Below are positions 1-64,000 of a stretch of 64,000 nucleotides of DNA, piece after piece (positions within the stretch are counted from its first letter, which is position 1; each line of letters starts with the position of its first letter). The position numbers were made by a program, and so were the translations under genes. Under the pieces are notes generated by a model. It ran no database searches, was not told where the DNA came from, and worked only from the letters and a program-made list of their open reading frames with translations. Source of the DNA: Pelagomonas calceolata (taxonomy: Eukaryota; Sar; Pelagophyceae; Pelagomonadales; Pelagomonadaceae); the NCBI GenBank assembly GCA_918797485.1, contig CAKKNE010000006.1:2046001-2110000 (forward strand), in the 5' to 3' direction.

Positions 1-1
1 G

Positions 2-3000
2 TACGGCGATACGACGACCGGTTCTTTGGATTACGCCGCGGATACAGAAAAACTGAAAGCTTTGACTTTCTACGAGACGGGCATACCAGAAACGCAGGAA
101 GCGAAGGCCAACGAGAACGTCGCGTGCAACCTGCGGGGGAGGCAGTGCGAGTTCGTCGCGCAAGGTGGTACTATTGGCGATAGCGGTCCGGACGGCGGCA
201 CGTCCCATTCTCTGTATATTAATCAAACTGAATCTTTGATAATAACGCAGAAGGTCGTGCCCATCTATCCCAGCGGCGTGTATCGGAGGTTATTAGCGGG
301 CGCGGACGTCGGCGAGGCGCGGGCGTCGGGCGTGCTTGCGGAACTCAATCTGCCGGCACCGGGACCTCGGAAGACGGTGGCCGACTATGGCAGTCTAGTC
401 GGCCAAGGGAGGCAAATCATCATCTCCGCCGTGTCGCTTAAAGTATTAGAGGTCTTCGCGGCGAACGGGACTTATGGCGTCGGGTCGCAGATCCACATTG
501 GCGTGCGGTTCGAGCGGCCGGTGAACGCCACAGGAGTCTCTTATCTATTGTTGCATCTCGATTCCGCGTTAGACGAGCCCGCCAAGGCGACGTTGGATCA
601 ATCCAAGCCGTATGAGTTAAGTGAGGTACTATGGTACGTCTACATCGTCCGAGCCGGCGACGCCACCGACTCGCTGACCTATGTCGCCGCTGACAGTTTG
701 GACGCGACGGAGGGCGCCATCGTTTCGATAGGAGGCGGCTGCCCGGTCACGATGGAGTACTGCCCCGTCGACACCGGTTTGGCCGGCGTGGCCGCGCCTA
801 CGACGCTCCCGCACCCCGGCATGCCCGGTTCGTTGTCAGTGACCTCTCAGGTCATCATAAACACGGATCCGACGGAGGCCGTCGCCGTGTCGTTGGCCGA
901 AGGTTTGAGGAGATCTAGTTACGTGTACGCGCCGGGCGCTTCTGTTCCAATCACGCTCACGACGTCGAACCCCGTACGAAGGGACATGGCGGCCAAGATG
1001 TACGGCGGCTTCATCGACGTGGGCGGCTTCACCGATCATATCGAAAGGCGCGCTTCGTTCTCCGAGGGAGAGACGACTCAAGTTTTATCATTCGATCTGT
1101 CAATCCCACACGGCTGCTCGTCCCAACTCCTGAAGCACGCCGGGGCCGAGGGCGCCCTCCATCTCGGCGGAGGCGCCTTCCTGGCGGACGGCGCGTCGAA
1201 CCTCGCGACGGTGCGCGCGGAAGCGCGGCTGCCGTGCCCGAGCGCGCTGGACTCTTTGGCGTCGCAGAACGCGTCCGTCGACGCCACGCCGCCGCGCGTC
1301 GTGTCCGTACGAGCCGCGTCGTCGTCCTCCTCGTCCGACGCGCAAGTTTTGGCGAGGAACGCCTCCGCTTATCTGGTGGTCGAGTTCGATCGGCCTGTCG
1401 TGGTGTTCGACCGGTTACCGTCATCAGACTCAAAACCCATCTGCGAGACCTGCGACCAGAGCGGGGCGTACGTCGTGGCGGGCACGGCGTCGCCCGACGT
1501 CCTAAGAAATCCGGGGCGGCAGGGGTACTGGTACCCGCTCTACCTCGACAAAGACGCCGCTATCAAAGAGTTCGGCGCGCGTATCATCGAGATCACGTTC
1601 ATCCAGATCCCCCAGGTCGTGTTTTATGGACCGGCCGAGAACCCCGAGGCGAGACGAAGGTTAATGTGCGCGCCGGAGTTTGGGTGGTGCAATAACCCGC
1701 TGACGCCGCGGGTCGAGATGCTGAGCGCAGGGCTGTATAACTGGACGGAAGAGGTGGTGGTAGAGGAAGAAGATAATTACACATACTACGAGGGCGGCGC
1801 GTACCCCGGCCAGGTTCTCGTAAAAGACTATCCGCTCTTTGCCGACCTCATTGATGCGTCTGAACGCTCTAGAGATATGGTCGACGACGGCCTGCCGGCG
1901 CTACGCATGGACCTGAGACAGGGCAAGGCCGAGGCGAGGTACGCGGGCGGCTCTGGAACGCATATCATCTCCATGGTGTATGCAGTAGCCCCTGCGGACG
2001 AGACGTCGGCCTTCGAGTTTAGCGGCACCGATGCTTTGAAAGGTTTAATTTACCGACCGGGCCGGGCCTGGACGTCCATTGTCAAAGACGAGGACGACGC
2101 GTCGCAATTTATCAAGGCTGATTTAACGGTACCCAGAAGAGGAGGCCCCGGGGCCATTGGTGGAGATGAACTGCAACCACCCATGGTTATTTATACCGCG
2201 CCAGCCCCTTCATACTTCGCGACGTGCTCGAACGCCGGCGCTTACGGTTTGGGGCTGGGCCAGGTGTTGGATATCCGGCTCATTTTTACGGCTAGAGTGT
2301 GGGCCGGCTCGGACTACTACGAGGCCATGGATAACGGCGACGCGAATGACTGGGGCCGGCCCCAACTCGAGATCTGGGAGACGCGACGACTGGACGAGCG
2401 ACGCCGCTTGCAGGACGTGGGCACGTGTAATGACGACGGCACGAGTTACTTCTACGCCGAATCCGTCGATAGGGTCTTACCCTCCGATAGGACCTCAGCA
2501 GCTAGATCAGTCAGCACGAACCACTGCCCGAACCACGCCTGGACGTCATTAAATGGCTTCAAGCCCCGCATGAAGTCTACACGATATGTTTTCGCGGGCT
2601 ACCCTATGCTCAGTACCTTCGATCCCATCTATCTTAACAGGGAGGGCGCCATCGGCGTTTTGTTTTCGGGAGCGATGGTCTACTCCGACTACGTCAATGA
2701 CGAGGTCGGACCTGCTACCGAATACGTGAAGTCGGCGGCTTACTTGCTGGGTGATTCTTTTGATGAGTGCGGGTGTCTGGCCGATTCTAAGACGGAACCG
2801 AGCTACGGCTGCCACATTCCTCCCTCGTGTTTATTGAAGCAGCTCGGCCAGACCGGCGAAGCCCATTCGCCGCAGATCGGCTGGGTGATCGATGGGTTTC
2901 CGTTATACGGTCCGCGGGGCCCGAACGGCCAGTACATGCGGTCGTGCAACGCCACGGGCGGCACGATCGGCGTCGACGTGTGCCTGGACGAGTGCAATGG

Positions 3001-6000
3001 CTACTACGGCACGATCCCCGAGGACAAGTACCGGTATAGGTACTATAGTACGGGCACGTACCACGAAGCGAACGGCGACAACGCCTGCGAGGCGCCGCCG
3101 CCCAAGCAGCGCGACGCCTACTTCCCGTTCATGCCGCCCTGCATCAAGGGGTGCGTGCCTCTGTCGCTAGATGCGGCGGGCTTCACGTCGTCTCTAACGC
3201 AGCCGACGCCCGTGTGTCTGGCCGACGCGGAACCGGGCTACGAGCCGGATTTAATTCCGGTCGAATCCCCAAGCTTAAAAGTGGACACCGGGTATTGTAC
3301 CTCTGGAATTGGTGGCATCGAGTACATCCCACCGCTACCGCCACCTCCTCTAAGCCCGAAGCAAGCGACGGACCTCTGGGAGGCGACGATCGAAGCCTCG
3401 AAAAAGCTAGATACGCCCCGCCTCTTACTCACGACGGGCGAGTACGCCTACTACCTCGAATCCACAGAAGGCATGTTGAGATTTGGCTACCGCGTGCCGT
3501 CGGCGTGGGACGGCGGCCAGATCGATATCCAGCCCGAGAGCCCCCAATCTTTGGAGTTGAGGGACTGGGTCGTCGTCAGCGAGACGGGCATTTTAGCTGT
3601 GAGTGAATTGGCGGAAGATATGCCTATATATTTTGATGTATTAGGGGCGTGCGTCGACGGCGCCTTCGCGCTGGAACCGCCGTCCGCCAAGCCGGCGGGG
3701 ACGCCCCTACCTTTGGCCGACGAGCCCTTCGGTCTTTCATTAGAACTGGACCTGCGGCCGGCCGCCGTCGTGAACGTGACGCTGCTACGACCGTCGACGT
3801 GGTGCACGGAGCTGCGAACGGCGACGCCGACCTGCGGCGCGGGCGAGGTCCTGGATATCCTGATCGCCTTCGATGCGCCCGTGGCTTTGAACAACCCCGA
3901 GGAGGCGCACTTGTTACTGAATTCCGGGTCATGTTACGTACCTCGAACGGACGGTCTGGACCACCAAAATTGTGAAGGTGGCACGGCCTACTACAAATAT
4001 TCAAAAGACGACGAGTACGGCGCGTCCATCTTGAGGTTCGAGTATGTGGTGCAAGAAGGCGACACGACGGCTGCTTTAGATGTCTTGAACGCCTCGTCGT
4101 TGCGGGGCGACTTCAAGCGCTTCGCCTCGCCCTCCTCCGTGGGCCTCGTGGACAACACGGTACCCTTAGCGGGCGCCCGGCACTCCATGAGTCGGATCGG
4201 ACCCGTCGTGAAGATCGACACGATACCGCCGAAAGTAGATGCGCTGTTTGCCCTCAAAAGATCGGGAATCTACGTGGCCGGCGAGACGGTACTCATCGTG
4301 GCGCGCTTCACGTCCGCCGTCGCCGTCGACCCGTCGGCACCGCCGCCTAGGTTGATGTTGGGCATATCTCGAAGAGACAAGTCAGACGCCTACGCGGACG
4401 TGTTGAATGGTACGAGGGCAGAACAGCCTTTTGATCTTGTCGAAAGCATCACGAATTATGATTTACCTTTCCGGGCGACGGTCTACGATCTCGTGTTCTC
4501 GTATACGGTCCAGCCGGGCGACGTCGGCAATCTGGCGCACTCCGGAAGAGGCGCGTTGCACGTCGAAGTGAGTCCCTTCCACCTGGTGAATGGCACGATC
4601 GAAGTGAACAAGACCGACGCCCAAAACCAAACGTATCTGGGGCGGCAGCAGGCCTGGCTCGAAAGAGCAGCGGTTTGCGCCGACGCGGGCAGGTTCGGAT
4701 CCATCCGACGGGCGACGAACGGCGCCATGCTCACGGCGGCCGATACGCGACTGCGGGGCGCGCACGATTTAGAAGCGCAGCTAGGTGCCCACGGAACGGT
4801 CCGCATCGACCGCCAGTGGCGGTCCGCGGACCGGTTCCCGACGAAGGTCGAACTAGTTGTGCGCGGTTTGGCCCACCCCCACGCGGCCGATTTGGATATC
4901 CAATTGATGCACGGGAACGTGTCTATCAACGTGTTCCGGGAGAGCGGTGGTTCCAGAGCATTAGGTCGTGGCGAGTCGCCGCGCTTGCCGAGACCCGCGG
5001 TTGCCGGTGCTATGAGACCGGACCCTCAATCCTCGGAAGCACGAGCGAAAGACACCGCAAGAGCGCGGTGGGGCGACGAGCGCGGCGCCGACTACGTCTT
5101 CTCGGACCTAGCGTTAGATGTCCGAGCGAGGAACAACCTCGCGCCCTTCGCGCGGGCGACGCAATCCTCCACGGACCATGGGGGCGACGCCCACAAAGCC
5201 ATCGATGGGAACACGGACCCGTACTTCACGCACGGGTCCGTGACACATACGGCGGCCCAACCAACATATGTCGTGGAGAACGATGAGCTGGTCGCCGCGC
5301 CGCCGCCCTTCTTCGAGCTCAGGTGGCCTAGAGATACGATTCAAGAGATAGGCACAATTAAATTATGGAACCGGCAAGAGCTCCAAGCGGTGTCCGAGGT
5401 GCAATCGTTGACCTTGGAGGCCTTTGGGCTGTACCCCGAAGGTAGTTTCAAGGTATTACTGGACCTAGGAGCGGCGGGCTTACAGGACAAGGCGAAGAAG
5501 CACCCCGGTATACTAGCGAACCTCAACGCGACACTACCCATGTGGCGCGCATCTGCTTTCATCCCCTGCGGCGCGCCGGCGAGTGTCGCGGACGAGACCG
5601 AGTTCACGACTGGTACGAGCATGCAGGCCATCCTGCAATCGAGTTTCCCGGAACTAGGACGCGTGACCGTCACGAGGTATGCCGCAGAAGAGCCGTCGAA
5701 GAAGGGCCACACGTATTTAGTTACTTTCCAGGACTACCCCGGGGACTTACCTTTACTGAGGATGGACGCGACGAACGCCACGGGTCTGGTGATTGTGACC
5801 GATGTGGATGAGGTGCGCAAGGGCTCGCCGGGGCGGTGGTACGCGTACGACGAAGCTCTAGACGAGGAACCCGACCTGCGGGCCGGGTTTTCTTCGAAGC
5901 TCTTCCCGTGCTGGGTCATGTTATTTGATAGCACGGCATTACCGGACGATAGAGATATTCCTGGTCGCATCGAGGATGCGGTCAGTATGGCTTCATTCTC

Positions 6001-7441
6001 GGTCCTCGTGGACAATGTCGATGCGTACGAAACAACAGTCGACGTGGACCCGCGGCGCTTCCGCGGCGGCAAAGGTCCTTTGACAGACATCGTGGCGTTG
6101 CGGGTGCAGGTCGCCGATACGAAGCCGGGGGCGGTGTTGAGTCTGGCCGAGGTGCAAGTCTTTGCGAACCGAAGCCATACTATAAATAGTTTCCAGGGTG
6201 GTGGTGTGGTAGCAGCTCGCCCTTGGACGGCGCCCTACCAAGCTTCCGTGTCGATGTCTTCTTATTTTATGGAGACGTTGGTAGCAGGTAGGTGGTTGTT
6301 AACAGTAAAGGACACTTCTAGTCATAAATGGCGCCGCGAGCAGACCATACAAACGGCTGTCGGTCACACGGAGCTGCCGGCTCAAGATCGATCCGGCGTG
6401 CCGAACGACGTCGAGGAAAGCGGTCCTGGCCAGCTCGCGGACTGGGTCCTACTATTGACTGACGAAGCCGGTGTCGTCACCGCGCATTATATGGACATAA
6501 CCGCTACCGTGACCCATCTGCCAAAGTACGGCCACCTCTACGCGGACGCGCGTTCCTTAGGCTCGGGCAACGCCTGGGATGCGATAAGCGTCGGTCGCAG
6601 CGCGGCCACGATCAACACATGGCGCACTGGAGATGGAAGACATTCACAATTACATACTGCTTCGAGATTCGATGCCGAACTACTGAAACGGACGGAGACG
6701 GGAAATAGACCTTTGGGCCAGTGTTATGGGTTAGATACTACTTCCTTCAACGGCGTGGCGTCGGGCGTCGACGGGTATCGGTACTGCAAGGAGAACTATG
6801 GCGTGGGCAACGCGGCCGTGGCTTATAGACGTAGAAACGAAGGTGATGTCGCGATCAAGAATAGACTGAGGAGGCACAAGGTCGTCTACTACCACCCCTT
6901 GAAGGGTTACGAGGGCGTCGACGCCTTCGACTATTCGGTGCGACTCGGGACGTACGAAAGCAAAGCGGCGACGGTGGGCGTCCATGTCAGAAAATGTCGG
7001 AAGTTCGAGTTCAACAAGAAGAACAAACCTCCGTTTGCGACGAGCCCCCTGTGTAGCTGCGTCTCGAATCTCACGTGGGCTTTTGGGCATGCGACAGAGT
7101 GCCCGGTCGCGGTGCGGGACGTCTGCGCCGACGCGCGGATGCGGTCGTCGTTCACGCCGCTCTGCGACGCGTGTGATTTTGGCTTCGGGATGGACACGAC
7201 GGCCTGCCGCTTGCATACAGATCGGGCGGCGACGACGGTGGAAGGGCTGGGCTTGTGCGGAGAAATCGCGCCGCCCGACTGCCGGTCCGAGGGCATCTCG
7301 AAGGACGCGCCGGAGTCGTACGTCTGGTGGCCGACGCGGAACTTCCTGACGCCGGACGCCGAGGCCATCGCGCCGCCCGGGTCGCGGGCGGCACACGTCG
7401 GGGCTGGCTTCGCGGTCGCGGCGCCGCGGTTGTTGGAGTAG
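2..7441 (+). CDS. Giant extracellular-type protein with YHYH and F5/8C-like domains (5' partial)
   Basis: The frame is open from base 2 to a TAG at 7439-7441 with no ATG near the edge, so the gene starts outside the window; about 2,475 residues are visible. Residue numbers count from base 26. A YHYH-type domain lies near residues 905-1020 (HSPQIGWVIDGFPLYGPRG, then a paired-Cys segment and LDECNGYYG). An F5/8 type C/discoidin-like segment starts near residue 1700 (LAPFARATQSS, KAIDGNTDPYF). It is flanked by stretches resembling a proprotein-convertase P domain (residues ~1590-1645 and ~2055-2100). Near residue 2290 is a cadherin-like HPLKGYEGVDAFDYSV, followed by a Cys-rich tail. Many N-x-S/T sites and repeated beta-sandwich-like segments suggest a secreted or surface adhesion protein. 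No transmembrane segment was recognised at the C-terminus. Function is inferred. Confidence 0.85.
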   Translation, partial: YGDTTTGSLDYAADTEKLKALTFYETGIPETQEAKANENVACNLRGRQCEFVAQGGTIGDSGPDGGTSHSLYINQTESLIITQKVVPIYPSGVYRRLLAGADVGEARASGVLAELNLPAPGPRKTVADYGSLVGQGRQIIISAVSLKVLEVFAANGTYGVGSQIHIGVRFERPVNATGVSYLLLHLDSALDEPAKATLDQSKPYELSEVLWYVYIVRAGDATDSLTYVAADSLDATEGAIVSIGGGCPVTMEYCPVDTGLAGVAAPTTLPHPGMPGSLSVTSQVIINTDPTEAVAVSLAEGLRRSSYVYAPGASVPITLTTSNPVRRDMAAKMYGGFIDVGGFTDHIERRASFSEGETTQVLSFDLSIPHGCSSQLLKHAGAEGALHLGGGAFLADGASNLATVRAEARLPCPSALDSLASQNASVDATPPRVVSVRAASSSSSSDAQVLARNASAYLVVEFDRPVVVFDRLPSSDSKPICETCDQSGAYVVAGTASPDVLRNPGRQGYWYPLYLDKDAAIKEFGARIIEITFIQIPQVVFYGPAENPEARRRLMCAPEFGWCNNPLTPRVEMLSAGLYNWTEEVVVEEEDNYTYYEGGAYPGQVLVKDYPLFADLIDASERSRDMVDDGLPALRMDLRQGKAEARYAGGSGTHIISMVYAVAPADETSAFEFSGTDALKGLIYRPGRAWTSIVKDEDDASQFIKADLTVPRRGGPGAIGGDELQPPMVIYTAPAPSYFATCSNAGAYGLGLGQVLDIRLIFTARVWAGSDYYEAMDNGDANDWGRPQLEIWETRRLDERRRLQDVGTCNDDGTSYFYAESVDRVLPSDRTSAARSVSTNHCPNHAWTSLNGFKPRMKSTRYVFAGYPMLSTFDPIYLNREGAIGVLFSGAMVYSDYVNDEVGPATEYVKSAAYLLGDSFDECGCLADSKTEPSYGCHIPPSCLLKQLGQTGEAHSPQIGWVIDGFPLYGPRGPNGQYMRSCNATGGTIGVDVCLDECNGYYGTIPEDKYRYRYYSTGTYHEANGDNACEAPPPKQRDAYFPFMPPCIKGCVPLSLDAAGFTSSLTQPTPVCLADAEPGYEPDLIPVESPSLKVDTGYCTSGIGGIEYIPPLPPPPLSPKQATDLWEATIEASKKLDTPRLLLTTGEYAYYLESTEGMLRFGYRVPSAWDGGQIDIQPESPQSLELRDWVVVSETGILAVSELAEDMPIYFDVLGACVDGAFALEPPSAKPAGTPLPLADEPFGLSLELDLRPAAVVNVTLLRPSTWCTELRTATPTCGAGEVLDILIAFDAPVALNNPEEAHLLLNSGSCYVPRTDGLDHQNCEGGTAYYKYSKDDEYGASILRFEYVVQEGDTTAALDVLNASSLRGDFKRFASPSSVGLVDNTVPLAGARHSMSRIGPVVKIDTIPPKVDALFALKRSGIYVAGETVLIVARFTSAVAVDPSAPPPRLMLGISRRDKSDAYADVLNGTRAEQPFDLVESITNYDLPFRATVYDLVFSYTVQPGDVGNLAHSGRGALHVEVSPFHLVNGTIEVNKTDAQNQTYLGRQQAWLERAAVCADAGRFGSIRRATNGAMLTAADTRLRGAHDLEAQLGAHGTVRIDRQWRSADRFPTKVELVVRGLAHPHAADLDIQLMHGNVSINVFRESGGSRALGRGESPRLPRPAVAGAMRPDPQSSEARAKDTARARWGDERGADYVFSDLALDVRARNNLAPFARATQSSTDHGGDAHKAIDGNTDPYFTHGSVTHTAAQPTYVVENDELVAAPPPFFELRWPRDTIQEIGTIKLWNRQELQAVSEVQSLTLEAFGLYPEGSFKVLLDLGAAGLQDKAKKHPGILANLNATLPMWRASAFIPCGAPASVADETEFTTGTSMQAILQSSFPELGRVTVTRYAAEEPSKKGHTYLVTFQDYPGDLPLLRMDATNATGLVIVTDVDEVRKGSPGRWYAYDEALDEEPDLRAGFSSKLFPCWVMLFDSTALPDDRDIPGRIEDAVSMASFSVLVDNVDAYETTVDVDPRRFRGGKGPLTDIVALRVQVADTKPGAVLSLAEVQVFANRSHTINSFQGGGVVAARPWTAPYQASVSMSSYFMETLVAGRWLLTVKDTSSHKWRREQTIQTAVGHTELPAQDRSGVPNDVEESGPGQLADWVLLLTDEAGVVTAHYMDITATVTHLPKYGHLYADARSLGSGNAWDAISVGRSAATINTWRTGDGRHSQLHTASRFDAELLKRTETGNRPLGQCYGLDTTSFNGVASGVDGYRYCKENYGVGNAAVAYRRRNEGDVAIKNRLRRHKVVYYHPLKGYEGVDAFDYSVRLGTYESKAATVGVHVRKCRKFEFNKKNKPPFATSPLCSCVSNLTWAFGHATECPVAVRDVCADARMRSSFTPLCDACDFGFGMDTTACRLHTDRAATTVEGLGLCGEIAPPDCRSEGISKDAPESYVWWPTRNFLTPDAEAIAPPGSRAAHVGAGFAVAAPRLLE

Positions 7442-7860
7442 TATAAGTGCTGCTCTTGTTTTATTATATCTGTTGCGGTAGACTGTTACGGTGCTAGTCC
7501 TCGGCGGTTTCTGAGAGTGGGTTAGCCAGTTTGAGGGGGTACCGTCCCCGGGGCGCGGCTTCCAGGCCGCCTAGCCTAGCCTCAATTTAATCACAGCACG
7601 GGTTTCGCGGGACCCCTCCCCGCCCCAGGGACTCGTCGCGGAGGTCGCGCAGCGATGCTAGCGGCATGTAAGACACTAGCAAATGGCTCCTGCTTTTTGA
7701 GTAGAGGAAAGGCGGTCTAGCAGCCAAACCTCGCGCGATAGGGGGATATTACAGCGCTCTCTCCCATATTCGACAGCACGCACAGCGTCAGGGCCTCTGG
7801 GCCTCTGTACAACCGAGCCACACAGCTTTTTGGCAGCCTTTTGCATTTACCCTGGGAACC
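7442..7860. other. Intergenic region upstream of the Tudor/SANT gene
   Basis: No coding sequence was recognised in these 419 bases. The only structured signal is the GCTAGCGG...GTAAGACACTAGC motif at 7657-7684. Confidence 0.6.
7657..7684 (+). promoter_or_regulatory. Promoter-proximal motif copy 1
   Basis: GCTAGCGG, four bases (CATG-type spacer), then TAAGACACTAGCAAAT. It ends 177 bases before the ATG at 7861 and points toward that gene. It matches 25 of 28 bases of the copy at 17449. Role is inferred from recurrence and orientation. Confidence 0.55.
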
Positions 7861-9762
7861 ATGCTTTCCCCCCAGACGGCCTCGCCCGCCAGCTGGAAAC
7901 CGCCCACCGCGGGTGGCGATACGACTGATGACGAGGAGGGTCCGCGCCCCGCGCCGCGCGCCGACGATCCCGCCGCCGCGCCCGCGGCGCCGCCGGCCGC
8001 GCAGGACGCCGCGCCCGCGCCGCCGCCGCCCGCCGCCGCGCCGCTCGCGCCGGAACACGTGCTGCTAGAGGCGTCCCCGCCGCCGCCACCGTCCAAGTGG
8101 AAGGAGGGCGACAAAGTCATCGCCCGCTGGCACCTAGGATGCCACTATCCTGGGACGATCCACGCCGTCAAAGCGAATGGCGTTTATGCAGTTTCCTTCG
8201 ACGACGGTGATTATGATGATAACGTTATTGAAAACCACATCCGCGCCGCGCCGGCGCCCACGCCGACGGACGAGCCGCCTGCGCCCGCGCCCGCGCCCGC
8301 GCTGCCGCCGCCCGGCAGCCGCATCACCGTGCGCTTCAGCGACGGTATTGATTACGGGGGTACCATCACGGAATTGGTGGACGAGCACCACGCCAGGGTG
8401 CTCTACGACGACGGCCAGAGCGAGACCGTGCGCTTCCCGGACCCCGACGTCCGCGTCTTGCGCGCGGCGCCCGCGGCCGCGACGCCGGCGGCGGCGGCGG
8501 GAGGGCCAATCCGCGTGCGCACGGCCGGCGGCCGCGAGGCTATTGTATTAGAGAAGATGCAGCGCGGCTGGTTTAGGGTCGAGCTGGACGGCAACGCGAA
8601 CGACGAGGGCGGCGCGAACGAACGCAAGTCGCTCCGGCGGCCACAACTCGCGGTGGGCCAGGACCATTTGCTGGACGCGGCGCCGCAGGCGCCCGCCGCC
8701 CGGCCCGCGCCCGCGCCGACGGACGAGGCTGCGCCGGCGCCGGCGCTGGGCGACAAGGACGCTCAGCAGGTCGCCGCGCTAGAGAAGCTGCACGAGTCAC
8801 TGAAAGACAAGCCGAACCTGATCGTCTGCCGCAAGCCTTTGGAGGACTTCGGTTTTCGCTGCGGCGCGACAGACCAGCAGCAAAACCGTTTCGACGCCTT
8901 GCCGCCGCAGTCTCTCCATTCTATCGAAGATATCCTCGGTGGCCAGTACGCACAGACGTATTCGCTGAACTCGGTCCCGAAGCTTATCGCGTACCTCGAG
9001 GGCGTCCTCAATAGACTCTCGGGCGGGCGCCTTTTTCCTTCGCCATCTGCGCCGAAGAAGAAGCGCGGGTATGAGGCGCCCGCACCGAAGATAACGGAGC
9101 GCGCCAGGCCGCGCTGGTCGAGCGAGGAGGAAAGGCGTCTGCGAGAGCTGGTCGCCGAGCTGGGCGAGACGAGATGGCCGGCCATCGCCATGCGCCTCGG
9201 CACGGGCCGGACGGGCGCCGCCGTCGAGCTGAGGTGGGCGACGCTCAGGCAGAAGTCGCACGGGCGGCCGCCGAGGGCCGCGGCGGAGGCGGCGCCCGCG
9301 ACCGACGGGCGGGAGCGGGTGCGGACGGCCGGCGGCCGCGTCGCGACCATTATCGAGCGGCGCTCGCGCGGCTGGCTCTTCGTGGAACTAGACGGCGTGG
9401 CTAACGACGAGGGCGGCGCGCACGAGCGCAAGTCCATCAGGGCGACGACGACGACGGCTTTGCATGGAGCAGCGACTCGGAAGCGGCCCGGCACGGGCGG
9501 GGCGGCGCCGCGGCCGGCGCAGCGACCGCGCCTCGTTTCGCGCGGCGGCAACGACGACGACGACAAGGACGCCCGCATCGCCGAGCTCGAGGCAGCGCTC
9601 GCGCAAGCGCAGCAGGCGCCGGTCGCGCCGGTCGCGCCGCCGGCCGCAGCTCTGGCTTCTGTCACGGGCCGGCTCAGAGAGCTCGCGTCGCTCCGCGCGT
9701 CCGGCGCGCTCACGGAGGCGCAGTTTGAGCGAGCCAAAAATACCGAGCTCGGGTTGCAGTAG
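7861..9762 (+). CDS. Tudor-like / SANT / SHOCT chromatin-associated protein
   Basis: A single 633-residue frame from an ATG. Two Tudor-like barrels lie at ~78-128 (KVIARWHLGCHYPGTI...YAVSFDDGDYDD) and ~150-200 (ITVRFSDGIDYGGTI...YDDGQSETV). A SANT/Myb repeat lies at ~416-467 (RWSSEEERRLRELV, then TRWPAIAMRL). A SHOCT-like end lies at ~598-633 (LRELASLRASGALTEAQFE). Two copies of an unrecognised module (RVRTAGGR...RGWFRVELDG.ANDEGGA.ERKS) sit at ~215-272 and ~485-530. Low-complexity Ala/Pro linkers separate the domains. The combination suggests a nuclear chromatin reader or DNA-binding protein. The next gene downstream carries two more copies of the module and a similar 3' flank, so the two look like a tandem duplication that has diverged. 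Confidence 0.75.
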   Translation: MLSPQTASPASWKPPTAGGDTTDDEEGPRPAPRADDPAAAPAAPPAAQDAAPAPPPPAAAPLAPEHVLLEASPPPPPSKWKEGDKVIARWHLGCHYPGTIHAVKANGVYAVSFDDGDYDDNVIENHIRAAPAPTPTDEPPAPAPAPALPPPGSRITVRFSDGIDYGGTITELVDEHHARVLYDDGQSETVRFPDPDVRVLRAAPAAATPAAAAGGPIRVRTAGGREAIVLEKMQRGWFRVELDGNANDEGGANERKSLRRPQLAVGQDHLLDAAPQAPAARPAPAPTDEAAPAPALGDKDAQQVAALEKLHESLKDKPNLIVCRKPLEDFGFRCGATDQQQNRFDALPPQSLHSIEDILGGQYAQTYSLNSVPKLIAYLEGVLNRLSGGRLFPSPSAPKKKRGYEAPAPKITERARPRWSSEEERRLRELVAELGETRWPAIAMRLGTGRTGAAVELRWATLRQKSHGRPPRAAAEAAPATDGRERVRTAGGRVATIIERRSRGWLFVELDGVANDEGGAHERKSIRATTTTALHGAATRKRPGTGGAAPRPAQRPRLVSRGGNDDDDKDARIAELEAALAQAQQAPVAPVAPPAAALASVTGRLRELASLRASGALTEAQFERAKNTELGLQ

Positions 9763-10038
9763 TAGGTGCCGTCCCCCCCCCCTTCCCCCGTATAAAAGGC
9801 ACGTACATCCACTCGAATGAAGACGGGTTTCTAGGGGGGGCTAGAGGGCTATAGGGTAGAGCTTGGAGGGGGGGTTTCTCAAACCGCGCGCGGAAGGCAA
9901 TCGAGGCAGGGCGCTATTTGTTGACATACCGCGCCAGGCGACAGTGATCGCAAGCGGCGAGACCTCTGGACGCCCCGGTAGAGCCACGACCGCGAGATTT
10001 TGCGAGCTCTCACAGATCCAGCGGAGAGCACTCGACCG

Positions 10039-11780
10039 ATGTCCGCGCCCCGGACCCCCGGTGGCGAAAGAGACCAGCCTCCTCAACCTGTCATGGCCGG
10101 CGCGTTGGCCGCCCAGCCGGCGCCGGCGCCCGCCGCCGCCGCCGACGCGGTCGAGCGGTAGAACGTCATCCTAGCGCATGTCAAGGACGTCGACAAGGAG
10201 GTCGCGCGCGAGCACGAGCAGGTCGCCGCCAAGGTCTCGACGACGGACGAAAACGGGTCCTGGATCCTCGCGTCGGTCGTGCGCTACGACGCGACGTCGG
10301 ACGCCTACGCCGTGCAGGACGAGGACGACCAGAAGATCCTGGAGCTGCCGGCATCGCGCATCCGCCGCCTGGGCGTCCCCAACGGGCTGCAACCGGGCGA
10401 ACGCGTCGTGGCCCTGTACCCCGACTCGACGACCTTCTACCAGGCGACGGTCGCCGAGGCGCCCCGCAGGCGCGACGTGGCGCTCGCCTTCGACGACGAC
10501 GAAGACGACGACGAAGACGACGACACTGGGAGGATACTGCTCCGAAGAGTCTCGCTGCGCCACGTGCTGCGCGAGCGGCCTACGGTCTCGCGCGGTGTCA
10601 TCAAATGCCTTTGTGATGCCGTCGAGGCATCGTGTCGATGGTCGTCAGTGGTGCCATCGCACCAGCGGCACCGGGCCAGCAGCCCGTGGCCTTCCAAGAC
10701 ATGGCGCAGCAGAACCGGCCCAGAAGCGGTTCCGTCGATTTGGACGCGCCGCCGCCGCCCAAGCCCAAGAAGCGCACGAAGCGCAACAAAGTAGAGTACA
10801 ACACGGGCGACCGGATTCGAGTGGTCGAGCACGCCAAGTACCAGGGCCGATTGGGCACGGTGGTCAAGAGGACCGTGGCCTGGGTCGAGGTCCACCTCGA
10901 TTCATTACAACCGGGCGAGAAGGAGCTCACGGCGTCGTTCCGGAAGAAGGATTTGGTGTTATTGAATGACGCCGGCGACGCGGCTTTAACGGAGGCGGCG
11001 TTACCTCCGCCGCCGCCGCCCGCGCCGGCGCCGGCGCCGAGCCCCGCCGCCGCCGACAAGGTGGACGACGACGACGACGAGGAGGCCGAGGCGGCGCCGG
11101 CGCCGGTGTCCACGCCGGGCGCGCCGATCCGCGTGCGCACGGCCGGCGGCCGCGAGGCCATTGTCTTAGAGAAGATGCAGCGCGGCTGGTTTCGCGTCGA
11201 GCTTGATCAGAATGCGAACGACGAGGGCGGCGCGGGCGAGCGCAAGTCCATGAGAATGCCGCACGGCTTCGCGCCCGGCCAGGACCATTTGCTGGACGCG
11301 GCGCCCCAGGCGGCGGTCGTCCCGAAGCCCAAGGGCTCGTCCTCCAAGGGCCGCAAGTCCGTGCAGCAAACGGTGCCGGGGCCCGTGCCCGTGGGCGCCG
11401 TCCAGGCCATCACGGCGGGCGGCCGCGTCGCCACGATTTTAGAAAGGAAGCAGCGCGGCTGGTTCGCGGTCGAGCTCGACGGCAGTGCGAACGACGAGGG
11501 CGGCGCGTTCGAGCGCAAGTCCATGCGAAGGCCCATGTTCGCGCCGGGCCAGGATAGTGTCCTGGACAGCGCGCCCGACGCGATGCCGTACGCGCCGCCG
11601 CACTACTACCACGCGCCGCCACCGCCTGGTGTGCCGGTCGCGCAACCCGCGGCGCTACCCGGCGCCGCTCAAGGCGCTCCGAACGCGATGTCGCCCGCGG
11701 ACATGGCGGCGGCCTTCGCGCAGTTCCAGCAGTTCCAGCAGTTCCTGCAGATGCGCGGCGCGTTACCGCCCCAGTCCTAG
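10039..11780 (+). CDS. SGF29-like Tudor protein with KOW-like domain and two shared modules (spliced; 5' end uncertain)
   Basis: Bases 10162-10594 encode an SGF29 C-terminal double Tudor: GSWILASVVRYD, YAVQDEDD, VVALYPDSTTFYQATV and FDDDEDDD are its hallmark strings. SGF29 reads H3K4 methylation in SAGA-type acetyltransferase complexes. The frame continues after a 71-nt intron (10595-10665, phase 1) into a KOW/Tudor-like segment (VEYNTGDRIRVVEHAKYQGRLG, ~10780-10965) and two copies (~11125-11300, ~11395-11575) of the module seen in the preceding gene. It ends in a Gln/Pro-rich tail. The 5' end is odd: the ATG at 10039 is in frame with the Tudor domain but a TAG lies at 10159-10161. A GT at about 10061 to the AG at 10173-10174 would remove it and keep frame. 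Otherwise the copy is broken. Confidence 0.72.
10595..10665 (+). other. Inferred intron in the SGF29-like gene
   Basis: GT...CAG, 71 nt, phase 1. Removing it fuses the SGF29 Tudor frame to the KOW/module frame. It contains CGTGTCGATGGTCGTC, a variant of the GTCGAYGGCG core seen in several other introns of this window. Confidence 0.6.
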
Positions 11781-11894
11781 GTGACATCCCTCCCGCCCCT
11801 CCCCCGTATACAGTACGTTGACTCGAGTGTGCCACAAGAACTTCGTGGTTATGGTATTCGTCGGAGGGATGGGGGTTCGACACGGCACAAAGTT

Positions 11895-12515
11895 CTACTT
11901 CTTCTTGCTGCGCGTGGATCGCTTCGCCGGGGACTTCTTCGCGGCCGGCTTCTTGGCCGGAGACTTCTTGGCGGCCGTCTTCTTTTTGGCGGGGCTCTTC
12001 GCCTTCGAGGCCGGCTTCGCGGGACTCTTCTTGGCGGCCGGCTTCCTTGGCGACGCGGCCTTCTTCGCGGGCGACCTGTGCGTTGACCGGTGAGGCTCGA
12101 TCGCGTCGCATATTCTACGCAGCTCCGCACTTCTTCGCGGCGGGCTTGGCCGCGGGCTTCGCGGGCGACTTCTTCGCGGCCTGCGTAGAGAACGTGTCGA
12201 TGGCGCGACGACAGACAATGGAACACGGGGCCGCGCGGGCTTCTTGGGCGACTTCGCGGCGGGTTTCTTGGGCGTCGCCTTCTTCGGCGCGGGCCTGCTC
12301 GTAAACGCGTCATGGGAATAACATAGAAATCGCGTCCGGACGCCGCATGCTACTTCTTGGGGCTCTTCTTGGCGGCCGGCTTCTTCGCGGGCGACCTGTG
12401 CGGGGACCGGTGAGGCTCGGTCGCGTCGCATATTCGACGCGGCTCCGCACTTCTTGGCGGCCGGCTTCTTGGCGGCGGGCTTCTTGGCTGCGGGTTTTCG
12501 CTTGGCGGCGGCCAT
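11895..12515 (-). CDS. Histone H1-like lysine-rich protein (five exons)
   Basis: ATG at 12515. Inferred exons on the minus strand are 12515-12451, 12395-12354, 12294-12237, 12180-12131 and 12075-11895, giving 131 residues. The spliced product is almost entirely Lys-Ala-Pro-Ser with repeated KKSPAK/KKPAAK units, like linker-histone tails or dinoflagellate/bacterial HC-type proteins. No winged-helix globular domain is visible. Reading straight through gives nonlysine stretches exactly at the four introns, and removing them restores the repeat in every case. It probably condenses DNA in the nucleus. It is paralogous to the gene at 58263, with one intron at the same codon context. Confidence 0.8.
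   Translation of the reverse strand: MAAAKRKPAAKKPAAKKPAAKKCGAASNMRRDRASPVPAQVAREEAGRQEEPQEVACGVRTRFLCYSHDAFTSRPAPKKATPKKPAAKSPKKPARPRVPLSVVAPSTRSLRRPRRSRPRSPRPSPPRRSAELRRICDAIEPHRSTHRSPAKKAASPRKPAAKKSPAKPASKAKSPAKKKTAAKKSPAKKPAAKKSPAKRSTRSKKK
12076..12130 (-). other. Introner-like intron D of the H1-like gene (55 nt)
   Basis: Starts GTGCGGAGCT and ends CGCACAG on the minus strand, again splitting AAG AA|G in phase 2. It is a near copy of intron A 320 bases away. Confidence 0.75.
12181..12236 (-). other. Intron C of the H1-like gene (56 nt, probably GC-AG)
   Basis: GCGCGGCCCC...CTACGCAG, phase 0, containing GCGCCATCGACACG (reverse complement of the GTCGATGGCG core). A GT donor at 12224 (44 nt) would also keep frame. 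The GC donor gives the cleaner KKPAAKK join and the size typical of its neighbours. Confidence 0.6.
12295..12353 (-). other. Intron B of the H1-like gene (59 nt)
   Basis: GTAGCATGCG...GAGCAG, phase 2 after CCCAAGAA. Its internal CTATGTTATTC and ACGCGTT strings recur in the intron at 58576-58624 of the second H1-like gene, with matching flanking exons, so the two are homologous. Confidence 0.75.
12396..12450 (-). other. Introner-like intron A of the H1-like gene (55 nt)
   Basis: On the minus strand it starts GTGCGGAGCC and ends CCGCACAG, interrupting AAG AA|G (phase 2). GTGCGG and CCGCAC are terminal inverted repeats. It is identical to intron D at 50 of 55 positions and has the same length. 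Confidence 0.75.
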
Positions 12516-13267
12516 GGCTGATGTGTCTCAGTACCTAGCGAGGGGGCGAGAGCGTTGGCGGTCGACTCGCGACCCGCGGCGCCTCAGAACGACGCGACGG
12601 CCGGGAGCACTTGCGCGCGCGCACGACCCGGGAACCGTGCCGCGCGCAAGCCCCCCGCCGCACCGGGCTCGCCACGGCCCACTGGTGCGCAGACGCAGCG
12701 CAACAGCAATTGGCGCGACGACCCGGCGGCGCGTCGCGGTCGACGCGCCAAGAAAAGGCAGCGTCGTCGCCAAGGCATTGTCCGCGTGACCGCGGGGTGT
12801 GTCTCCAGCTGATCCAGCGTTCTCGCTGCGGCCCGAGTGGGTTTATCCACGTGACCCGTGCGCTGATCGGGTCAATGCTTGGAGGGCTTTTACAGCGCGC
12901 TGCGCAGCAAAATGGATCGCCGCAGCGCGTCTATTGGAAGCCAGGTTTGTGTGTAAAAGGTTTGCGTCGACGCTGATTGTGAAACGGGTCTAGCGGAGCC
13001 TGCAAGCGTGCACTTTTAGCAAGAGGAACAGGCAAGGCAGAGCCAGACGCGCTGCACTTGGACCCCCCCCCTCGGCACGGACACCTCCTACGCGATCCAT
13101 CACGCCAAGTCCCGGCCCCACCCGCCTCGAACTACCCCAAAACGACGGGTCCCAGGCGTCGCGACGCCGCAAATGAAGATCGCGCGCGGTCGGAGACGAC
13201 GGCAACCCCACCCCTCCGCCCCGGGCTGCCCCCTCTACAACACCCCATAAAAAACACACAAAACAAC
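12516..13267. other. Intergenic region upstream of the H1-like gene
   Basis: 752 bases between the 5' end of the H1-like gene and the 3' end of the CDPK gene. Short frames here have random-looking, Arg-rich translations and no recognisable domain. Pyrimidine- and C-rich tracts occur near 13063-13075 and 13200-13230. Confidence 0.5.
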
Positions 13268-14912
13268 CTAGAACATCGGCGCCACGTCCTCGAGCGAATC
13301 GACGGAACCAGAAGCGCCAGAACGCATCACTCTAGAAAACTCCTCATAATCGACGTGGCCGTTCCGCTTCAAATCCCCGTCCTGCATGAGCGTCTCCACG
13401 AGCTCGTCGGAGGCCCGCGACCCTAATAACGATCGCAAGTTCTCCCTCGAGATAACCCCGCTATCGTCGTGGTCCATCCGATCGAACGTATCTTGCAAGA
13501 CTTCTTCATTGAGCAACTCGTGGGCCTCCAACGTCGCCGCTAAGAACTCGTGGTAGTGGACCTCGCCACTGCTATCATGATCCAACTTCGCGAAGACGTC
13601 TTTGGTTGGGGTATCGAGCTCGGCCACGCCGAGCGCCGCACACAGCTCCTTTTCATTTATCGTACCACTGGCATCAGTGTCTATTTTGAGAAATTCTTCC
13701 CTTAGCTTTTTTACCGATCTTTTATCGGTCTGCGCCGCCGCTATTATTAAGGCCGCCCGTTTCAGCTCCGTATAGGAGCCATATCTTTTGAGAGAGGACT
13801 CGAGCTCCGGGGCGAGTCGCGGGCTCTTGTCCCGCTTCTCCGTCGTCGCAGGAACATTCGTGTCGATGTTGACCGGCCGCAGGGCCTCGGGCCGCCAGTC
13901 GGCGAGGCCTGCGGGACGAAGCGTCGATGGCGTAACGGGAAACGGACGCCGCGCCCGCACAGTACTTCAACGCCGCGTCGGCCGCCCACCGCAGGCCCGG
14001 GTGCGGTCTTAAACATTTAAACACGAACGCTCTTCCGGGCCGCGACATGGTCGCGATGCGCCCCCAGTCGCAGTCGCCCGCTTCTAATCTTCTGAGAGCT
14101 TTGGGGTCGTCCCTACGGTCGTCTCTGAGGAACGGGTCCCGATCACCTACTAATCGATACACCATGGCACCAATGGACCACACGTCGGACACCATGAGGT
14201 ACTCCTCTCCTCTTATGACCTCTGGTGCTGCTGTGGACGTGGTGCCCGCAGCTTTAATGCCCGTCCTCGAACCATCTAGCGATTGCGGGAAAACCCTAGA
14301 CAGTCCAAAATCCACAATCGTGACGTGCCAGTCTTGTTGATCAGTAACCATGACGTTTTCTAGTTTCAAATCTCGGTGGAGGACCCTCCTCGCGTGTAAG
14401 TACGACACCGCCCGTAGGATCTGCTCCGTGGCTTTATAAACTTTACTTTCAGTGAGCTGCCCGCAGAACTCCGCCAGCTCCCGGCCCTCGCAGTACTCCA
14501 TCACCAGCACCAAGCGAGTGGGCTCCCAGAAGGCCTCCCTTAAATGGACTATGCTGGGGTGATCGACCTTGCGCAGCACGTCGATCTCGTGCCGCAGCTC
14601 GTTCCGCGTCGCCTCATCTAGTCTCAATCTCCCATTGTGCCGCATGTAATCTAAAGCTTTCATCGCGAAGACGCTTTCGCTCTTGACGCGTTGTAGGTTG
14701 TTCCGAGACGGCGTCCTCTCAATACTTCGATTGCCGTCCGCCTTCCGGCGGCACAACGCCACAGTGCCGAAGCTACCACTGTTTAGGTCCTTCAGCAACT
14801 CATAGACCTCGCAGAACTTGCGGCCGCTTCTTTCCCAGACGAGCTGCTCTCGAAAGTCGCGCTTCTGGGGCGACGGCGGCTTTTGCTGTTGTTTCGACGG
14901 GGCGCAGCCCAT
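13268..14912 (-). CDS. Calcium-dependent protein kinase (CDPK)
   Basis: ATG at 14912. Exons 14912-13961 and 13908-13268 give 530 residues, the normal CDPK length. The N-terminus MGCAPS predicts N-myristoylation and palmitoylation. Kinase motifs visible: glycine loop NSGSFG (~45-50), ATP-binding VFAMK, catalytic HRDLKLENV, metal-binding VDFGLS and AAPEV. The activation segment GTTSTAAPEV departs from the usual GTPYYxAPEV. Four EF-hands follow (IDTDASGTINEKE, LDHDSSGEVHYHE, MDHDDSGVISREN, GDLKRNGHVDYEE). It should phosphorylate targets on Ca2+ signals, probably at membranes. A 52-nt intron joins kinase and regulatory halves in phase 1. It is divergent from the gene at 15504. Confidence 0.94.
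13909..13960 (-). other. Introner-like intron of the CDPK gene (52 nt)
   Basis: Minus strand GTGCGGGCGCGG ... TCCCGCAG. The ends form an inverted repeat (GTGCGGG/CCCGCA) of the same type as introns A and D of the H1-like gene. It carries ACGCCATCGACGC. Splicing in phase 1 restores one 530-residue CDPK frame. Confidence 0.75.
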
Positions 14913-15503
14913 GGTGCCGTGATGGATGCGTCGTTTGCTGGTTGCGCTGCGGCAGCGTTTCGGCCGCTGCCGCCCATGTAAAATGAGGCTCACAAAACAC
15001 TGCGAGGTGCAGCCCCGAACCTGCGCGGCGCGCGTCCCTATGGTGCGCGGCGTACGGGTCGCGACGGGTCGGCGGCCGCCGCGACGGCTCGTCCGCGCTT
15101 GGATGGTGCTTCCCGCGCGCGCGTCTCGGGCCTGCCAACAGCGACCGGCGCCGCGGCGACCCTTCCTGTTTCCTTGTCCTTGGCAAGCCCCGGACCCTTG
15201 CGGTACGCCGCCGCAGCGAGCCGAGCCCTCGACTCGCAGCATTTTGGCACCTGATCGTCTTTGCCAAAACCGCGACTGCAAAACGAGACTGCAAGGTAGA
15301 GCAGGGCTGTTCATCGCTCTCTGAGAACGTGACCTTGTAACGTGGGCCCAAAAGCGCGGCGTTTGCGCTGCCGTCGCGGCATAGGAAACCGAGTGCCTGC
15401 CTCAAAAGGCTCCCAGGGAGCGCGCGCGGCGAGCGGAAGCGCCGCCGCAGCCGCCAAACAGCCGCGCGGTGACCCGTGAAGGCGCCGCCAACAGCTGCGC
15501 ACG
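14913..15503. other. Divergent upstream region, CDPK and Tudor-like gene
   Basis: 591 bases with no supported coding sequence. It should hold the promoters of both flanking divergent genes. No copy of the GTAAGACACTAG motif was seen. Confidence 0.5.
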
Positions 15504-16142
15504 ATGGACGTCGACGACGAGGACGACCCGGCGCTCGCCATCGCCCCGAAAAAAAAGAAGCTTGAGGACGGGCTCGCGCGGCGCATCTTCGCCGAGGATC
15601 GGTTCCGAGAGTTACAAAAGCAGAACCACGGGGAATTACATGATTTCGAGGCCGTGGAAGCTAGGTCGATCTGCGACGACGAGCTGCGAGTTTTGAAACA
15701 ATCGCTGCAGGACGCTCTACAACGAAAGCGCGACCACCTCGTCAAACTCAAAGATGCGGCATCGGAAAGAGCCGACGCGCTGGAGAAGGGCGAATCGAAA
15801 CCGGGCGATCCGCAATTTCTCGTAGCACCGGTCGACCTCGGGGCGACGGACGCCGAATGTAGATCTGATCTAAGGCAGATCCTCGCGGACACCGTGCCGC
15901 GTCCACCTACCGTCGACGAGGACGGCACAACTTTATTCAGAGTGGGCCAGACCCTCAGTATCTTCTCGAAGCCGCGCCAGGCGGAGTTCCTCGGAACGTT
16001 GACGTCCATCGACCAGGCGCGCCTGACGCTCGTCCAGGAGGACGGCCACGAGCTCAAGTTCTCGCTGGCGGATCTGCAGTCTCGGAGCCTCGTCGCGTCT
16101 TTAGCTGGTCCTGCGGAGACGCCCGCCCGGGCGGCTAACTAG
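15504..16142 (+). CDS. Coiled-coil protein with C-terminal Tudor-like segment, unrecognised family
   Basis: A 212-residue frame from an ATG. An acidic/basic N-terminus (MDVDDEDD, KKKK) could be a nuclear localisation signal. Residues ~25-110 are strongly helical and charged, probably coiled coil (LRVLKQSLQDALQRKRDHLVKLK). Residues ~145-195 read like a small beta-barrel (LFRVGQTLSIFSKPRQAEFLGTL, ARLTLVQEDGHELKF). The order coiled coil then barrel resembles SDS3/BRMS1- or SGF29-like chromatin complex subunits, but this is a guess from layout only. Confidence 0.65.
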   Translation: MDVDDEDDPALAIAPKKKKLEDGLARRIFAEDRFRELQKQNHGELHDFEAVEARSICDDELRVLKQSLQDALQRKRDHLVKLKDAASERADALEKGESKPGDPQFLVAPVDLGATDAECRSDLRQILADTVPRPPTVDEDGTTLFRVGQTLSIFSKPRQAEFLGTLTSIDQARLTLVQEDGHELKFSLADLQSRSLVASLAGPAETPARAAN

Positions 16143-16393
16143 AATTACTCTTAGTGTCCTTACCCGCGCGGCGTACATGAGGCTCCCCAGCGTCTTGGCC
16201 CCGTCCGGGTCGCGGCCGTTCGCCGCCCACTCCTGAGTGACTCCTCGATTGCTCGCGAGCGCGCGCAGCGATGGCGTGCGGGTGGCCGCAGCCCCCTCCA
16301 CGCCGACGGCGCGGGACGAGATCACACAGCCACTGTTTCTACGGCTGTAGCCACCGGCACGCCGCCGGCGCAAAGATCACACAGTCACTCTTA

Positions 16394-17215
16394 CTACGGC
16401 TCCTTGTTCGCCCCCTTCCGTTTAGCGTCGTCCTTCAGCGCCCTTCTAACAAAGTCCGCCGCCGCCGCCGCGTCGGCCAGCGTACTATCGAGCCGCGCGG
16501 CCTCGTCGTAGCACCGGAGGGCCTCCTCGAGCCTCCCCCTCTCTTGATGGACGATGCCGAGGTTGAAGTGGGCATCGGCATACCCAGGTTCCAGAGATAT
16601 GGTCCGCGAGAAGTGCCTCGCCGCTTTATCTAAATCACGTCTAGCATGACAAGCACTGCCCAGATTGTAGTGGCCGATCGCGCACGTGTCGTCGCGTTCG
16701 ACGACTTTTTCGTACGTCCGGATAGCTCGCGCGACGTCGTCCATCTGCATGTAGCAGTTCCCGACGTTGATCGCCGCGTCGGCGTCGTGCGGCGCGACCC
16801 GTAAAGCATCATCAAAACACCTTATCGCGTCGTCGAACTGACGTTGCTCCTCGTAGACGTATCCCAGGTTATATAACGCGCCGTGGTTCGTCGGGTCCAG
16901 CGAGAGGACCCTTCTATAACAGTCCGCGGCATCATCTAAATCGCCTCGATCCTGCAACGCCGTGCCGAGGTGGAGTAGGACATCTGCTCGAGAAGGATCT
17001 AGTTTCGCCGCCCTCGTGAACTGCGCTACGGCGCTATCTAAATCACCTCTACTGTGGCAGTCGACGGCTTTCGCCCAGTACCTCTGGGCGAGGTCGCGGT
17101 CGGCGGCCGTCGGCTGCTCCGTGGACGGTGATGCTCCGAGCAGATGCGACGTCTCCGAGGCCTGCAGGTAGTCGGGCTTGCGGCCGGGGAGGCAGCAGCA
17201 GACGGAGCGGAACAT
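16394..17215 (-). CDS. TPR repeat protein
   Basis: 273 residues from the ATG at 17215. The N-terminus MFRSVCCCLPG is Cys-rich and could be palmitoylated. Residues ~40-255 hold about six consecutive 34-residue tetratricopeptide repeats, e.g. ADVLLHLGTALQDRGDLDDA, GALYNLGYVYEEQRQFDDAI and ADAHFNLGIVHQERGRLEEA. It has the OGT-like TPR consensus but no catalytic domain. It most likely acts as a scaffold or adaptor; partners cannot be told from the sequence. It is divergent from MYND-1. Confidence 0.88.
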   Translation of the reverse strand: MFRSVCCCLPGRKPDYLQASETSHLLGASPSTEQPTAADRDLAQRYWAKAVDCHSRGDLDSAVAQFTRAAKLDPSRADVLLHLGTALQDRGDLDDAADCYRRVLSLDPTNHGALYNLGYVYEEQRQFDDAIRCFDDALRVAPHDADAAINVGNCYMQMDDVARAIRTYEKVVERDDTCAIGHYNLGSACHARRDLDKAARHFSRTISLEPGYADAHFNLGIVHQERGRLEEALRCYDEAARLDSTLADAAAAADFVRRALKDDAKRKGANKEP

Positions 17216-17448
17216 TTCTTTTGCGGTGCGTCGGCGGCGCGTCGGCGGCGTCGGCTGCGCGGCTTCGCGTGCGCACAGGCTGGGAGAGCACTGTTCCCAA
17301 AATGCCGGCGGCGCCCCTCTCGGCGCGTGATTTTTTTTGCCAGCAGCAATGAGCGCAGCAATGAGTAGTTACGTGAACGGCGTAGACGCGAAATCGCTGC
17401 GTCGTCGGCACGTTCGTAGGCGTAAAAGCCTTGAATTATTGTCTCGTA

Positions 17449-17476
17449 GCTAGCGGTCCGTAAGACACTAGCAAAT
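17449..17476 (+). promoter_or_regulatory. Promoter-proximal motif copy 2
   Basis: GCTAGCGG, TCC, then GTAAGACACTAGCAAAT, ending 67 bases before the MYND-1 ATG and oriented toward it. The rest of the 17216-17543 divergent region shows nothing recognisable. Confidence 0.6.
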
Positions 17477-17543
17477 ACAGGCTTAGCAGGCGAGAGCGCT
17501 TTGCATCGTAAGGCTGCCCCCGAGCGATTTGACCATATACGAG

Positions 17544-18725
17544 ATGATCCTCACGCAGTGCGCCGTCTGCGCCGCCGAACTTGGCTTGTCGTTGGGGAAG
17601 AAATGCGGCCGCTGCAGCACACGCTACTGTGGGCCCGAATGCCAGAAACAACACTGGGAGGGAGGCGGCCATGACAAGATCTGTAAATTAATAAAAAAAG
17701 CTGGCGGCGCCGAGGCATACAACGCAAATAAGAAGTACACAGCGGCCGTCGCGGTCGCGGCGACGGCGTGCGCGGAGGACACGAAGGGGCAGACGTGCTA
17801 CATCTGCACGCAGGCCCTCCATTGGAAAACAAAGGAGGGTCTTGTGCGCGGGTGCTCGTGCCGCGGGACGGCGGGCTTTGCGCACGTGTCGTGTCTGGCG
17901 GAGGAGGCGAAGATCTTGTACGACGAGGCCGAGGAGAACAATTTAGACAACAAGGTGTTGAATGAGAGGTTTGGGCGGTGGCACACGTGCAGCCTGTGCG
18001 AGCAAAATTACCACGGCGTCGTGGAGTGCGCGCTTGGGTGGGCGTGCTGGAAGACATACGTCGGGCGGCCGGAGACTGACTGGGCTCGGAAATTCGCGAT
18101 GACGCTGCTTGCGAACGGTTTGTCCGCTGTAGACCACCACGAGGACTCGTTGCACGTGCAAGAGGCCGAGTTGTCTATGCGGCGGCGCCTTGGCGCATCG
18201 GAAGGCGACCTGCTCGTGGTGCAGGGCAATCTTGCGGGCACGTATAATCAGCTTGGACGACATGAAGAGGCCCTAAGCATAAAACGAGACGTATACTTCG
18301 GATGTTTGCGGCTCAATGGCGAAGAACATGAAGCCACCATCATAGAAGCCCTCAACTACGCGATGACCCTTGCTAGTCTCCAGCGCTTCGAAGAAGCCAG
18401 GTCACTGTTGCGCAAGACGATACCCGTGGTCCGGCGTAGTCGCGGAGAGAATAGTGAGAACACGCTCAGGATGAGGGGTTTGTACGCGACGGCGGTCTAC
18501 CTAGACGAAGGCGCCACGCTCGACGATCTCCGCGAAGCCGTGACGACGCTCGAGGAGACGGAACGGACCGCGCGGCGCGTGCTCGGCGGCGCGCATCCGC
18601 TCACAACGCTGACTGAGGGCCATTTGGGACTCGCGCGAGAAGCGCTCCGCACCCGCGAAAGCACAGGCGACGTCGAGTCCCTCCGCGAGGCCGTGGAGGC
18701 GATGACGCCGCCGGGTGACGCGTAA
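17544..18725 (+). CDS. MYND zinc finger / RING-CH-like / TPR protein (family copy 1)
   Basis: 393 residues; the ATG at 17544 was chosen because all four family copies begin MxLxQCAxC there. The MYND finger spans residues 6-47 (C6,C9,C21,C24,C29,C33,H43,C47). Residues ~85-155 hold a second Cys/His cluster resembling RING-CH: CYIC, GCSCRGTAGFAHVSCL, then W-x-x-CSLCEQ. The remainder is helical with kinesin-light-chain-like TPRs (NLAGTYNQLGRHEEALSIKRDVY). RING-CH domains often act as E3 ubiquitin ligases and MYND fingers bind proline-rich peptides, but activity here is inferred. Three further copies lie within 35 kb. Confidence 0.88.
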   Translation: MILTQCAVCAAELGLSLGKKCGRCSTRYCGPECQKQHWEGGGHDKICKLIKKAGGAEAYNANKKYTAAVAVAATACAEDTKGQTCYICTQALHWKTKEGLVRGCSCRGTAGFAHVSCLAEEAKILYDEAEENNLDNKVLNERFGRWHTCSLCEQNYHGVVECALGWACWKTYVGRPETDWARKFAMTLLANGLSAVDHHEDSLHVQEAELSMRRRLGASEGDLLVVQGNLAGTYNQLGRHEEALSIKRDVYFGCLRLNGEEHEATIIEALNYAMTLASLQRFEEARSLLRKTIPVVRRSRGENSENTLRMRGLYATAVYLDEGATLDDLREAVTTLEETERTARRVLGGAHPLTTLTEGHLGLAREALRTRESTGDVESLREAVEAMTPPGDA

Positions 18726-18765
18726 TTTACTAGAGAAAAACAAGCAAACTTATATGTACATGACT

Positions 18766-19734
18766 TCAATCAACAACAACGACCCCCGGCGGCGACACCA
18801 AGACGCCGTCGCCGCGCTCCGCAACCCGAAACGCGACACCAGAAACCACCTCAGAAAGCGCACGACCCTCGCGCCAGGGCTGCAGGGCCGCCTCGACGGC
18901 CCACGCGCCCGCGGCGAGGCCCCAGCCAGCCTCGAGGCCGAGCATCGCCTCGGCGTCGCCGCGCCGCTGCTGCGCCAGCGCCGCGTCGACGTAGGCCGCG
19001 GTCGACGCGTGCTCCTCGCCCAACGATTGCGGAGCCGTCGCGCGCGCCACGACGTAGGCGAAGCGCCCGCCGGCAATTACAATAAGCGCGTCCCGGGGGC
19101 CCGCCGCGCGCAGCGCGAGGGCCTCATCGCCGCGGCGCCCGACGCGGCGCCACAACTCATAATAGTAGGGCGGGTCGCCCGCGAACGCCTCCTCGACCCA
19201 GGCGTCGGGACCCCTCCTCCGCAGCCGCCACTTGTTCGGCCGCGCGCGCGGCGCGATGCAGTCTGGCGCGAACTGCCAGTCCACGACGTGGTGGCGCGCG
19301 CAGACGTCGTTTTCAAAATCTCCAACGCCGCCGAACGCGTGCTGCCGGGCTAGCACGCGCAGCGCGTCGTCGGAGCAATCGTCAAGCGATGTTGGTAGTT
19401 CACCTTGCACCGCGCGGAGGGCGACGTCGCGCCCCGCCGGCATGCGCACGTCCACGAAGTAATTCAAACCTTGCACGTTGCGGACCCGGTCGTCGGACGT
19501 CGCGGCGCCGCCGCCCGAGAAGAGGGGCCGCGCCCAGCAGCCGACGGCCCAGGCCGGCGCGGTTTTTGTGAGTGTTGGCATGGTGCCGCGGCGCAGGTGG
19601 TGGTGCGGCAGCTCTTCTGGCTTGAAATCCGTGAAGTAAGCGTTCGCGCGGCCGTGCGCCGTGAGGATGCGGGCCTGGAGCTGCGTCCAGGCGAGGACGT
19701 CGCGTAGGATCCGGCGGTGTGCCGTTGTGGTCAT
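18766..19734 (-). CDS. Possible HRI1-like (lipocalin-fold) protein
   Basis: 322 residues from the ATG at 19734. The frame extends upstream but without a better start. Recognisable strings are VQGLNYFVDVRMPAGRD, LARQHAFGGVGDF, RHHVVDWQFAPD, YYYELWRRVGRR and a C-terminal GRFAYVVARA. This order (VDxR, then a short A-G-x-G, then H-x-x-D-x-Q-P, then E-x-W) resembles the two-barrel HRI1-type family found in fungi and algae. The match is from memory of the pattern and should be treated as tentative. No signal peptide or membrane segment is evident. Confidence 0.6.
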   Translation of the reverse strand: MTTTAHRRILRDVLAWTQLQARILTAHGRANAYFTDFKPEELPHHHLRRGTMPTLTKTAPAWAVGCWARPLFSGGGAATSDDRVRNVQGLNYFVDVRMPAGRDVALRAVQGELPTSLDDCSDDALRVLARQHAFGGVGDFENDVCARHHVVDWQFAPDCIAPRARPNKWRLRRRGPDAWVEEAFAGDPPYYYELWRRVGRRGDEALALRAAGPRDALIVIAGGRFAYVVARATAPQSLGEEHASTAAYVDAALAQQRRGDAEAMLGLEAGWGLAAGAWAVEAALQPWREGRALSEVVSGVAFRVAERGDGVLVSPPGVVVVD

Positions 19735-20262
19735 TGCTGCTCTGTGTGAGACACTGAGAGCAGTGTGCCTGGCCGCACGAGTGCTTTTGACGCTCTGTTT
19801 TCTGTCGCAGCAGCCCAGGTGTGTACTCGAGATAGTCTTGCACCACGCACGGCGGTGCGCATTTATTAGCTTGCAAAACTGCAAATCGCAGTGCTGAGAA
19901 AACCCGTGCCCTCCGGAAGCTTCCTTCCTCGAAGCTGTCAAACTGGAGGCCTGCCGCCTCGACCGGTCTGGAGGAAGCCTCTACGACGCGTTGCGGCCGG
20001 TTTACCTCCGCACAAAAGTGAGGATCAACCGGCCTATTCGCCTCTTTGGCCTCCGCGAGTTTCGGCGCTTCTCGGGCCTGTCGGTACGCCGTGGCTACTC
20101 CGCGGTGTGTTTTTTAACAAGACCGCGAGCGCGAAACTCGGGTGCGTTAGTATATTCAGCCAGCTGCACTTTACTTGGCCTCGGCTCCTATGACAACGCC
20201 AGAGATGCACGCCGCCCTCGCCCGCCTCGTGAACAACGAAGAAACCCGCAAACAGGAGAAAA
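19735..20262. other. Intergenic region, no gene recognised
   Basis: 528 bases upstream of the HRI1-like gene and downstream of the small secreted-protein gene. A short plus-strand frame beginning at an ATG at 20190 runs antisense over exon 2 of the secreted gene and was not accepted. No repeats or known motifs were seen. Confidence 0.45.
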
Positions 20263-20609
20263 TTAATCAGATCCCGAAGCGCTCGAGCCGCGAGGCCGAG
20301 CTCTCGCCGCGAGGGGCCGCGCCGCGCCTGCGACCCACGCGCAGTCGTACTCGGGACCGCGGTTCTTGTGGTGCCTGCGTCGTGGGCGGGTGAGCGTCGA
20401 TAGCGTCCGCCTCAACGCCGTCGACGCGTCGAGAGAGCGCGATTCAGGACACCGCTAACACACCAGTCCGGGTCGTTGGTGCAGCCGCCTAGAGAGCCGT
20501 TGTCGTCGTGATCGCCGCCGTGGCCCGCGAGGCGCCGCGACTCGGACGCGCGCAGGTAGGCGGCGTCGACGCTCGCCGCGAGAGCAATGAGGAGTGCTTG
20601 CGTTAGCAT
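20263..20609 (-). CDS. Small secreted protein with W...DCAWVA motif (two exons)
   Basis: ATG at 20609. Exons 20609-20464 and 20374-20263 join to 85 residues. Residues 1-17 form a signal peptide (MLTQALLIALAASVDA). After splicing, the sequence reads CTNDPDWHHKN then PEYDCAWVA, the short Cys/Trp motif (W...K...DCxWV) common in secreted proteins of diatoms, pelagophytes and oomycetes. The intron splits the Trp codon (TG|G), and only this join restores the motif. Function is unknown; an extracellular or wall role is possible. The tail after DCAWVA is low-complexity, so the 3' end may be mis-set by another intron. Confidence 0.6.
20375..20463 (-). other. Introner-like intron of the secreted-protein gene (89 nt)
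   Basis: GTGTGTTAGC ... GACGCAG, phase 2. It contains CGCGTCGACGGCGTTG, the core shared with introns of the H1-like, Tex-like and membrane-protein genes. Confidence 0.65.
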
Positions 20610-20873
20610 GGTTGACAGCCAAAGAAACTGTTTTGGTTGGCTCTGAGACTCGGAGCTTCGTAGAAGGGCTTGAACTCAGTGGAGTTGTGATCGGGCGACA
20701 CACAAGGGAAGTCTTAATCGATTTTTCGCGGCGTGGATGCGATTGGTGCGCAAAGGAAGATGCGCGGAGCTAAAATCGGTGAGGGCAAAAACCCGTGACA
20801 CTATTAGTCCAGCACCGCAACACAAGGAGCCTCGAGACAGACGCGAAGCACGCAGTGACACCACGAAAATTAC

Positions 20874-21696
20874 TTAGTCGTCCTCGCTCTCGTCGTCATC
20901 ATCGTCGCGCAGCCGCTTCTTCGCGCCCGACACCGTCTCCGCCGCGGGCTCCTCCTCAGGGACCGCCGCCGGCGCCGGCGCCGGCGCATCCACGACGTCC
21001 GCGCCGCGCCGCGCATCCCTAGCCGGGTCGTACGTCACCCGCCGGTCGTCGCGCACCTGGCCGCCGCTCTGGCCGCGGCCGTACCTGCGTCGTCGATGCG
21101 TGAGGGACGGCGGGCGCTCATACGAAACACGATCGATGTAGTGTGTCGCCTCGGTGCCATGGAAGTTTGGTTTTCGTCGTTTCATCACAAGGTGTCAGGG
21201 TGTGTAACAACTCGGTGAATAGGGTTCGTCCCCGGCGATCAATGATATGAAAAATAAACACTGACGCAAACTGGCGCCCGTCCCGGAACCCGAAGTCGAG
21301 CTCTGCTCGTAAAGGTCGGTCATCCAACACCAGACCGGTAATACGAGAGACAGTATCCAAGGCAGCTTCCGAAGAGTAGTGCTCGACGAAACAAAACCCG
21401 CACGGCTCCTTCGTGTGCCGATTCAGGCCCATGATTACTTTTTTCACGGGTCCCGTTCGCGAACATAGCTCCACGATTTGCGCCTCCGTCGTGTAGAACG
21501 ACAGGTTGCCAATATACACGGTTTTGCTATCAGTCAACGCCTGGACCTGGTCCTCGTAGGACGCGAAGAACTGGCGATCCACGTAAATCTTTTGCGTATT
21601 GGACGCCTCGTCGTGCCAGAGCGCGGCGCCGGCGCCCAATCCTCTGGCTTTGGGTAAGGCCGAGGCCTCGTCCTCTTGCGTGGGGTCGACGTCCAT
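20874..21696 (-). CDS. NCBP2: Nuclear cap-binding protein subunit 2 (CBP20)
   Basis: ATG at 21696. Exons 21696-21272 and 21084-20874 give 211 residues. A single RRM lies at ~45-125 with RNP2-type TVYIGNLSFYTTEAQI and RNP1-type PCGFCFVEHY, both near-diagnostic for CBP20. The segment DGRQYGRGQSGGQVRDD, which folds over the m7G cap, is created exactly by splicing CA|G TAC. CBP20 and CBP80 bind capped RNA-polymerase-II transcripts in the nucleus. The C-terminal ~40 residues are a Pro/Ala/acidic extension ending in a DDDDDESEDD-type tail. The frame extends upstream of 21696 without homology; MDVDPTQ was taken as the start. Confidence 0.95.
21085..21271 (-). other. Intron of the CBP20 gene (187 nt)
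   Basis: GTTTGCGTCA ... ACGACGCAG, phase 2. It is placed by the conserved DGRQ|YGRGxSGGQVRD sequence of CBP20. It has GCATCGACGACG near its 3' end. Confidence 0.85.
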
Positions 21697-21907
21697 GCTT
21701 TTTGTGATTGCGGGACGGCTGGCCGTGTTTGACGCGGCGACGGCGTCGGCAGCGAGCGAGCGGGGCACAGCAAGCAGGCTCTGCGGGCAATTGAGGGCCG
21801 TAGCGGTGGCGGCGCTGGACGCGTGGCGTTGCGGAGGCGCAATACGCTTGCGCGAGGGTGGATTGCTTCGCGCAGCGCAGTAGTAGCAAAGGCAAAGCCG
21901 GGAGCCA

Positions 21908-21935
21908 GCTAGCGGCATAAAGACACTATAGCGCA
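21908..21935 (+). promoter_or_regulatory. Promoter-proximal motif copy 3
   Basis: GCTAGCGG, CATA, AAGACACTATAGCGCA. A divergent copy oriented toward SDHAF4, ending about 159 bases before its ATG, in the CBP20/SDHAF4 divergent region (21697-22094). Confidence 0.5.
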
Positions 21936-22094
21936 AGACCCCGTGACACGTGATGCGCCAGCTGTTGGCCTATTGCGTAGTGTTTGAATACGTTCTGCTC
22001 GTTCTGTAACTAGCATATACCTGTCTGGCACATATACTGGCTCCACAGCAAATTTGGCCTCGGCAGACTAGCGGAGCAAACCCACTGAGAGCAC

Positions 22095-22454
22095 ATGCTG
22101 CGTATTCCGCTACGGCTTCTACGGACGCCTGCGGCGCGGCGCGCCGTGCGGCCACGACTCTCCGCGGCGCCATCACTGTCCGCGGTCTCGGGTGCATGCC
22201 GACCGAAATCCAGCGCAGCCGCGCCGGCTGACGCGGACGCCGGCGCCACTCTTGCCGCGCCGCGCGACGACCCGCCGCCCACAAAGATGAACGTGGCCGT
22301 CGACGCGGAAGTCGATGAGGACGACGACATGGAGGACATGTTCGTCGATACGAATATGGGGAAAGAGTGGGGCGGCCCGACGCGCGGCGGGCGCATGCCC
22401 GAGCCGACGCGGTTCGGGGATTGGGAGCGAAAAGGCCGCGCGACGGACTTCTAG
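22095..22454 (+). CDS. SDHAF4: Succinate dehydrogenase assembly factor 4 (SDHAF4)
   Basis: 119 residues from an ATG. The N-terminal ~40 residues are rich in Arg, Ala and Ser (MLRIPLRLLRTPAARR), as in a mitochondrial presequence. The C-terminus has the family signature EWGGPTRGG followed by PEPTRFGDWERKGRATDF. SDHAF4 binds the FAD-loaded flavoprotein SDHA and promotes its assembly with SDHB in complex II in the mitochondrial matrix. Length and motif position fit the family (about 100-120 residues, motif at the extreme C-terminus). Confidence 0.88.
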   Translation: MLRIPLRLLRTPAARRAVRPRLSAAPSLSAVSGACRPKSSAAAPADADAGATLAAPRDDPPPTKMNVAVDAEVDEDDDMEDMFVDTNMGKEWGGPTRGGRMPEPTRFGDWERKGRATDF

Positions 22455-22489
22455 AACAACGCTGTAATTCATTGTAGACATAACAACAC

Positions 22490-23512
22490 TTACCATCTGG
22501 CAATCACGAGCGCGGCCGCGTCCCGCTTTGTCACATATCGCTCTACGGAAGCCCGCACGACGGGGCGCGCTTTTGATGAAGGCAGCGTCCCCCGCAGCGC
22601 GTCGAAGAACTCCGGCTCCTCGATGGACGTAGACAACACACAAGCATTTGATAGAATAGCGTAGTTGTGCGTGAGGGCGTAGGACCACTCTAGATTCAAC
22701 ACCGCGTGCGGCCGGCCGGCCGGCACGTAGACCAGCTCGCCCGGCCGCTGGACGAGCTCGACCGTGCCGGGTAAGGCTGCCGCTTTATCCCGATACCGCG
22801 CGAACCACTGCGCCGACGGCAGCTGCGGCTCGCCGACGCCGAGCGCCCTCAACTCATCTCGAGATAAATGGGAAGGCAGGAAGATCCACCTTTTGAGCCC
22901 TTGCACCAGGTAGACCCAGGCATGGGTATACAAAGGATCGACGTGCACGCCCGTGCCCGACCGCGGCCCTCCTAGTAATAACCAGCGCCAGGGCGGCCGC
23001 TCGTCCACATTTGCGAGAGCGAAGGCGTCCTCGCTCAGGAAGCGCGGCACGTCGTACGCGAAGCCGCCCAGGTCCGCGAACTCCGCATCATAAATCGCAA
23101 AGGGCGCGTCGTCCTCCGTCGTGGACGCGTACGCATACCACACCTCAAGACCCACCATCGCGCCGTGCGTGTCGCTCACTCTGAAGTTCGTTTCGCCGTA
23201 AAGGTGACGGAGGGCCTCGATGCTTGCGGGTACGTTTTTGAATAACTTCTCGCAGCCGTCGACGACGCACGGCGGTCCTCCCTTGCATTCGTAGGTGTTC
23301 GCGAACTTGACTCGCGTTAATTTTGATACGTGTTCGCGCGGCACGCGTGTCGACGTTGCGAGGAGCCGCCTTCGCGTTTGCTCCCATGTTTTAGCGAGGC
23401 CGTCTTTGGACCAATTAGTGCAGCGGGGCCGTTCGAGTAATTTGGCGGCTTCGATCTCGTCGCCGTCCGTCGCGTCTGATGCGTCGTCGGCGACGGCGCG
23501 GGGGCGGCACAT
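22490..23512 (-). CDS. JmjC-domain (cupin) Fe(II)/2-oxoglutarate oxygenase, JMJD6-like
   Basis: 340 residues from the ATG at 23512. The core reads WRWLLLGGPRSGTGVHVDPLYTHAW, with the metal-binding H-x-D, then a 2-oxoglutarate-type Lys in LVQGLKRWIFLP, then PGELVYVPAGRPHAVLNLE with the distal His. These form the JmjC facial triad. Spacing and the GTGVHxDP string fit the JMJD6/PSR subgroup, whose members hydroxylate lysines or arginines of nuclear and other proteins. Substrate cannot be told. The C-terminal ~60 residues are an unassigned helical tail. Confidence 0.87.
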   Translation of the reverse strand: MCRPRAVADDASDATDGDEIEAAKLLERPRCTNWSKDGLAKTWEQTRRRLLATSTRVPREHVSKLTRVKFANTYECKGGPPCVVDGCEKLFKNVPASIEALRHLYGETNFRVSDTHGAMVGLEVWYAYASTTEDDAPFAIYDAEFADLGGFAYDVPRFLSEDAFALANVDERPPWRWLLLGGPRSGTGVHVDPLYTHAWVYLVQGLKRWIFLPSHLSRDELRALGVGEPQLPSAQWFARYRDKAAALPGTVELVQRPGELVYVPAGRPHAVLNLEWSYALTHNYAILSNACVLSTSIEEPEFFDALRGTLPSSKARPVVRASVERYVTKRDAAALVIARW

Positions 23513-24049
23513 TGTGCTCTGCACTGCAGTCCGCCTATAATTTTTGCGTGCGAGCGATGTGTGTGCTGTCACTGCACAGCGCTGCAGCCTGCACTCACTG
23601 CTAGGCTCCCTAGTTATGGCTGCCAAGATTTTGCGTGCGAGCGATGTCTGTGGATGCGTATGCAGCTGCTGACGCGCGTTGGTCTGTCGCACGCCGCGTA
23701 CGCAGGGGACATGCGCCAGCATCGACCAAGCTGCTTCAGGGCCAGCAGGCATCGACGGCCCAGGCGTCGCTGGCATGGCGTGGCCGCACCCTTTCGTGGC
23801 ACCGAAGCTTCCTTTCGGACTCCTCTCTCTACGCTAGTAGGTCACACCTAGGCTTTAGGGCTCGAAAGTCTTTAGCCGTCCCACGGCCCGTAAAATTGGC
23901 CGCTGGGCAGTAGTTTGCAGCTTTGTTGCACGCGGCTCTTTAGAAATACGCCGCGCGCCAGCACACAAACGCTCGCAGCGCAACTCGCTCGGCGACGCCC
24001 GCTTCAGGCAGCTAACCAACCCTGCCCGCCGGAGGCAGCCTAGCCAACC
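23513..24049. other. Divergent region JmjC/CCT8 with a direct repeat
   Basis: 537 bases without a supported gene. An almost perfect direct repeat around TTTTGCGTGCGAGCGATGT occurs at ~23542-23566 and ~23629-23653, 87 bases apart. Confidence 0.55.
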
Positions 24050-25666
24050 ATGGCCATGAACTTAAATATGGCCGGTGGCGCCCAGGGCATGATGAAGGAA
24101 GGTAGCACGCTGGCGGACGGCGTCGACGAGGCCGTCTTGAAAAACATTGGCGCGACTAAACAGCTCGCAAAAATAGTACAGTCGTCTTTAGGACCGAACG
24201 GCATGAAGAAGCTCATCATCAACCACCTCGGGAAGACTCTCGTGTCCTCCGATTGTGGAACGATCGCTAGAGAGCTGGAGGTCGTCCACCCGGCGGCGCA
24301 GATGGTGTCCATGGCAAGTGCCGCGCAGGATTCCGAGGTCGGCGACGGCACGAACCTCGTCGTGTCATTTTCTGGGGAGTTGCTCAAGCTAGCTGAGGAA
24401 TTACTTAGAACAGGTTTACATACTTCTGAAATAGTACAAGGGTATGAATTAGCTTATGCGGAATGCGTGCGAGTCTTACCAGAACTGGAAGTGGCAAGAG
24501 TGAAGAACGTCCGAGATGCAGCCGAAGTCGCGAAAGCCATCGAGCCCGTAGTCGCCGCGAAACACGAAGGCGTCGAAGGTATACTCAGCAAAGTAATAGC
24601 CGACGCATGCGTCGCGGTCCTCCCGCCCGCGCCCGAAGCGCCCATCCTGAAAGCCGACCAAGTCCGCATCGCCAAGCTGCGGGGCGGCGACGTCGCGTCG
24701 TCGACGATGATGAAGGGCATGATCGTCATGAGACCTTCCGAGACGACGGTGCAGCAGCTCGAAGATCGAAGCAAAGTAGTAGCGTTCAATTGTGGGGTGG
24801 AGATGGCCACGACGGAGACGAAGGGTACCGTACTCATTAGAACGGCGGACGAGCTCATCAACTACAACAAGTCGGAGGAGCGGGCCTTGGAGGCGATTGT
24901 CAAGGAGATCGCCGATTCCGGCGTCAAGCTAGTCATATCCGGCGGTTCGGTCAGCGAGATGGCCGTGCACTTCCTCGAGAAGTACCAGCTCATGTGCCTG
25001 AAGATCACGTCGAAGTGGGAGCTGCGGAGATTATGTGGGGCTACCGGGTGTACGGCGCTCGTGCGATTGGGCGCTCCTACTCCGGAAGAGATGGGCTCTG
25101 TTTCGAAAGTATCGACCAAGGAGCTCGGTGGTCGCACCGTGACCGTATTGGAGCAATTGGGAGATGCTCAAACCAAAATCGCCACTGTCGTTCTACGGGC
25201 CGCGACGGCGTCGCTGATTGACGACCTGGAGCGAGCTGTCGATGATGGTGTGAATGCGGTACGGATGCTCTGCAAGGACCCTCGGTTGCTCGCGGGCGGT
25301 GGTGCGTGTGAAATGGAACTCAGTAAAAGATTGAGAGATTACTGTGAGGCTTCTACAGGGATGGACCACTACGCCCTCGCGAAGTTCGCCGACGCCTTTG
25401 AAGTCGTGCCTCGAGCCTTGGCCGAGACGTCGGGCTTAGATCAAACGAAAGTCATCGCTGAGCTGCGCGACCAGCACGCGGCCGGGGATGCTACTGCTGG
25501 CGTGGACTTGGCCGCAACGTTGTCGGGCGGGGGCACGGGCGCGCCCGTGCGCGACGGCTACGCCGTCAAGGAGTCCGCTCTCAGATTAGCCGTGGACGCG
25601 GCGGTGACGGTGCTCCGCGTCGACCAGATCATCATGTCCAAGCCGGCGGGCGGGCCGAAGAAGTAG
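24050..25666 (+). CDS. CCT8: T-complex protein 1 subunit theta (CCT8)
   Basis: 538 residues, single exon, full length. Group II chaperonin motifs: SLGPNGMKKLI, VGDGTNLVV (ATP-site VGDGT), GGSVSEMAVH in the apical region, GGGACEMELSKRL, and the C-terminal VKESALRLAVDAAVTVLRVDQIIM. The theta assignment rests on overall family resemblance, including the N-terminal LADGVDEAVLKNIGATKQLAKIV. CCT/TRiC is the cytosolic hetero-octameric chaperonin that folds actin, tubulin and WD40 proteins. Codon use shifts to A/T-ending codons in the middle third (around 24380-24460), but the frame is intact. Confidence 0.96.
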   Translation: MAMNLNMAGGAQGMMKEGSTLADGVDEAVLKNIGATKQLAKIVQSSLGPNGMKKLIINHLGKTLVSSDCGTIARELEVVHPAAQMVSMASAAQDSEVGDGTNLVVSFSGELLKLAEELLRTGLHTSEIVQGYELAYAECVRVLPELEVARVKNVRDAAEVAKAIEPVVAAKHEGVEGILSKVIADACVAVLPPAPEAPILKADQVRIAKLRGGDVASSTMMKGMIVMRPSETTVQQLEDRSKVVAFNCGVEMATTETKGTVLIRTADELINYNKSEERALEAIVKEIADSGVKLVISGGSVSEMAVHFLEKYQLMCLKITSKWELRRLCGATGCTALVRLGAPTPEEMGSVSKVSTKELGGRTVTVLEQLGDAQTKIATVVLRAATASLIDDLERAVDDGVNAVRMLCKDPRLLAGGGACEMELSKRLRDYCEASTGMDHYALAKFADAFEVVPRALAETSGLDQTKVIAELRDQHAAGDATAGVDLAATLSGGGTGAPVRDGYAVKESALRLAVDAAVTVLRVDQIIMSKPAGGPKK

Positions 25667-25722
25667 GTCGCGTGGCTTCCCTTTTGCTCTCTAACGTTAC
25701 GTTTTCGATATACCTAGCATGA

Positions 25723-26898
25723 TTAGGCGCTCCCCGGCGGCGTCATGGCCTCGACGGCGTCGCGGAGGGAGTTGACGTCGCCTTCATGGGCGCGGAGCGC
25801 TTCTCGCGACATTTCTAGGGCGTGCTCGATCGCCTTTGTGGTTGGGTACGCGCTGCCGAACACGCGCCGCGCAGTCCGTTCTAACTCCTCCAGCGTCGTC
25901 ACGGCTTCGCGGAGATCGTCGAGAGTGGCACCTTCGTCTAGGGAGAGCGTCGTCGCGTACATTATCTGCATCCTAAGCGTGAGGTCATTACAGTCTCCAA
26001 GAAAACGCCGCGCCACAGGGGTCATTTTGCAGAGCACCTTCCTGGATTCTTGGTAGCGCTCGAGATTAACAAGGGACACCGCGTAGTTGAGGGCTGATAC
26101 GAGGGTCTCTTCGTTTTCTTCGCCACTGAACTTCAAATTTCCGGAGTATACCTTTTGCCGCAGGCGCAATGAATCTTCAAGCCGTCCAAGCAGTTGATAG
26201 GTGGTCGCAAGATTGCCCTGCACAACGAGAATGTTGTCTTCCGAATCACCAAGGCGCCGCCGCATAGACAACTCGGCCTCTTGCACGGACAACGCGTCCT
26301 CATGGTGATTATTCTCGGATAAACCGCTCCCAAGCAGGCTCATCGCGAATTTCCGAGCCCAGTCAGTCTCCGGCCGCCCGACGTATGTCTTCCAGCACGC
26401 CCACCCGAGCGCGCACCGTACGACGCTGTGGTACATTTGCTCGCAGAGGCTGCACGTGTGCCACCGCCCAAACCTCTCATTCAAGACCTTGTCGTCTAAA
26501 TTGTTCTCCTCGGCTTCCGCAACCAAAATCTTCGCCTGCTCCGCGAGACACGATACATGCGCGAAGCCCGCCGTCCCGCGACAGGAGCACATGCGCACGA
26601 GGCCCTCCTTCGTTTTCCAATGGAGGGCCTGCGTGCAGATATAGCACGTCTGCCCCTTCGTGTCCTCCGCGCACGCCTCCGCCGCGACTACGACAGCCTC
26701 CGTGTACTTAATATTTGCGTTGTACTGTTCGGCGCCGCCCGCTTTTTTTATCAATTTGCAGAGCTTGTCATGGCCGCCGCCCTCCCAGTGTTGTTTCTGG
26801 CATTCGGGCCCACAGTAGCGTGTGCTGCAGCGGCCGCATTTCTTGCCCAAGGTCAGCCCAAGGTCGGTGGCGCAGACGGCGCACTGCGTGAGGATCAT
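25723..26898 (-). CDS. MYND zinc finger / RING-CH-like / TPR protein (family copy 2)
   Basis: 391 residues from the ATG at 26898. The MYND finger (residues 6-47), the CYIC...CSCRGTAGFAHVSCL...CSLCEQ cluster and the KLC-like TPR region match copy 1, with the closest similarity in the first ~190 residues. It ends in the same EAMTPPGSA-type tail as copy 1 (EAMTPPGDA). It lies tail-to-tail with CCT8 (57 bases apart) and divergent from the Nup93 gene. Confidence 0.88.
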   Translation of the reverse strand: MILTQCAVCATDLGLTLGKKCGRCSTRYCGPECQKQHWEGGGHDKLCKLIKKAGGAEQYNANIKYTEAVVVAAEACAEDTKGQTCYICTQALHWKTKEGLVRMCSCRGTAGFAHVSCLAEQAKILVAEAEENNLDDKVLNERFGRWHTCSLCEQMYHSVVRCALGWACWKTYVGRPETDWARKFAMSLLGSGLSENNHHEDALSVQEAELSMRRRLGDSEDNILVVQGNLATTYQLLGRLEDSLRLRQKVYSGNLKFSGEENEETLVSALNYAVSLVNLERYQESRKVLCKMTPVARRFLGDCNDLTLRMQIMYATTLSLDEGATLDDLREAVTTLEELERTARRVFGSAYPTTKAIEHALEMSREALRAHEGDVNSLRDAVEAMTPPGSA

Positions 26899-26950
26899 TG
26901 GATGCAATTTGGGCAGCTCCTGGCCCCCACTTGGGCCGCCCGATAATCTG

Positions 26951-26973
26951 GCTAGTGATGAGACATACTAGGA
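26951..26973 (-). promoter_or_regulatory. Weak promoter-proximal motif variant
   Basis: Read on the minus strand: CTAGTATGTCTCATCACTAGC, about 53 bases upstream of the MYND-2 ATG. It shares CTAGTATGTCT...CACTAGC with a site at 29965-29990 before the glycosyltransferase. It is probably a second subtype of the motif; support is weak. Confidence 0.35.
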
Positions 26974-27160
26974 ATAGCTTTGGGCGCCGGCGCGGCCTTG
27001 CCATTGAGCTCATAAGTGCGCGCGTCTGGTGCACAGAGAGCTGGCTCTTCTCACTCAGAGTGGCCACAGCAAAATCGCTGCGGCTCAGAGAAGGCACAAG
27101 CAAGCACAGCTCAAAATCGCGGTCGCCGCCGCGAGGCCATTTTAACCGCCGCGCGCGACG

Positions 27161-29866
27161 ATGACGACCCTCGCGAGCCTCGCTTTATCAGCGGAGTCAT
27201 TGGCGAGCCGCCACGCGCCGGCCACCGGCGTGCCGCCCCTCCAGAAGACGCTCGCGGAGCTCGAGGCCGAGGCCGCGCGATTAAATGCCCAGCAGCAGCA
27301 GCCCTCTCAAAATAGGGGAGAAGCGCTGTTGGCCCAGTCGACCTTCGACGCCAGAGCTTTGCACCGGCAGATTTTGGAGTTGGAACAAAGAGCCGAATTT
27401 GCCCAGCATAGAGTCGAGGCCGACGGGAGGGACTTGGACGCCGCTTTACTGGCTCGTACTGATGAGGTCGTCGTCGCGTGCATCGAGGGCGCCGTGGCGG
27501 ATGCCGTCGAGGACGGCGAGAAGGCGGCGCTCAAGGAACATCTCGAGAGTTGGGAGGTCGAGAAAAAACGTCTCCTCGAGGATGTGGGCCTCAAAGAATT
27601 GAAGTGGGAGACGCCCGCCCAATCAAAGGTTGAGGACATGCAGCTGACGACCGTCCAAAGTCCGCCTAGGAGGAGAGCTCTGGATGACGACGCTCGGAGA
27701 CACGGGGAAGTTGTGCGAAGATTAAATAGGTACGCGCGCTTGGATGCGTCCGACCGTAGGAGGGTGGACGCCGAGGGCGGCCTACGAGTCGCGTCGGACT
27801 TCGGGGCGCTGGCGCCGCGACCCAGTCAACTTTCAGTAGCATGGCGAGTCGTGCACGCCCAGTGCCGAGAAGACCGAAGCTTTGATGAAGCATTAGCGGC
27901 CTTTCCGGGCCAAAAGAGGACGGCCTGCGACGCGGTTAGATTCAACGCTTCCAAACGAAATGATAACTGGCTCGCGCTCGGGTGTAGACGAGCGGTCGAG
28001 GCGCAGTATAGAGATTATGTGGATGCCAAGCTGAAGGACGCCGGGCCTTCGTTGAGAACTCAGGTCATGGGCGTCGCTACCTTTGATTCGAGTGATGACG
28101 CGGCACGGTACGCCGCTTATCTAAGATGGCGCCACCAGCTCCCGCGAGAGACGCAGGACATGAACGTCTTGAGGAACGGCGAGGCCGCCTGGCCCCAGTT
28201 GTACGCGGCTCTGAGGTGCGGCGGCGCTAGGGGTGGTTTGGCGGTTTGTTCGGCAGAACCCGCGTTCGGAGTGGGCCTGCAACGAGCCTGTCGAGCTAGA
28301 GCGGCGTACGACGACGCCGTCGAGGTGCTCGGATGGGCCGTTGATGTTGATAACGCACAAAAAAAAGTAGATGAGACGGCGCGAGAACTGGAGTCGGCGA
28401 GACGGGCCTGCGCCGCCGAGCACGCGGCGGTCCTCGCCTCCGCGAGTACGACGACGTGCCCCTACTACGCGTCCTGTGCGAACCTATTAGCTTTGGACGA
28501 CGCCGATTTGAGGGACGAACGAGTGCAACGAACGGTGGAAGATTTTTGTTGGCACGCGCTTTGGTTTGGCACGGCGCCCTCCGGGAGTAGGGAAGCGTTG
28601 CGGAGGGCGGCGACGCAGTGGGGCGCGGCGCACTTCGATCCTGATGGGGAAACACCATTACAGTACGCGACGGTGTTGCTGCTGGCCGGTGACTGTGCTG
28701 GTGCACTCGCGCATCTGCAGAAACGTAGACTGCCCCAGGAAGCGTTGCATCTAGGCTTGGCGTTGGACGCCTACGGCTTGCTGGAACACGCCAGAAGCTC
28801 GACGACTGATGTTCTGTCTCCTCCAAAGCGCCACACAACTAGATCGCCCTTCGGCGGCAACGGCCAGCCCCCCGGTTCCTTAGATGAAGGATATGACTTA
28901 GCTCGAGCTTGCTTAGCCTACGCTAGACATGTCGCGGCGGCCGACGCTTCCATAGCGCTGGAGTACGTCTTCTGGCCGAGACATCGAGACGCCTTGGTGA
29001 AGCGAGAGGTGTCTTATGACGACTTCGACAAATCGGTCCTCGGTGACGCCCTGACGTCGCCGGCGGCGGCCACGGTCTCCATTCTACTGGATACGAGAGC
29101 GTATGACGTGATCTGCGGCGCGCCCACACCCGCCAGTGGCAGAGGCCGCGGCGCGCTCGATGACCACCTGCCGCCGCAACTCGCTGATCAACTGATCAAG
29201 ATCGCGGCAAGGGACGCGCAGAAACGCGGGAGACCGGCCGATGCGGCTCGATTACATAGCTTGACGGGTGACGACGTTTCAGTGCTACGAGTACTTGTAG
29301 AAAGATTGGGCCAGGTCGTCGCTACGACAAACGATGCGGATCGGGCCTTTTGGTTGGAAACTTGTAATGATTTCGCTGAAAGAAGAATAGCGGCGGTCGT
29401 GAATGAATTGCGAGCCTCGGACGAGGAGGAGCTCGGGTATGCCTTCGAGTCCTTACTAAATCTGGCGCAGTTCTTCGACGCCGTGCGGGCGGACGCGTGT
29501 TCCGATGCGCTGCGGTCGTTAGATGCGACTCGCTTCGTGCCGTCTACTGATGATAGTGTGGGGCCCTGCTTGGACGCGTTCTATAGAAGGGACCCGACCG
29601 TGCAGCGGCTTCTACCGGAGGTGCTGGGCGCGACCATGGACGTCATCACGAAGGCCTACCAGAGCGGTAGAAGAGCGAGGCAGGACGCGCGCTTCGCGTC
29701 GGCAGCCGCGCCGGGCAAGCCGCGGCTCCACGACGCGGCCGACGCGGCGGCCCAGGATTTGCGGAAAAGGGCGGCTCTCTTAGTAGACTTCGCGGGGCTG
29801 CTCAAAGCGCGACTACCCGACGACGTCCACGCGCGGCTCGGGGCGCTCGAGGCGATGATGCTCTGA
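27161..29866 (+). CDS. NUP93: Nucleoporin Nup93/Nic96 family
   Basis: 901 residues, single exon, ATG at 27161. The N-terminal ~170 residues are coiled coil (KTLAELEAEAARLNAQ, HRQILELEQRAEFAQHRVEA), as in Nup93, where this part contacts the Nup62 complex. The rest is an all-helical solenoid with family features such as WALGCR/LGCR-type helices, DPDGETPLQYATVLLLAGDCAGALAHL and EALHLGLALDAYGLL. The alternating pairs of helices and length (about 820-900) fit Nic96. It is a scaffold of the nuclear pore inner ring. Assignment rests on architecture plus these patterns. Confidence 0.85.
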   Translation: MTTLASLALSAESLASRHAPATGVPPLQKTLAELEAEAARLNAQQQQPSQNRGEALLAQSTFDARALHRQILELEQRAEFAQHRVEADGRDLDAALLARTDEVVVACIEGAVADAVEDGEKAALKEHLESWEVEKKRLLEDVGLKELKWETPAQSKVEDMQLTTVQSPPRRRALDDDARRHGEVVRRLNRYARLDASDRRRVDAEGGLRVASDFGALAPRPSQLSVAWRVVHAQCREDRSFDEALAAFPGQKRTACDAVRFNASKRNDNWLALGCRRAVEAQYRDYVDAKLKDAGPSLRTQVMGVATFDSSDDAARYAAYLRWRHQLPRETQDMNVLRNGEAAWPQLYAALRCGGARGGLAVCSAEPAFGVGLQRACRARAAYDDAVEVLGWAVDVDNAQKKVDETARELESARRACAAEHAAVLASASTTTCPYYASCANLLALDDADLRDERVQRTVEDFCWHALWFGTAPSGSREALRRAATQWGAAHFDPDGETPLQYATVLLLAGDCAGALAHLQKRRLPQEALHLGLALDAYGLLEHARSSTTDVLSPPKRHTTRSPFGGNGQPPGSLDEGYDLARACLAYARHVAAADASIALEYVFWPRHRDALVKREVSYDDFDKSVLGDALTSPAAATVSILLDTRAYDVICGAPTPASGRGRGALDDHLPPQLADQLIKIAARDAQKRGRPADAARLHSLTGDDVSVLRVLVERLGQVVATTNDADRAFWLETCNDFAERRIAAVVNELRASDEEELGYAFESLLNLAQFFDAVRADACSDALRSLDATRFVPSTDDSVGPCLDAFYRRDPTVQRLLPEVLGATMDVITKAYQSGRRARQDARFASAAAPGKPRLHDAADAAAQDLRKRAALLVDFAGLLKARLPDDVHARLGALEAMML

Positions 29867-30165
29867 TTGCTTGCGCGTAACTACTCCCCCATACTTAGAT
29901 CAAATCGAGTAGCCATTCTCTCCGCCCACGGGCAGCCTTGCACAGAATTATGCGCAGCTGATGTCTAGTATGTCTAAAGCACTAGCAATTGGCAGGCAAA
30001 AAAAGGCAGCGCGCGGCTCAAATATAGCAAAAAAACAGCCGTTTACCCGTCCCAGCTGTCGTACGCTGTCGCGCAGCAGCGATAAAGCCACCCTCTGTCG
30101 AGCAGCGATAAAGCCACTCAGCCATAGTATTTCCCACAGCCCCAGGCGACGCAAAAGCGCTGCGG

Positions 30166-31884
30166 ATGAGCGCTGCGCAGGACGCCGACGCGGCGAAAGA
30201 GGACGACGCCCCGGCCCTCCGCAAGCTCTTCGTCGCGGGAATAGCAATAGGCGCGCTCGTCGCCCTCACCCTGCCGACCACAACGCAAGAGAGACGGCGC
30301 CTCACCCCGGACCCGCAATTAAATGGCTGCTTCGAGGGCGCCGGCTGGAACAGCGCGACGCGCGTCGATCGGTTAGCGGCGCTCCAAGAAGTGAACCCGG
30401 ACATCCCCGCCTCGATCCAGACGGGGCCCACGAGGGCGTGGGTGCTCGGGAGGGGCTCCTGGGAGTCTTACAGTAGTGATGAGGTCATCCCATCCGCCTG
30501 CGAGGAAATTGACGTCGTCGTGGCTCATAGTGGAGCTGATAGGTGTCTGTTGCTGTCTGGTGCCGCATCTTCCGCAGTACCGCACCACGTGACGCGGTGG
30601 GAGCGCCACCCTTCTTCTCCGACGGGATGGTCCGTGGTATCTCGCATACGGGAGTCGAGGCAACGCATGCCTGGGGAAGGCACCAGGAAGCGCGCTCGGA
30701 CGCTCGCGGCTCGCTTGTATTCGAGACTCGACGACGTCTTCGCGTCCCTAGAACCCTTACTGAAGAAGGCGGCAGTACATACGCATCCGGCGTACAAGGC
30801 CACGATGGGCTCAAACACGAAAGGAGCGGTCCTCATCATGTGCGTGAACTGGGGCAATTTAGATTTGCTCATGAACTTTCTGAGGAGCGCGTGCGACAAA
30901 CAGATAGACATCCAGAATTTAATCGTTTTCGCGGCGGATCCCAAGGTCGAGAAAGCGCTCAAAGCCATCGGGGTGTTGGTGTTCTCGCACGACGCGCTTG
31001 GATCCTTTACCGCTGGAGCGGCGCGATCGTATGGCGACCATACGTTTGTCGAGATGATGTGGCTCAAGCTGACGTGCGTCTACCTCGTAAACGCGTTGGG
31101 CTACGACCTCCTCTTCCAGGACGCGGATTTGTACTGGTGGCGCGAGCCCTGGTCGTTCTTCGCGACGCGACCGGATATAGATACCTTTTGGATGGACGAC
31201 GGCGCTAGGACCAGTCGTTTCGCACCGTTGTATCCCAATACCGGATACTATCTCATCAGGCACAACCCTAGGACAGCGTTACTGTGTGAGACGCTCGTCG
31301 GGATGTATGACGTGGTACTCGCGTGGCAAAGTCACCAGGCCGTCGTGTCCCAGGTCTTAGGTGAATTCCACGCCTTGCACGCGTTGACGGTGAAGATATT
31401 AGATAAAATAGAATTCCCGTCGGGCAAGCAGTTCCACCACAACCGCGCTCTATTTGAAAAGATAAAACGCAAGGAATTCGAGCCCTACTGCTTCCACATG
31501 TGCTGGACGGCGGGCAAGGCCGACAAGTTGAAATTCCTCAAGCAAGATGGGTTGTGGTACCTCGAGGAGTCTTGTGCCTTGAAGAACCTGGACGCGGACG
31601 ATGCGGCGTCCGTCCGGCGGTGCGGGCTCGGGCCGGCGACGTGCGCCTTCGTCGGCGGGAACTAAGATTGATGTGCCGTACTCGTCTAGTTATCGCTGTA
31701 GTCTCCCTAGGAGGACGCGGCGCACGCCATCAACGCGGCGATTCGTCGCGCCGGCCTCGAAGGGCGACGCAAGACGAATCCGGTCGTCGACGGGCAACTG
31801 GTCCCCCGCGAGCGAAAGATGACGAAGAAGCGCCGCCGCGACGAGCCCGCCGCCACGCCGTCGCCGCGCGCCCGCCGCCGCTAG
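30166..31884 (+). CDS. Type II membrane glycosyltransferase (nucleotide-diphospho-sugar transferase, PF03407-like)
   Basis: ATG at 30166. A hydrophobic stretch at ~22-42 (LFVAGIAIGALVALTL) predicts a signal anchor, placing the catalytic domain in the Golgi lumen. The catalytic part begins near residue 220: VLIMCVNWGNLDLLMNFLRSA, MMWLKLTCVYLVNALGYDLLFQDADLYWWREPW (the DAD is the DxD metal/nucleotide-sugar motif), NTGYYLIRHN, and CFHMCW. An open frame ends at 31665 (499 residues). However, a 60-nt GT-AG intron at 31651-31710 would replace the last five residues with a 57-residue basic exon ending at 31884 (begins EDAAHAINAAIRRAGLEG), and this exon looks coding. The acceptor sugar is unknown. 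Confidence 0.78.
31651..31710 (+). other. Possible 3' intron of the glycosyltransferase (60 nt)
   Basis: GTCGGCGGG ... TCTCCCTAG, phase 0, same size as several other introns here. It contains the alternative stop TAA at 31663-31665. Confidence 0.45.
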
Positions 31885-31999
31885 GCATCAGTAAGAATAT
31901 ACACCACACACGAAAAAGAAAACGCAGAGCCCACGCCGTCGTCGACGACGACGACGACGCGCCACTAGTGTATTATTTTTTTACCCGGGGCGGAGACAT

Positions 32000-32269
32000 C
32001 TAGACGCGCTCGTCGACGCGCTCGCCGAGGAGCGCCGCCTCGGACTGGATGTACAGGGTAATGAGGAACACGCAGGGCACGAACGTGCCGAGGACGACGG
32101 CCATGAACGCGGCCTCCGTGACCTCGAGCGAGAGCAGCTGCGACGGCATCTGGGAAACGACGTCGAGCGCCTCGGGCATCATCTTCTGGGACACCGTCCT
32201 CGCCGCGAGCGGCTTGACGGCGGGCGCGAAGGCCGCGGCACCCGTGAGGAGGAGCGCGAGGAGCTTCAT
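32000..32269 (-). CDS. psbM: Nuclear-encoded, plastid-targeted PsbM-like protein
   Basis: 89 residues from the ATG at 32269. The N-terminus MKLLALLLTGAAAFAPAVK is a signal peptide ending at an AFAP site, typical of bipartite plastid leaders in algae with secondary plastids. A single membrane helix follows: LEVTEAAFMAVVLGTFVPC, then VFLITLYIQSEA. This lines up without gaps with photosystem II reaction-centre protein PsbM, including E-V, A-F, V-P, F-L and the Y-[VI]-[KQ] exit. PsbM sits at the PSII monomer-monomer interface. Normally it is plastid-encoded, so a nuclear gene implies transfer. The match is short, so confidence is moderate. Confidence 0.68.
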   Translation of the reverse strand: MKLLALLLTGAAAFAPAVKPLAARTVSQKMMPEALDVVSQMPSQLLSLEVTEAAFMAVVLGTFVPCVFLITLYIQSEAALLGERVDERV

Positions 32270-33110
32270 CGTGCTGCGTGGCAAAGGGGGGCGGTGAGTC
32301 TCTCGGTTTCTCTCAGACTGGCTCTCTGCATTTGTGTGTGTGTGCGTGCATGCCTTTCGCGGCGAGGCCGGTCGCAGCGACGGCGCATGGGGGTCAGCGG
32401 TCCGCCGACGCAAGCGCCGACCTCGACCGCGCGGCGAATAGAGTGCCGTCGGCGACAAAAATTTCTCCCGCAGTGATCAGGTATCGCCCGATCGGAGAAA
32501 TCACGCCTCAGCCAGCCTTTTTTCCGCTCGCGCGGCCGATTTGTCGCTGCTGATAGCAGTGCGATCCATACGCGTCGATTACGCAAGGGCACGACGCGCC
32601 GCTTTCAGGAGGTCATCTACGTCACCGAAAGAGCTGGTGCGACGGGGAATGAGGACATTTTAAGCGTACACGGCGCCGTACGCGCACAAGCTATGCTGCA
32701 AGCTCAGGACTTGGTGTTGGGTTTTGCGCGATTTTTGGGCGGCAGCTTTGCGGGTTCCCGCGCTGCGGGAGTCTCCACGGACGCCTCCGGAGTCCTCACT
32801 TCCAAAAAAACCGGCGTCTGTCTCGAGGCTGGGTCGCGGAGCTCGACGACCATCTCTGAAAAAGGCGCCTCTGGAAACGTGCCACATTAGAGCTCAAAGC
32901 GTTGCGTGCGCTCCAGAGTGCGAAGAAACGATCGAGGCCGGCTGCGCGTAGCCAGGCTCTTCGTAGTGACGCGGTATACCCCTATATGTACGATTAAGAG
33001 AAGCTGGAAGAGCCGACCCGCGGCGGAGCGCACGCCTCGCACAAGGCCCCCAAACGACGCCGCCGGGCCGCGCGTGCAGCCAAAAACAGCTTTTTTTCAC
33101 AGGTCGCGAC
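32270..33110. other. Divergent region PsbM-like / CobW gene
   Basis: 841 bases. Short frames give no recognisable product. A TG-rich microsatellite lies at about 32332-32350. No copy of the GTAAGACACTAG motif was seen. Confidence 0.5.
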
Positions 33111-34592
33111 ATGGCCGCGATGGACGAGGCCGACAAGGTACCTGTTACTGTACTTACTGGATTCCTCGGCTCCGGCAAGACGACGTTATTGAACCACATC
33201 CTCACGCAGCAGCACGGCAAAAAATTGGCGGTGATTGAGAACGAATTTGGGGAAGTCGGCATCGACGACGACTTGCTAAAAAAAAATACAAGAATGCAAG
33301 CGGACGAGGAGATCATCGAGATGATGAACGGGTGCATCTGCTGCACCGTGAGACAAGACTTAGTCGTTGTGCTGGACAAGCTCGCGAAGCGGGTGCAGGC
33401 CGGCACTTTGAAACTGGACGGCATCGTGATAGAAACGACGGGCATGGCCGACCCGGCGCCCGTCGCGCAGACTTTTTTTGTGGAGCCGAAGGTTGCTGCG
33501 TTTGCTAGATTGGATGGGATCATCACGCTGGTCGACGCGAAGCACATCATCCAGCACCTCGACGAGGAGAAGCCGGAGGGCGCCGAGAACGAGGCCGTCG
33601 AGCAGGTCGCCTTCGCCGACCGCATCCTGCTGAACAAGATCGATCTAGCGACGGAGCCCGAGTTAGTAGCAGTAGAGCAGCGCCTGAAGGGCATCAACGC
33701 CTTCGCGCCGATCATTCGCAGCGAGAAGTCCCAAGTGTCCGTCGACCAAGTGCTGGGCATCAAGGCTTTTGATCTGAAGAAGACGCTGGAGATGGACCCC
33801 GAGTTCCTGGACACGGAGGGCGAGCACGAGCACGACGATAGTGTCACGAGTATGTCCATTACGACGTCGGGCGAAGTTCATATGTTGTTGGTGAACGACT
33901 GGGTCGGCGACGTCCTCAAGAACCTGGGGAACGATATCTACCGCATGAAAGGTGTTTTAGCGGTGGCCGGTTCTCCGAAGAAATTCGTGTACCAGGCCGT
34001 GCACATGATTTTTGATGGAGTGTTCGAGGGCGAGTGGGGTCCCAACGAACCGCGGGGCAACAAGCTCGTCTTCATCGGCAAGAACCTCGACAAACAATCC
34101 TTACAAAGGGGCTTCGAGGCGTGTTTGGACACTCCACAAAACAGGGCCAAAATAGAAGAGGCGGAGATGATCAAGGTCTTCGAGCGGCAGCAGAACGCGT
34201 TGCTCGGGGCGGCGCAGCGCGACGACGTCGTGGCCATCAAGAACATCCTCCAGTCCGGGGCCGCCGTGTCGTACGCTAATTCTGTCGGCCAGACCGCTTT
34301 GCACATCGCGACGCTCTGGGGCAACGCGTCGGCCGTCGAGGCTCTTGTGCAGGCGGGAGCTGCGGTGGATCAAGTGAACGACCTCGGTGCGCAGACGCCT
34401 CTCCACTTATTGGCCTCTCGTGTGGGCAAACAGTCGAACACTGCGAACCGAATCCTCTGCGCCAAGACTCTTATCAAAGCAGGGTGCGACCTGGGCAAGA
34501 AGAACGAGGACGGCGTCATGGCCTACCAGTACCTCAACGGCGAGGAGGGCGACGACGTCGTCGAATTGCGGAAGCTCATCACGCCCTTCTGA
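33111..34592 (+). CDS. CobW/COG0523 metal-chaperone GTPase fused to ankyrin repeats
   Basis: 493 residues. The CobW GTPase shows Walker A GFLGSGKTTLLNH (~17-29), ENEFGEVGID, the metal-binding GCICCT (~71-76), ETTGMADP, and LLNKIDL as the G4 motif. The CobW C-terminal domain spans ~235-345 (GDVLKNLGNDIYRMKGVLAVAG). Residues ~370-493 are three ankyrin repeats (NALLGAAQRDDVVAIKNIL, GQTALHIATLWGNASAVEALVQAG, TPLHLLASRVG). COG0523 proteins deliver Zn or other metals to client enzymes. The ankyrin tail probably recruits a partner, as in eukaryotic ZNG1-type chaperones that find clients through protein contacts. No plastid or mitochondrial leader is apparent. Confidence 0.93.
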   Translation: MAAMDEADKVPVTVLTGFLGSGKTTLLNHILTQQHGKKLAVIENEFGEVGIDDDLLKKNTRMQADEEIIEMMNGCICCTVRQDLVVVLDKLAKRVQAGTLKLDGIVIETTGMADPAPVAQTFFVEPKVAAFARLDGIITLVDAKHIIQHLDEEKPEGAENEAVEQVAFADRILLNKIDLATEPELVAVEQRLKGINAFAPIIRSEKSQVSVDQVLGIKAFDLKKTLEMDPEFLDTEGEHEHDDSVTSMSITTSGEVHMLLVNDWVGDVLKNLGNDIYRMKGVLAVAGSPKKFVYQAVHMIFDGVFEGEWGPNEPRGNKLVFIGKNLDKQSLQRGFEACLDTPQNRAKIEEAEMIKVFERQQNALLGAAQRDDVVAIKNILQSGAAVSYANSVGQTALHIATLWGNASAVEALVQAGAAVDQVNDLGAQTPLHLLASRVGKQSNTANRILCAKTLIKAGCDLGKKNEDGVMAYQYLNGEEGDDVVELRKLITPF

Positions 34593-34723
34593 AGACTCCC
34601 TTGTATTTCACCCCCTCATATTAAGTAGTATTAAACTACGTTCCTTGATACATCGCGGCGGCGGCGTGGGGGTGGATAGCTGAAATACGCCTCGTGTCAC
34701 ACATACTTAAGCAATACTGCTTC

Positions 34724-36295
34724 TCAGCCGCCGCGCCGCCGCTTGACGCTCTTGCTTGGAGACTCCCCTAAGCGCTCCTCGGCGTCGCGGGCTTTGCTTC
34801 TCTTATGGGTCCGCGTGGTGCGGTCGTCCCGCGGTCTCTCAACGAAGAAGAAAAGCGCGTTCGTGACGTGGCAGTCGGCCGCCGCGGGAACGACCCACTC
34901 GAGCGTCGCGATTTCCTCTTTGGAAAACGCGTAGTGTACCTCTGGCCACGTGCTGGGGCAGGCTTTGAAATTCTGAGCCAGCTCGCACTCGAAGACAGCG
35001 GCAACGTCGTAGAGCTTGCCGCCGACGTCGACGCCGCGATCCGGGCCAGCAGCTAGTCCGTGATGCGTTAAGGCGTAGTTGAGCGCGAGCGGGAGCGCGG
35101 GCGTCGTGTAGACCCCGGCGCCGTGTACACTACGGTTCGCTGCCGGGCTTGGGTCGATGCCGCCGCCCCCCACAATCTGTGGGACGTTTTCCATGTCTGT
35201 GCCGTGGAACACCCGTTCGGACCAATCCCCCTCCTCCGGGCGCCCGCCGTTCGTGAGGCCGATGCGAACCACAACGGAGGCCGAAGCTGACCGGTCCGAG
35301 AGTGCCCTTAGGTTTCGTAAGGGGATGACCTCCGTCCACCGATCGTTACGAGATTCCTCCGGGACGTATCCTTCCGCTTTTTGCAAAAAGGCACTGTAGA
35401 CTTGGTGATGGTTCGCCGCGCTGCGAGTCATAGGAGAACCCGCAGCATAGGAACCGAGACCGAAGCCAACGTGCAGCGGCCCCGCGCCGGGAGGGGCGCC
35501 GGGTCCCGTGGCAAGAGCGCCGGCGTCGTCGTCGCTACTCTCCTCCTTGGTCATGTCGATGACGCGCTGCGCCGGCCTCGGAGCGAGCAACGCGGGCGCA
35601 GCGGCCGCCGGCGGCGCTGCTGGCGCGGCGACTGGCGCGGGCGCGAGCGGCGCCGGCCTCGGAGCGGGTTGCGCGGGCGCATCGGCCGCCGGCCGCGCTG
35701 TTGGCGCGGCGACTGGCGCGGGCGCGAGCGGCGCCGGCCTCGGAGCGGGTTGCGCGGGCGCATCGGCCGCCGGCCGTGCTGCTGGCGCTGCGACTGGCGC
35801 GGGCGCGAGCGGCGCCGGCCTCGGAGCGGGTTGCGCGGGCGCATCGGCCGCCGGCCGTGCTGCTGGCGCGGCGACTGGCGCGGGCGCGAGCGGCGCCGGC
35901 CTCGGAGCGGGTTGCGCGGGCGCATCGGCCGCCGGCCGTGCTGCTGGCGCTGCGACTGGCGCGGGCGCGAGCGGCGCCGGCCTCGGAGCGGGTTGCGCGG
36001 GCGCATCGGCCGCCGGCCGCGCTGCTGGCGCGGCGACTGGCGCGGGCGCCGGCGCCGCGGCCGCGAGCTTGCACTCCCAGCCGCGCGCCCTACACAACAC
36101 CACCACACAGCGCCGGAGCTTGGACCGCGCGAGGCTGCTCCAGCCCTCCGTGATGGCCGGGATGTCCTCGTCGACGGCTTCGCTGAAGTCACTCAACGCG
36201 TCGACCTGCCGCAGCAGGTGCGCGCGCTGGGGCTCCGTGAAGTTGTTGCGGACGAGCCAGGCCTCGACCTCATCCGTGCAGTCGGCCTGGCTCAT
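34724..36295 (-). CDS. PARP-like ADP-ribosyltransferase-fold protein with an Ala/Pro repeat linker
   Basis: 523 residues from the ATG at 36295 (MSQADCTDEVEAWL). Residues 1-75 form a helical domain. About 160 residues of Ala/Pro repeats (27 residues each, from an 81-bp tandem repeat) follow. The C-terminal ~200 residues look like a PARP catalytic fold: ERVFHGTDMENVPQIV (H-G-T of motif 1), GAGVYTTPALPLALNYA (G-x-Y motif 2) and a downstream Glu in IATLEWVVP that could complete H-Y-E. It ends in a basic nuclear-type tail (KRSKARD, KSVKRRRGG). ADP-ribosyltransferase activity is inferred. Neither the zinc-finger nor the WGR domain of classical PARPs is present. Confidence 0.7.
   Translation of the reverse strand: MSQADCTDEVEAWLVRNNFTEPQRAHLLRQVDALSDFSEAVDEDIPAITEGWSSLARSKLRRCVVVLCRARGWECKLAAAAPAPAPVAAPAARPAADAPAQPAPRPAPLAPAPVAAPAARPAADAPAQPAPRPAPLAPAPVAAPAARPAADAPAQPAPRPAPLAPAPVAAPAARPAADAPAQPAPRPAPLAPAPVAAPTARPAADAPAQPAPRPAPLAPAPVAAPAAPPAAAAPALLAPRPAQRVIDMTKEESSDDDAGALATGPGAPPGAGPLHVGFGLGSYAAGSPMTRSAANHHQVYSAFLQKAEGYVPEESRNDRWTEVIPLRNLRALSDRSASASVVVRIGLTNGGRPEEGDWSERVFHGTDMENVPQIVGGGGIDPSPAANRSVHGAGVYTTPALPLALNYALTHHGLAAGPDRGVDVGGKLYDVAAVFECELAQNFKACPSTWPEVHYAFSKEEIATLEWVVPAAADCHVTNALFFFVERPRDDRTTRTHKRSKARDAEERLGESPSKSVKRRRGG
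35560..36060 (-). repeat. 81-bp coding minisatellite, about six units
   Basis: The string GACTGGCGCGGGCGC recurs with exact 81-bp spacing (units beginning near 35628, 35709, 35790, 35871, 35952 and 36033). Units are nearly identical, differing mainly at GCGCTG/GCGCGG positions and in the partial edge units. Because 81 is divisible by 3, copy-number change keeps the reading frame. Confidence 0.93.
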
Positions 36296-36413
36296 GGCTG
36301 TGTTTGGCACTCGGGGCCAAATGATGCTTTACTGCTCAGCCTCTGCTGGTCCCAGGACTCTCTTGCGCTGATCCCTCCGCTCAAAAAAATAGCTTCGAAG
36401 GCCACTCACAGAC

Positions 36414-36439
36414 TTTTGCTAGTGCCTTACAGCGCTAGC
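36414..36439 (-). promoter_or_regulatory. Promoter-proximal motif copy 4
   Basis: On the minus strand: GCTAGCGCT, GTAAGGCACTAGCAAAA. It points to the PARP-like gene and lies about 119 bases before its ATG. Confidence 0.55.
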
Positions 36440-36630
36440 TAACGGCGCTGGTCGTCGCGCGGAGGCTTGGGCAGAGGCGCCGCTGGCCGGCCCATAAGTG
36501 GAAAGCGCCTATTTACCATTTGCTCCTTGAGCCAGTTACACGATTTAATCGAAGCACCCACGGGCACGGCACCAGAGAGGCCACCATTTCGACGCTCGTC
36601 GAGGCCGTCGTCCGCTTCCTGAGCGGAAGC

Positions 36631-36897
36631 ATGGAGGTCGACAGCCGGCACGAGAGCAAGGGCGAACATAAGGAGGAGAAATTCGTCAACGAGGGGTTGA
36701 TCAAATGGAAGGAGGGCCGCAAGAAGTGGCTCGCCGCGGCAACGAGCGGGCCTAAGAGGCCGCGGCGGCGGCCGCCGCGCGTCGACGACGAGGTCATCCT
36801 CGAGACCATCTTCGCGAAGCCGACGGGCTGGCTGTTGCCGCACCCCGTGCCCCTGGCGCACATGGTCGAGCTGCTCGAGGACGAGTGGTCCGACTAG
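36631..36897 (+). CDS. DUF4050-like small protein
   Basis: 88 residues from the ATG at 36631. The frame is open upstream to about 36520 without an ATG, so a short upstream exon is possible. Visible strings are GLIKWKEGRKKWLA and PVPLAHMVELLEDEW. The pair N-x-G-L-x-x-W-x-x-x-R-x-x-W near the start and a C-terminal P-[IV]-P-L-x-x-M-V-x-x-L-x-x-x-W matches what is recalled of the DUF4050 family of plants, fungi and protists. Function is unknown. A basic stretch (KRPRRRPPR) could direct it to the nucleus. Confidence 0.55.
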   Translation: MEVDSRHESKGEHKEEKFVNEGLIKWKEGRKKWLAAATSGPKRPRRRPPRVDDEVILETIFAKPTGWLLPHPVPLAHMVELLEDEWSD

Positions 36898-36985
36898 GAA
36901 CGGTGGAGCTGCCGACTTGCTCCACGCGAATCAAAACACCAGACGACTATTCCCCGCCCGACGTACTATAGTATATGTATTTACA

Positions 36986-39267
36986 CTAGGACGTCACCTC
37001 GATCGTCGTCGCCTCCGCCTCTTCCGGCGGCGTCAGCAGGATCTCCTGGCGCTGTAGCGTGCGCAGCACCTCGTAGGTCGCCGCGATCTCGGCCTTGATC
37101 CGCAGTAATTGTTCTTGCCGGTACGAGGCCAGGCAGTCCCTCATACCCCGAAACACGAGTGACGTGAAGTGCTTGTAGACCAGGGCCGACAGCTCCGAGA
37201 AGTCCTCGACGCCCTTGCCGAAGACGCAGGATAGGAACGACGACGTCGCTTGTTCGCCCTTGGCGCGCCAGGCGTCTTCCGCTTCGACGTCCAGCGCGTC
37301 CCCCGATTCGTGCTCTTGGACGCAGCACCTTAAAGCGTCCGTAGCTAAGGGTTCCAACAAGCTTTTCTTGGGATCGTCGATAGTTATGTCGGGAGAAGGT
37401 GCAATCCCATCAAAAGTAGACGTCGCGCAGCACCGCAGGAACGCCGCGAAGGCCAATGCGAGCACGTCGAAGTTGCACGCCGCGCAGCCCTTGAAGTGCT
37501 CGACTAATGCTCTTCCCAGCGTCGCCTCGAATTTTTGAGAACCGTCTAGCGCTAACCTTGCTAAAGTATCTTTTATGTACGGGTTCGAGAACCGTTCCAC
37601 GAGTTTCGCGCGGTACTCGATGAAATTGACCCCAGCCACGGGCACCAAGGTCGTCACGACTTCGTTCATGTAGGCTCTCAAGAAAGTCAAGACGTCGATA
37701 TCCGTCAGGGCTTCATCAACAAACTTATGACACGCGAGTAGCGATACATAGGCCATCGCACTATGACTACTATTGAGCAATCTCAATTTCATGAGTTCAT
37801 AAGGCTCGACGTCGTCCACGAATAGTACGGACTCGTTCGGCCCCGAACAAGCCTTCTCCCACGCGGGCCGCCCCTTCACGAACTTGTCCTCTACCACCCA
37901 TTGTAAAAAAGGTTCAGCAACAACGGGCCAGCCGTCCTCGACGCCGTACTCCTGCTTCAGGATGTCAATTTGCTCGGGTTTTGTCACTGGTGTGATGCGG
38001 TCGACCATGGCGTTCGGGAACGGCACTTCTTGCGCGATGTACGTCGCGAGGTCCTGATCCACCAATCTAGCGAAGGCTAGGACACTGTCGCGGGCCGTGT
38101 TGCCGTTCAGGGGCAGGTTGTCACAGGACATGACCGTGAGTGGTCCCGCCTTGCCCCTCCTTCGTAGGAGTACCGTACATATGAGACCGGGTGCCGTCTT
38201 GGGTTGTTTCAGACCATTGGACCAGTCATTCAGGTCTTCCTTCACTAACGCGTTATTTATGTCCAGGCCGCCGTCCGGTGTCCGGTAGTATCCCTTTTCC
38301 GTGACCGTCAGTGATAGTATACGGATGTCCTCCTTCTCCAATCGTTGCAAGGCTGCTTCCGGGGCTTCCGGCACGTGCAAGAACCCGACGATGGACTGCA
38401 CGACTCGCGCTTCGGACCCGTCGTTGCCTCGCGTGAGTAGTGTATACAGGTAGTCCTGCCTCTTCAGGGTGTCGTACATCTTCTTGTCCCACCTGTGTGA
38501 TGTATGTGATATGTGAATTGAGTTGAGACGACGGCGTCATCGAGTGTAGGGTCTCGGACTACTCGTAATATGTGTGTTCATCACACGTCAGGAAATACCA
38601 ATGGGGTCGTCATCGACGCGCGAAGAGAATAAGGACGCTGTGGTAAGGACGGCATCAGGCCCACACCTAGAATGCCCCAGACGTCCGCGATCTCGTTCAG
38701 GTCGCCACCACTCCCAGGTAATTGTTTGTACGAGACACGCCTAGCGTTATCATACCCGTCCGGTACACTTCTAGATGTGGCTCGCTCCAAGAGTACGTCC
38801 GTCACGTAGGCTTGATGACTGCGATGAAACCCCCCAACACCTAAATGAGCTAGGAACGCCGTCGGCTTCGGGGGTTCCGGCGTCGAAGGCACTTTGAGCT
38901 TTCCTAGAGCCGCGATCTTCGCTAAATTACGTCGCTGCAGAGGATAGGATTTTTGAGAAGCGGTCAACTCGGTCAGGGGGTTGTGGGCGATTTTTACCGT
39001 ACCCTCGGTCTGGGTGGTAATGCCTCGGGCACCTTTCGCGCCCTTGTTCGCGCCCTTGCGCCAGTTCTGGTAGTCCCGCCGGAATTGGGCGGCGTCATCT
39101 CGGATCCGTCGCATGGCTTCGTAGCCTGACAGGTTTTGCGTGGCCAGCTCCGCTTGGGTTTTGTCTCGTAGCACCGCTGGGGTGGAGAGATTCAGAGAGT
39201 CGAGCATGGACGCGGCGGTCCGCGCGTCGACGGCTTTCTTCGGGGTTGGGGGCTCGAAGGATGCCAT
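36986..39267 (-). CDS. Mannitol/fructuronate-type long-chain polyol dehydrogenase (two exons)
   Basis: ATG at 39267. Exons 39267-38651 and 38492-36986 give 707 residues. The NAD-binding start reads HLGVGGFHRSHQAYVTDVLL, followed by WGILGVGLMP|WDKKMYDTLKRQDYLYTLL. The second half has NAMVDRITPVT, AEPFLQWVVEDKF and the catalytic KLRLLNSSHSAMAY (K-x5-N-x2-H). This is the polyol-specific long-chain dehydrogenase family, which interconverts mannitol and fructose or related pairs with NAD. A ~130-residue N-terminal extension with no leader signature and a long C-terminal tail are unusual for the family. Mannitol is a plausible osmolyte or storage sugar in stramenopile algae. Confidence 0.9.
38493..38650 (-). 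other. Intron of the mannitol dehydrogenase gene (158 nt)
   Basis: GTCCTTACCAC ... CATCACACAG, phase 2. It is placed by the conserved GVGLMP|WDKKMYD junction. It has GCGCGTCGATGACG and CTCGATGACGCCG, variants of the intron core found elsewhere in the window. Confidence 0.85.
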
Positions 39268-39791
39268 GGTTTCTTGGAGCGCTGCTCGCGCTAGGCGTGT
39301 CGATGGCGTAACGCGCTTGCGGCCTCGCTGCAGGGCTCCTTGTGATGGGTGGACAGAGAGAGCTCAGAGCCTGTTTCTATGCTTCTCGATCTGCGGCGCG
39401 AAGCGCTGTGGCCTGGAAGCGCTGCGCTGATAGTGCTGCAAGGACTTCTCCACGAAAGCTGCCAGTCCTCGCCCCTCGCGTATGCTCTGTGCTGCTCCCT
39501 GTCTTGTGTTGGGGGCCTCGCGCCGCAGCCAAGCTACACGCCTGCGTCTTCTGGACGGTTCCGGGGCGCAGCGCAGGAGTGATCGGTGACGTAAACAGAC
39601 CGTGAGTGCGAGCGGGTATTGCTGATTGCCTCGACTTGATCTTGTGCTGGGCGCTGCTATAGCTGTGTTAGACGCCTTGCCAGTGCAGTCGCTGCAGCAG
39701 CACTCATATTCTTGCACAGCAAGCCCAGTTGCAGCGCAGGATCACTCCATCCGCTGGTGTTTGCATACCACAAGCAGATCCTAGTCAGACC
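39268..39791. other. Divergent region mannitol dehydrogenase / epoxidase
   Basis: 524 bases with no gene recognised. GTGTCGATGGCGTAACGCG at 39297-39315 matches the core found in introner-like introns (compare CGTCGATGGCGTAACGGG at 13922), so an intron or remnant in the 5' UTR is possible. Confidence 0.5.
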
Positions 39792-41471
39792 ATGAGGGTG
39801 CTGCTAGTAGCGGCCACCGCGGCCGCCCTGGCGCCGCCCGCCCTCAAGACGGCTCGTAGAACCATAGCAACAAACGCGGCGGTGGACTTCGTGCCCGAGA
39901 AGGCGAGACCCTTAAGCGTCGCGATTGCGGGCGGCGGCGTCGGCGGCTTGACGACGGCCCTCACGCTACTCAAGGCGGGCCACGACGTGACCATTTATGA
40001 GAAAACCCAGGCCTTCGCGCGGTTCGGGGGCCCGATCCAGTTCGCCTCCAATGCTTTGTCAACACTCAAGGCCATCGACGAGAAGCTCTTCGCGCGCGTC
40101 ATGGACGCCTTTACGTTCACGGGGACGCGACGGTGCGGTATTAAAGATGGTCTGCGAAGCAATGGGGAGTTCCGCATGTCGAAGGTCGCGGACCCCAAGT
40201 TTCTTATTGATAAGAACACGCCGAGCGACTGGTTCGTGTCATTTCCCCTCAAGGAATGTGCGGACTTCTTCCAGCTGCCCTACACGGGCGTCGTGAACCG
40301 ACCGGACCTCCAAGAAATCTTGCTGGATGAGTGCCGAGCGCTGAAAGACGACTTCATCCAGAACGGCGTGGCCGTCGAGTCATATGATGACTCCGCAGAA
40401 GAGGGCGTGAAAGTACAGTTGACCGATGGCACGACGAAGACCCACGACTTGTTGGTGGGCGCCGACGGCATCTGGAGCCAGATCCGGGCCCAGATGTACA
40501 ACGAGGGGCCTGTTAGGGGTACTTCGAAAGATGGGAAAGTGAAGCAAGGGTGCCCCTACTCGGGCTATACCGTATTCGCGGGCGAGGCGGTATTGCCTCT
40601 CAATGACTACTACGATGTAGGGTACAACGTCTACATCGGGCCTCAAAGGTACTTTGTGAAAAGTGACGTGGGCGACGGTCGGGTCCAGTGGTACGCGTTC
40701 TGCGCGTTGCCCGCTGGTTCCGCCAAGGCCGGGGATTCGTGGGACGAAGGATCTACCAGTGCGGACCAAGGTCGATCGGTAGTAGATTATATCAAGGGCT
40801 TACACGAAGGGTGGAGCGACGAGATCTTTCAGATCCTGGACCAGACCCCTGCTGAATCGGTAGAACAGCGCGACTTGTATGATAGATGGCCGGAGTTCAC
40901 GAGGAGCTGGGCGAAGGGTCGCGTCGTGTTGTTAGGTGATGCGGTTCATCCGATGATGCCGAACCTCGGGCAGGGCGGCTGCCAGGCCATCGAAGATGCG
41001 TATGAGTTAGGTAAACATTTATCTGCTGCGGGCACCTATGATCGCGGCTTGGATCGTGCTTCCGTCGAAAAAGCGTTGCAGGACTTCTACAAGGACCGGA
41101 TGCCGCGCGTCGCGGGCGTGTCGCTACTATCGAGACTAGCCTCGGACCTCATAATAAACGCCTTCGACACGCCCTGGAACCCCTGGGGCGACGGTTTAGG
41201 TACTTCTTGGAAGTCCTACCTGACGTTCTTCTGGAAACCGGTCCTCCAGTACCTGATCTTCCCGGCGCAGTTCCTGTTCCTCTACTCGTACCATCCTTCC
41301 GGTCCGATGGGGGATTTGCCGAAGAAATTGGAAGAGGACTGGCGCAAGCGCCACAAGGAGGAGAGCGAGGCGGCCTTCGCGAAGGCGGCACAGGGTGGGG
41401 ATAGGTTTGACGCCGCCAGTCGTTTGGGGTCGTTCTTCCAGGCTTCGGAAGAGCCCGTGACGTCTCGCTAA
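39792..41471 (+). CDS. ZEP: FAD monooxygenase, zeaxanthin epoxidase-like
   Basis: 560 residues from the ATG at 39792. The leader MRVLLVAATAAALAPPALK resembles a plastid bipartite presequence. FAD-binding motifs: VAIAGGGVGGLTTALTLLKAGHDVTIYEK (GxGxxG, ~45-70), NRPDLQEILL, LLVGADGIWSQIR (DG motif) and GDAVHPMMPNLGQGGCQAIEDA (GD motif). These and the overall order match zeaxanthin epoxidases, which convert zeaxanthin to violaxanthin via antheraxanthin in the xanthophyll cycle. The plant ZEP C-terminal FHA domain is absent. Instead there is a tail with a hydrophobic stretch (YLIFPAQFLFLYSY) that could anchor to thylakoid membrane. Confidence 0.88.
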   Translation: MRVLLVAATAAALAPPALKTARRTIATNAAVDFVPEKARPLSVAIAGGGVGGLTTALTLLKAGHDVTIYEKTQAFARFGGPIQFASNALSTLKAIDEKLFARVMDAFTFTGTRRCGIKDGLRSNGEFRMSKVADPKFLIDKNTPSDWFVSFPLKECADFFQLPYTGVVNRPDLQEILLDECRALKDDFIQNGVAVESYDDSAEEGVKVQLTDGTTKTHDLLVGADGIWSQIRAQMYNEGPVRGTSKDGKVKQGCPYSGYTVFAGEAVLPLNDYYDVGYNVYIGPQRYFVKSDVGDGRVQWYAFCALPAGSAKAGDSWDEGSTSADQGRSVVDYIKGLHEGWSDEIFQILDQTPAESVEQRDLYDRWPEFTRSWAKGRVVLLGDAVHPMMPNLGQGGCQAIEDAYELGKHLSAAGTYDRGLDRASVEKALQDFYKDRMPRVAGVSLLSRLASDLIINAFDTPWNPWGDGLGTSWKSYLTFFWKPVLQYLIFPAQFLFLYSYHPSGPMGDLPKKLEEDWRKRHKEESEAAFAKAAQGGDRFDAASRLGSFFQASEEPVTSR

Positions 41472-41531
41472 GGGGATTAAGGATCGACTCACGAAACACT
41501 TATATATACGCCTTCCCAGGCGACCGTTTAT

Positions 41532-41993
41532 TTATTGATATGCCGGCGGCGGCGGCTCGGTCGTCGGCGCGGCGGCGCCGCGCGCGATGAGCTGCCGTTT
41601 GATCGCCTCGCGCTCGCGCAGCGTCGCGGCCATGACGGACCGGAGGCGCTCGAGCGCCGCCTCGATCTCGGCCTGGCGCGCGAGGTTGGCGCGCAGCGCG
41701 GCCGCGACCGCCGCGGCGGCCGGGTCTTGGCCCAAGCCCCCCTGCTGCTCGACCATCGCGTCAATCTGGTCGCCGTTCTCCATGTCTAAGTCGCCGGGAC
41801 ACTGCTCGAGATTCACGCGCTCGCCGTCGACCATAAGGCGAATAGCTCTTTCTTCGATTCCCGCCTTGCTGGCATACGCGGTCAAGATCTTCCGGAACTT
41901 GGTGGTCTTCTTCACCTTGAAATGCGTGAGCGCGCCGTGCGAGTCCGAGACCTTGAGGTCCAGTTTTTCGTCGCTTTGGGACGCCTCAGCCAT
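41532..41993 (-). CDS. SUMO-like protein with a long C-terminal extension
   Basis: 153 residues from the ATG at 41993. Residues ~10-88 follow the SUMO fold: LDLKVSDSHGALTHFKVKK, then FRKILTAYASKAGIEERAIRLMVDGERV, CPGDLDMENGDQIDAMVEQQGG. The GG lines up with the processed end of SUMO. In ordinary precursors only a few residues follow; here about 65 follow, forming an Ala-rich coiled coil (EIEAALERLRSVMAATLRER) and a proline tail. Either a SUMO protease removes this large tail or the protein works as an unprocessed SUMO-like adaptor. It lies tail-to-tail with the epoxidase gene. Confidence 0.82.
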   Translation of the reverse strand: MAEASQSDEKLDLKVSDSHGALTHFKVKKTTKFRKILTAYASKAGIEERAIRLMVDGERVNLEQCPGDLDMENGDQIDAMVEQQGGLGQDPAAAAVAAALRANLARQAEIEAALERLRSVMAATLREREAIKRQLIARGAAAPTTEPPPPAYQ

Positions 41994-42180
41994 GGTTTTT
42001 GTCACTCCTTGTTGGGAGAGCAACTATAAAATATAGGTGCTCCCGGCGGCTCGGAGCCACCGCGCTCGCTGGCGAAGTACAGAATGCAGCCTCGACGTGC
42101 GTCTTAGCGAAATGTCGCCTCTTGTAGCGTTCGTATGCGGGCACACACGATGTGCAAGAGCTGGCTTCGCCCTGGGGCGT

Positions 42181-42203
42181 CCCTAGTGTCTTACAGGCCG
42201 TAG
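42181..42203 (-). promoter_or_regulatory. Promoter-proximal motif copy 5
   Basis: On the minus strand: CTACGGCCT, GTAAGACACTAGGG. It lies about 188 bases before the ATG of the SUMO-like gene and is oriented toward it. Confidence 0.5.
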
Positions 42204-42276
42204 TCAAGCTCCGGAAACTTGCAAAGAATTAAAATTAAGACGTCCACGAAGGGACGACCACACTAAATAAAAACAC

Positions 42277-42840
42277 TCATGCCGGCGGCGGCGGCGGCGG
42301 CGGCGCTGCTGAATGCCAGCGAAACGCCGGCCCCGTCGCCTTCCGATTCTGTTCGCCGAGGATGCGCGCCGCCGCCGCGTCGTCCAGGTGCGCCCAGTCG
42401 GCGCCGGCCACGCTCCGTAAAGCTCGTACCTTGTCGCGGTTCTCCCTGACCGAGCCGGGCGCCAGCCCCCGTCTCGAACTAGGACCGTCCTCGTCGTCAT
42501 AAACGAAGAGTTCTACCGTCGGCGACAGCTTCAAGGCGCCGCCGGCGCGCCCCACCCGCAGCGGCGACTTCGCCTCCTCGTGCAGCGTCGAGTGAATGGA
42601 ATGCCCAGGCTTTTGGTCCGAGAAGCGGCAGCGGTCCGCGGGCCGCGCCCGGCGCCGGCCGCGTTTCGGTGGTTCTATGTAATCGTCGTCCGTCGGTAGG
42701 GGGAGCCAGTCCCGCCTCTTACAGGCACAGCACTTGCAGAGGAAGGTGAGGAGGCCATCGAGGAAGGATTTCGAGGGCGGCGCTTCATAGACATCGGTGG
42801 CCTCCTCGCGCCCGCCGGCGGGCGCCAGCTCGACGCCCAT
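42277..42840 (-). CDS. Unrecognised protein with Cys-rich segment
   Basis: 187 residues from the ATG at 42840. A short Cys cluster (LCKCCACKRRDW, ~33-45) precedes a very basic stretch (KRGRRRARP). A run from ~125 reads DEDGPSSRRGLAPGSVRENRDK. The C-terminus ends in a proline run. No family was recognised. The Cys cluster beside hydrophobic residues (FLDGLLTFLCKCCACK) could be a palmitoylated membrane contact. Coding status is supported by length, start codon and non-repetitive composition of the middle part. Confidence 0.5.
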   Translation of the reverse strand: MGVELAPAGGREEATDVYEAPPSKSFLDGLLTFLCKCCACKRRDWLPLPTDDDYIEPPKRGRRRARPADRCRFSDQKPGHSIHSTLHEEAKSPLRVGRAGGALKLSPTVELFVYDDEDGPSSRRGLAPGSVRENRDKVRALRSVAGADWAHLDDAAAARILGEQNRKATGPAFRWHSAAPPPPPPPA

Positions 42841-43063
42841 CTTCCCGATGGGGCAGCCTCCCAGCCGGCATCCACAAGGCTTGTCTTTTGGGCCTTGTCG
42901 CGGCGGCGCGCGCCACGGCTCCGGGCGCGTGGTTTAGGGCTGCGAGGGGTGCTGGCGCGTCGGGCCTCGATTTAAAAAAAAAATACCCGTACGGGCTCTG
43001 CGCGCGGCAAAACACTCAGGGATTTCGCACGAATAAGCCGTCGGGGCTGCCTCTCACGGAAAA

Positions 43064-44215
43064 ATGATCCTCACCCAATGCGCATTTTGTGCTGTCGACC
43101 TTGGCCTAACTTTGGGCAAGAAATGCGGCCGCTGCAGCACACGCTACTGTGGGGCCGCCTGCCAGAAAAAGCACTGGGAGGAGGGCGGCCATGACGCGCT
43201 CTGCAAAGCAATAAAAAAAGCTGGCGGTGCCGAGCAATACCACGCAAATAACAAGTACGCAGCGGCCGTAGCAGTCGCGACGAAGGCGTGCGCGGACGAC
43301 ACGAAGGGCCAGACGTGCTACATCTGCACGCAGGCCGTGCATTGGAAGACAAAGGAGGGCCTCGTGCGCGGGTGCTCGTGCCGCGGGACGGCGGGATTTG
43401 CGCACGTGTCGTGCCTGGCGGAGCAGGCGAAGATTTTGATCGCGGAGGTCGAGGAGAACAATTTGGGTGCTAATGCGTTGGATGAGAGGTGGCATCGGTG
43501 GCATAAGTGTAGCCTGTGCGAGCAAGAGCACCACGGCGTCGTGGCATGCGCGCTCGGGTGGGGGTGCTGGAAGACTTACGTCGGGCGGCCGGAGAGGGAT
43601 CTGTCTCGGATCAGTGCGATGAGGCGGCTTGGGAACGGTTTATCCGCCGCAAAGCACCAGGAGGACGCGTTATCCGTGAACAAGGCCGAGTTGTCTCTGC
43701 TGCAGCGCCTTGGCGCATCGGAAGAGAGCATACTCGCCGTGCGGCACAATATTGCGATGGTGTATCAGGGGCTTGGACGGTACGAACAGGCCCTACAGAT
43801 GAAGCGAGACGTATACTCCGGACGTTTGAGGCTCAGCGGCGAAGAACATCAAGAGACCATCCGATCAGCCGTCAACTACGGGAGCGCCCTTCTTTCTCTC
43901 GGGCGATTCGAAGAGACCAAGTCGTCGTCAAAGAAAATTTTGCCCGTGGCACGACGCGTTCTCGGAGAGAATCACCAACTCACGCTCACGATAAGGTTCG
44001 CTTACGGGGTGGCGCTCTACCAAGACGACGGTGCCACGCTCGACGATGTCCGCGAAGCTGTGACGACGCTCGAGGACACGGAACGGACCGCGCGGCGCGT
44101 GCTCGGCGGTACGCATCCGACCGTAGTGTCGATTGGGGAAGCACGGCGAGACTCGCAAGCGGCGCTCGCGGCCCGCGAAGCGGGGTGCGCGTACTCCTAT
44201 AAGATTAGAGTCTGA
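43064..44215 (+). CDS. MYND zinc finger / RING-CH-like / TPR protein (family copy 3)
   Basis: 383 residues from the ATG at 43064. MYND (C6 to C47) and RING-CH-like cluster as in copies 1 and 2, with LGL/GKKCGRCSTRYCG fully conserved. The TPR section is intact (NIAMVYQGLGRYEQALQMKRDVY). The C-terminus differs: instead of the shared EAMTPPG tail it ends in AREAGCAYSYKIRV, suggesting a 3' truncation or frameshift after the last common helix. It ends 22 bases from the convergent gene at 44238. No good copy of the promoter motif was found upstream, unlike copies 1 and 4. Confidence 0.85.
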   Translation: MILTQCAFCAVDLGLTLGKKCGRCSTRYCGAACQKKHWEEGGHDALCKAIKKAGGAEQYHANNKYAAAVAVATKACADDTKGQTCYICTQAVHWKTKEGLVRGCSCRGTAGFAHVSCLAEQAKILIAEVEENNLGANALDERWHRWHKCSLCEQEHHGVVACALGWGCWKTYVGRPERDLSRISAMRRLGNGLSAAKHQEDALSVNKAELSLLQRLGASEESILAVRHNIAMVYQGLGRYEQALQMKRDVYSGRLRLSGEEHQETIRSAVNYGSALLSLGRFEETKSSSKKILPVARRVLGENHQLTLTIRFAYGVALYQDDGATLDDVREAVTTLEDTERTARRVLGGTHPTVVSIGEARRDSQAALAAREAGCAYSYKIRV

Positions 44216-44237
44216 CAGCGCATAGTATTAAACTTAC

Positions 44238-44942
44238 TCAGCCGCCGCGCCGCAGCGTCTCCCGGCACGCCGAGCCCGGCCGCGGGAGCGATGCTCTAAA
44301 GTCGTCGCGCAATACCTGCATCGCTTGATCTTGCGTATAATACGTGCGCTTCTGCCCCTGCGTTTGTAAAATAGTCTTCTCCCACTCGTCGGCGTGCTCC
44401 ACATATGCAAAACCTTCGCGGATCTCCCGCTTCACGGACCGGTCGGAGGGAAATAAAACCTCCTTGTGCGAGAACGTTCTGGATTTGAGCGGGTCGTCGC
44501 TCCGCTTCATGTTCATCATGTCGCCGTACTCTTTTGTTTCGTCGTTCCGGTAGTCGCGTCTAGGTTCCCCTGTTCTCTCATCCAAAACAACTCGAACCTT
44601 GTCGCAGATGCAGCCGTCCACGGAAAGCAACTGGTCCGCCGTGTAGTAGGAGGTGGGATCATTCACATAAGGCGGGGGGGGCTTCTTGCCCTCCTTTGTC
44701 ACTTTTTTGGGCGGCAGGACCGGAGCCGCGCCTTTGGGCCTTCGTTCCTTCTTCGCGGCCTCGCGCGCGTTCACAAATTCCTGGTACTCGTACTGCATGA
44801 TCTTCTGGCCGCCGGGTGTGGCATGTCTGGGTGGTACATACCCCGCGGCGTGCGTTTTCGTCGTGCGGTCCTCATTATGTGAAGCGCCAGCTGTAGGTAA
44901 CAGGTCCGTGCGGACGAAGAGGCCGTCGTCGGGGTGGCCCAT
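44238..44942 (-). CDS. Conserved-looking hypothetical protein, charged, unrecognised family
   Basis: 234 residues from the ATG at 44942 (MGHPDDGLFVRTDLL). It is hydrophilic with many Lys, Arg, Glu and Tyr; strings include QKIMQYEYQEFVNAREAAKKERRPKG, DPTSYYTADQLLSVDG and REGFAYVEHADEWEKTIL. There is no signal peptide or membrane segment. The style (short Pro/Tyr-rich linear motifs with helices) is like axonemal or cilium-associated proteins, but no domain was identified and this is only an impression. It is divergent from the gene at 45325. Confidence 0.6.
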   Translation of the reverse strand: MGHPDDGLFVRTDLLPTAGASHNEDRTTKTHAAGYVPPRHATPGGQKIMQYEYQEFVNAREAAKKERRPKGAAPVLPPKKVTKEGKKPPPPYVNDPTSYYTADQLLSVDGCICDKVRVVLDERTGEPRRDYRNDETKEYGDMMNMKRSDDPLKSRTFSHKEVLFPSDRSVKREIREGFAYVEHADEWEKTILQTQGQKRTYYTQDQAMQVLRDDFRASLPRPGSACRETLRRGG

Positions 44943-45324
44943 CGTATGTGTGTCGCGTCGACGGCGTGGAGGGTGTCGAGGCTGCCGGTGGCAGCGGCTT
45001 GCTGCCTTGGCGCAATATGTCTGCAGCGCGAGGCGCCGCTGTGTCTGAGAGCGCCCGACGCGGCCGCGGTGAGAGATCCCTCCGCGAGGCGGGAAAGACC
45101 TGCCGTAGAGCTCAGGGACCGGTGGAAGGTCGCTGGTCCCGCGCCTCGGGCCGCGCTCTCTGCCACCAAGGCAAGAGAGAGGGCAGGCGCTGCAGCTCGC
45201 GCGCGACGCCATCGCGGCGACCAGCGACGACGCGAGGCGTCGCAGGTGCCACGCGCGCGCCCGACCACGACCGCTGCGGCTGCTGAGCTCGTTGCCGGGG
45301 CTGCCCCGCCACAACAGCACGACC

Positions 45325-46608
45325 ATGGACTCCGGCCTGAGCAGCGCCTACAGCAGCGCCTACAGCAGCGCCCAGAGCAGCGCCTACAGCAGCCTCGCGA
45401 ACACGCCCCGGGAACTCAGCCGGGTGGAGGCAAAGGACGCCACTAGAGACCACCGCCTCGCCCCGAGTGGCCGCGACCACTTGAGTGCCGTGCAGCACGG
45501 CGCGCGCCTGCCGAGGCGTCATGAAAAGCGCAACCGCGAGCTGAAAGGGCGCCCGCGGGTGCGCCGAACTGGGGGCGGCTCCGGCGGGTCCGGCGGGTCT
45601 GGTTCCGGCGGTTCCGGCAGCTCGCGCGGGTCGCCGGCGGGATCGCCACTCCGTCGCCACGGGTCCGTCGTGAAGTTCGACGACTCGCTCGACGAGCTTT
45701 TTGAATTTGAGGACCGGCCGCATTTGGAGAGGGCCTCGTGGGCGACGCCGCAGTATTTACCTACTGGTGTCAACTTCATAAATCCGCAGGGGCGGCGACG
45801 GCCGTTGATGAGGAAGCGCCCCCAGACGCCGGAAGAACGCTACGCGCCCGTCCAGGACGAGTCCAGTTACTCCATATCGACACGTGTCAAATGGAAGCCG
45901 AGCTGGTCGACCATCGATTCTTCGCTCGTGAGTTCGGGCGCGGCGACGATCCGAGGTCGACGGGGCCTTGAAGAGTTGAGACGGATGCGAGAGAGGCAAT
46001 CGGTAAGGGACGCGAAGGCCGCCGATGAAAGAGAAGTGGAAGCGGATATCGTGGTCAAGACGTCCAAGGTCGCGCAGCACCTCATGCATTTGAGGGCACA
46101 GGCCAAGGAACTCGATATCCAGGCGCAGGTCGACGCCTGGCACGCGCGGTCGCCGAACAAGCGGTTGATCGGGTCTGGTTTATTTGATGTGGATGTCTTG
46201 GGCCAGAACTGCTTTGGGTTGACTCAGGACGATAGCCCTCCGGAGGTCTACGACATGGCGCCGGCGCCGGCGCTTGCGCCGGCGCCCGCGCCGCGAAAGC
46301 GAATGTTTTCCATGCAGAAAGGCCGAACTCGCTTCGCCACCCCAGAGCACGTCTGGAAGAAGAAGGACTGGGCCGAGCAGGAACAGGCCTTCAAGCGGCG
46401 CGTCGGGATTACTATTGGGCCGCGGGCCAAGACGTCTTATGTGCCTCGGGCTTCATCACGGAAGTCTGTTAGAGGCGGAGAGAAGTCCAACGTCATGGAC
46501 AAGCTCGCCGAGCAGGTCGCGCTGGCGAAGGCGTCCGTCGGCAAGACTGATCCAAGAACGGGCGAAGCGCTTGTGTACTACGGCACGGAGCGGCCGACGA
46601 CGTACTAG
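45325..46608 (+). CDS. Hypothetical protein with Ser-rich and Gly/Ser-rich N-terminus
   Basis: 427 residues from the ATG at 45325. The N-terminus has four SAYSS/AQSS repeats (a 15-18 bp tandem repeat at ~45340-45395), then a basic region and a Gly-Ser linker (~90-110). Residues ~200-270 are helical and charged (LEELRRMRERQSVRDAKAADEREVEADIVV). A later block contains PEHVWKKKDWAEQEQAFKRRVG and ends KTDPRTGEALVYYGTERPTTY. No family was recognised. The composition suggests a cytoskeletal or scaffold protein. Confidence 0.62.
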   Translation: MDSGLSSAYSSAYSSAQSSAYSSLANTPRELSRVEAKDATRDHRLAPSGRDHLSAVQHGARLPRRHEKRNRELKGRPRVRRTGGGSGGSGGSGSGGSGSSRGSPAGSPLRRHGSVVKFDDSLDELFEFEDRPHLERASWATPQYLPTGVNFINPQGRRRPLMRKRPQTPEERYAPVQDESSYSISTRVKWKPSWSTIDSSLVSSGAATIRGRRGLEELRRMRERQSVRDAKAADEREVEADIVVKTSKVAQHLMHLRAQAKELDIQAQVDAWHARSPNKRLIGSGLFDVDVLGQNCFGLTQDDSPPEVYDMAPAPALAPAPAPRKRMFSMQKGRTRFATPEHVWKKKDWAEQEQAFKRRVGITIGPRAKTSYVPRASSRKSVRGGEKSNVMDKLAEQVALAKASVGKTDPRTGEALVYYGTERPTTY

Positions 46609-46614
46609 TGTTAA

Positions 46615-47115
46615 CTATATTGTTATGTGCCACCCCGTGCCCAGCTCGCCGACGACGCGGCCCGTAACTTGCGAGACGAGGCCGAACGATACGGTAGACG
46701 CCGTCAGGACGCGTATCGTTGTAAATTCGGCGAGCGCGCCCGACGCCGCGAGGCCCAGTACCGGTATAAATCCTAAGAAGGGCCACCGTCCGCTGGTCCA
46801 GATTGGTGTTGTTGCGACTGTTGTGATGGCCCGGGCGAGCTCGTCCGGCGGCGCTGCCAGGAACGTCGATGCGGACGGCACGAGGCCGAAGAGACCACCA
46901 CAAACAAAAGCGAGGACCTCCGGGTTCTTTGCGGCCCAGGAGTCGTCTGGCCGCGCGGATAAGCGGCAGAGACGGCGTGCTGGCCGGCGCGGCTGCGCGA
47001 ATGCGTTAGCTGGCCGGCGCGGCTGCGTGAACGCATCGCCGCTCATTCTCCACCACACGAGGGGACCCCAAATTATCATCCGCTTCCAAGAGCGACATTT
47101 GTGCGGCTGCGCCAT
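46615..47115 (-). CDS. Possible small membrane protein
   Basis: 166 residues from the ATG at 47115. The N-terminal third is basic and includes a translated tandem repeat (QPRRPAN/QPRRPAR). The remainder has about four hydrophobic stretches (LAFVCGGLFGLVPSAS, PFLGFIPVLGLAASGAL, VLTASTVSFGLVSQVTGRVV), like a small polytopic protein. No family was recognised. It stops seven bases from the stop of the convergent gene at 45325-46608. The true start may be further in. Confidence 0.4.
   Translation of the reverse strand: MAQPHKCRSWKRMIIWGPLVWWRMSGDAFTQPRRPANAFAQPRRPARRLCRLSARPDDSWAAKNPEVLAFVCGGLFGLVPSASTFLAAPPDELARAITTVATTPIWTSGRWPFLGFIPVLGLAASGALAEFTTIRVLTASTVSFGLVSQVTGRVVGELGTGWHITI
46977..47037. 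repeat. Tandem duplication of about 30 bp
   Basis: GCTGGCCGGCGCGGCTGCG is followed by CGAATGCGTTA, then GCTGGCCGGCGCGGCTGCG again followed by TGAACGCATC. Two adjacent copies with divergence only at the 3' end of each unit. Confidence 0.7.
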
Positions 47116-47268
47116 AGGGATGCAGCCGTGCCAGTGACCTCACACCAGTGTGGCACTGATCACACGAGTCAAGCTATGAAGCCGTAGCGCTGCGCCGACG
47201 TCAACGTGCACTGATGCGGCTAATCCCACAGTGCAAAGGCTGGTAGCCAGCTCAAAGGCCGCCAAGAC

Positions 47269-47294
47269 CTAGCGTAACAAGGGCACTAGCTTTG
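47269..47294 (+). promoter_or_regulatory. Divergent promoter-proximal motif copy
   Basis: CTAGCGTAACAAGGGCACTAGC then TTTG. It is oriented toward the LRR gene, about 188 bases before its ATG, in the 366-base intergenic region 47116-47481. Closer to the ATG, ACGCCGTCGACGCGAC lies at 47462-47477. Confidence 0.4.
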
Positions 47295-47481
47295 TCAACC
47301 TTGTCTCGTTTTTTCGTGCAAGGCCAAGCAAGTCAGCCCGTAGAGATCTAGCCATTCCACTGTGCGCGCAGCAGCCCCGCAGCCTGCGCCGTTCGGAGCC
47401 CGGCCCCGCCCGGTGACTGGGGCCCCAAAAAGTATAGAGCTCCGAGGTGCACACCTCGTCCACGCCGTCGACGCGACAATC

Positions 47482-48654
47482 ATGGACGCCGTCTCCCCCG
47501 CCTCGACCGTACGAACGCTAGATGACGAGTTCTCGCCCACCAGCACGAACCGCAGCTTAGATCATGAGGCGGCGACCGACGACGAAAACACGCCAACAAC
47601 CTTGAGGAGGAACGACCTCTCCTTTCACGCCGCCGGCGACGCGCGCGACTGGGAAAGTAGCATCGCGGCCATGGAGAGCCAGTCCGAGTCATGGCAGGAC
47701 TGCTGCGACTTCCTCAAGGTGCCGTTTGGGCCTCTTTTGCACTGCCTGTCGTTCCTCGATGGCTCCGGACTCGCTCGCTTAGAAACGGCCTGCCCACCTT
47801 TACTAAGAACGCGAGTCTGCGAGTCGGCCTCGAAGGCCACGGTCCTAGCGGCATTGCGACGAGCCTCGGACAAAGCGCCGGCAGTCGACACGTCCTGGAA
47901 GCGCCTCGCGGGCTGGATCGGCTCGCCTCCCGCCTGGAGGGTACTGCGAGAGCTCCACTGCACGACGAACGGCACCAAGTGGTCTTGGAGAGAGGGCTGG
48001 GCGTCGCCGGGCGACTGGCCAGACGTCTCGAAATGGTTTGGAGTGCGGTGCAAGCGAGGCCGGGTCGTGGGGTTGCGGTTGTTCGACAACGGGTTGTCTG
48101 GCGGTCTACCTAGGTCCGTTGGTCGGTTGTCCAACTTACGGGAATTGTTGTTACAACATAACTCGTTGACAGGAATGCTACCGGAGTCGCTCGGTGACCT
48201 GAGTAGATTGGAGGCGTTGGACGTGTCGAACAACAGTTTTGAGGGGGGGCTGGATGCGATTGCGCGGTGCAAACGGTTAGAGTACTTGAATTGTTCGCAG
48301 AACAATTTTACTGGTTCTTTACCGGATCTCCGGTTAAGCAAGCTCGAGGCTTTTCATTGTGATCGGAATCAACTATCAGGATCCTTGCAAGTGTTGGGGC
48401 GCCTGCGTTCTCTAGAGGTCCTGAACGCGTCGCGAAACAATTTTGAAGGCGCGCTGCCGGATTTGTCGAGATTGTCGAAGCTGAAAGCCTGCTTCCTCGG
48501 CCACAACCGGCTGACGGGGTCTTTGAGGGATCTTGACATCGGCGCATCACTCGTAGAGCTCTACGTCAACGACAATTCGTTAGATGTCGATGAGCTGCCC
48601 GCGGCGCTCGCGGCGCTGAACGTGTGCTTCACGGCCGGGAACGGCGTGCCCTAG
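47482..48654 (+). CDS. Leucine-rich-repeat protein, plant LRR type
   Basis: 390 residues from the ATG at 47482. The N-terminal ~150 residues are unassigned; a segment PFGPLLHCLSFLDGSGLARLETACPPLL looks like a degenerate F-box. From ~155 an LRRNT-like piece appears (ALRELHCTTNGTKW..W...W), then about eight LRRs of the plant-specific LxxNxLxGxLP type (LRLFDNGLSGGLPRSVGRLSNL, LLLQHNSLTGMLPESLGDLSRL). No transmembrane or kinase segment follows, so it is probably an intracellular or secreted protein-binding module. It lies tail-to-tail with the kelch gene. Confidence 0.85.
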   Translation: MDAVSPASTVRTLDDEFSPTSTNRSLDHEAATDDENTPTTLRRNDLSFHAAGDARDWESSIAAMESQSESWQDCCDFLKVPFGPLLHCLSFLDGSGLARLETACPPLLRTRVCESASKATVLAALRRASDKAPAVDTSWKRLAGWIGSPPAWRVLRELHCTTNGTKWSWREGWASPGDWPDVSKWFGVRCKRGRVVGLRLFDNGLSGGLPRSVGRLSNLRELLLQHNSLTGMLPESLGDLSRLEALDVSNNSFEGGLDAIARCKRLEYLNCSQNNFTGSLPDLRLSKLEAFHCDRNQLSGSLQVLGRLRSLEVLNASRNNFEGALPDLSRLSKLKACFLGHNRLTGSLRDLDIGASLVELYVNDNSLDVDELPAALAALNVCFTAGNGVP

Positions 48655-48712
48655 AGTTTTGATAAGTGTGGTTTTACAACATAGTCTTATGGCGTGAGGT
48701 GGGCGCGATGAC

Positions 48713-49798
48713 TCAGCCGAGGCGGACCGCGGTGACGTATATTCCGCTATCTCTCACTTCGTCGGGGACGCGCCATTCGTCCCAGACGCGGCTGTCCGGT
48801 CTCAGCACGAAGAGGCGCCGCGTTGATATTCGACCGGTGGGATCCGAAGAATCTACGTGGCCAACCACAACGAGATGGTTGTCGATGCTTTCGCCAATGA
48901 GAGCGAGGACCGGCGGCACGGGAAAGGGTGCCTCGTCCCATGCCTCTCGGAGTGGGTCCCAAATGAAAGCTAAGTATCTCACATTGTAGGGCCGAGCAAC
49001 ATCTTCGGGGGCCAGTTTGCAACAGGCCATCAGACAGAACCGCTTCCGCCATTCGAATGCCTGGTAGTGCCAATGAACTCCTCCCTCATCGTAAAGCTCA
49101 TGAGGAAGGCGCGGCCCGGCCGCCCAAGTTTGAGTCGCGGGATCATAGACGAACGTCTCCTGGAGATGATCATCCAAAGCATAGAGCCAGAGCTTTCCAT
49201 CGACCTCGATGGCTTTTGAATAGCATTCGCCAGGCTCACAGAACGGAAAATCCGGCCGACGTGACCAGGTGTCTTGGGAAGCATCGTAGACGTCAATGGG
49301 CATACGCGGCACAACATCGCCACCAATCAACATGATGGTGCTGCCAAGGCCGCAACAGGTCACCCACTCGCCAATTCCGTCGCCGCCGAACCATTCGCTA
49401 TCTCGAGAGGGCGTCGCTAGCTCCCGCCAGCGATTCTGCAGCGGGTGAAACGCAACAGCACGCATTTCCGGGTAGGTCTGTAGGATAACAATCTCGTCGC
49501 CGCGCCCACTGGAGAGGCGCGCCAGGTGCCAGTCTTGCCCCAGTTGTGGGCCTGGCGCCACGCGGTATGCGCCCGACGCCTGGATCAGGTAGGGAGCTGC
49601 CGCATTGTTCCGCCAGTCGATGGTGAACCCGGCCCACTCTACGTATCCGGCCGCTTCTCGCGTCTTGCGGAACGCGGACGACGCCACCGCGTCGCACAAT
49701 GACTTGCAAGTGCAGGGGATGCCATTGCGCAGGTCGGCATAGGGCACACGAGCAAGGCATGCGAGCAGGCAGTCGTTTGGGAGCGCTGTAAGGCTCAT
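48713..49798 (-). CDS. F-box / kelch-repeat protein
   Basis: 361 residues from the ATG at 49798. Residues 1-45 form an F-box (LTALPNDCLLACLARVPYADL, then VCKSL-like CTCKSLCDAV). Residues ~100-340 hold about five kelch-type blades, e.g. IDVYDASQDTWSRRPDFPF, TFVYDPATQTWAAGPRLPHEL and AFIWDPLREAWDEAPFPVPP. F-box/kelch proteins are substrate receptors of SCF ubiquitin ligases, where the F-box binds Skp1 and the propeller binds the target. The target is unknown. Confidence 0.85.
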   Translation of the reverse strand: MSLTALPNDCLLACLARVPYADLRNGIPCTCKSLCDAVASSAFRKTREAAGYVEWAGFTIDWRNNAAAPYLIQASGAYRVAPGPQLGQDWHLARLSSGRGDEIVILQTYPEMRAVAFHPLQNRWRELATPSRDSEWFGGDGIGEWVTCCGLGSTIMLIGGDVVPRMPIDVYDASQDTWSRRPDFPFCEPGECYSKAIEVDGKLWLYALDDHLQETFVYDPATQTWAAGPRLPHELYDEGGVHWHYQAFEWRKRFCLMACCKLAPEDVARPYNVRYLAFIWDPLREAWDEAPFPVPPVLALIGESIDNHLVVVGHVDSSDPTGRISTRRLFVLRPDSRVWDEWRVPDEVRDSGIYVTAVRLG

Positions 49799-49873
49799 CT
49801 TTTGCGATGCGTATGAAGCACCGCGCCACCAGTGCGCTGTGTGCACAAACCCAAAAAACTCAATGACCTGCTA

Positions 49874-49899
49874 TCTAGCGGCAGTAAGGCACTAGAAAG
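49874..49899 (+). promoter_or_regulatory. Promoter-proximal motif copy 6
   Basis: CTAGCGG, CA, GTAAGGCACTAGAAAG, in the 413-base divergent region between the kelch gene and CWC25. It is oriented toward CWC25, 312 bases away, and is also 75 bases from the kelch ATG in the opposite orientation. Confidence 0.5.
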
Positions 49900-50211
49900 T
49901 CTTGCTTTTTGCGGCCGCACGATACAGGGAGAGTGCTACCCACGCTTGTGGCGCATTGTGGTATACCTCGAGCCCATTCACAGCGCCCGCGGCCCTTTGG
50001 CGCCGGTCCCACACCGCGCCAGGCCCCCAGCAGCACCCTGCTGGCACTGCAGCCGGTCGGCGCCGCCGCAGCAGCGCCCACATAAATAACCGCGCCCGCA
50101 CATCAACAACCGCAAAAAGACTGCTGTGTGGATCTGCAGCTATCGACGCCGCCGCAGCGCCGCCCACATAAATAAGCGCGCCGCGCCTAGAACCAAGCGC
50201 GAAAAAAAAAG

Positions 50212-51369
50212 ATGTCCCTCTCCTTCCTCGCCAAGAAGACCTGGCACACGCAGCGCACGGACAACGTCGAGCAGGTCTGGCTCGCCGAGCAGAAGAAGGA
50301 GAAGGAGGAGAAGAAGCTCAAAGAACTGCAAAAACAAATCGACGAGGAGCGCCAGATCGAGGAGTTGCGGACCTTACAAAAAGATGCGGGTTTGGTCACG
50401 GATCCAAAACAAAAGCTCGAATGGATGTACGAGGGTCCTGGGTCGGCAGTGGCGTCGGAGGCGCAGGCTCGGGAATACAAGCTCGGCAAGGCCTACGAGC
50501 CGACGAAGCAGTCCGAGGAGATGAGTCAGCTCGAAAACAAGAACGTGGCCGGTAGCACGTGGCTCGATAACACGTCTTCAAACGAGAACGAGCTGTTTTC
50601 TCGGTTAAATCAGGATCCGCTGTACGCGATGCGTCAAAGTCAGAAACGAGACCGGGAGCAAAAAGTCCTGCAGAACCCTTTAGCTATGAAGCGCCTGCGA
50701 GCTTCGCTTCGAGACGAATTGACGGCGTACGAACAAAAACGGGCCGTGCGCAAGGCCGCGAAGAAGGCCAAAAAGGCCGAAAAAAAGAGACGCAAAAAGG
50801 AGAAGAAGAAAAGGAAGCGCGCGTCTCCCTCGTCGTCGCCGTCGCGCTCGCGCTCTCGCTCTCGCTCACAATCGCCGCGGCGCCGCTCACCATCACCGCG
50901 GCGCCGCTCGCGGTCGCCGCCCCACGAAAAGCGGGACGGCTACGGCCTCCGCAAGGGCCGCGTCGACGATAGTAGGGGACCGCGAAATCTGGGCCCCGAC
51001 CGCGGCGCCGTCGCGGCGCGCGAGCGCGAGGCGGCGGAGCGGAGAAGACGGCCGCAGCGCGAGCAGCTGACGGACGAGGAGAAGGCGCGGCGCCTCGCCG
51101 AGTTCGCGCGCGACGGCGCGGCCAAGCACGAGGCGGCCCAGGTGCGCGCGCGGCGCGACGGCGGCGCCGGCGCGGCGCGGGCCGCCGTGGCCGACGACGA
51201 GGCCGAGCTGCGGCGGCGCGCGGCCGCGGGCGTCGCGGCCGACGGCGCCAAGTTCCTGCGCGCGGCGCGCACGGAGGCGTACGTCGACGGCGGCGGCGAC
51301 CTCGCGGACCGCGTCGGGCGGACGCGGGCGCGGCGGCAGCGCGGCGGCGGCGGGGACGAGGACTTGTAA
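50212..51369 (+). CDS. CWC25: Spliceosome factor CWC25-like
   Basis: 385 residues from an ATG. The N-terminus has the Cir_N-type signature KKTWHTQRTDNVEQVWLAEQ, followed by a helical charged stretch (LKELQKQIDEERQIEELRTLQ) and KLEWMYEGPG, all features of CWC25. The middle carries GSTWLDN and NQDPLYAMRQSQK. Residues ~205-240 form an RS-like domain (SPSRSRSRSRSQSPRRRSPSP), and the last third is a highly biased Arg/Ala/Glu polyampholyte. CWC25 stabilises the catalytic spliceosome for step 1. Confidence 0.87.
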   Translation: MSLSFLAKKTWHTQRTDNVEQVWLAEQKKEKEEKKLKELQKQIDEERQIEELRTLQKDAGLVTDPKQKLEWMYEGPGSAVASEAQAREYKLGKAYEPTKQSEEMSQLENKNVAGSTWLDNTSSNENELFSRLNQDPLYAMRQSQKRDREQKVLQNPLAMKRLRASLRDELTAYEQKRAVRKAAKKAKKAEKKRRKKEKKKRKRASPSSSPSRSRSRSRSQSPRRRSPSPRRRSRSPPHEKRDGYGLRKGRVDDSRGPRNLGPDRGAVAAREREAAERRRRPQREQLTDEEKARRLAEFARDGAAKHEAAQVRARRDGGAGAARAAVADDEAELRRRAAAGVAADGAKFLRAARTEAYVDGGGDLADRVGRTRARRQRGGGGDEDL

Positions 51370-51387
51370 TTAGCTTGACGTATGATT

Positions 51388-52545
51388 TTAGGCATCCCCG
51401 AGCGTCGTCGCGAGCATCGCTTCGGCGATCTCGTGGGCGCGGAGCTTGGCCCGAGCCTTTTTCAGGTCGTGCTCCATCTGCATTGCGAGCGGGTGCGCGC
51501 CACCGAACACACGCCGCGCGATCCTTTCGTTCTCCTCGAGCAATGTCACGGCCTCGTGGAGATCGTCGAGCGTGGCGCCCTCGTCGTTGTAGAGCGACTG
51601 CGCGTAAGACATCCTCATCGCGATCGTGAGTTCATAATTCTCTCCGAGGACGCGTCGCGCCACGGGCATTATTTTGCGCAGCAGCGACTTGGCTTCTTCG
51701 AAGCGCTTTAATTTAAAAAGGGTTGCGGCGAGGTTATTGACTGATATGATGGTATCCCGATGTTCCTCACCTAACAGCCTCAAGGACCCATCGTATACGT
51801 CCCGTTCGAGCTGAAGGGAATGTTCAAGCCGTCCGAGATATTGGTACGTATTCGCAAGATTGGTCTGCGCGGCGAGTATGCTTGATGCTGGCGCGCCACG
51901 GCGTAGCTGCATGGACAACTCGGCCTTTTTCACGACCAACGCTTCTGCATGGCGTCCAGTTTCGTCTAAACCGCTCCCAAGTGTGTTCATCGCCATGACA
52001 TAGATCTTATCCGTCTCCGGCCGCCCCAAGTAGGTCTTCCAGCACGCCCACCCGAGCGCGCACTTCACGAGGCCGTGGTACCCTTGCTTGCACATACTAC
52101 ACTCGCACCACCGCACCCACCTCTCATTCTTCACCTTCCAGTCCAAATTGTTCTCCACCGCTTCCGCGACCAAAATCTTCGCCTGCTCCGCCAGACACGA
52201 AACATGCGCGACGCCCGACGTCCCACGGCACGCACATCCGCGCACGAGGCCCTCCTTGGTCTTCCAGTGGAGGGCTTGCGTGCAGATGTAGCACGTCTGG
52301 CCCTTGGTGTCGTCCGCGCATTTCTCCGCCGCGACCGTCACTGCCTCCGTGTATTTTTTATTTGCGTTGTATTGCTCGGCGCCGCCGCTTTTCTTGATCT
52401 TCTTGCAGAGCGTGTCGTGTCCGCCTTCTTTCCAGTGCTGCACCTGGCATTCGGGCCCACAGTAGCGCGTGCTGCAGCGGCCGCATTTCTTGCCCGAGGA
52501 TAGCCCAAGTTCGGCAGCACAGCAGGCGCATTGGATGAGGAGCAT
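51388..52545 (-). CDS. MYND zinc finger / RING-CH-like / TPR protein (family copy 4)
   Basis: 385 residues from the ATG at 52545 (MLLIQCACC). MYND and RING-CH-like cysteines are all retained (CYIC, GCACRGTSGVAHVSCL, CSMCKQ). The TPR region reads NLANTYQYLGRLEHSLQLERDVY. The C-terminus HEIAEAMLATTLGDA departs from the EAMTPPG tail. It is the most divergent copy in the second Cys cluster. It lies tail-to-tail with CWC25 (18 bases apart) and has a close match of the promoter motif 70 bases upstream. Confidence 0.87.
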   Translation of the reverse strand: MLLIQCACCAAELGLSSGKKCGRCSTRYCGPECQVQHWKEGGHDTLCKKIKKSGGAEQYNANKKYTEAVTVAAEKCADDTKGQTCYICTQALHWKTKEGLVRGCACRGTSGVAHVSCLAEQAKILVAEAVENNLDWKVKNERWVRWCECSMCKQGYHGLVKCALGWACWKTYLGRPETDKIYVMAMNTLGSGLDETGRHAEALVVKKAELSMQLRRGAPASSILAAQTNLANTYQYLGRLEHSLQLERDVYDGSLRLLGEEHRDTIISVNNLAATLFKLKRFEEAKSLLRKIMPVARRVLGENYELTIAMRMSYAQSLYNDEGATLDDLHEAVTLLEENERIARRVFGGAHPLAMQMEHDLKKARAKLRAHEIAEAMLATTLGDA

Positions 52546-52614
52546 CTCTTATGGTCAAATCGCTCGGGGACAGCCCTACGATGAAAAATGCTGCAAAAGC
52601 CTCGGCTGTGAAAA

Positions 52615-52636
52615 GGCTAGTGCCTTTCCGCTAGCT
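52615..52636 (-). promoter_or_regulatory. Promoter-proximal motif copy 7
   Basis: On the minus strand: CAGCTAGCGG, AAAGGCACTAGCC. It lies 70 bases upstream of the MYND-4 ATG, almost the same distance as copy 2 from MYND-1 (67). Confidence 0.55.
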
Positions 52637-52721
52637 GTCGCAAAACTTGGCCCGCAGCGACGCCGTCGACGCGCGCCCCGAAACGAGACAAGAATAACAC
52701 AACAAGGTTAAGTTAGAACGT

Positions 52722-55067
52722 TCAGATGTCGTCGCTCCCCCACGAGTCGAACGTCGGGCGACTGCCGCCGTCGTCGTACTCGTCCCACGGCCGCTTCGCG
52801 AGCGGCAGGCGCGGCGCCCAGTCCGACTTTTGAGCGTCAGAATCAGCTAAAGGCGCCTCGACGACGTCGCCCCGCTTCTGGACGATGCGCCGTCGCCGCT
52901 CGACCGCCGCCTGTTGTAAGGGGGACTTCGCGGTCCTATCATGTATTGAAGCAAAATCAACCCCACCGAAGAAGGGATCCTCACGAACCTCAGTCCACTC
53001 GTACAGCCGCTTTGTAGTCGGTTTAAGCAGCTTCGAGATAAAGCCCACGAGCTCCGACGAAAACGAACGTGGATACCGCGGTCGCATCCTCAGGATGGAT
53101 TCATAGAGCGCCATGTCATCCGCACCACTAAAAGGGACCCGACCGTTCCCCAGCTCAAAACACAAAACCCCGAAACACCAGAAGTCCACACTTGTCCCAT
53201 GGCCTTCGGAACGCAAAACCTCCGGGGCTAAATACTGGGAAGTGCCGCACATGGTCCAGGTCTTCGTCTCGGAGCCTCTCAAAACCTTCGCGAGGCCGAA
53301 ATCAACTAACTTGACATTGCCGGACGCGTCCAGGACCAGGTTCTCGGGCTTCATATCCCTATAAATGATCGACTTCTGGTGAGTGTGTTCTAACGCTCGT
53401 GCCGACTGCGCGAGGATGAATTTCAGCGACTCTTCGTCGAAGCTGACACGTCTTAACAGATGTTCGTAGATCTCCCCGCCTTCGACCAGATCCAGTATGA
53501 GATAGATGTGTGACTTATCTTGGAAGCAGGCCCTCAAGCTAATAATGAAGGGTGAATCTAGGGAAGCCAACACCTCACACTCCCCAACAACGTAGGCCTC
53601 CATGGCCTCGTCCGTGACTCGCGCCTTGTCCTGCAGTTTGCACGCGAAAATACGACCGGTGCCCTTCTCCAGCACTCGTTTGACCACGCCAAAGTGGCCC
53701 GTGCCGACCACTTCTAGAGCGTCAAAATCATCGGTAGACAAAGGACATTCCTCCTCCGCGAACGATTCCAGTGAACTTTTATCCAATGAGGACGACTGCC
53801 TTCGAGAGGGACTCTGGTTCGTATGGGCCGTCTCGATGACATCTTCTAAATGTCCTAGATGGCGCTCGAAGTCGTGCCTCGATAGTGTGAGGACTTTCGT
53901 ATGCGTCGAGGCTCGCACCGAGGCGGTTCGGAGTTCCGAGGATAACAACGCCAATTCCCCGAAGTGGCCGCCCTCGTTTATAGATTTGGTCCGGTTCTTG
54001 TCCGTGATTCTCGGCGCCCTTTGGGACGGATCGAAACTCTGATCGACGTGGACGTCCACTCTGCCACTTTCAACAACAAAAAACTGCGACGCCGTGTCGC
54101 CCTGCCTGACAATCACCTCGCCCTTCGCGAAGGTCTCCGTGGCCATCTCGGCGGCCAGTCTCGCTAGATCCGTCGCTTTTAGAGCGGACCCTAGGCTTAT
54201 CGTCGAATCACCACCTCCCAGAGTGGCTTCTCTCAAAAAAGCTACTCGCTTCTGGATGACGCCGTCGTGCACTCTTCGCAAGGCCGCTTTGCAGTCCAAC
54301 CGGTCCAGAGCCCACAGGACACAAGGACCGCAGCACACGACCGTCGCGTTTCTCGGAGACGCATGCAATAAAGCTAACTCACCAAAGCCCGCGCCCGCGG
54401 CAATGGACTTCGTATACACGCCGTACTCCGCCGACGTCTCGCCCAGATCCAAATCGCACAACTGCTTCAGCGCCGGTTCTCTCTCATTCTTGTGGTGAAA
54501 CACCCGTACCTCGCCCTTCTCCACCACATAATAGCGGTCGCCGGCGTCGCCCTCTCTGACAACGACGTCTCCCGCTTCGCAGTGCACCACGTCGAAGGGG
54601 TCCGTGAGTATGCGTTTATGTGCTTCATCTAGACCCCTGAACAGCGCCACAGAAGTAATAGCGTGCCAGAGCACGTCTCTCACCCTATCTTCTTTGGGTA
54701 TATTTTGGGCTTCATACGCAGCAACATCATCGGAGAAGCGTCGCACGTCCACAACTCGCCCTATGCGAGAAGCAGCGCCAAAAACGCGCTCGCCGTGGAG
54801 CGACGAGTCCAGCTTCTTCGGACTGGGTCGATCAATGGAATTACTGGGAGACGACCGCGTCGTGGCCCCACCCAACTCAAAACGTGTTACTGACGAGCGA
54901 TGGGCTCTGGTCGGACTGATGAGGCCGCTCCTCGCCCGCTTCGGCGGGTGGGGCGTGGCCTCATCTAATTTCCGACGCGTCGCCGCCAGCTCGTTTCGGA
55001 GTTCGTCTCTCTCTTGACGTAGCTGGCGGAGCTCCTCGTCGCGGGGTGCGCTCGCACCGGCGCCCAT
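52722..55067 (-). CDS. cGMP-dependent protein kinase (PKG)
   Basis: 781 residues from the ATG at 55067. MGAGAS predicts N-myristoylation. Residues ~10-38 form a coiled coil (LRQLRQERDELRNELAATRRKL), as in PKG dimerisation. Two cyclic-nucleotide-binding domains lie at ~145-265 (FGELALLHASPRNATV) and ~300-410 (FGELALLSSELRTASV), each with the phosphate-binding Glu and Arg. The kinase domain at ~450-710 shows VGTGHFGVVKRV, FACKLQ, YRDMKPENLVLD, VDFGLAK and LAPEV. The domain order is that of PKG/EGL-4. It would transduce cGMP signals. The C-terminal ~70 residues are an unassigned tail. It is divergent from the heliorhodopsin gene. Confidence 0.95.
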   Translation of the reverse strand: MGAGASAPRDEELRQLRQERDELRNELAATRRKLDEATPHPPKRARSGLISPTRAHRSSVTRFELGGATTRSSPSNSIDRPSPKKLDSSLHGERVFGAASRIGRVVDVRRFSDDVAAYEAQNIPKEDRVRDVLWHAITSVALFRGLDEAHKRILTDPFDVVHCEAGDVVVREGDAGDRYYVVEKGEVRVFHHKNEREPALKQLCDLDLGETSAEYGVYTKSIAAGAGFGELALLHASPRNATVVCCGPCVLWALDRLDCKAALRRVHDGVIQKRVAFLREATLGGGDSTISLGSALKATDLARLAAEMATETFAKGEVIVRQGDTASQFFVVESGRVDVHVDQSFDPSQRAPRITDKNRTKSINEGGHFGELALLSSELRTASVRASTHTKVLTLSRHDFERHLGHLEDVIETAHTNQSPSRRQSSSLDKSSLESFAEEECPLSTDDFDALEVVGTGHFGVVKRVLEKGTGRIFACKLQDKARVTDEAMEAYVVGECEVLASLDSPFIISLRACFQDKSHIYLILDLVEGGEIYEHLLRRVSFDEESLKFILAQSARALEHTHQKSIIYRDMKPENLVLDASGNVKLVDFGLAKVLRGSETKTWTMCGTSQYLAPEVLRSEGHGTSVDFWCFGVLCFELGNGRVPFSGADDMALYESILRMRPRYPRSFSSELVGFISKLLKPTTKRLYEWTEVREDPFFGGVDFASIHDRTAKSPLQQAAVERRRRIVQKRGDVVEAPLADSDAQKSDWAPRLPLAKRPWDEYDDGGSRPTFDSWGSDDI

Positions 55068-55543
55068 TGCTGCTGGGGGTCTCTGTCTATGGCTGCCTTT
55101 GATGCACCGTTATTGCTCGCAGGGCTGCCCCTTCGTTGTCACGGCGTGGGATCCATACCCTCCTCCTTTATTTTGGATTCGTCGTCCCGATGCGCGCGCA
55201 CAGCTCGTAGCGCCGCTCCTCCGCGTTGGACAGCCTGGGAGACCGGACTAGGGGGGGCGGCGCCGAGGGACGGCTCGCGCCGCATGCTAGACTTGCCGAG
55301 GGCTGTGCTACGGCCTGGGTTTTGCATCATTTGAACCGCACCCGCACGCAAAACGCATGCGTCGAGTCCGGCTGGCATTATTGTTGCTGAAAGCTGGGCA
55401 TAATTGTGCCTTTGTTGCTGAAAGCTGGGCGCACTGTCGCCACAGTGGTCGCTGCTCCTGCACGCAAGCACTAGGTGCAGCCCCACTGCGAAAAAACAAG
55501 GCACAGCAAGTGCAGCCCCACTGCACAGCGTACCATACGTACC
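55068..55543. promoter_or_regulatory. Shared divergent region of the PKG and heliorhodopsin genes with repeated motifs
   Basis: 476 bases. TTGTTGCTGAAAGCTGGGC occurs twice as an exact direct repeat (55381-55399 and 55412-55430). GTGCAGCCCCACTGC also occurs twice (55475-55489 and 55510-55524), close to the heliorhodopsin ATG. No other gene is visible here. Duplicated exact strings in a divergent promoter suggest regulatory elements, but this is inferred. Confidence 0.55.
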
Positions 55544-56359
55544 ATGACGACCTCCCCAATGAAAGCTGATGAGACCGAGAGCGACATCACCTTCGATGTT
55601 CTAAAAAAGTGGAACCTGCGCGCTGGTATCGTGCACCTCGTGCAGGCGGTCTTGATGCTGCTCGCCTCGCAGCTCGTACCGCGCATCCGCGACTTTCGCC
55701 TCGAGCTGACGACGGCGTTTCAGGATTACGACGACGTCCAGAGGAAATTAGTGACGAACGTCAAGGATGTTGGGAGCGTTCCCATCGGGCCCCTCGTGTC
55801 GGTATTTTTGTTTATGTCGGCGGTAGCACATTTATTGGTAGTATCACCATTGTACTTCGAGACCTACTGTGATGACATACGCAGGGGAATAAATAGAGCG
55901 CGGTGGTACGAGTATGCGTTGAGTTCTGGCCTAATGATTGTCTTGATTGCGATGCTCTTCGGCTGTCGCGACCTCGCGTCCCTACTACTGATACTGGCCG
56001 TAAATGCGTGCATGAACCTCTTTGGTCTGTTGATGGAAGTTCTGAACCAGTACACGACGAGCACGGACTGGACGCCCTTCTGGTTTGGTTGCGTCGCGGG
56101 CGTCTGGCCGTGGATCGTGGCCCTGATGTATTTCCTCGGAGGCGGGAATTACGACAAGATCCCGGACTTTGTGTATGGCGTTTTTGTGTCCTACGCGTTG
56201 TTCTTCAACACGTTCCCGATCAACATGGTGCTGCAGTACAGGAAGGTGGGACGGTGGGCCGACTACCGGTACGGCGAGCTGTGGTACGTGTTCCTGTCGT
56301 TGGGGTCGAAGAGCCTGCTCGCGTGGGTCGTGTTTGGCGGGACGCAGCAGCCGAATTAA
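55544..56359 (+). CDS. Heliorhodopsin
   Basis: 271 residues from the ATG at 55544; seven hydrophobic segments. The family signature is clear: RARWYEYALSSGLMIVLIAM in TM3 (Glu123, the expected counterion), NACMNLFGLLMEVLN, TDWTPFWFGCVAGVWPWIV, YGVFVSYALFFNTFPINMV, LQYRKVGRWADYRYGELWY and LSLGSKSLLAWVVFGG in TM7 (Lys256, retinal Schiff base). Heliorhodopsins are retinal proteins with inverted topology (N-terminus cytoplasmic) and slow photocycles. Most do not pump ions, and a sensory, regulatory or transport role is debated. There is no targeting leader. It is divergent from a PKG and tail-to-tail with a membrane protein. Confidence 0.94.
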   Translation: MTTSPMKADETESDITFDVLKKWNLRAGIVHLVQAVLMLLASQLVPRIRDFRLELTTAFQDYDDVQRKLVTNVKDVGSVPIGPLVSVFLFMSAVAHLLVVSPLYFETYCDDIRRGINRARWYEYALSSGLMIVLIAMLFGCRDLASLLLILAVNACMNLFGLLMEVLNQYTTSTDWTPFWFGCVAGVWPWIVALMYFLGGGNYDKIPDFVYGVFVSYALFFNTFPINMVLQYRKVGRWADYRYGELWYVFLSLGSKSLLAWVVFGGTQQPN

Positions 56360-56390
56360 TTCGCAGACTAATTTTATTCAAGTTTATATC

Positions 56391-57133
56391 CTAGCGCCCG
56401 GCGTCGATGCCGAACATCCAGAAGAATACGAACACGTAGAACGTGACGGCCAGCGAGACCAACGAGAAGATCACGCCGCCGTCCGCACGAATGCCGAAGA
56501 GCCGAGCGTCGTGGACGCGGTTGTATATTTCTAGCTGTTCGGCGGCGCAAGCCAATATCTCGTCGGACGCCTGGGCGCGCGCCGCGAGTGCTGGGAACTG
56601 CGCCGCGTTGGCCTGGGCCGCGAGGCGCCGCTGCGCGAACAATGAGACCGCGGTCTCGCACTTCTCGTTCGCGAGCGCCGCGAAATAGGCCTGTGATTAT
56701 GCGCATCAACGCCATGCCGTCGCGTCGATGGCGTGCCGCGCGAAGAGTCAAGACGCCGGGTCCGCGCCGACGCGACCAGGACGAGGAACAGGAGCAGCAG
56801 GAAGAAGAGCAGCGCCCACGTCCGCGACTGCGTCAGAAGCTTCCGCTGGTGGTCGGTCACGAGCTGAATGAAGAAGTCGACCATGGCCCCGCCGAGGACG
56901 ACCGTCACGAGCACCAAGTAGTACTCCGCTCGTCTCTCGTAGCGGAACCCGAAGCTCCCAAGCACGGCGCGCCCCTGCACCCACACGATGCCATCCAACG
57001 GCCGCTGGCAGATCTGCAGGCGCGGGATCGGCGCGCCGCCCAGGTTGCACGCCTCGCGCCGCACCAGTAATCGGATGTAGGCCGAGAGCACTGCGAGGGC
57101 ATCGATGCGTGAGTTGTTGCCGTACGTGGACAA
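56391..57133 (-). CDS. Unrecognised membrane protein (spliced; 5' end not resolved)
   Basis: Exons end 56768 and begin 56690 in the inferred splice. The first exon is open up to ~57133 and beyond, with no ATG in frame, so a further 5' exon is likely. Visible strings: LAVLSAYIRLLVRREACNLG, GAPIPRLQICQRPLDGIVWVQG, then two hydrophobic helices (YYLVLVTVVLGGAMVDFFIQLV, ALLFFLLLLFLVLVAS). Exon 2 adds AYFAALANEKCETAVSLFAQRR, a helical amphipathic region and a final helix (IFSLVSLAVTFYVFVFFW). No family was identified. It lies tail-to-tail with heliorhodopsin, 31 bases apart. Confidence 0.6.
56691..56767 (-). other. Introner-like intron of the membrane-protein gene (77 nt, GC-AG)
   Basis: GCGCGGACCC ... 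AATCACAG, phase 0. It contains CACGCCATCGACGCGACGG. The donor GCGCG matches H1 intron C and H1b intron 3. Removing it restores helix-forming sequence on both sides. Confidence 0.6.
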
Positions 57134-57371
57134 TCGAGCAGTACTGGGTGGCGTCCACCAGTGGTCTATACCGCCGATGGTTTGCTATAAAACCAGGGTC
57201 GCGGCGGTTCAAAAGTCGTCGGTCTGAACTAACTTTTAGCTCGCTCTACGGCGTTGAGCGCGGAGCTTCAGCAACACAGCCTGAAAAACCCGTTTTGCAA
57301 AACGCCGTCGACGCGCCCACCACTCAGGGACACGTAAAGGAACACAAAAACAACAGTTAAGAAAGATAAGA
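57134..57371. other. Intergenic region containing an introner-like core
   Basis: AACGCCGTCGACGCGCCC at 57301-57318, near-identical to ACGCCGTCGACGCG before the ATGs at 44942 and 47482. It could belong to an upstream intron of the membrane-protein gene. No ATG is present on the minus strand here. Confidence 0.45.
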
Positions 57372-57914
57372 CTAGTGCCGGTGCGTCAAAAACGACGAGA
57401 CCGTCAGCCAGCCGAGGGACGTGCACGCGATGAAGCCGATGCGCAGCGGCACGGGCACGACCGTAAACACGAGCAAATTCGCCGGCACCCAGACCATGTA
57501 GTAGTTGGAACAGATCATCTGCCACTCGTGCGTGTATCTCTCCAAGCCGCCTCGCATCCCGATGCCGTCGTATAGATAACCTTTGTACGCGTAGTAGACC
57601 GGAAAGCACACCAAGGGCACGTGCACGGCGGAATCAAAAGCTACTTTCCTCACAGCGTTTTTGAGGGACGTGTCCAAGCCGAAGAGCCGCGCGTACCCGA
57701 CGTTATACAGCGCGTGCTGGAACCAGCCGCAGTACCACCCGCCATAGAAGGCGAAGACCGCCGTCCGTTTCCAGTTCTGCTCCTGCTTCCCTTCCACGAT
57801 TCTTTGGGAAATGGTATCTGCGATCACGCCCTTGACGGCGCAGGAGCCGAACGCGACGGCGTAGGGCCGCTTCGTCGAGAGCTCGGCGTAGGCGGCGAGG
57901 GCCCGTGACGCCAT
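57372..57914 (-). CDS. Mpv17/PMP22 family inner-membrane or peroxisomal channel protein
   Basis: 180 residues from the ATG at 57914. It has the family start YAELSTKRPYAVAFGSCAVKGVIADTISQ (K-R-P...G...D), RTAVFAFYGGWYCGWFQHALYNV (the G-x-x-x-G-P-x-x-H-x-W-Y region, here WFQHALY), KVAFDSAVHVPLVCFPVYY, and the C-terminal W(Q)MICSNYYMVWVPANLLVF. Four hydrophobic segments fit the family. Mpv17 members form small-solute channels of mitochondria or peroxisomes. There is no clear leader, which is also usual for the family. The 57915-58262 region upstream is divergent with the second H1-like gene. Confidence 0.92.
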   Translation of the reverse strand: MASRALAAYAELSTKRPYAVAFGSCAVKGVIADTISQRIVEGKQEQNWKRTAVFAFYGGWYCGWFQHALYNVGYARLFGLDTSLKNAVRKVAFDSAVHVPLVCFPVYYAYKGYLYDGIGMRGGLERYTHEWQMICSNYYMVWVPANLLVFTVVPVPLRIGFIACTSLGWLTVSSFLTHRH

Positions 57915-58233
57915 TGTCTCTCGTTGCCGTTGCAGCTGTGTGACGTCGCCACGCGGCTGTGTGAAGTTGCAGCTGTGCAGGCAGGGTGGCGTAGACGCCA
58001 CAGGTGCAAACAGAGTCGCGTTTGCTTGCTCGTGCGGCTGCCGCACACGATAGGGACTGCTTCCTTGCCTGTGCCGTGTCGAACAGACGTATGAGCGCTC
58101 TGTTTGGGCCAAATTGCCGCATTTGCGGCTGAGAAAACCCGTTTAAAAATAAAGGTAAAAGAAATAAAAGACAACGCGGCGCGAGAATAAGGCAGCGCTG
58201 TTACGCGCGCTCGCAGCATTTTGGCAATTATCG

Positions 58234-58253
58234 CCAGCGGAATCACTAGCCTG
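58234..58253 (+). promoter_or_regulatory. Weak promoter-proximal motif variant before the second H1-like gene
   Basis: CAGCGG, AAT, CACTAGCCTG, ten bases before the ATG at 58263. It resembles the copy at 52615 (AGCGGAAAGGCACTAGCC) but lacks GTAAG. Confidence 0.3.
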
Positions 58254-58262
58254 ACGTGAGCC

Positions 58263-59171
58263 ATGGCGAAGAAGAGCCCGAAGAAGCCCACCAAGGCCAA
58301 GGCCGCGGCTAAAAAGAAGAATCCCGCCAAGCACTGTTGCGGCGTAATCATTACGTACGCGTGCCCTCGAGCGCCGCACATCTCAAAAGACAAGCGCCGC
58401 AGCCCGCCGCAGCGGTCAACACCGTCGCGCGCGCGCGTCGCCTTACACACGCGGTGAAACTGTCGACGCTCTCGAGACGCGAATCGGAGTTTCACCACAC
58501 CCCCCACCACAGGCCCGCGGCCAAGGCTAAGAAGTCGCCCGCCAAGCCGGCGTCGGCCAAGAAGAGCCCCAAGAAGTAGCAAGCCGTGTCTGGACCCTAT
58601 GTTATTCTCACGAACGCGTTACAGGCCCGCGCCCAAGAAGGCGACGCCGAAGAAGAGCCCCAAGCCCGCGGCCAAGTCGCCCAAGGCCGCCAAGCCCGCC
58701 GCGAAGGCCAAGCGCGACGGCGGCGTCCGACGTCGCGTCGACGGCGTCCGGGCCGACCGCGCCGACCGCAGGTCGCCCAAGGCCGCCAAGCCGGCCGCCA
58801 AGTCGCCCAAGGCCGCCAAGAAGTCGCCCGCGAAGCCCGCCTCGAAGGCCAAGTCGCCGGCCAAGAAGAAGAGCCCCGCCAAGAAACCGGCCTCGAAGGC
58901 GAAGAGCCCCGCGAAGAAGAAGACGGTCGCCAAGAAGTCGCCCGCCAAACCTAAAGCGGCGCCGAAGAAGAGCCCGAAGAAGGCCGCCTCGCCCAAGGCG
59001 AAGAAGCCTGCGGCGAAGCCGGCCGCCAAGAAGCCCGCGGCCAAGCCGGCCAAGGCGCCGTCGAAGGCGTCGGGCACGCGCAAATCGAAGCGCTCCGTCG
59101 CGAAGTCGTCGATCCCCGTCGCGCAGCGCGGCTCGGCGATGATGGCGAACGAGTACGGGGAGAGCCTCTAG
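58263..59171 (+). CDS. Histone H1-like lysine-rich protein (four exons)
   Basis: Inferred exons 58263-58330, 58513-58575, 58625-58711 and 58772-59171 give 205 residues. It begins MAKKSPKKPTKAKAAAKKK and continues as K/A/P/S repeats (KSPAKP, KSPKAAK, KPAAKPAAKK). The last ~35 residues change to a less repetitive end (KSKRSVAKSSIPVAQRGSAMMANEYGE). No globular winged-helix is visible. The straight reading has an in-frame TAG within intron 2. Exon 2/3 boundary context (AAGAGCCCCAAGAA|...|GCCCGCGCCCAAGAAGGC) matches the first H1-like gene, so the two are paralogues. It is likely a DNA-condensing protein. Confidence 0.82.
58331..58512 (+). other. Intron 1 of the second H1-like gene (182 nt, GC-AG)
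   Basis: GCACTGTTGC ... CACCACAG, phase 2, splitting AA|G. A GC donor is the one that gives a clean KPAAK join. A GT donor at "AC|GTACGC" could also keep frame. Confidence 0.55.
58576..58624 (+). other. Intron 2 of the second H1-like gene (49 nt)
   Basis: GTAGCAAGCC ... GCGTTACAG, phase 2. It is homologous to intron B of the first gene by position and by CTATGTTATTC...ACGCGTT. Confidence 0.8.
58712..58771 (+). other. Intron 3 of the second H1-like gene (60 nt, GC-AG)
   Basis: GCGCGACGG ... GACCGCAG, phase 2, containing CGTCGCGTCGACGGCGTCC. It is 60 nt, so unspliced reading stays open but inserts a non-lysine block. Confidence 0.65.
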
Positions 59172-59192
59172 GCGGTTGTTGGGGGTAAAGCC

Positions 59193-59586
59193 AGGGTAGG
59201 AATTGAGTAGCACTTAACTTCCTTTCCGGAAGTTAATTTTGGTTTTGGGTCGGACTACTTTTGGTTTCGGGTCAAGGCTGAGACCGGGACTTAGTACTGG
59301 CAACCGCGCGCGCGCCTCGCGAGTCGCCGCCCTCGCGGAGGAAACATCCGCCTCCTGAGCCCACCAGGCCACCAAAGACACAGGTAGGGGCCTGCCGGAA
59401 CCACATTTTACCACATTTTACCCGTTTAGGCCCGTTTTTTTGACATCTAGATCACTAAGTGACGGGTTTTGCTAAATTTACCCCCCCTCTCTACTTCAAC
59501 TTTACGTTGAACTTCGCAGGACTTTTGGTTTCGGAGCCACTTATCAGGCCGCCGGGAAGTAAAGTTCAGATCTCGATTCCTACCCT
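59193..59586. mobile_element. MITE-like non-autonomous DNA transposon, 394 bp
   Basis: Left end AGGGTAGGAATTGAG (59193-59207) and right end CTCGATTCCTACCCT (59572-59586) are inverted repeats with 14 of 15 matches. Both sides are flanked by an exact 10-bp direct repeat GGGTAAAGCC (59183-59192 and 59587-59596), a target-site duplication. Imperfect inverted similarity extends inward (ACTTAACTTCC versus the reverse complement of GGAAGTAAAGT). The interior is AT-richer than the surrounding DNA and contains duplicated TTTGGTTT and CCACATTTTA strings but no open frame. A 9-11 bp duplication is usual for Mutator-like elements. It lies between the H1-like gene and the ankyrin gene. Confidence 0.88.
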
Positions 59587-59612
59587 GGGTAAAGCCATTA
59601 CTCGAAGGATGC

Positions 59613-60464
59613 CTACTCGGCGAGGCACCAGTAGCCGAGGACCTTGGATCGGAGTTCGTTCGGCAGGCCCGCGACGCGTCCGAGAAGAGGATCCGCCGTC
59701 GTCGCCCGCCCGCGGGCGACCAGCCACCAGAGGCGGAAGGACGCTTTCTGCTCAGCACGGCGGAACGCCAGCCAGGAACCTTCGCGTCGCACGCCGGCGA
59801 CGAGCTCCTTGATAGTCTTGAGCTCATCAGCATTCAACTGCGGGTGGAACCCCTGTGACTCCATCTCATACTCTATGCCGTCTATCACCTCCTCCACCGA
59901 CCGCTCCGACAGAGCCGACTCATCACCGAAGCATGAATCCAGCTCCGCGCCGGCCCGCAGCAGCAGCGTCACGACGTCCGCGCGCGGTCCCTGAGGTCTC
60001 TCGCAAATACTCAAGCACACGCCCAGAGGAGTATAGGAACCTTGGCCTACGTGCGGAGAAGCGCCCGCCGATAGAAGCTCCGCGACCAACTCTGCACATA
60101 CCCCATGGCTACAAGCTACCGACATTGCGGTATTTTCATAGCACCACGAGACGTGATTCACGTCGGCACCTTGAGCAATGAGGTACCGTACCAAATCGAC
60201 GTAGGCTTCGTCGTCTCGCGAATTGTACCGGTCGTCGTGGTCGGGCCCCGTACACGCATGCAGGAGAAGCGTCATACCACGGAGGTCCTCGTCCTCGGCG
60301 TTCACCCAGTCTCGCTCGTCGTCGCTGTCATGGCCCTCTAGCCACCACCTGACTTCTTCGAGATCTCCTTCCGCTGCAGCCCTCGCGATATTACATGGAA
60401 CGAGTGGAACATTATGCTCTGGGTCCGAGTCTGGGAGCGACTCGAGATCCGAATCCGATTCCAT
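59613..60464 (-). CDS. Ankyrin-repeat protein
   Basis: 283 residues from the ATG at 60464. An acidic N-terminus (ESDSDLESLPDSDPEH) is followed by ankyrin-type repeats: NIARAAAEGDLEEVRWWLE, GMTLLLHACTGPD...VDLVRYLIAQGADVN, TAMSVACSHGVCAELVAELLSAGASP, TPLGVCLSI...VVTLLLRAGAELD. The C-terminal ~60 residues include LASFRLWWLVARGRATTADPLL then LPNELRSKVLGYWCLA, which resembles an inverted F-box or SOCS-like motif. Binding partners are unknown. The gene ends 17 bases from the MITE target duplication. Confidence 0.83.
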   Translation of the reverse strand: MESDSDLESLPDSDPEHNVPLVPCNIARAAAEGDLEEVRWWLEGHDSDDERDWVNAEDEDLRGMTLLLHACTGPDHDDRYNSRDDEAYVDLVRYLIAQGADVNHVSWCYENTAMSVACSHGVCAELVAELLSAGASPHVGQGSYTPLGVCLSICERPQGPRADVVTLLLRAGAELDSCFGDESALSERSVEEVIDGIEYEMESQGFHPQLNADELKTIKELVAGVRREGSWLAFRRAEQKASFRLWWLVARGRATTADPLLGRVAGLPNELRSKVLGYWCLAE

Positions 60465-60599
60465 TTGTGCGATCGTCTAAGGCCGCCGTAGGCCGGACAG
60501 AGGATGAGGGCCTTTAGCTTCGTTACAACTGATTATAGAGACGCTCTCGCGCCGTCTCTTGGGACCAGTTGGTCCGGATCCGGGCACTCGGGCACTCGA

Positions 60600-60627
60600 G
60601 CTAGCGGCCAGTAAGACACTAGCAAGC
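60600..60627 (+). promoter_or_regulatory. Promoter-proximal motif copy 8
   Basis: GCTAGCGG, CCA, GTAAGACACTAGCAAGC, ending 58 bases before the ATG at 60686 and oriented toward it. Confidence 0.6.
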
Positions 60628-60685
60628 GCAGCTCGAGATCAAAAGCGGCACAGCCGGCCGCGCACGCTGCGCAGCGCTCATCTGC

Positions 60686-63038
60686 ATGCTTCTGGGACGC
60701 GTCCTGATCGCTCGGTGTGTTGCCACCGCTTTCCGCCCAGCCCCGCGAGCCGTGCGGCTCTCGACACTGCCAGCAGCCATGATCGACCTCACCCAAGACT
60801 CACCACCACAAAAGAAGCGCCGCACGGAGGCCACGCCCAGCGGCGCCCTCGTCCACACGCTCGCAAGGACGCACAACGTCCAGGAGCACACGATCGGCGC
60901 AGTGCGACGTTTGTTGGTCGACGAGCAGCGCACGGTGCCCTTCGTGGCGCGCTACCGGGCCCAGGAGACGCAGCACCTGCCGCCGGACGCGCTGCGCGCG
61001 ATACTGGACGCGCTGCACGGCGCCGCGGCGCTCGAGGCGAAGCGCCAGAAGGTCCTCGAGGCGATGCGGGCCGCGAACGCGTCGCCCGAGGCGTTATCGG
61101 CGGCGCGGCGCGCCGGCACGCTGCGAGCTTTAGATGATGCCTACGCGCCCTTCAAGGGCTCGGCGAAGTGCTCCAAGGCGGCGAAGGCGCGCGAGGACTT
61201 CCCCGCGAGCGACCGGATCGTCGCATCACTATTAGCAAGGGGCGAGGAGCCGCGGCACCTCCACCCGAAGCAGAAGGAATGCGTACTACTCGTCTTAGCC
61301 GACGCCGTGGCCAAGGACCCGCGCGCGCGGGCCGCGACGCAGCGCCGTTTTGTAAGGGGCACGGTCGCGGCCAAGAAAGGCAAGGAGCCGAACGCCGAGT
61401 ACCGCTTCTACGAGGGCTGGTCGAGACCGTTGAGACGGGTCGCGGGCCACGCGTGGCTCGCGCTCGAAAGAGCCTCGAAGGCCAAGGCGTTATCACTGAG
61501 TATAGACCCCGGAGGTGATGATAGGGAGGCCGTGCGGGACCTGGCCCAATGTTTAAACCTGCGCCATTCGAAGTTCGCGGCACCAGCTCTCAAGGACGCC
61601 TGGACGCGCCTCTTGAAGCCGCGCGGCCGGCGCGAGGCGAAGCGCGACGGTTTACTAAGGGCCAAGGACGAGGCCATCGCGTGCTTCGCTTCGAATGTAA
61701 AGAAGCTCCTCGAGCAGGCGCCTCCGTTGATAGATGATGGAAGTGTATTAGCCGTGGACCCGGGGTTCCGGCACGGCCACAAGTGCTGCATCGTATCCGG
61801 TAGAGACGGGTCGCTGTTGACGCATTTCACGGTCGACGCGCCCGGGGCCGAGGATGATATGAAACAGGCGTCGAAGCGCCTCGATGGTATGATAGGCGAT
61901 CATACTATTACTTGTGTCGCGATTGGTGATGGGACAAATACAAGAGGCGCGCAGCGACTGGTGGCTTCTACTCCGAAACTATCAAAAGTTCCGAGAGCCG
62001 TCGTGAGGGAGTGCGGCGCGAGTGTCTACTCGGCGAGCGATAGTGCTGCCAAAGAGTTCGGCGAAAACGTGCCTCTGTCCGCGCGGGGCGCGGCGTCGCT
62101 CGCGCGGCGGTTATTGGACCCGCTCGGCGCTTTTCCGCGTGGGAATCAACCAGTACGTGTCGCGTCGATGGCGTTTACCCTCGACGCCATCGAGCAGACA
62201 GCACACCGTCGAGCAGCCACAAAGACAACGCCGCGTCGCAGGCGAGTACGTCAAGCTGGACCCGAAGACGCTCGGCGTCGGCTCCTACCAGCACGACTTA
62301 GATGCCAAGCAGCTCCGAAGAGCCTTGGACGGGGCCGTCGAGGACGCCGTGAGTGGCGTCGGCGTCGACGCGAACGGCGCGTCCTCGGCACTTTTAGAAA
62401 GAGTCGCTGGGCTGAATGCGACCTTAGCCAAGGCTCTCGTGGCTGATAGGCCGTTCTCTTCGCGCAACGACCTGAAACGAGTGAAAGGATTGGGCCCGAA
62501 GACGTTTGACAATGTGGCGGGTTTCCTGCGCGTGTCAAATTCGCGCGAGGTCCTCGACGCGACGCGTATCCACCCGGACGACTACGGCGAGGCCTGGCGC
62601 TTGTTGCGGAAGGCCGGCGTTTCATCAGATGATGTACAACGCGCTTCTGTCAAAGGCGGCGGTTTAGGTTCAGACACAATTGAAAAACTACGAAGGCTCC
62701 CGCCGTCGTCGCTCGTCGAATTACTGTGCGACCCTTGTTTAGCCGGCGACGCGCGGTATGTATTGGCGCCGCCGCCCATCCTGGAAAGAGGGGCACCGCT
62801 CACTTTGAAGGATTGTAACGTGGGAAGGGTCTTCGCGGGGACCGTGCGCAACGTGGCTCCTTTTGGCGCTTTCGTCGATATTGGGGTCGGCGTGGACGGG
62901 CTCTTGCACTCCTCGCAGTTCGGCCCTTCGGATAGGATTGAAATAGGGGCGCGCGTCGACGTGGCCGTGGTGGAGGTCGACGAGCCTAGAAGGCGTGTCG
63001 GCTTGCGGTTGGCGCGGAAGCGGGGGCGGGACCCGTGA
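60686..63038 (+). CDS. SRBD1: Tex/SRBD1-like S1 RNA-binding protein (two exons)
   Basis: Exons 60686-62126 and 62242-63038 give 745 residues. The first 30 residues (MLLGRVLIARCVATAFRP) could be an organelle leader; a second ATG at 60779 (MIDLTQDSP) would give a shorter product without it. Motifs of the Tex family: VPFVARYRAQ, LALSLSIDPGG-type YqgF/RNase-H region with DPGFRHGHKCCIV, GDGTNTRGAQRL, SARGAASLARRLLDPLG|EYVKLDPKTLGVGSYQHDL, helix-hairpin-helix (RVKGLGPKTFDNVAGFL), and a C-terminal S1 domain (GRVFAGTVRNVAPFGAFVDIGVGVDGLLH). Tex proteins bind nucleic acids and associate with transcription. Only removal of a GC-AG intron gives the conserved DPLGEYVKLDPK run. Confidence 0.93.
62127..62241 (+). 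other. Introner-like intron of the Tex/SRBD1 gene (115 nt, GC-AG)
   Basis: GCGCTTTTCC ... CGTCGCAG, phase 1. It carries a perfect hairpin TCGATGGCG (loop 11 nt) CGCCATCGA. A GT donor (GTACGTG) with a later AG also keeps frame but adds a non-conserved insert to the Tex sequence. Confidence 0.75.
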
Positions 63039-63081
63039 TTTTGTGGCTACGTACGATGCTGCGAGGCCGTCCGCGTCGTCG

Positions 63082-63254
63082 GGAACCTCGCAATCTCTGG
63101 TTGAAGGCGCGGACCGGAGTATGCGCGGTCACGTCGTTCTGTGAGTCCGCCCGCGCGTCGTCGGGCGTGCTGTCGCGCCAGGAACCTCGCGAACTCTGGT
63201 TGAAGGCCCGGGCCGGGTTACCTCGTAAAACTCTGGTTGAAGGCGCGGGCCGGA
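63082..63254. repeat. Three copies of a ~37-bp repeat
   Basis: CTCTGGTTGAAGGCGCGG-type units preceded by ACCTCG lie at 63082-63118, 63181-63218 and 63218-63254. Copies 2 and 3 are adjacent. They lie downstream of the Tex gene in sequence without a supported gene. Confidence 0.75.
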
Positions 63255-63536
63255 TACGGCGCGTCCAGCCAGCCCCGAGAGCTCTCCGGAGGTGTCTCTG
63301 AATGGGCCTGTGTAGTTTTGCGTCATAAGCTAGCGAATAGTGAAGGGAGCCCCGCGGGGCACCCGTCAGGTTGTTGGATCCCGTTCTTTCCGTCGTTGCT
63401 TTCGATCGGTGCTTGGAGAGGTGCTCGTAGACGTGGGACGCGTCGATAGTGACCCAGCGCGGCGACGCGTCTCGCAGGCCGGCAATTGCTCGACACTTTT
63501 TGCGTACATTGTAGCGGCCGAACCCACCCTCCACTA

Positions 63537-64000
63537 CTATGAAGGGCTCCGAGGGTTCATAAAACGTACACTGAGATCCTGGACGAGCGACGGCCGCGTA
63601 ACCGCTCGCAGAGATGAGGGCAAAGTCTCTCTTAGCCTTAACATATATCGTGGCCGCGGCGGCGCCGGGCGGCCGCGAAACGTGGCACGCATTTTTTCGG
63701 GCGGGTCGTAACTCCACAATTTGACGTATCGGAGCCGAAGCCGCGTCGCGAGCGCCTCCAGCCAGGCCTCGAGGCGCCCGGCGTCGCCCGTCGTCCGCCG
63801 CTCGGCGCTGTCGTCGCGCGACGCGTAGACCAGGAGATCACCTGGCTCCGACGCCGCATCCCTCCGGCGAAACCAGTCGTACGCGCCGCGCGGGTAGCAG
63901 TCGACCGACTCCTCACCAAGGAAGACCCACTCCCGCGTGGCGCCGTCGGCGGCCAGTCCGCAGCGCGTCGCGCGCCAGGGCCGGAGGTCGCCCTCGTGCG
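63537..64000 (-). CDS. Partial unrecognised gene, 5' end outside the window
   Basis: The minus strand is open from base 63998 to a stop at 63537, about 153 residues. Strings include TREWVFLGEESVDCYPRGAYDWFRRRD, EPGDLLVYASRDDSAERR, LEAWLEALATRLRLRYVKLWSYDPPEK. The first ~110 residues look coding. The last ~45 are Arg/Pro-rich, so a splice into another frame near 63700 is possible: a neighbouring frame reads YVKAKRDFALISASGYAAVARPG and FYEPSEPFIVVEGG. No family was recognised. Confidence 0.5.
   Translation of the reverse strand, partial: HEGDLRPWRATRCGLAADGATREWVFLGEESVDCYPRGAYDWFRRRDAASEPGDLLVYASRDDSAERRTTGDAGRLEAWLEALATRLRLRYVKLWSYDPPEKMRATFRGRPAPPRPRYMLRLRETLPSSLRAVTRPSLVQDLSVRFMNPRSPS

Follow-up and report, generated by a model that had tools for sequence, protein, structure and literature searches.

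Introners, that is, introns derived from DNA transposons, have already been inferred in Pelagomonas calceolata from a peak in intron length at about 210 bp (Guerin et al. 2022, PMC9481584). For P. calceolata RCC100, the published assembly comprises 32.4 Mb in six nuclear contigs together with a plastid and a mitochondrial one (PMC9481584). In its passages on the elements, that paper describes neither their sequence and inverted repeats nor the length of a duplication or the way they are spliced (Guerin et al. 2022, PMC9481584), and within the literature covered by our search we met no description of the sequence of such a family in P. calceolata. In the work of Gozashti et al. (2022, PMC9860276), families were kept when they held at least four introns, similarity reaching well beyond the intron was filtered out, and a target-site duplication was not a feature of every introner family (49 of 130). 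In this regard, we compared with these systems a pair of near-identical introns found in one H1-like gene of P. calceolata.

The window, by which we mean the whole stretch of 64,000 nucleotides analysed, contains on its minus strand an H1-like gene (H1a, 11895-12515) with five exons (exons 1 to 5: 12451-12515, 12354-12395, 12237-12294, 12131-12180 and 11895-12075). Its introns, all on the minus strand, are A (12396-12450, 55 nt, GT-AG), B (12295-12353, 59 nt, GT-AG), C (12181-12236, 56 nt if GC-AG; 12181-12224, 44 nt if GT-AG) and D (12076-12130, 55 nt, GT-AG). When A, B, the 56-nt form of C and D are excised, the exons join into a single continuous H1-like protein of 131 aa, rich in K, A, P and S. 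The Pfam model HC2 (histone H1-like nucleoprotein) matches H1a with an E-value of 9e-9 and 36.1 bits, which is below the curated cut-off of 40. From the sequence, we infer that all four introns of H1a are spliced.

A sequence-only reading of this DNA had reported the coordinates and the equal lengths of A and D, their identity at 50 of 55 positions and their common AAG AA|G context, all of which held on recomputation. The two introns align without any indel on the same strand, both in phase 2 and both within AAGAA|GTCGCCC, and a 66-nt query taken from A retrieved D with a BLAST E-value of 7.8e-21, far above chance. The same reading ascribed a short terminal inverted repeat to the pair; in A we found the 6 bp as described (GTGCGG/CCGCAC), whereas D has no more than 5 bp (GTGCG/CGCAC). 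All five differences set a C in A against an A or a T in D, as would be expected of a decaying copy. Downstream of the introns 16 exonic bases are identical, and upstream 5, where the similarity ends. Exon 2 (12354-12395, minus strand, 42 nt) and the start of exon 5 (12016-12075, minus strand) are identical at 39 of 42 positions, which needs one 18-nt gap, the additional 18 nt being in exon 5, and the divergence is similar in intron (5/55) and exon (3/42, the gap aside). We also looked for an 8-bp target-site duplication in the flanks of A and D, and it was absent at both.

A paralogue, H1b (58263-59171, plus strand), carries three predicted introns at 58331-58512, 58576-58624 and 58712-58771. 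The second is the homologue of B, with 42 of 48 paired bases identical and 12 gap columns by alignment count. The counterpart of the intron A site in H1b (58529-58575, plus strand) is uninterrupted: AAGAA is followed directly by 42 nt that run up to the B homologue and match H1a exon 2 at 36 of 42 positions, with the same AAGAA in front and no intron between. Therefore, A was either gained precisely in H1a or lost precisely from H1b, without added bases. A lysine-rich locus on contig C4 was considered as a third H1 gene and rejected; the repeat in its lysine-rich parts appears to be another one.

The sequence-only reading took A and D for introners, and the copy number in the genome (32,445,274 bases in 8 contigs) did not bear this out. 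A DNA search of the 32.4 Mb with the 66-nt query (E up to 10) yielded no sequence other than A and D, although a missing match in such a search does not amount to absence. Two overlapping patterns of 30 and 33 nt, which together span the whole intron, matched only A and D genome-wide with up to 3 mismatches, and the control gave 0. A profile built from A and D likewise found nothing in the window, H1b included, except A and D themselves (E up to 10). Since all genome matches found are confined to H1a, the outcome that the sequence-only reading itself had named as refuting, A and D are not supported as introners. The terminal pair GTGCGG...CCGCACAG was tried as a family signature and discarded, as it occurred 24 times genome-wide and 42 times in the reversed control, without enrichment.

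The suspicion that introners exist in this genome gained support from a family that we refer to as the resident family. When up to 2 mismatches are allowed, its core CACGCCATCGACGCGNCGTC has 2,130 matches genome-wide, as opposed to 3 in the reversed control, and its end CTGTGTGGAAATCAAAT has 2,179 (0 in the control); the elements carry inverted repeats of roughly 15 bp and target-site duplications of 8 bp. We sampled 60 of 70 listed exact matches to the core, setting aside places with one mismatch, three apparent copies from a duplicated region of contigs C1 and C5, and seven others. Over the first ~343 kb of C1 and C5, core matches fall at near-equal coordinates (for example C1:40670 and C5:40622), as would follow from the 393-kb duplicated ends that have been reported (PMC9481584). 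In an unrestricted scan, duplications and inverted repeats were called in 43 of 60 loci but also in 26 of 60 after shuffling; because of this noise, we turned to an end-anchored scan. Both ends could be located (11 or more of 17 bases) in 31 of the 60 loci, and the other 29 were not delimited. Duplicated flanking bases (7-8 of 8) occurred at 16 of the 31 loci and at 5 of 930 cross-locus pairs, the former figure being inflated because the ends were chosen partly by their duplication score. The 31 delimited elements measure 62-343 nt, five of them 195-211 nt, and the longest, L034 (343 nt), has weak ends and no duplication.

The coding character of the joined empty sites was assessed by codon scores, since stop-free length is uninformative in GC-rich DNA. 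Among the 22 callable loci, 18 were joined in one coding frame, 2 were out of frame and 2 were strand-discordant (9 of the 31 were not callable); where the duplication was clear (16 loci), all 11 callable sites were in frame. In these 18 in-frame loci, the core strand ran with the gene in 7 and against it in 11. At two loci, L006 and L051, four in-frame codons are gained when CTGT is retained along with the 8-bp copy, and at L051 a cut two bases earlier gives a frameshift; L051 lies outside the 31 delimited loci, and its 8/8 duplication comes from the unrestricted scan. For the resident family, a splice outcome of +12 nt, in which CTGT and the 8-bp copy are retained, is thus probable on present sequence evidence. 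Element L022 begins with CAGTGC, as do L007, L008 and L012, and a frame-keeping +12 splice in L022 needs GC-AG borders (CAGT|GC...). The resident family is very large and likely consists of intron-making transposons. A search for an autonomous partner gave one match to a hAT dimerisation domain (E 1.9e-4), whose 3.2-kb locus contains no family end with up to 3 mismatches, and a search for MULE transposases gave no match. Viral contigs showed no exact match to A, D or the resident family end, in a search from which records close to the P. calceolata genome were possibly excluded.

Three introns in the window combine the core ACGCCATCGACGCG with family-like sequence, namely the intron of a neighbouring kinase gene, intron C and intron 3 of H1b. 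The first (13909-13960, minus strand) is 52 nt long, has CT in front (CTGTGCGGG...) and contains the resident core as ACGCCATCGACGCTTCGTCC; its gene, in which a protein kinase domain was matched, had been named 'CDPK' in the sequence-only reading. Within intron C, CGCCATCGACACG resembles the core, and in H1b intron 3 (58712-58771) the core lies on the opposite strand. Among 2000 interior shuffles of each intron, the family score was reached by 4 for the kinase intron, 2 for intron C and 1 for H1b intron 3. The core profile gave E-values of 0.0061 for the kinase intron and 0.00012 for H1b intron 3 in the window, and of 0.0095 for intron C in a search space of 621 bases only. The kinase intron and intron C were each equalled by 30 of 2793 GT..AG stretches of the window, some of which are themselves family pieces. 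Judged from its sequence, the kinase intron appears to be a member of the resident family. Its length, its ends and the suspicion that it is an introner stood, but not the close kinship with A and D that had been proposed for it, as the A/D profile finds A and D alone in the window. GC-AG borders are also read in H1b introns 1 and 3, where they allow in-frame splicing, and in one reading of intron C; together with L022, these readings suggest that GC-AG introners may be common in this genome. Further core-profile matches lie at 31718-31747, 44952-44971, 47460-47477, 56717-56744 and 62159-62174 (E 2.8e-5 to 0.0049). Apart from introns, the window also holds four related copies (17495-18726, 25722-26899, 43063-44178 and 51431-52592), two per orientation and about 72-88% alike in pieces, and a tandem array at 35482-36129 with an 81-nt unit (a multiple of three), whose inner copies are about 95% alike.

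Exon-intron duplication inside a repetitive gene is a general mechanism, and it is probably what produced the pair in H1a: we consider A and D to be two copies of one spliceosomal intron, D being a within-gene copy of A together with exon 2. The identity of the two introns, the lack of any further copy found in the genome, the common exon flank and the empty site for A in H1b are the evidence for this reading, whereas the duplication event itself and its direction from A to D are what we infer from them. Duplication within the gene had been offered as the alternative in the sequence-only reading, and the shared exon flank and the H1b site make it the better fit. An ancestral H1a would already have carried A, whether H1a gained it once the two genes had separated or H1b lost it. 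About 95 nt, containing A and most of exon 2, would then have been copied as a block into the lysine-rich tail downstream, giving rise to D and the start of exon 5, probably through unequal crossing-over or slippage between repeated AAGAAG units. We propose that, because such a block contains splice sites of its own and keeps the phase at its junction, the frame would survive and both introns would be removed. As for its first origin, A may possibly be a much-deleted member of the resident family.

The flanks were also evaluated by ranking pairs of AAGAA|G sites of the same phase in the H1a coding sequence, in which the repeats are AAG-rich. Among the 59 pairs at least 72 nt apart, A-D ranked 2nd for the downstream flank, 25th for the upstream flank and 2nd for both flanks summed, and the pair that came first for the sum (80/230) has the A-D alignment register shifted by 15 nt. 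This ranking excludes 32 pairs closer than 72 nt; when they were included, A-D ranked 16th of 91 downstream and, by identity over 60 nt without gaps, 15th of 91; four other pairs tie with its 21-base identical run and one of the 91 exceeds it. We take the ranking to favour duplication, while flank similarity is weak proof since H1a is of low complexity. The duplication reading also assumes the 18-nt gap between exon 2 and exon 5, and the homologous block starts almost at the 5' edge of the intron, a boundary that would be seen after an insertion too.

It is unlikely, in our estimation, that A and D are instead separate introner insertions, possibly of short, deleted members of the resident family. 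The resemblance on which such a reading draws is a 3' block, CCTCACCGGT, common to A and D in front of CCCCGCACAG / CAACGCACAG and similar to the family end CTCACTGGTTGATTTCCACACAG. Its score was reached at 2 of 190 control sites in the window with a similar terminus, and block and terminus together were matched at 3 (A) and 26 (D) of 127,656 window positions. In end-anchored comparisons with the family, the score of A was reached by 33 of 2000 interior shuffles and by 33 of 2793 GT..AG stretches of 53-59 nt from the window (other family pieces included), and that of D by 338 and 171, respectively; in a narrower set of 55-mers, the figures were 2 of 417 for A and 23 of 417 for D. These tests are suggestive only, because they were prompted by a resemblance noticed beforehand, and on sequence grounds the likeness of A to the family seems marginal and that of D nothing beyond chance in the shuffle test. 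The shortest resident element (L031) measures 62 nt, and H1b has no A/D-like intron and an empty site for A. However, only the two copies were found, both in H1a, and in a local comparison with the family 73 of 600 random 55-mers from the window scored as high as A and 101 of 600 as high as D, which puts both at chance level. The core profile found nothing significant in A or D (no match with default filters; with filters off, the best was in A with 0.7 bits and E 0.32 in 621 bases), and the A/D profile applied to the 60 sampled loci gave one weak match (L027, 11.7 bits, E 0.019), the second having E 3.2. Neither intron has a target-site duplication or CTGT on its 5' edge, and A adds no coding bases relative to H1b, whereas resident members would each contribute 12. 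To arise as two insertions, A and D would further have needed the same 21-base site in the same phase and orientation.

A copying route through RNA is about equally improbable. Here, the RNA of A would have been reverse-spliced into its own transcript at the repeat of its exon junction and copied back into DNA, or the copy would have arisen by gene conversion; on the RNA route, D would be A moved as RNA, and A itself perhaps a stripped-down introner without a duplication signature. The precise position between AAGAA and GTCGCCC, with nothing duplicated, fits a transfer of this kind, as does the 5' edge of the homologous block, which lies nearly at the 5' end of the intron, and a third AAGAAGTCGCCCGCGAAG, uninterrupted in exon 4, indicates that the motif recurs as a target. 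The further likeness of exons 2 and 5 (39 of 42 with a gap) is not predicted by such a transfer, and the remaining features are explained equally well by duplication of DNA. If true, D would be a rare within-gene intron copy caught early. Far less credible still is that A and D are no introns but retained coding sequence. Unspliced, 11895-12515 is an open frame of 206 codons without an internal stop, and the four introns total 225 nt, a multiple of 3, so that full retention would still yield a full-length, largely different protein. In that unspliced form, however, the exons lie in different frames, with exons 2 and 4 outside the lysine-rich frame in which H1b encodes exon 2 without A, and A, B and D have GT-AG ends.

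Near-identical introns in one repetitive gene are insufficient for an introner call, and what decides is the number of copies across the genome, the exon flanks and the presence of empty sites in paralogues. The description of the resident family, comprising its ends, core, 8-bp duplication and probable +12 nt, concerns an abundant ocean alga and can be used for dating intron gains across strains. In comparison with the systems described so far, the ~210-bp peak of Guerin et al. (2022, PMC9481584) fits the 31 delimited elements with their range of 62-343 nt and five members of 195-211 nt. As far as family 4 of Aureococcus sp. is presented in Gozashti et al. (2022, PMC9860276), the resident family resembles it in its inverted repeats, 8-bp duplication and element-borne splice sites, and its inferred 4 + 8 = 12 extra coding bases are as in that family (PMC9860276). 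Unlike the introners covered there (PMC9860276), A and D form a pair within a single gene, with similarity running into the exon and no target-site duplication. They are more like an exon-intron duplication, with homology that takes in the intron and the adjoining exon in the same phase and strand and no further copies found, although the evidence of the flanks is blurred by the low-complexity tail of H1.
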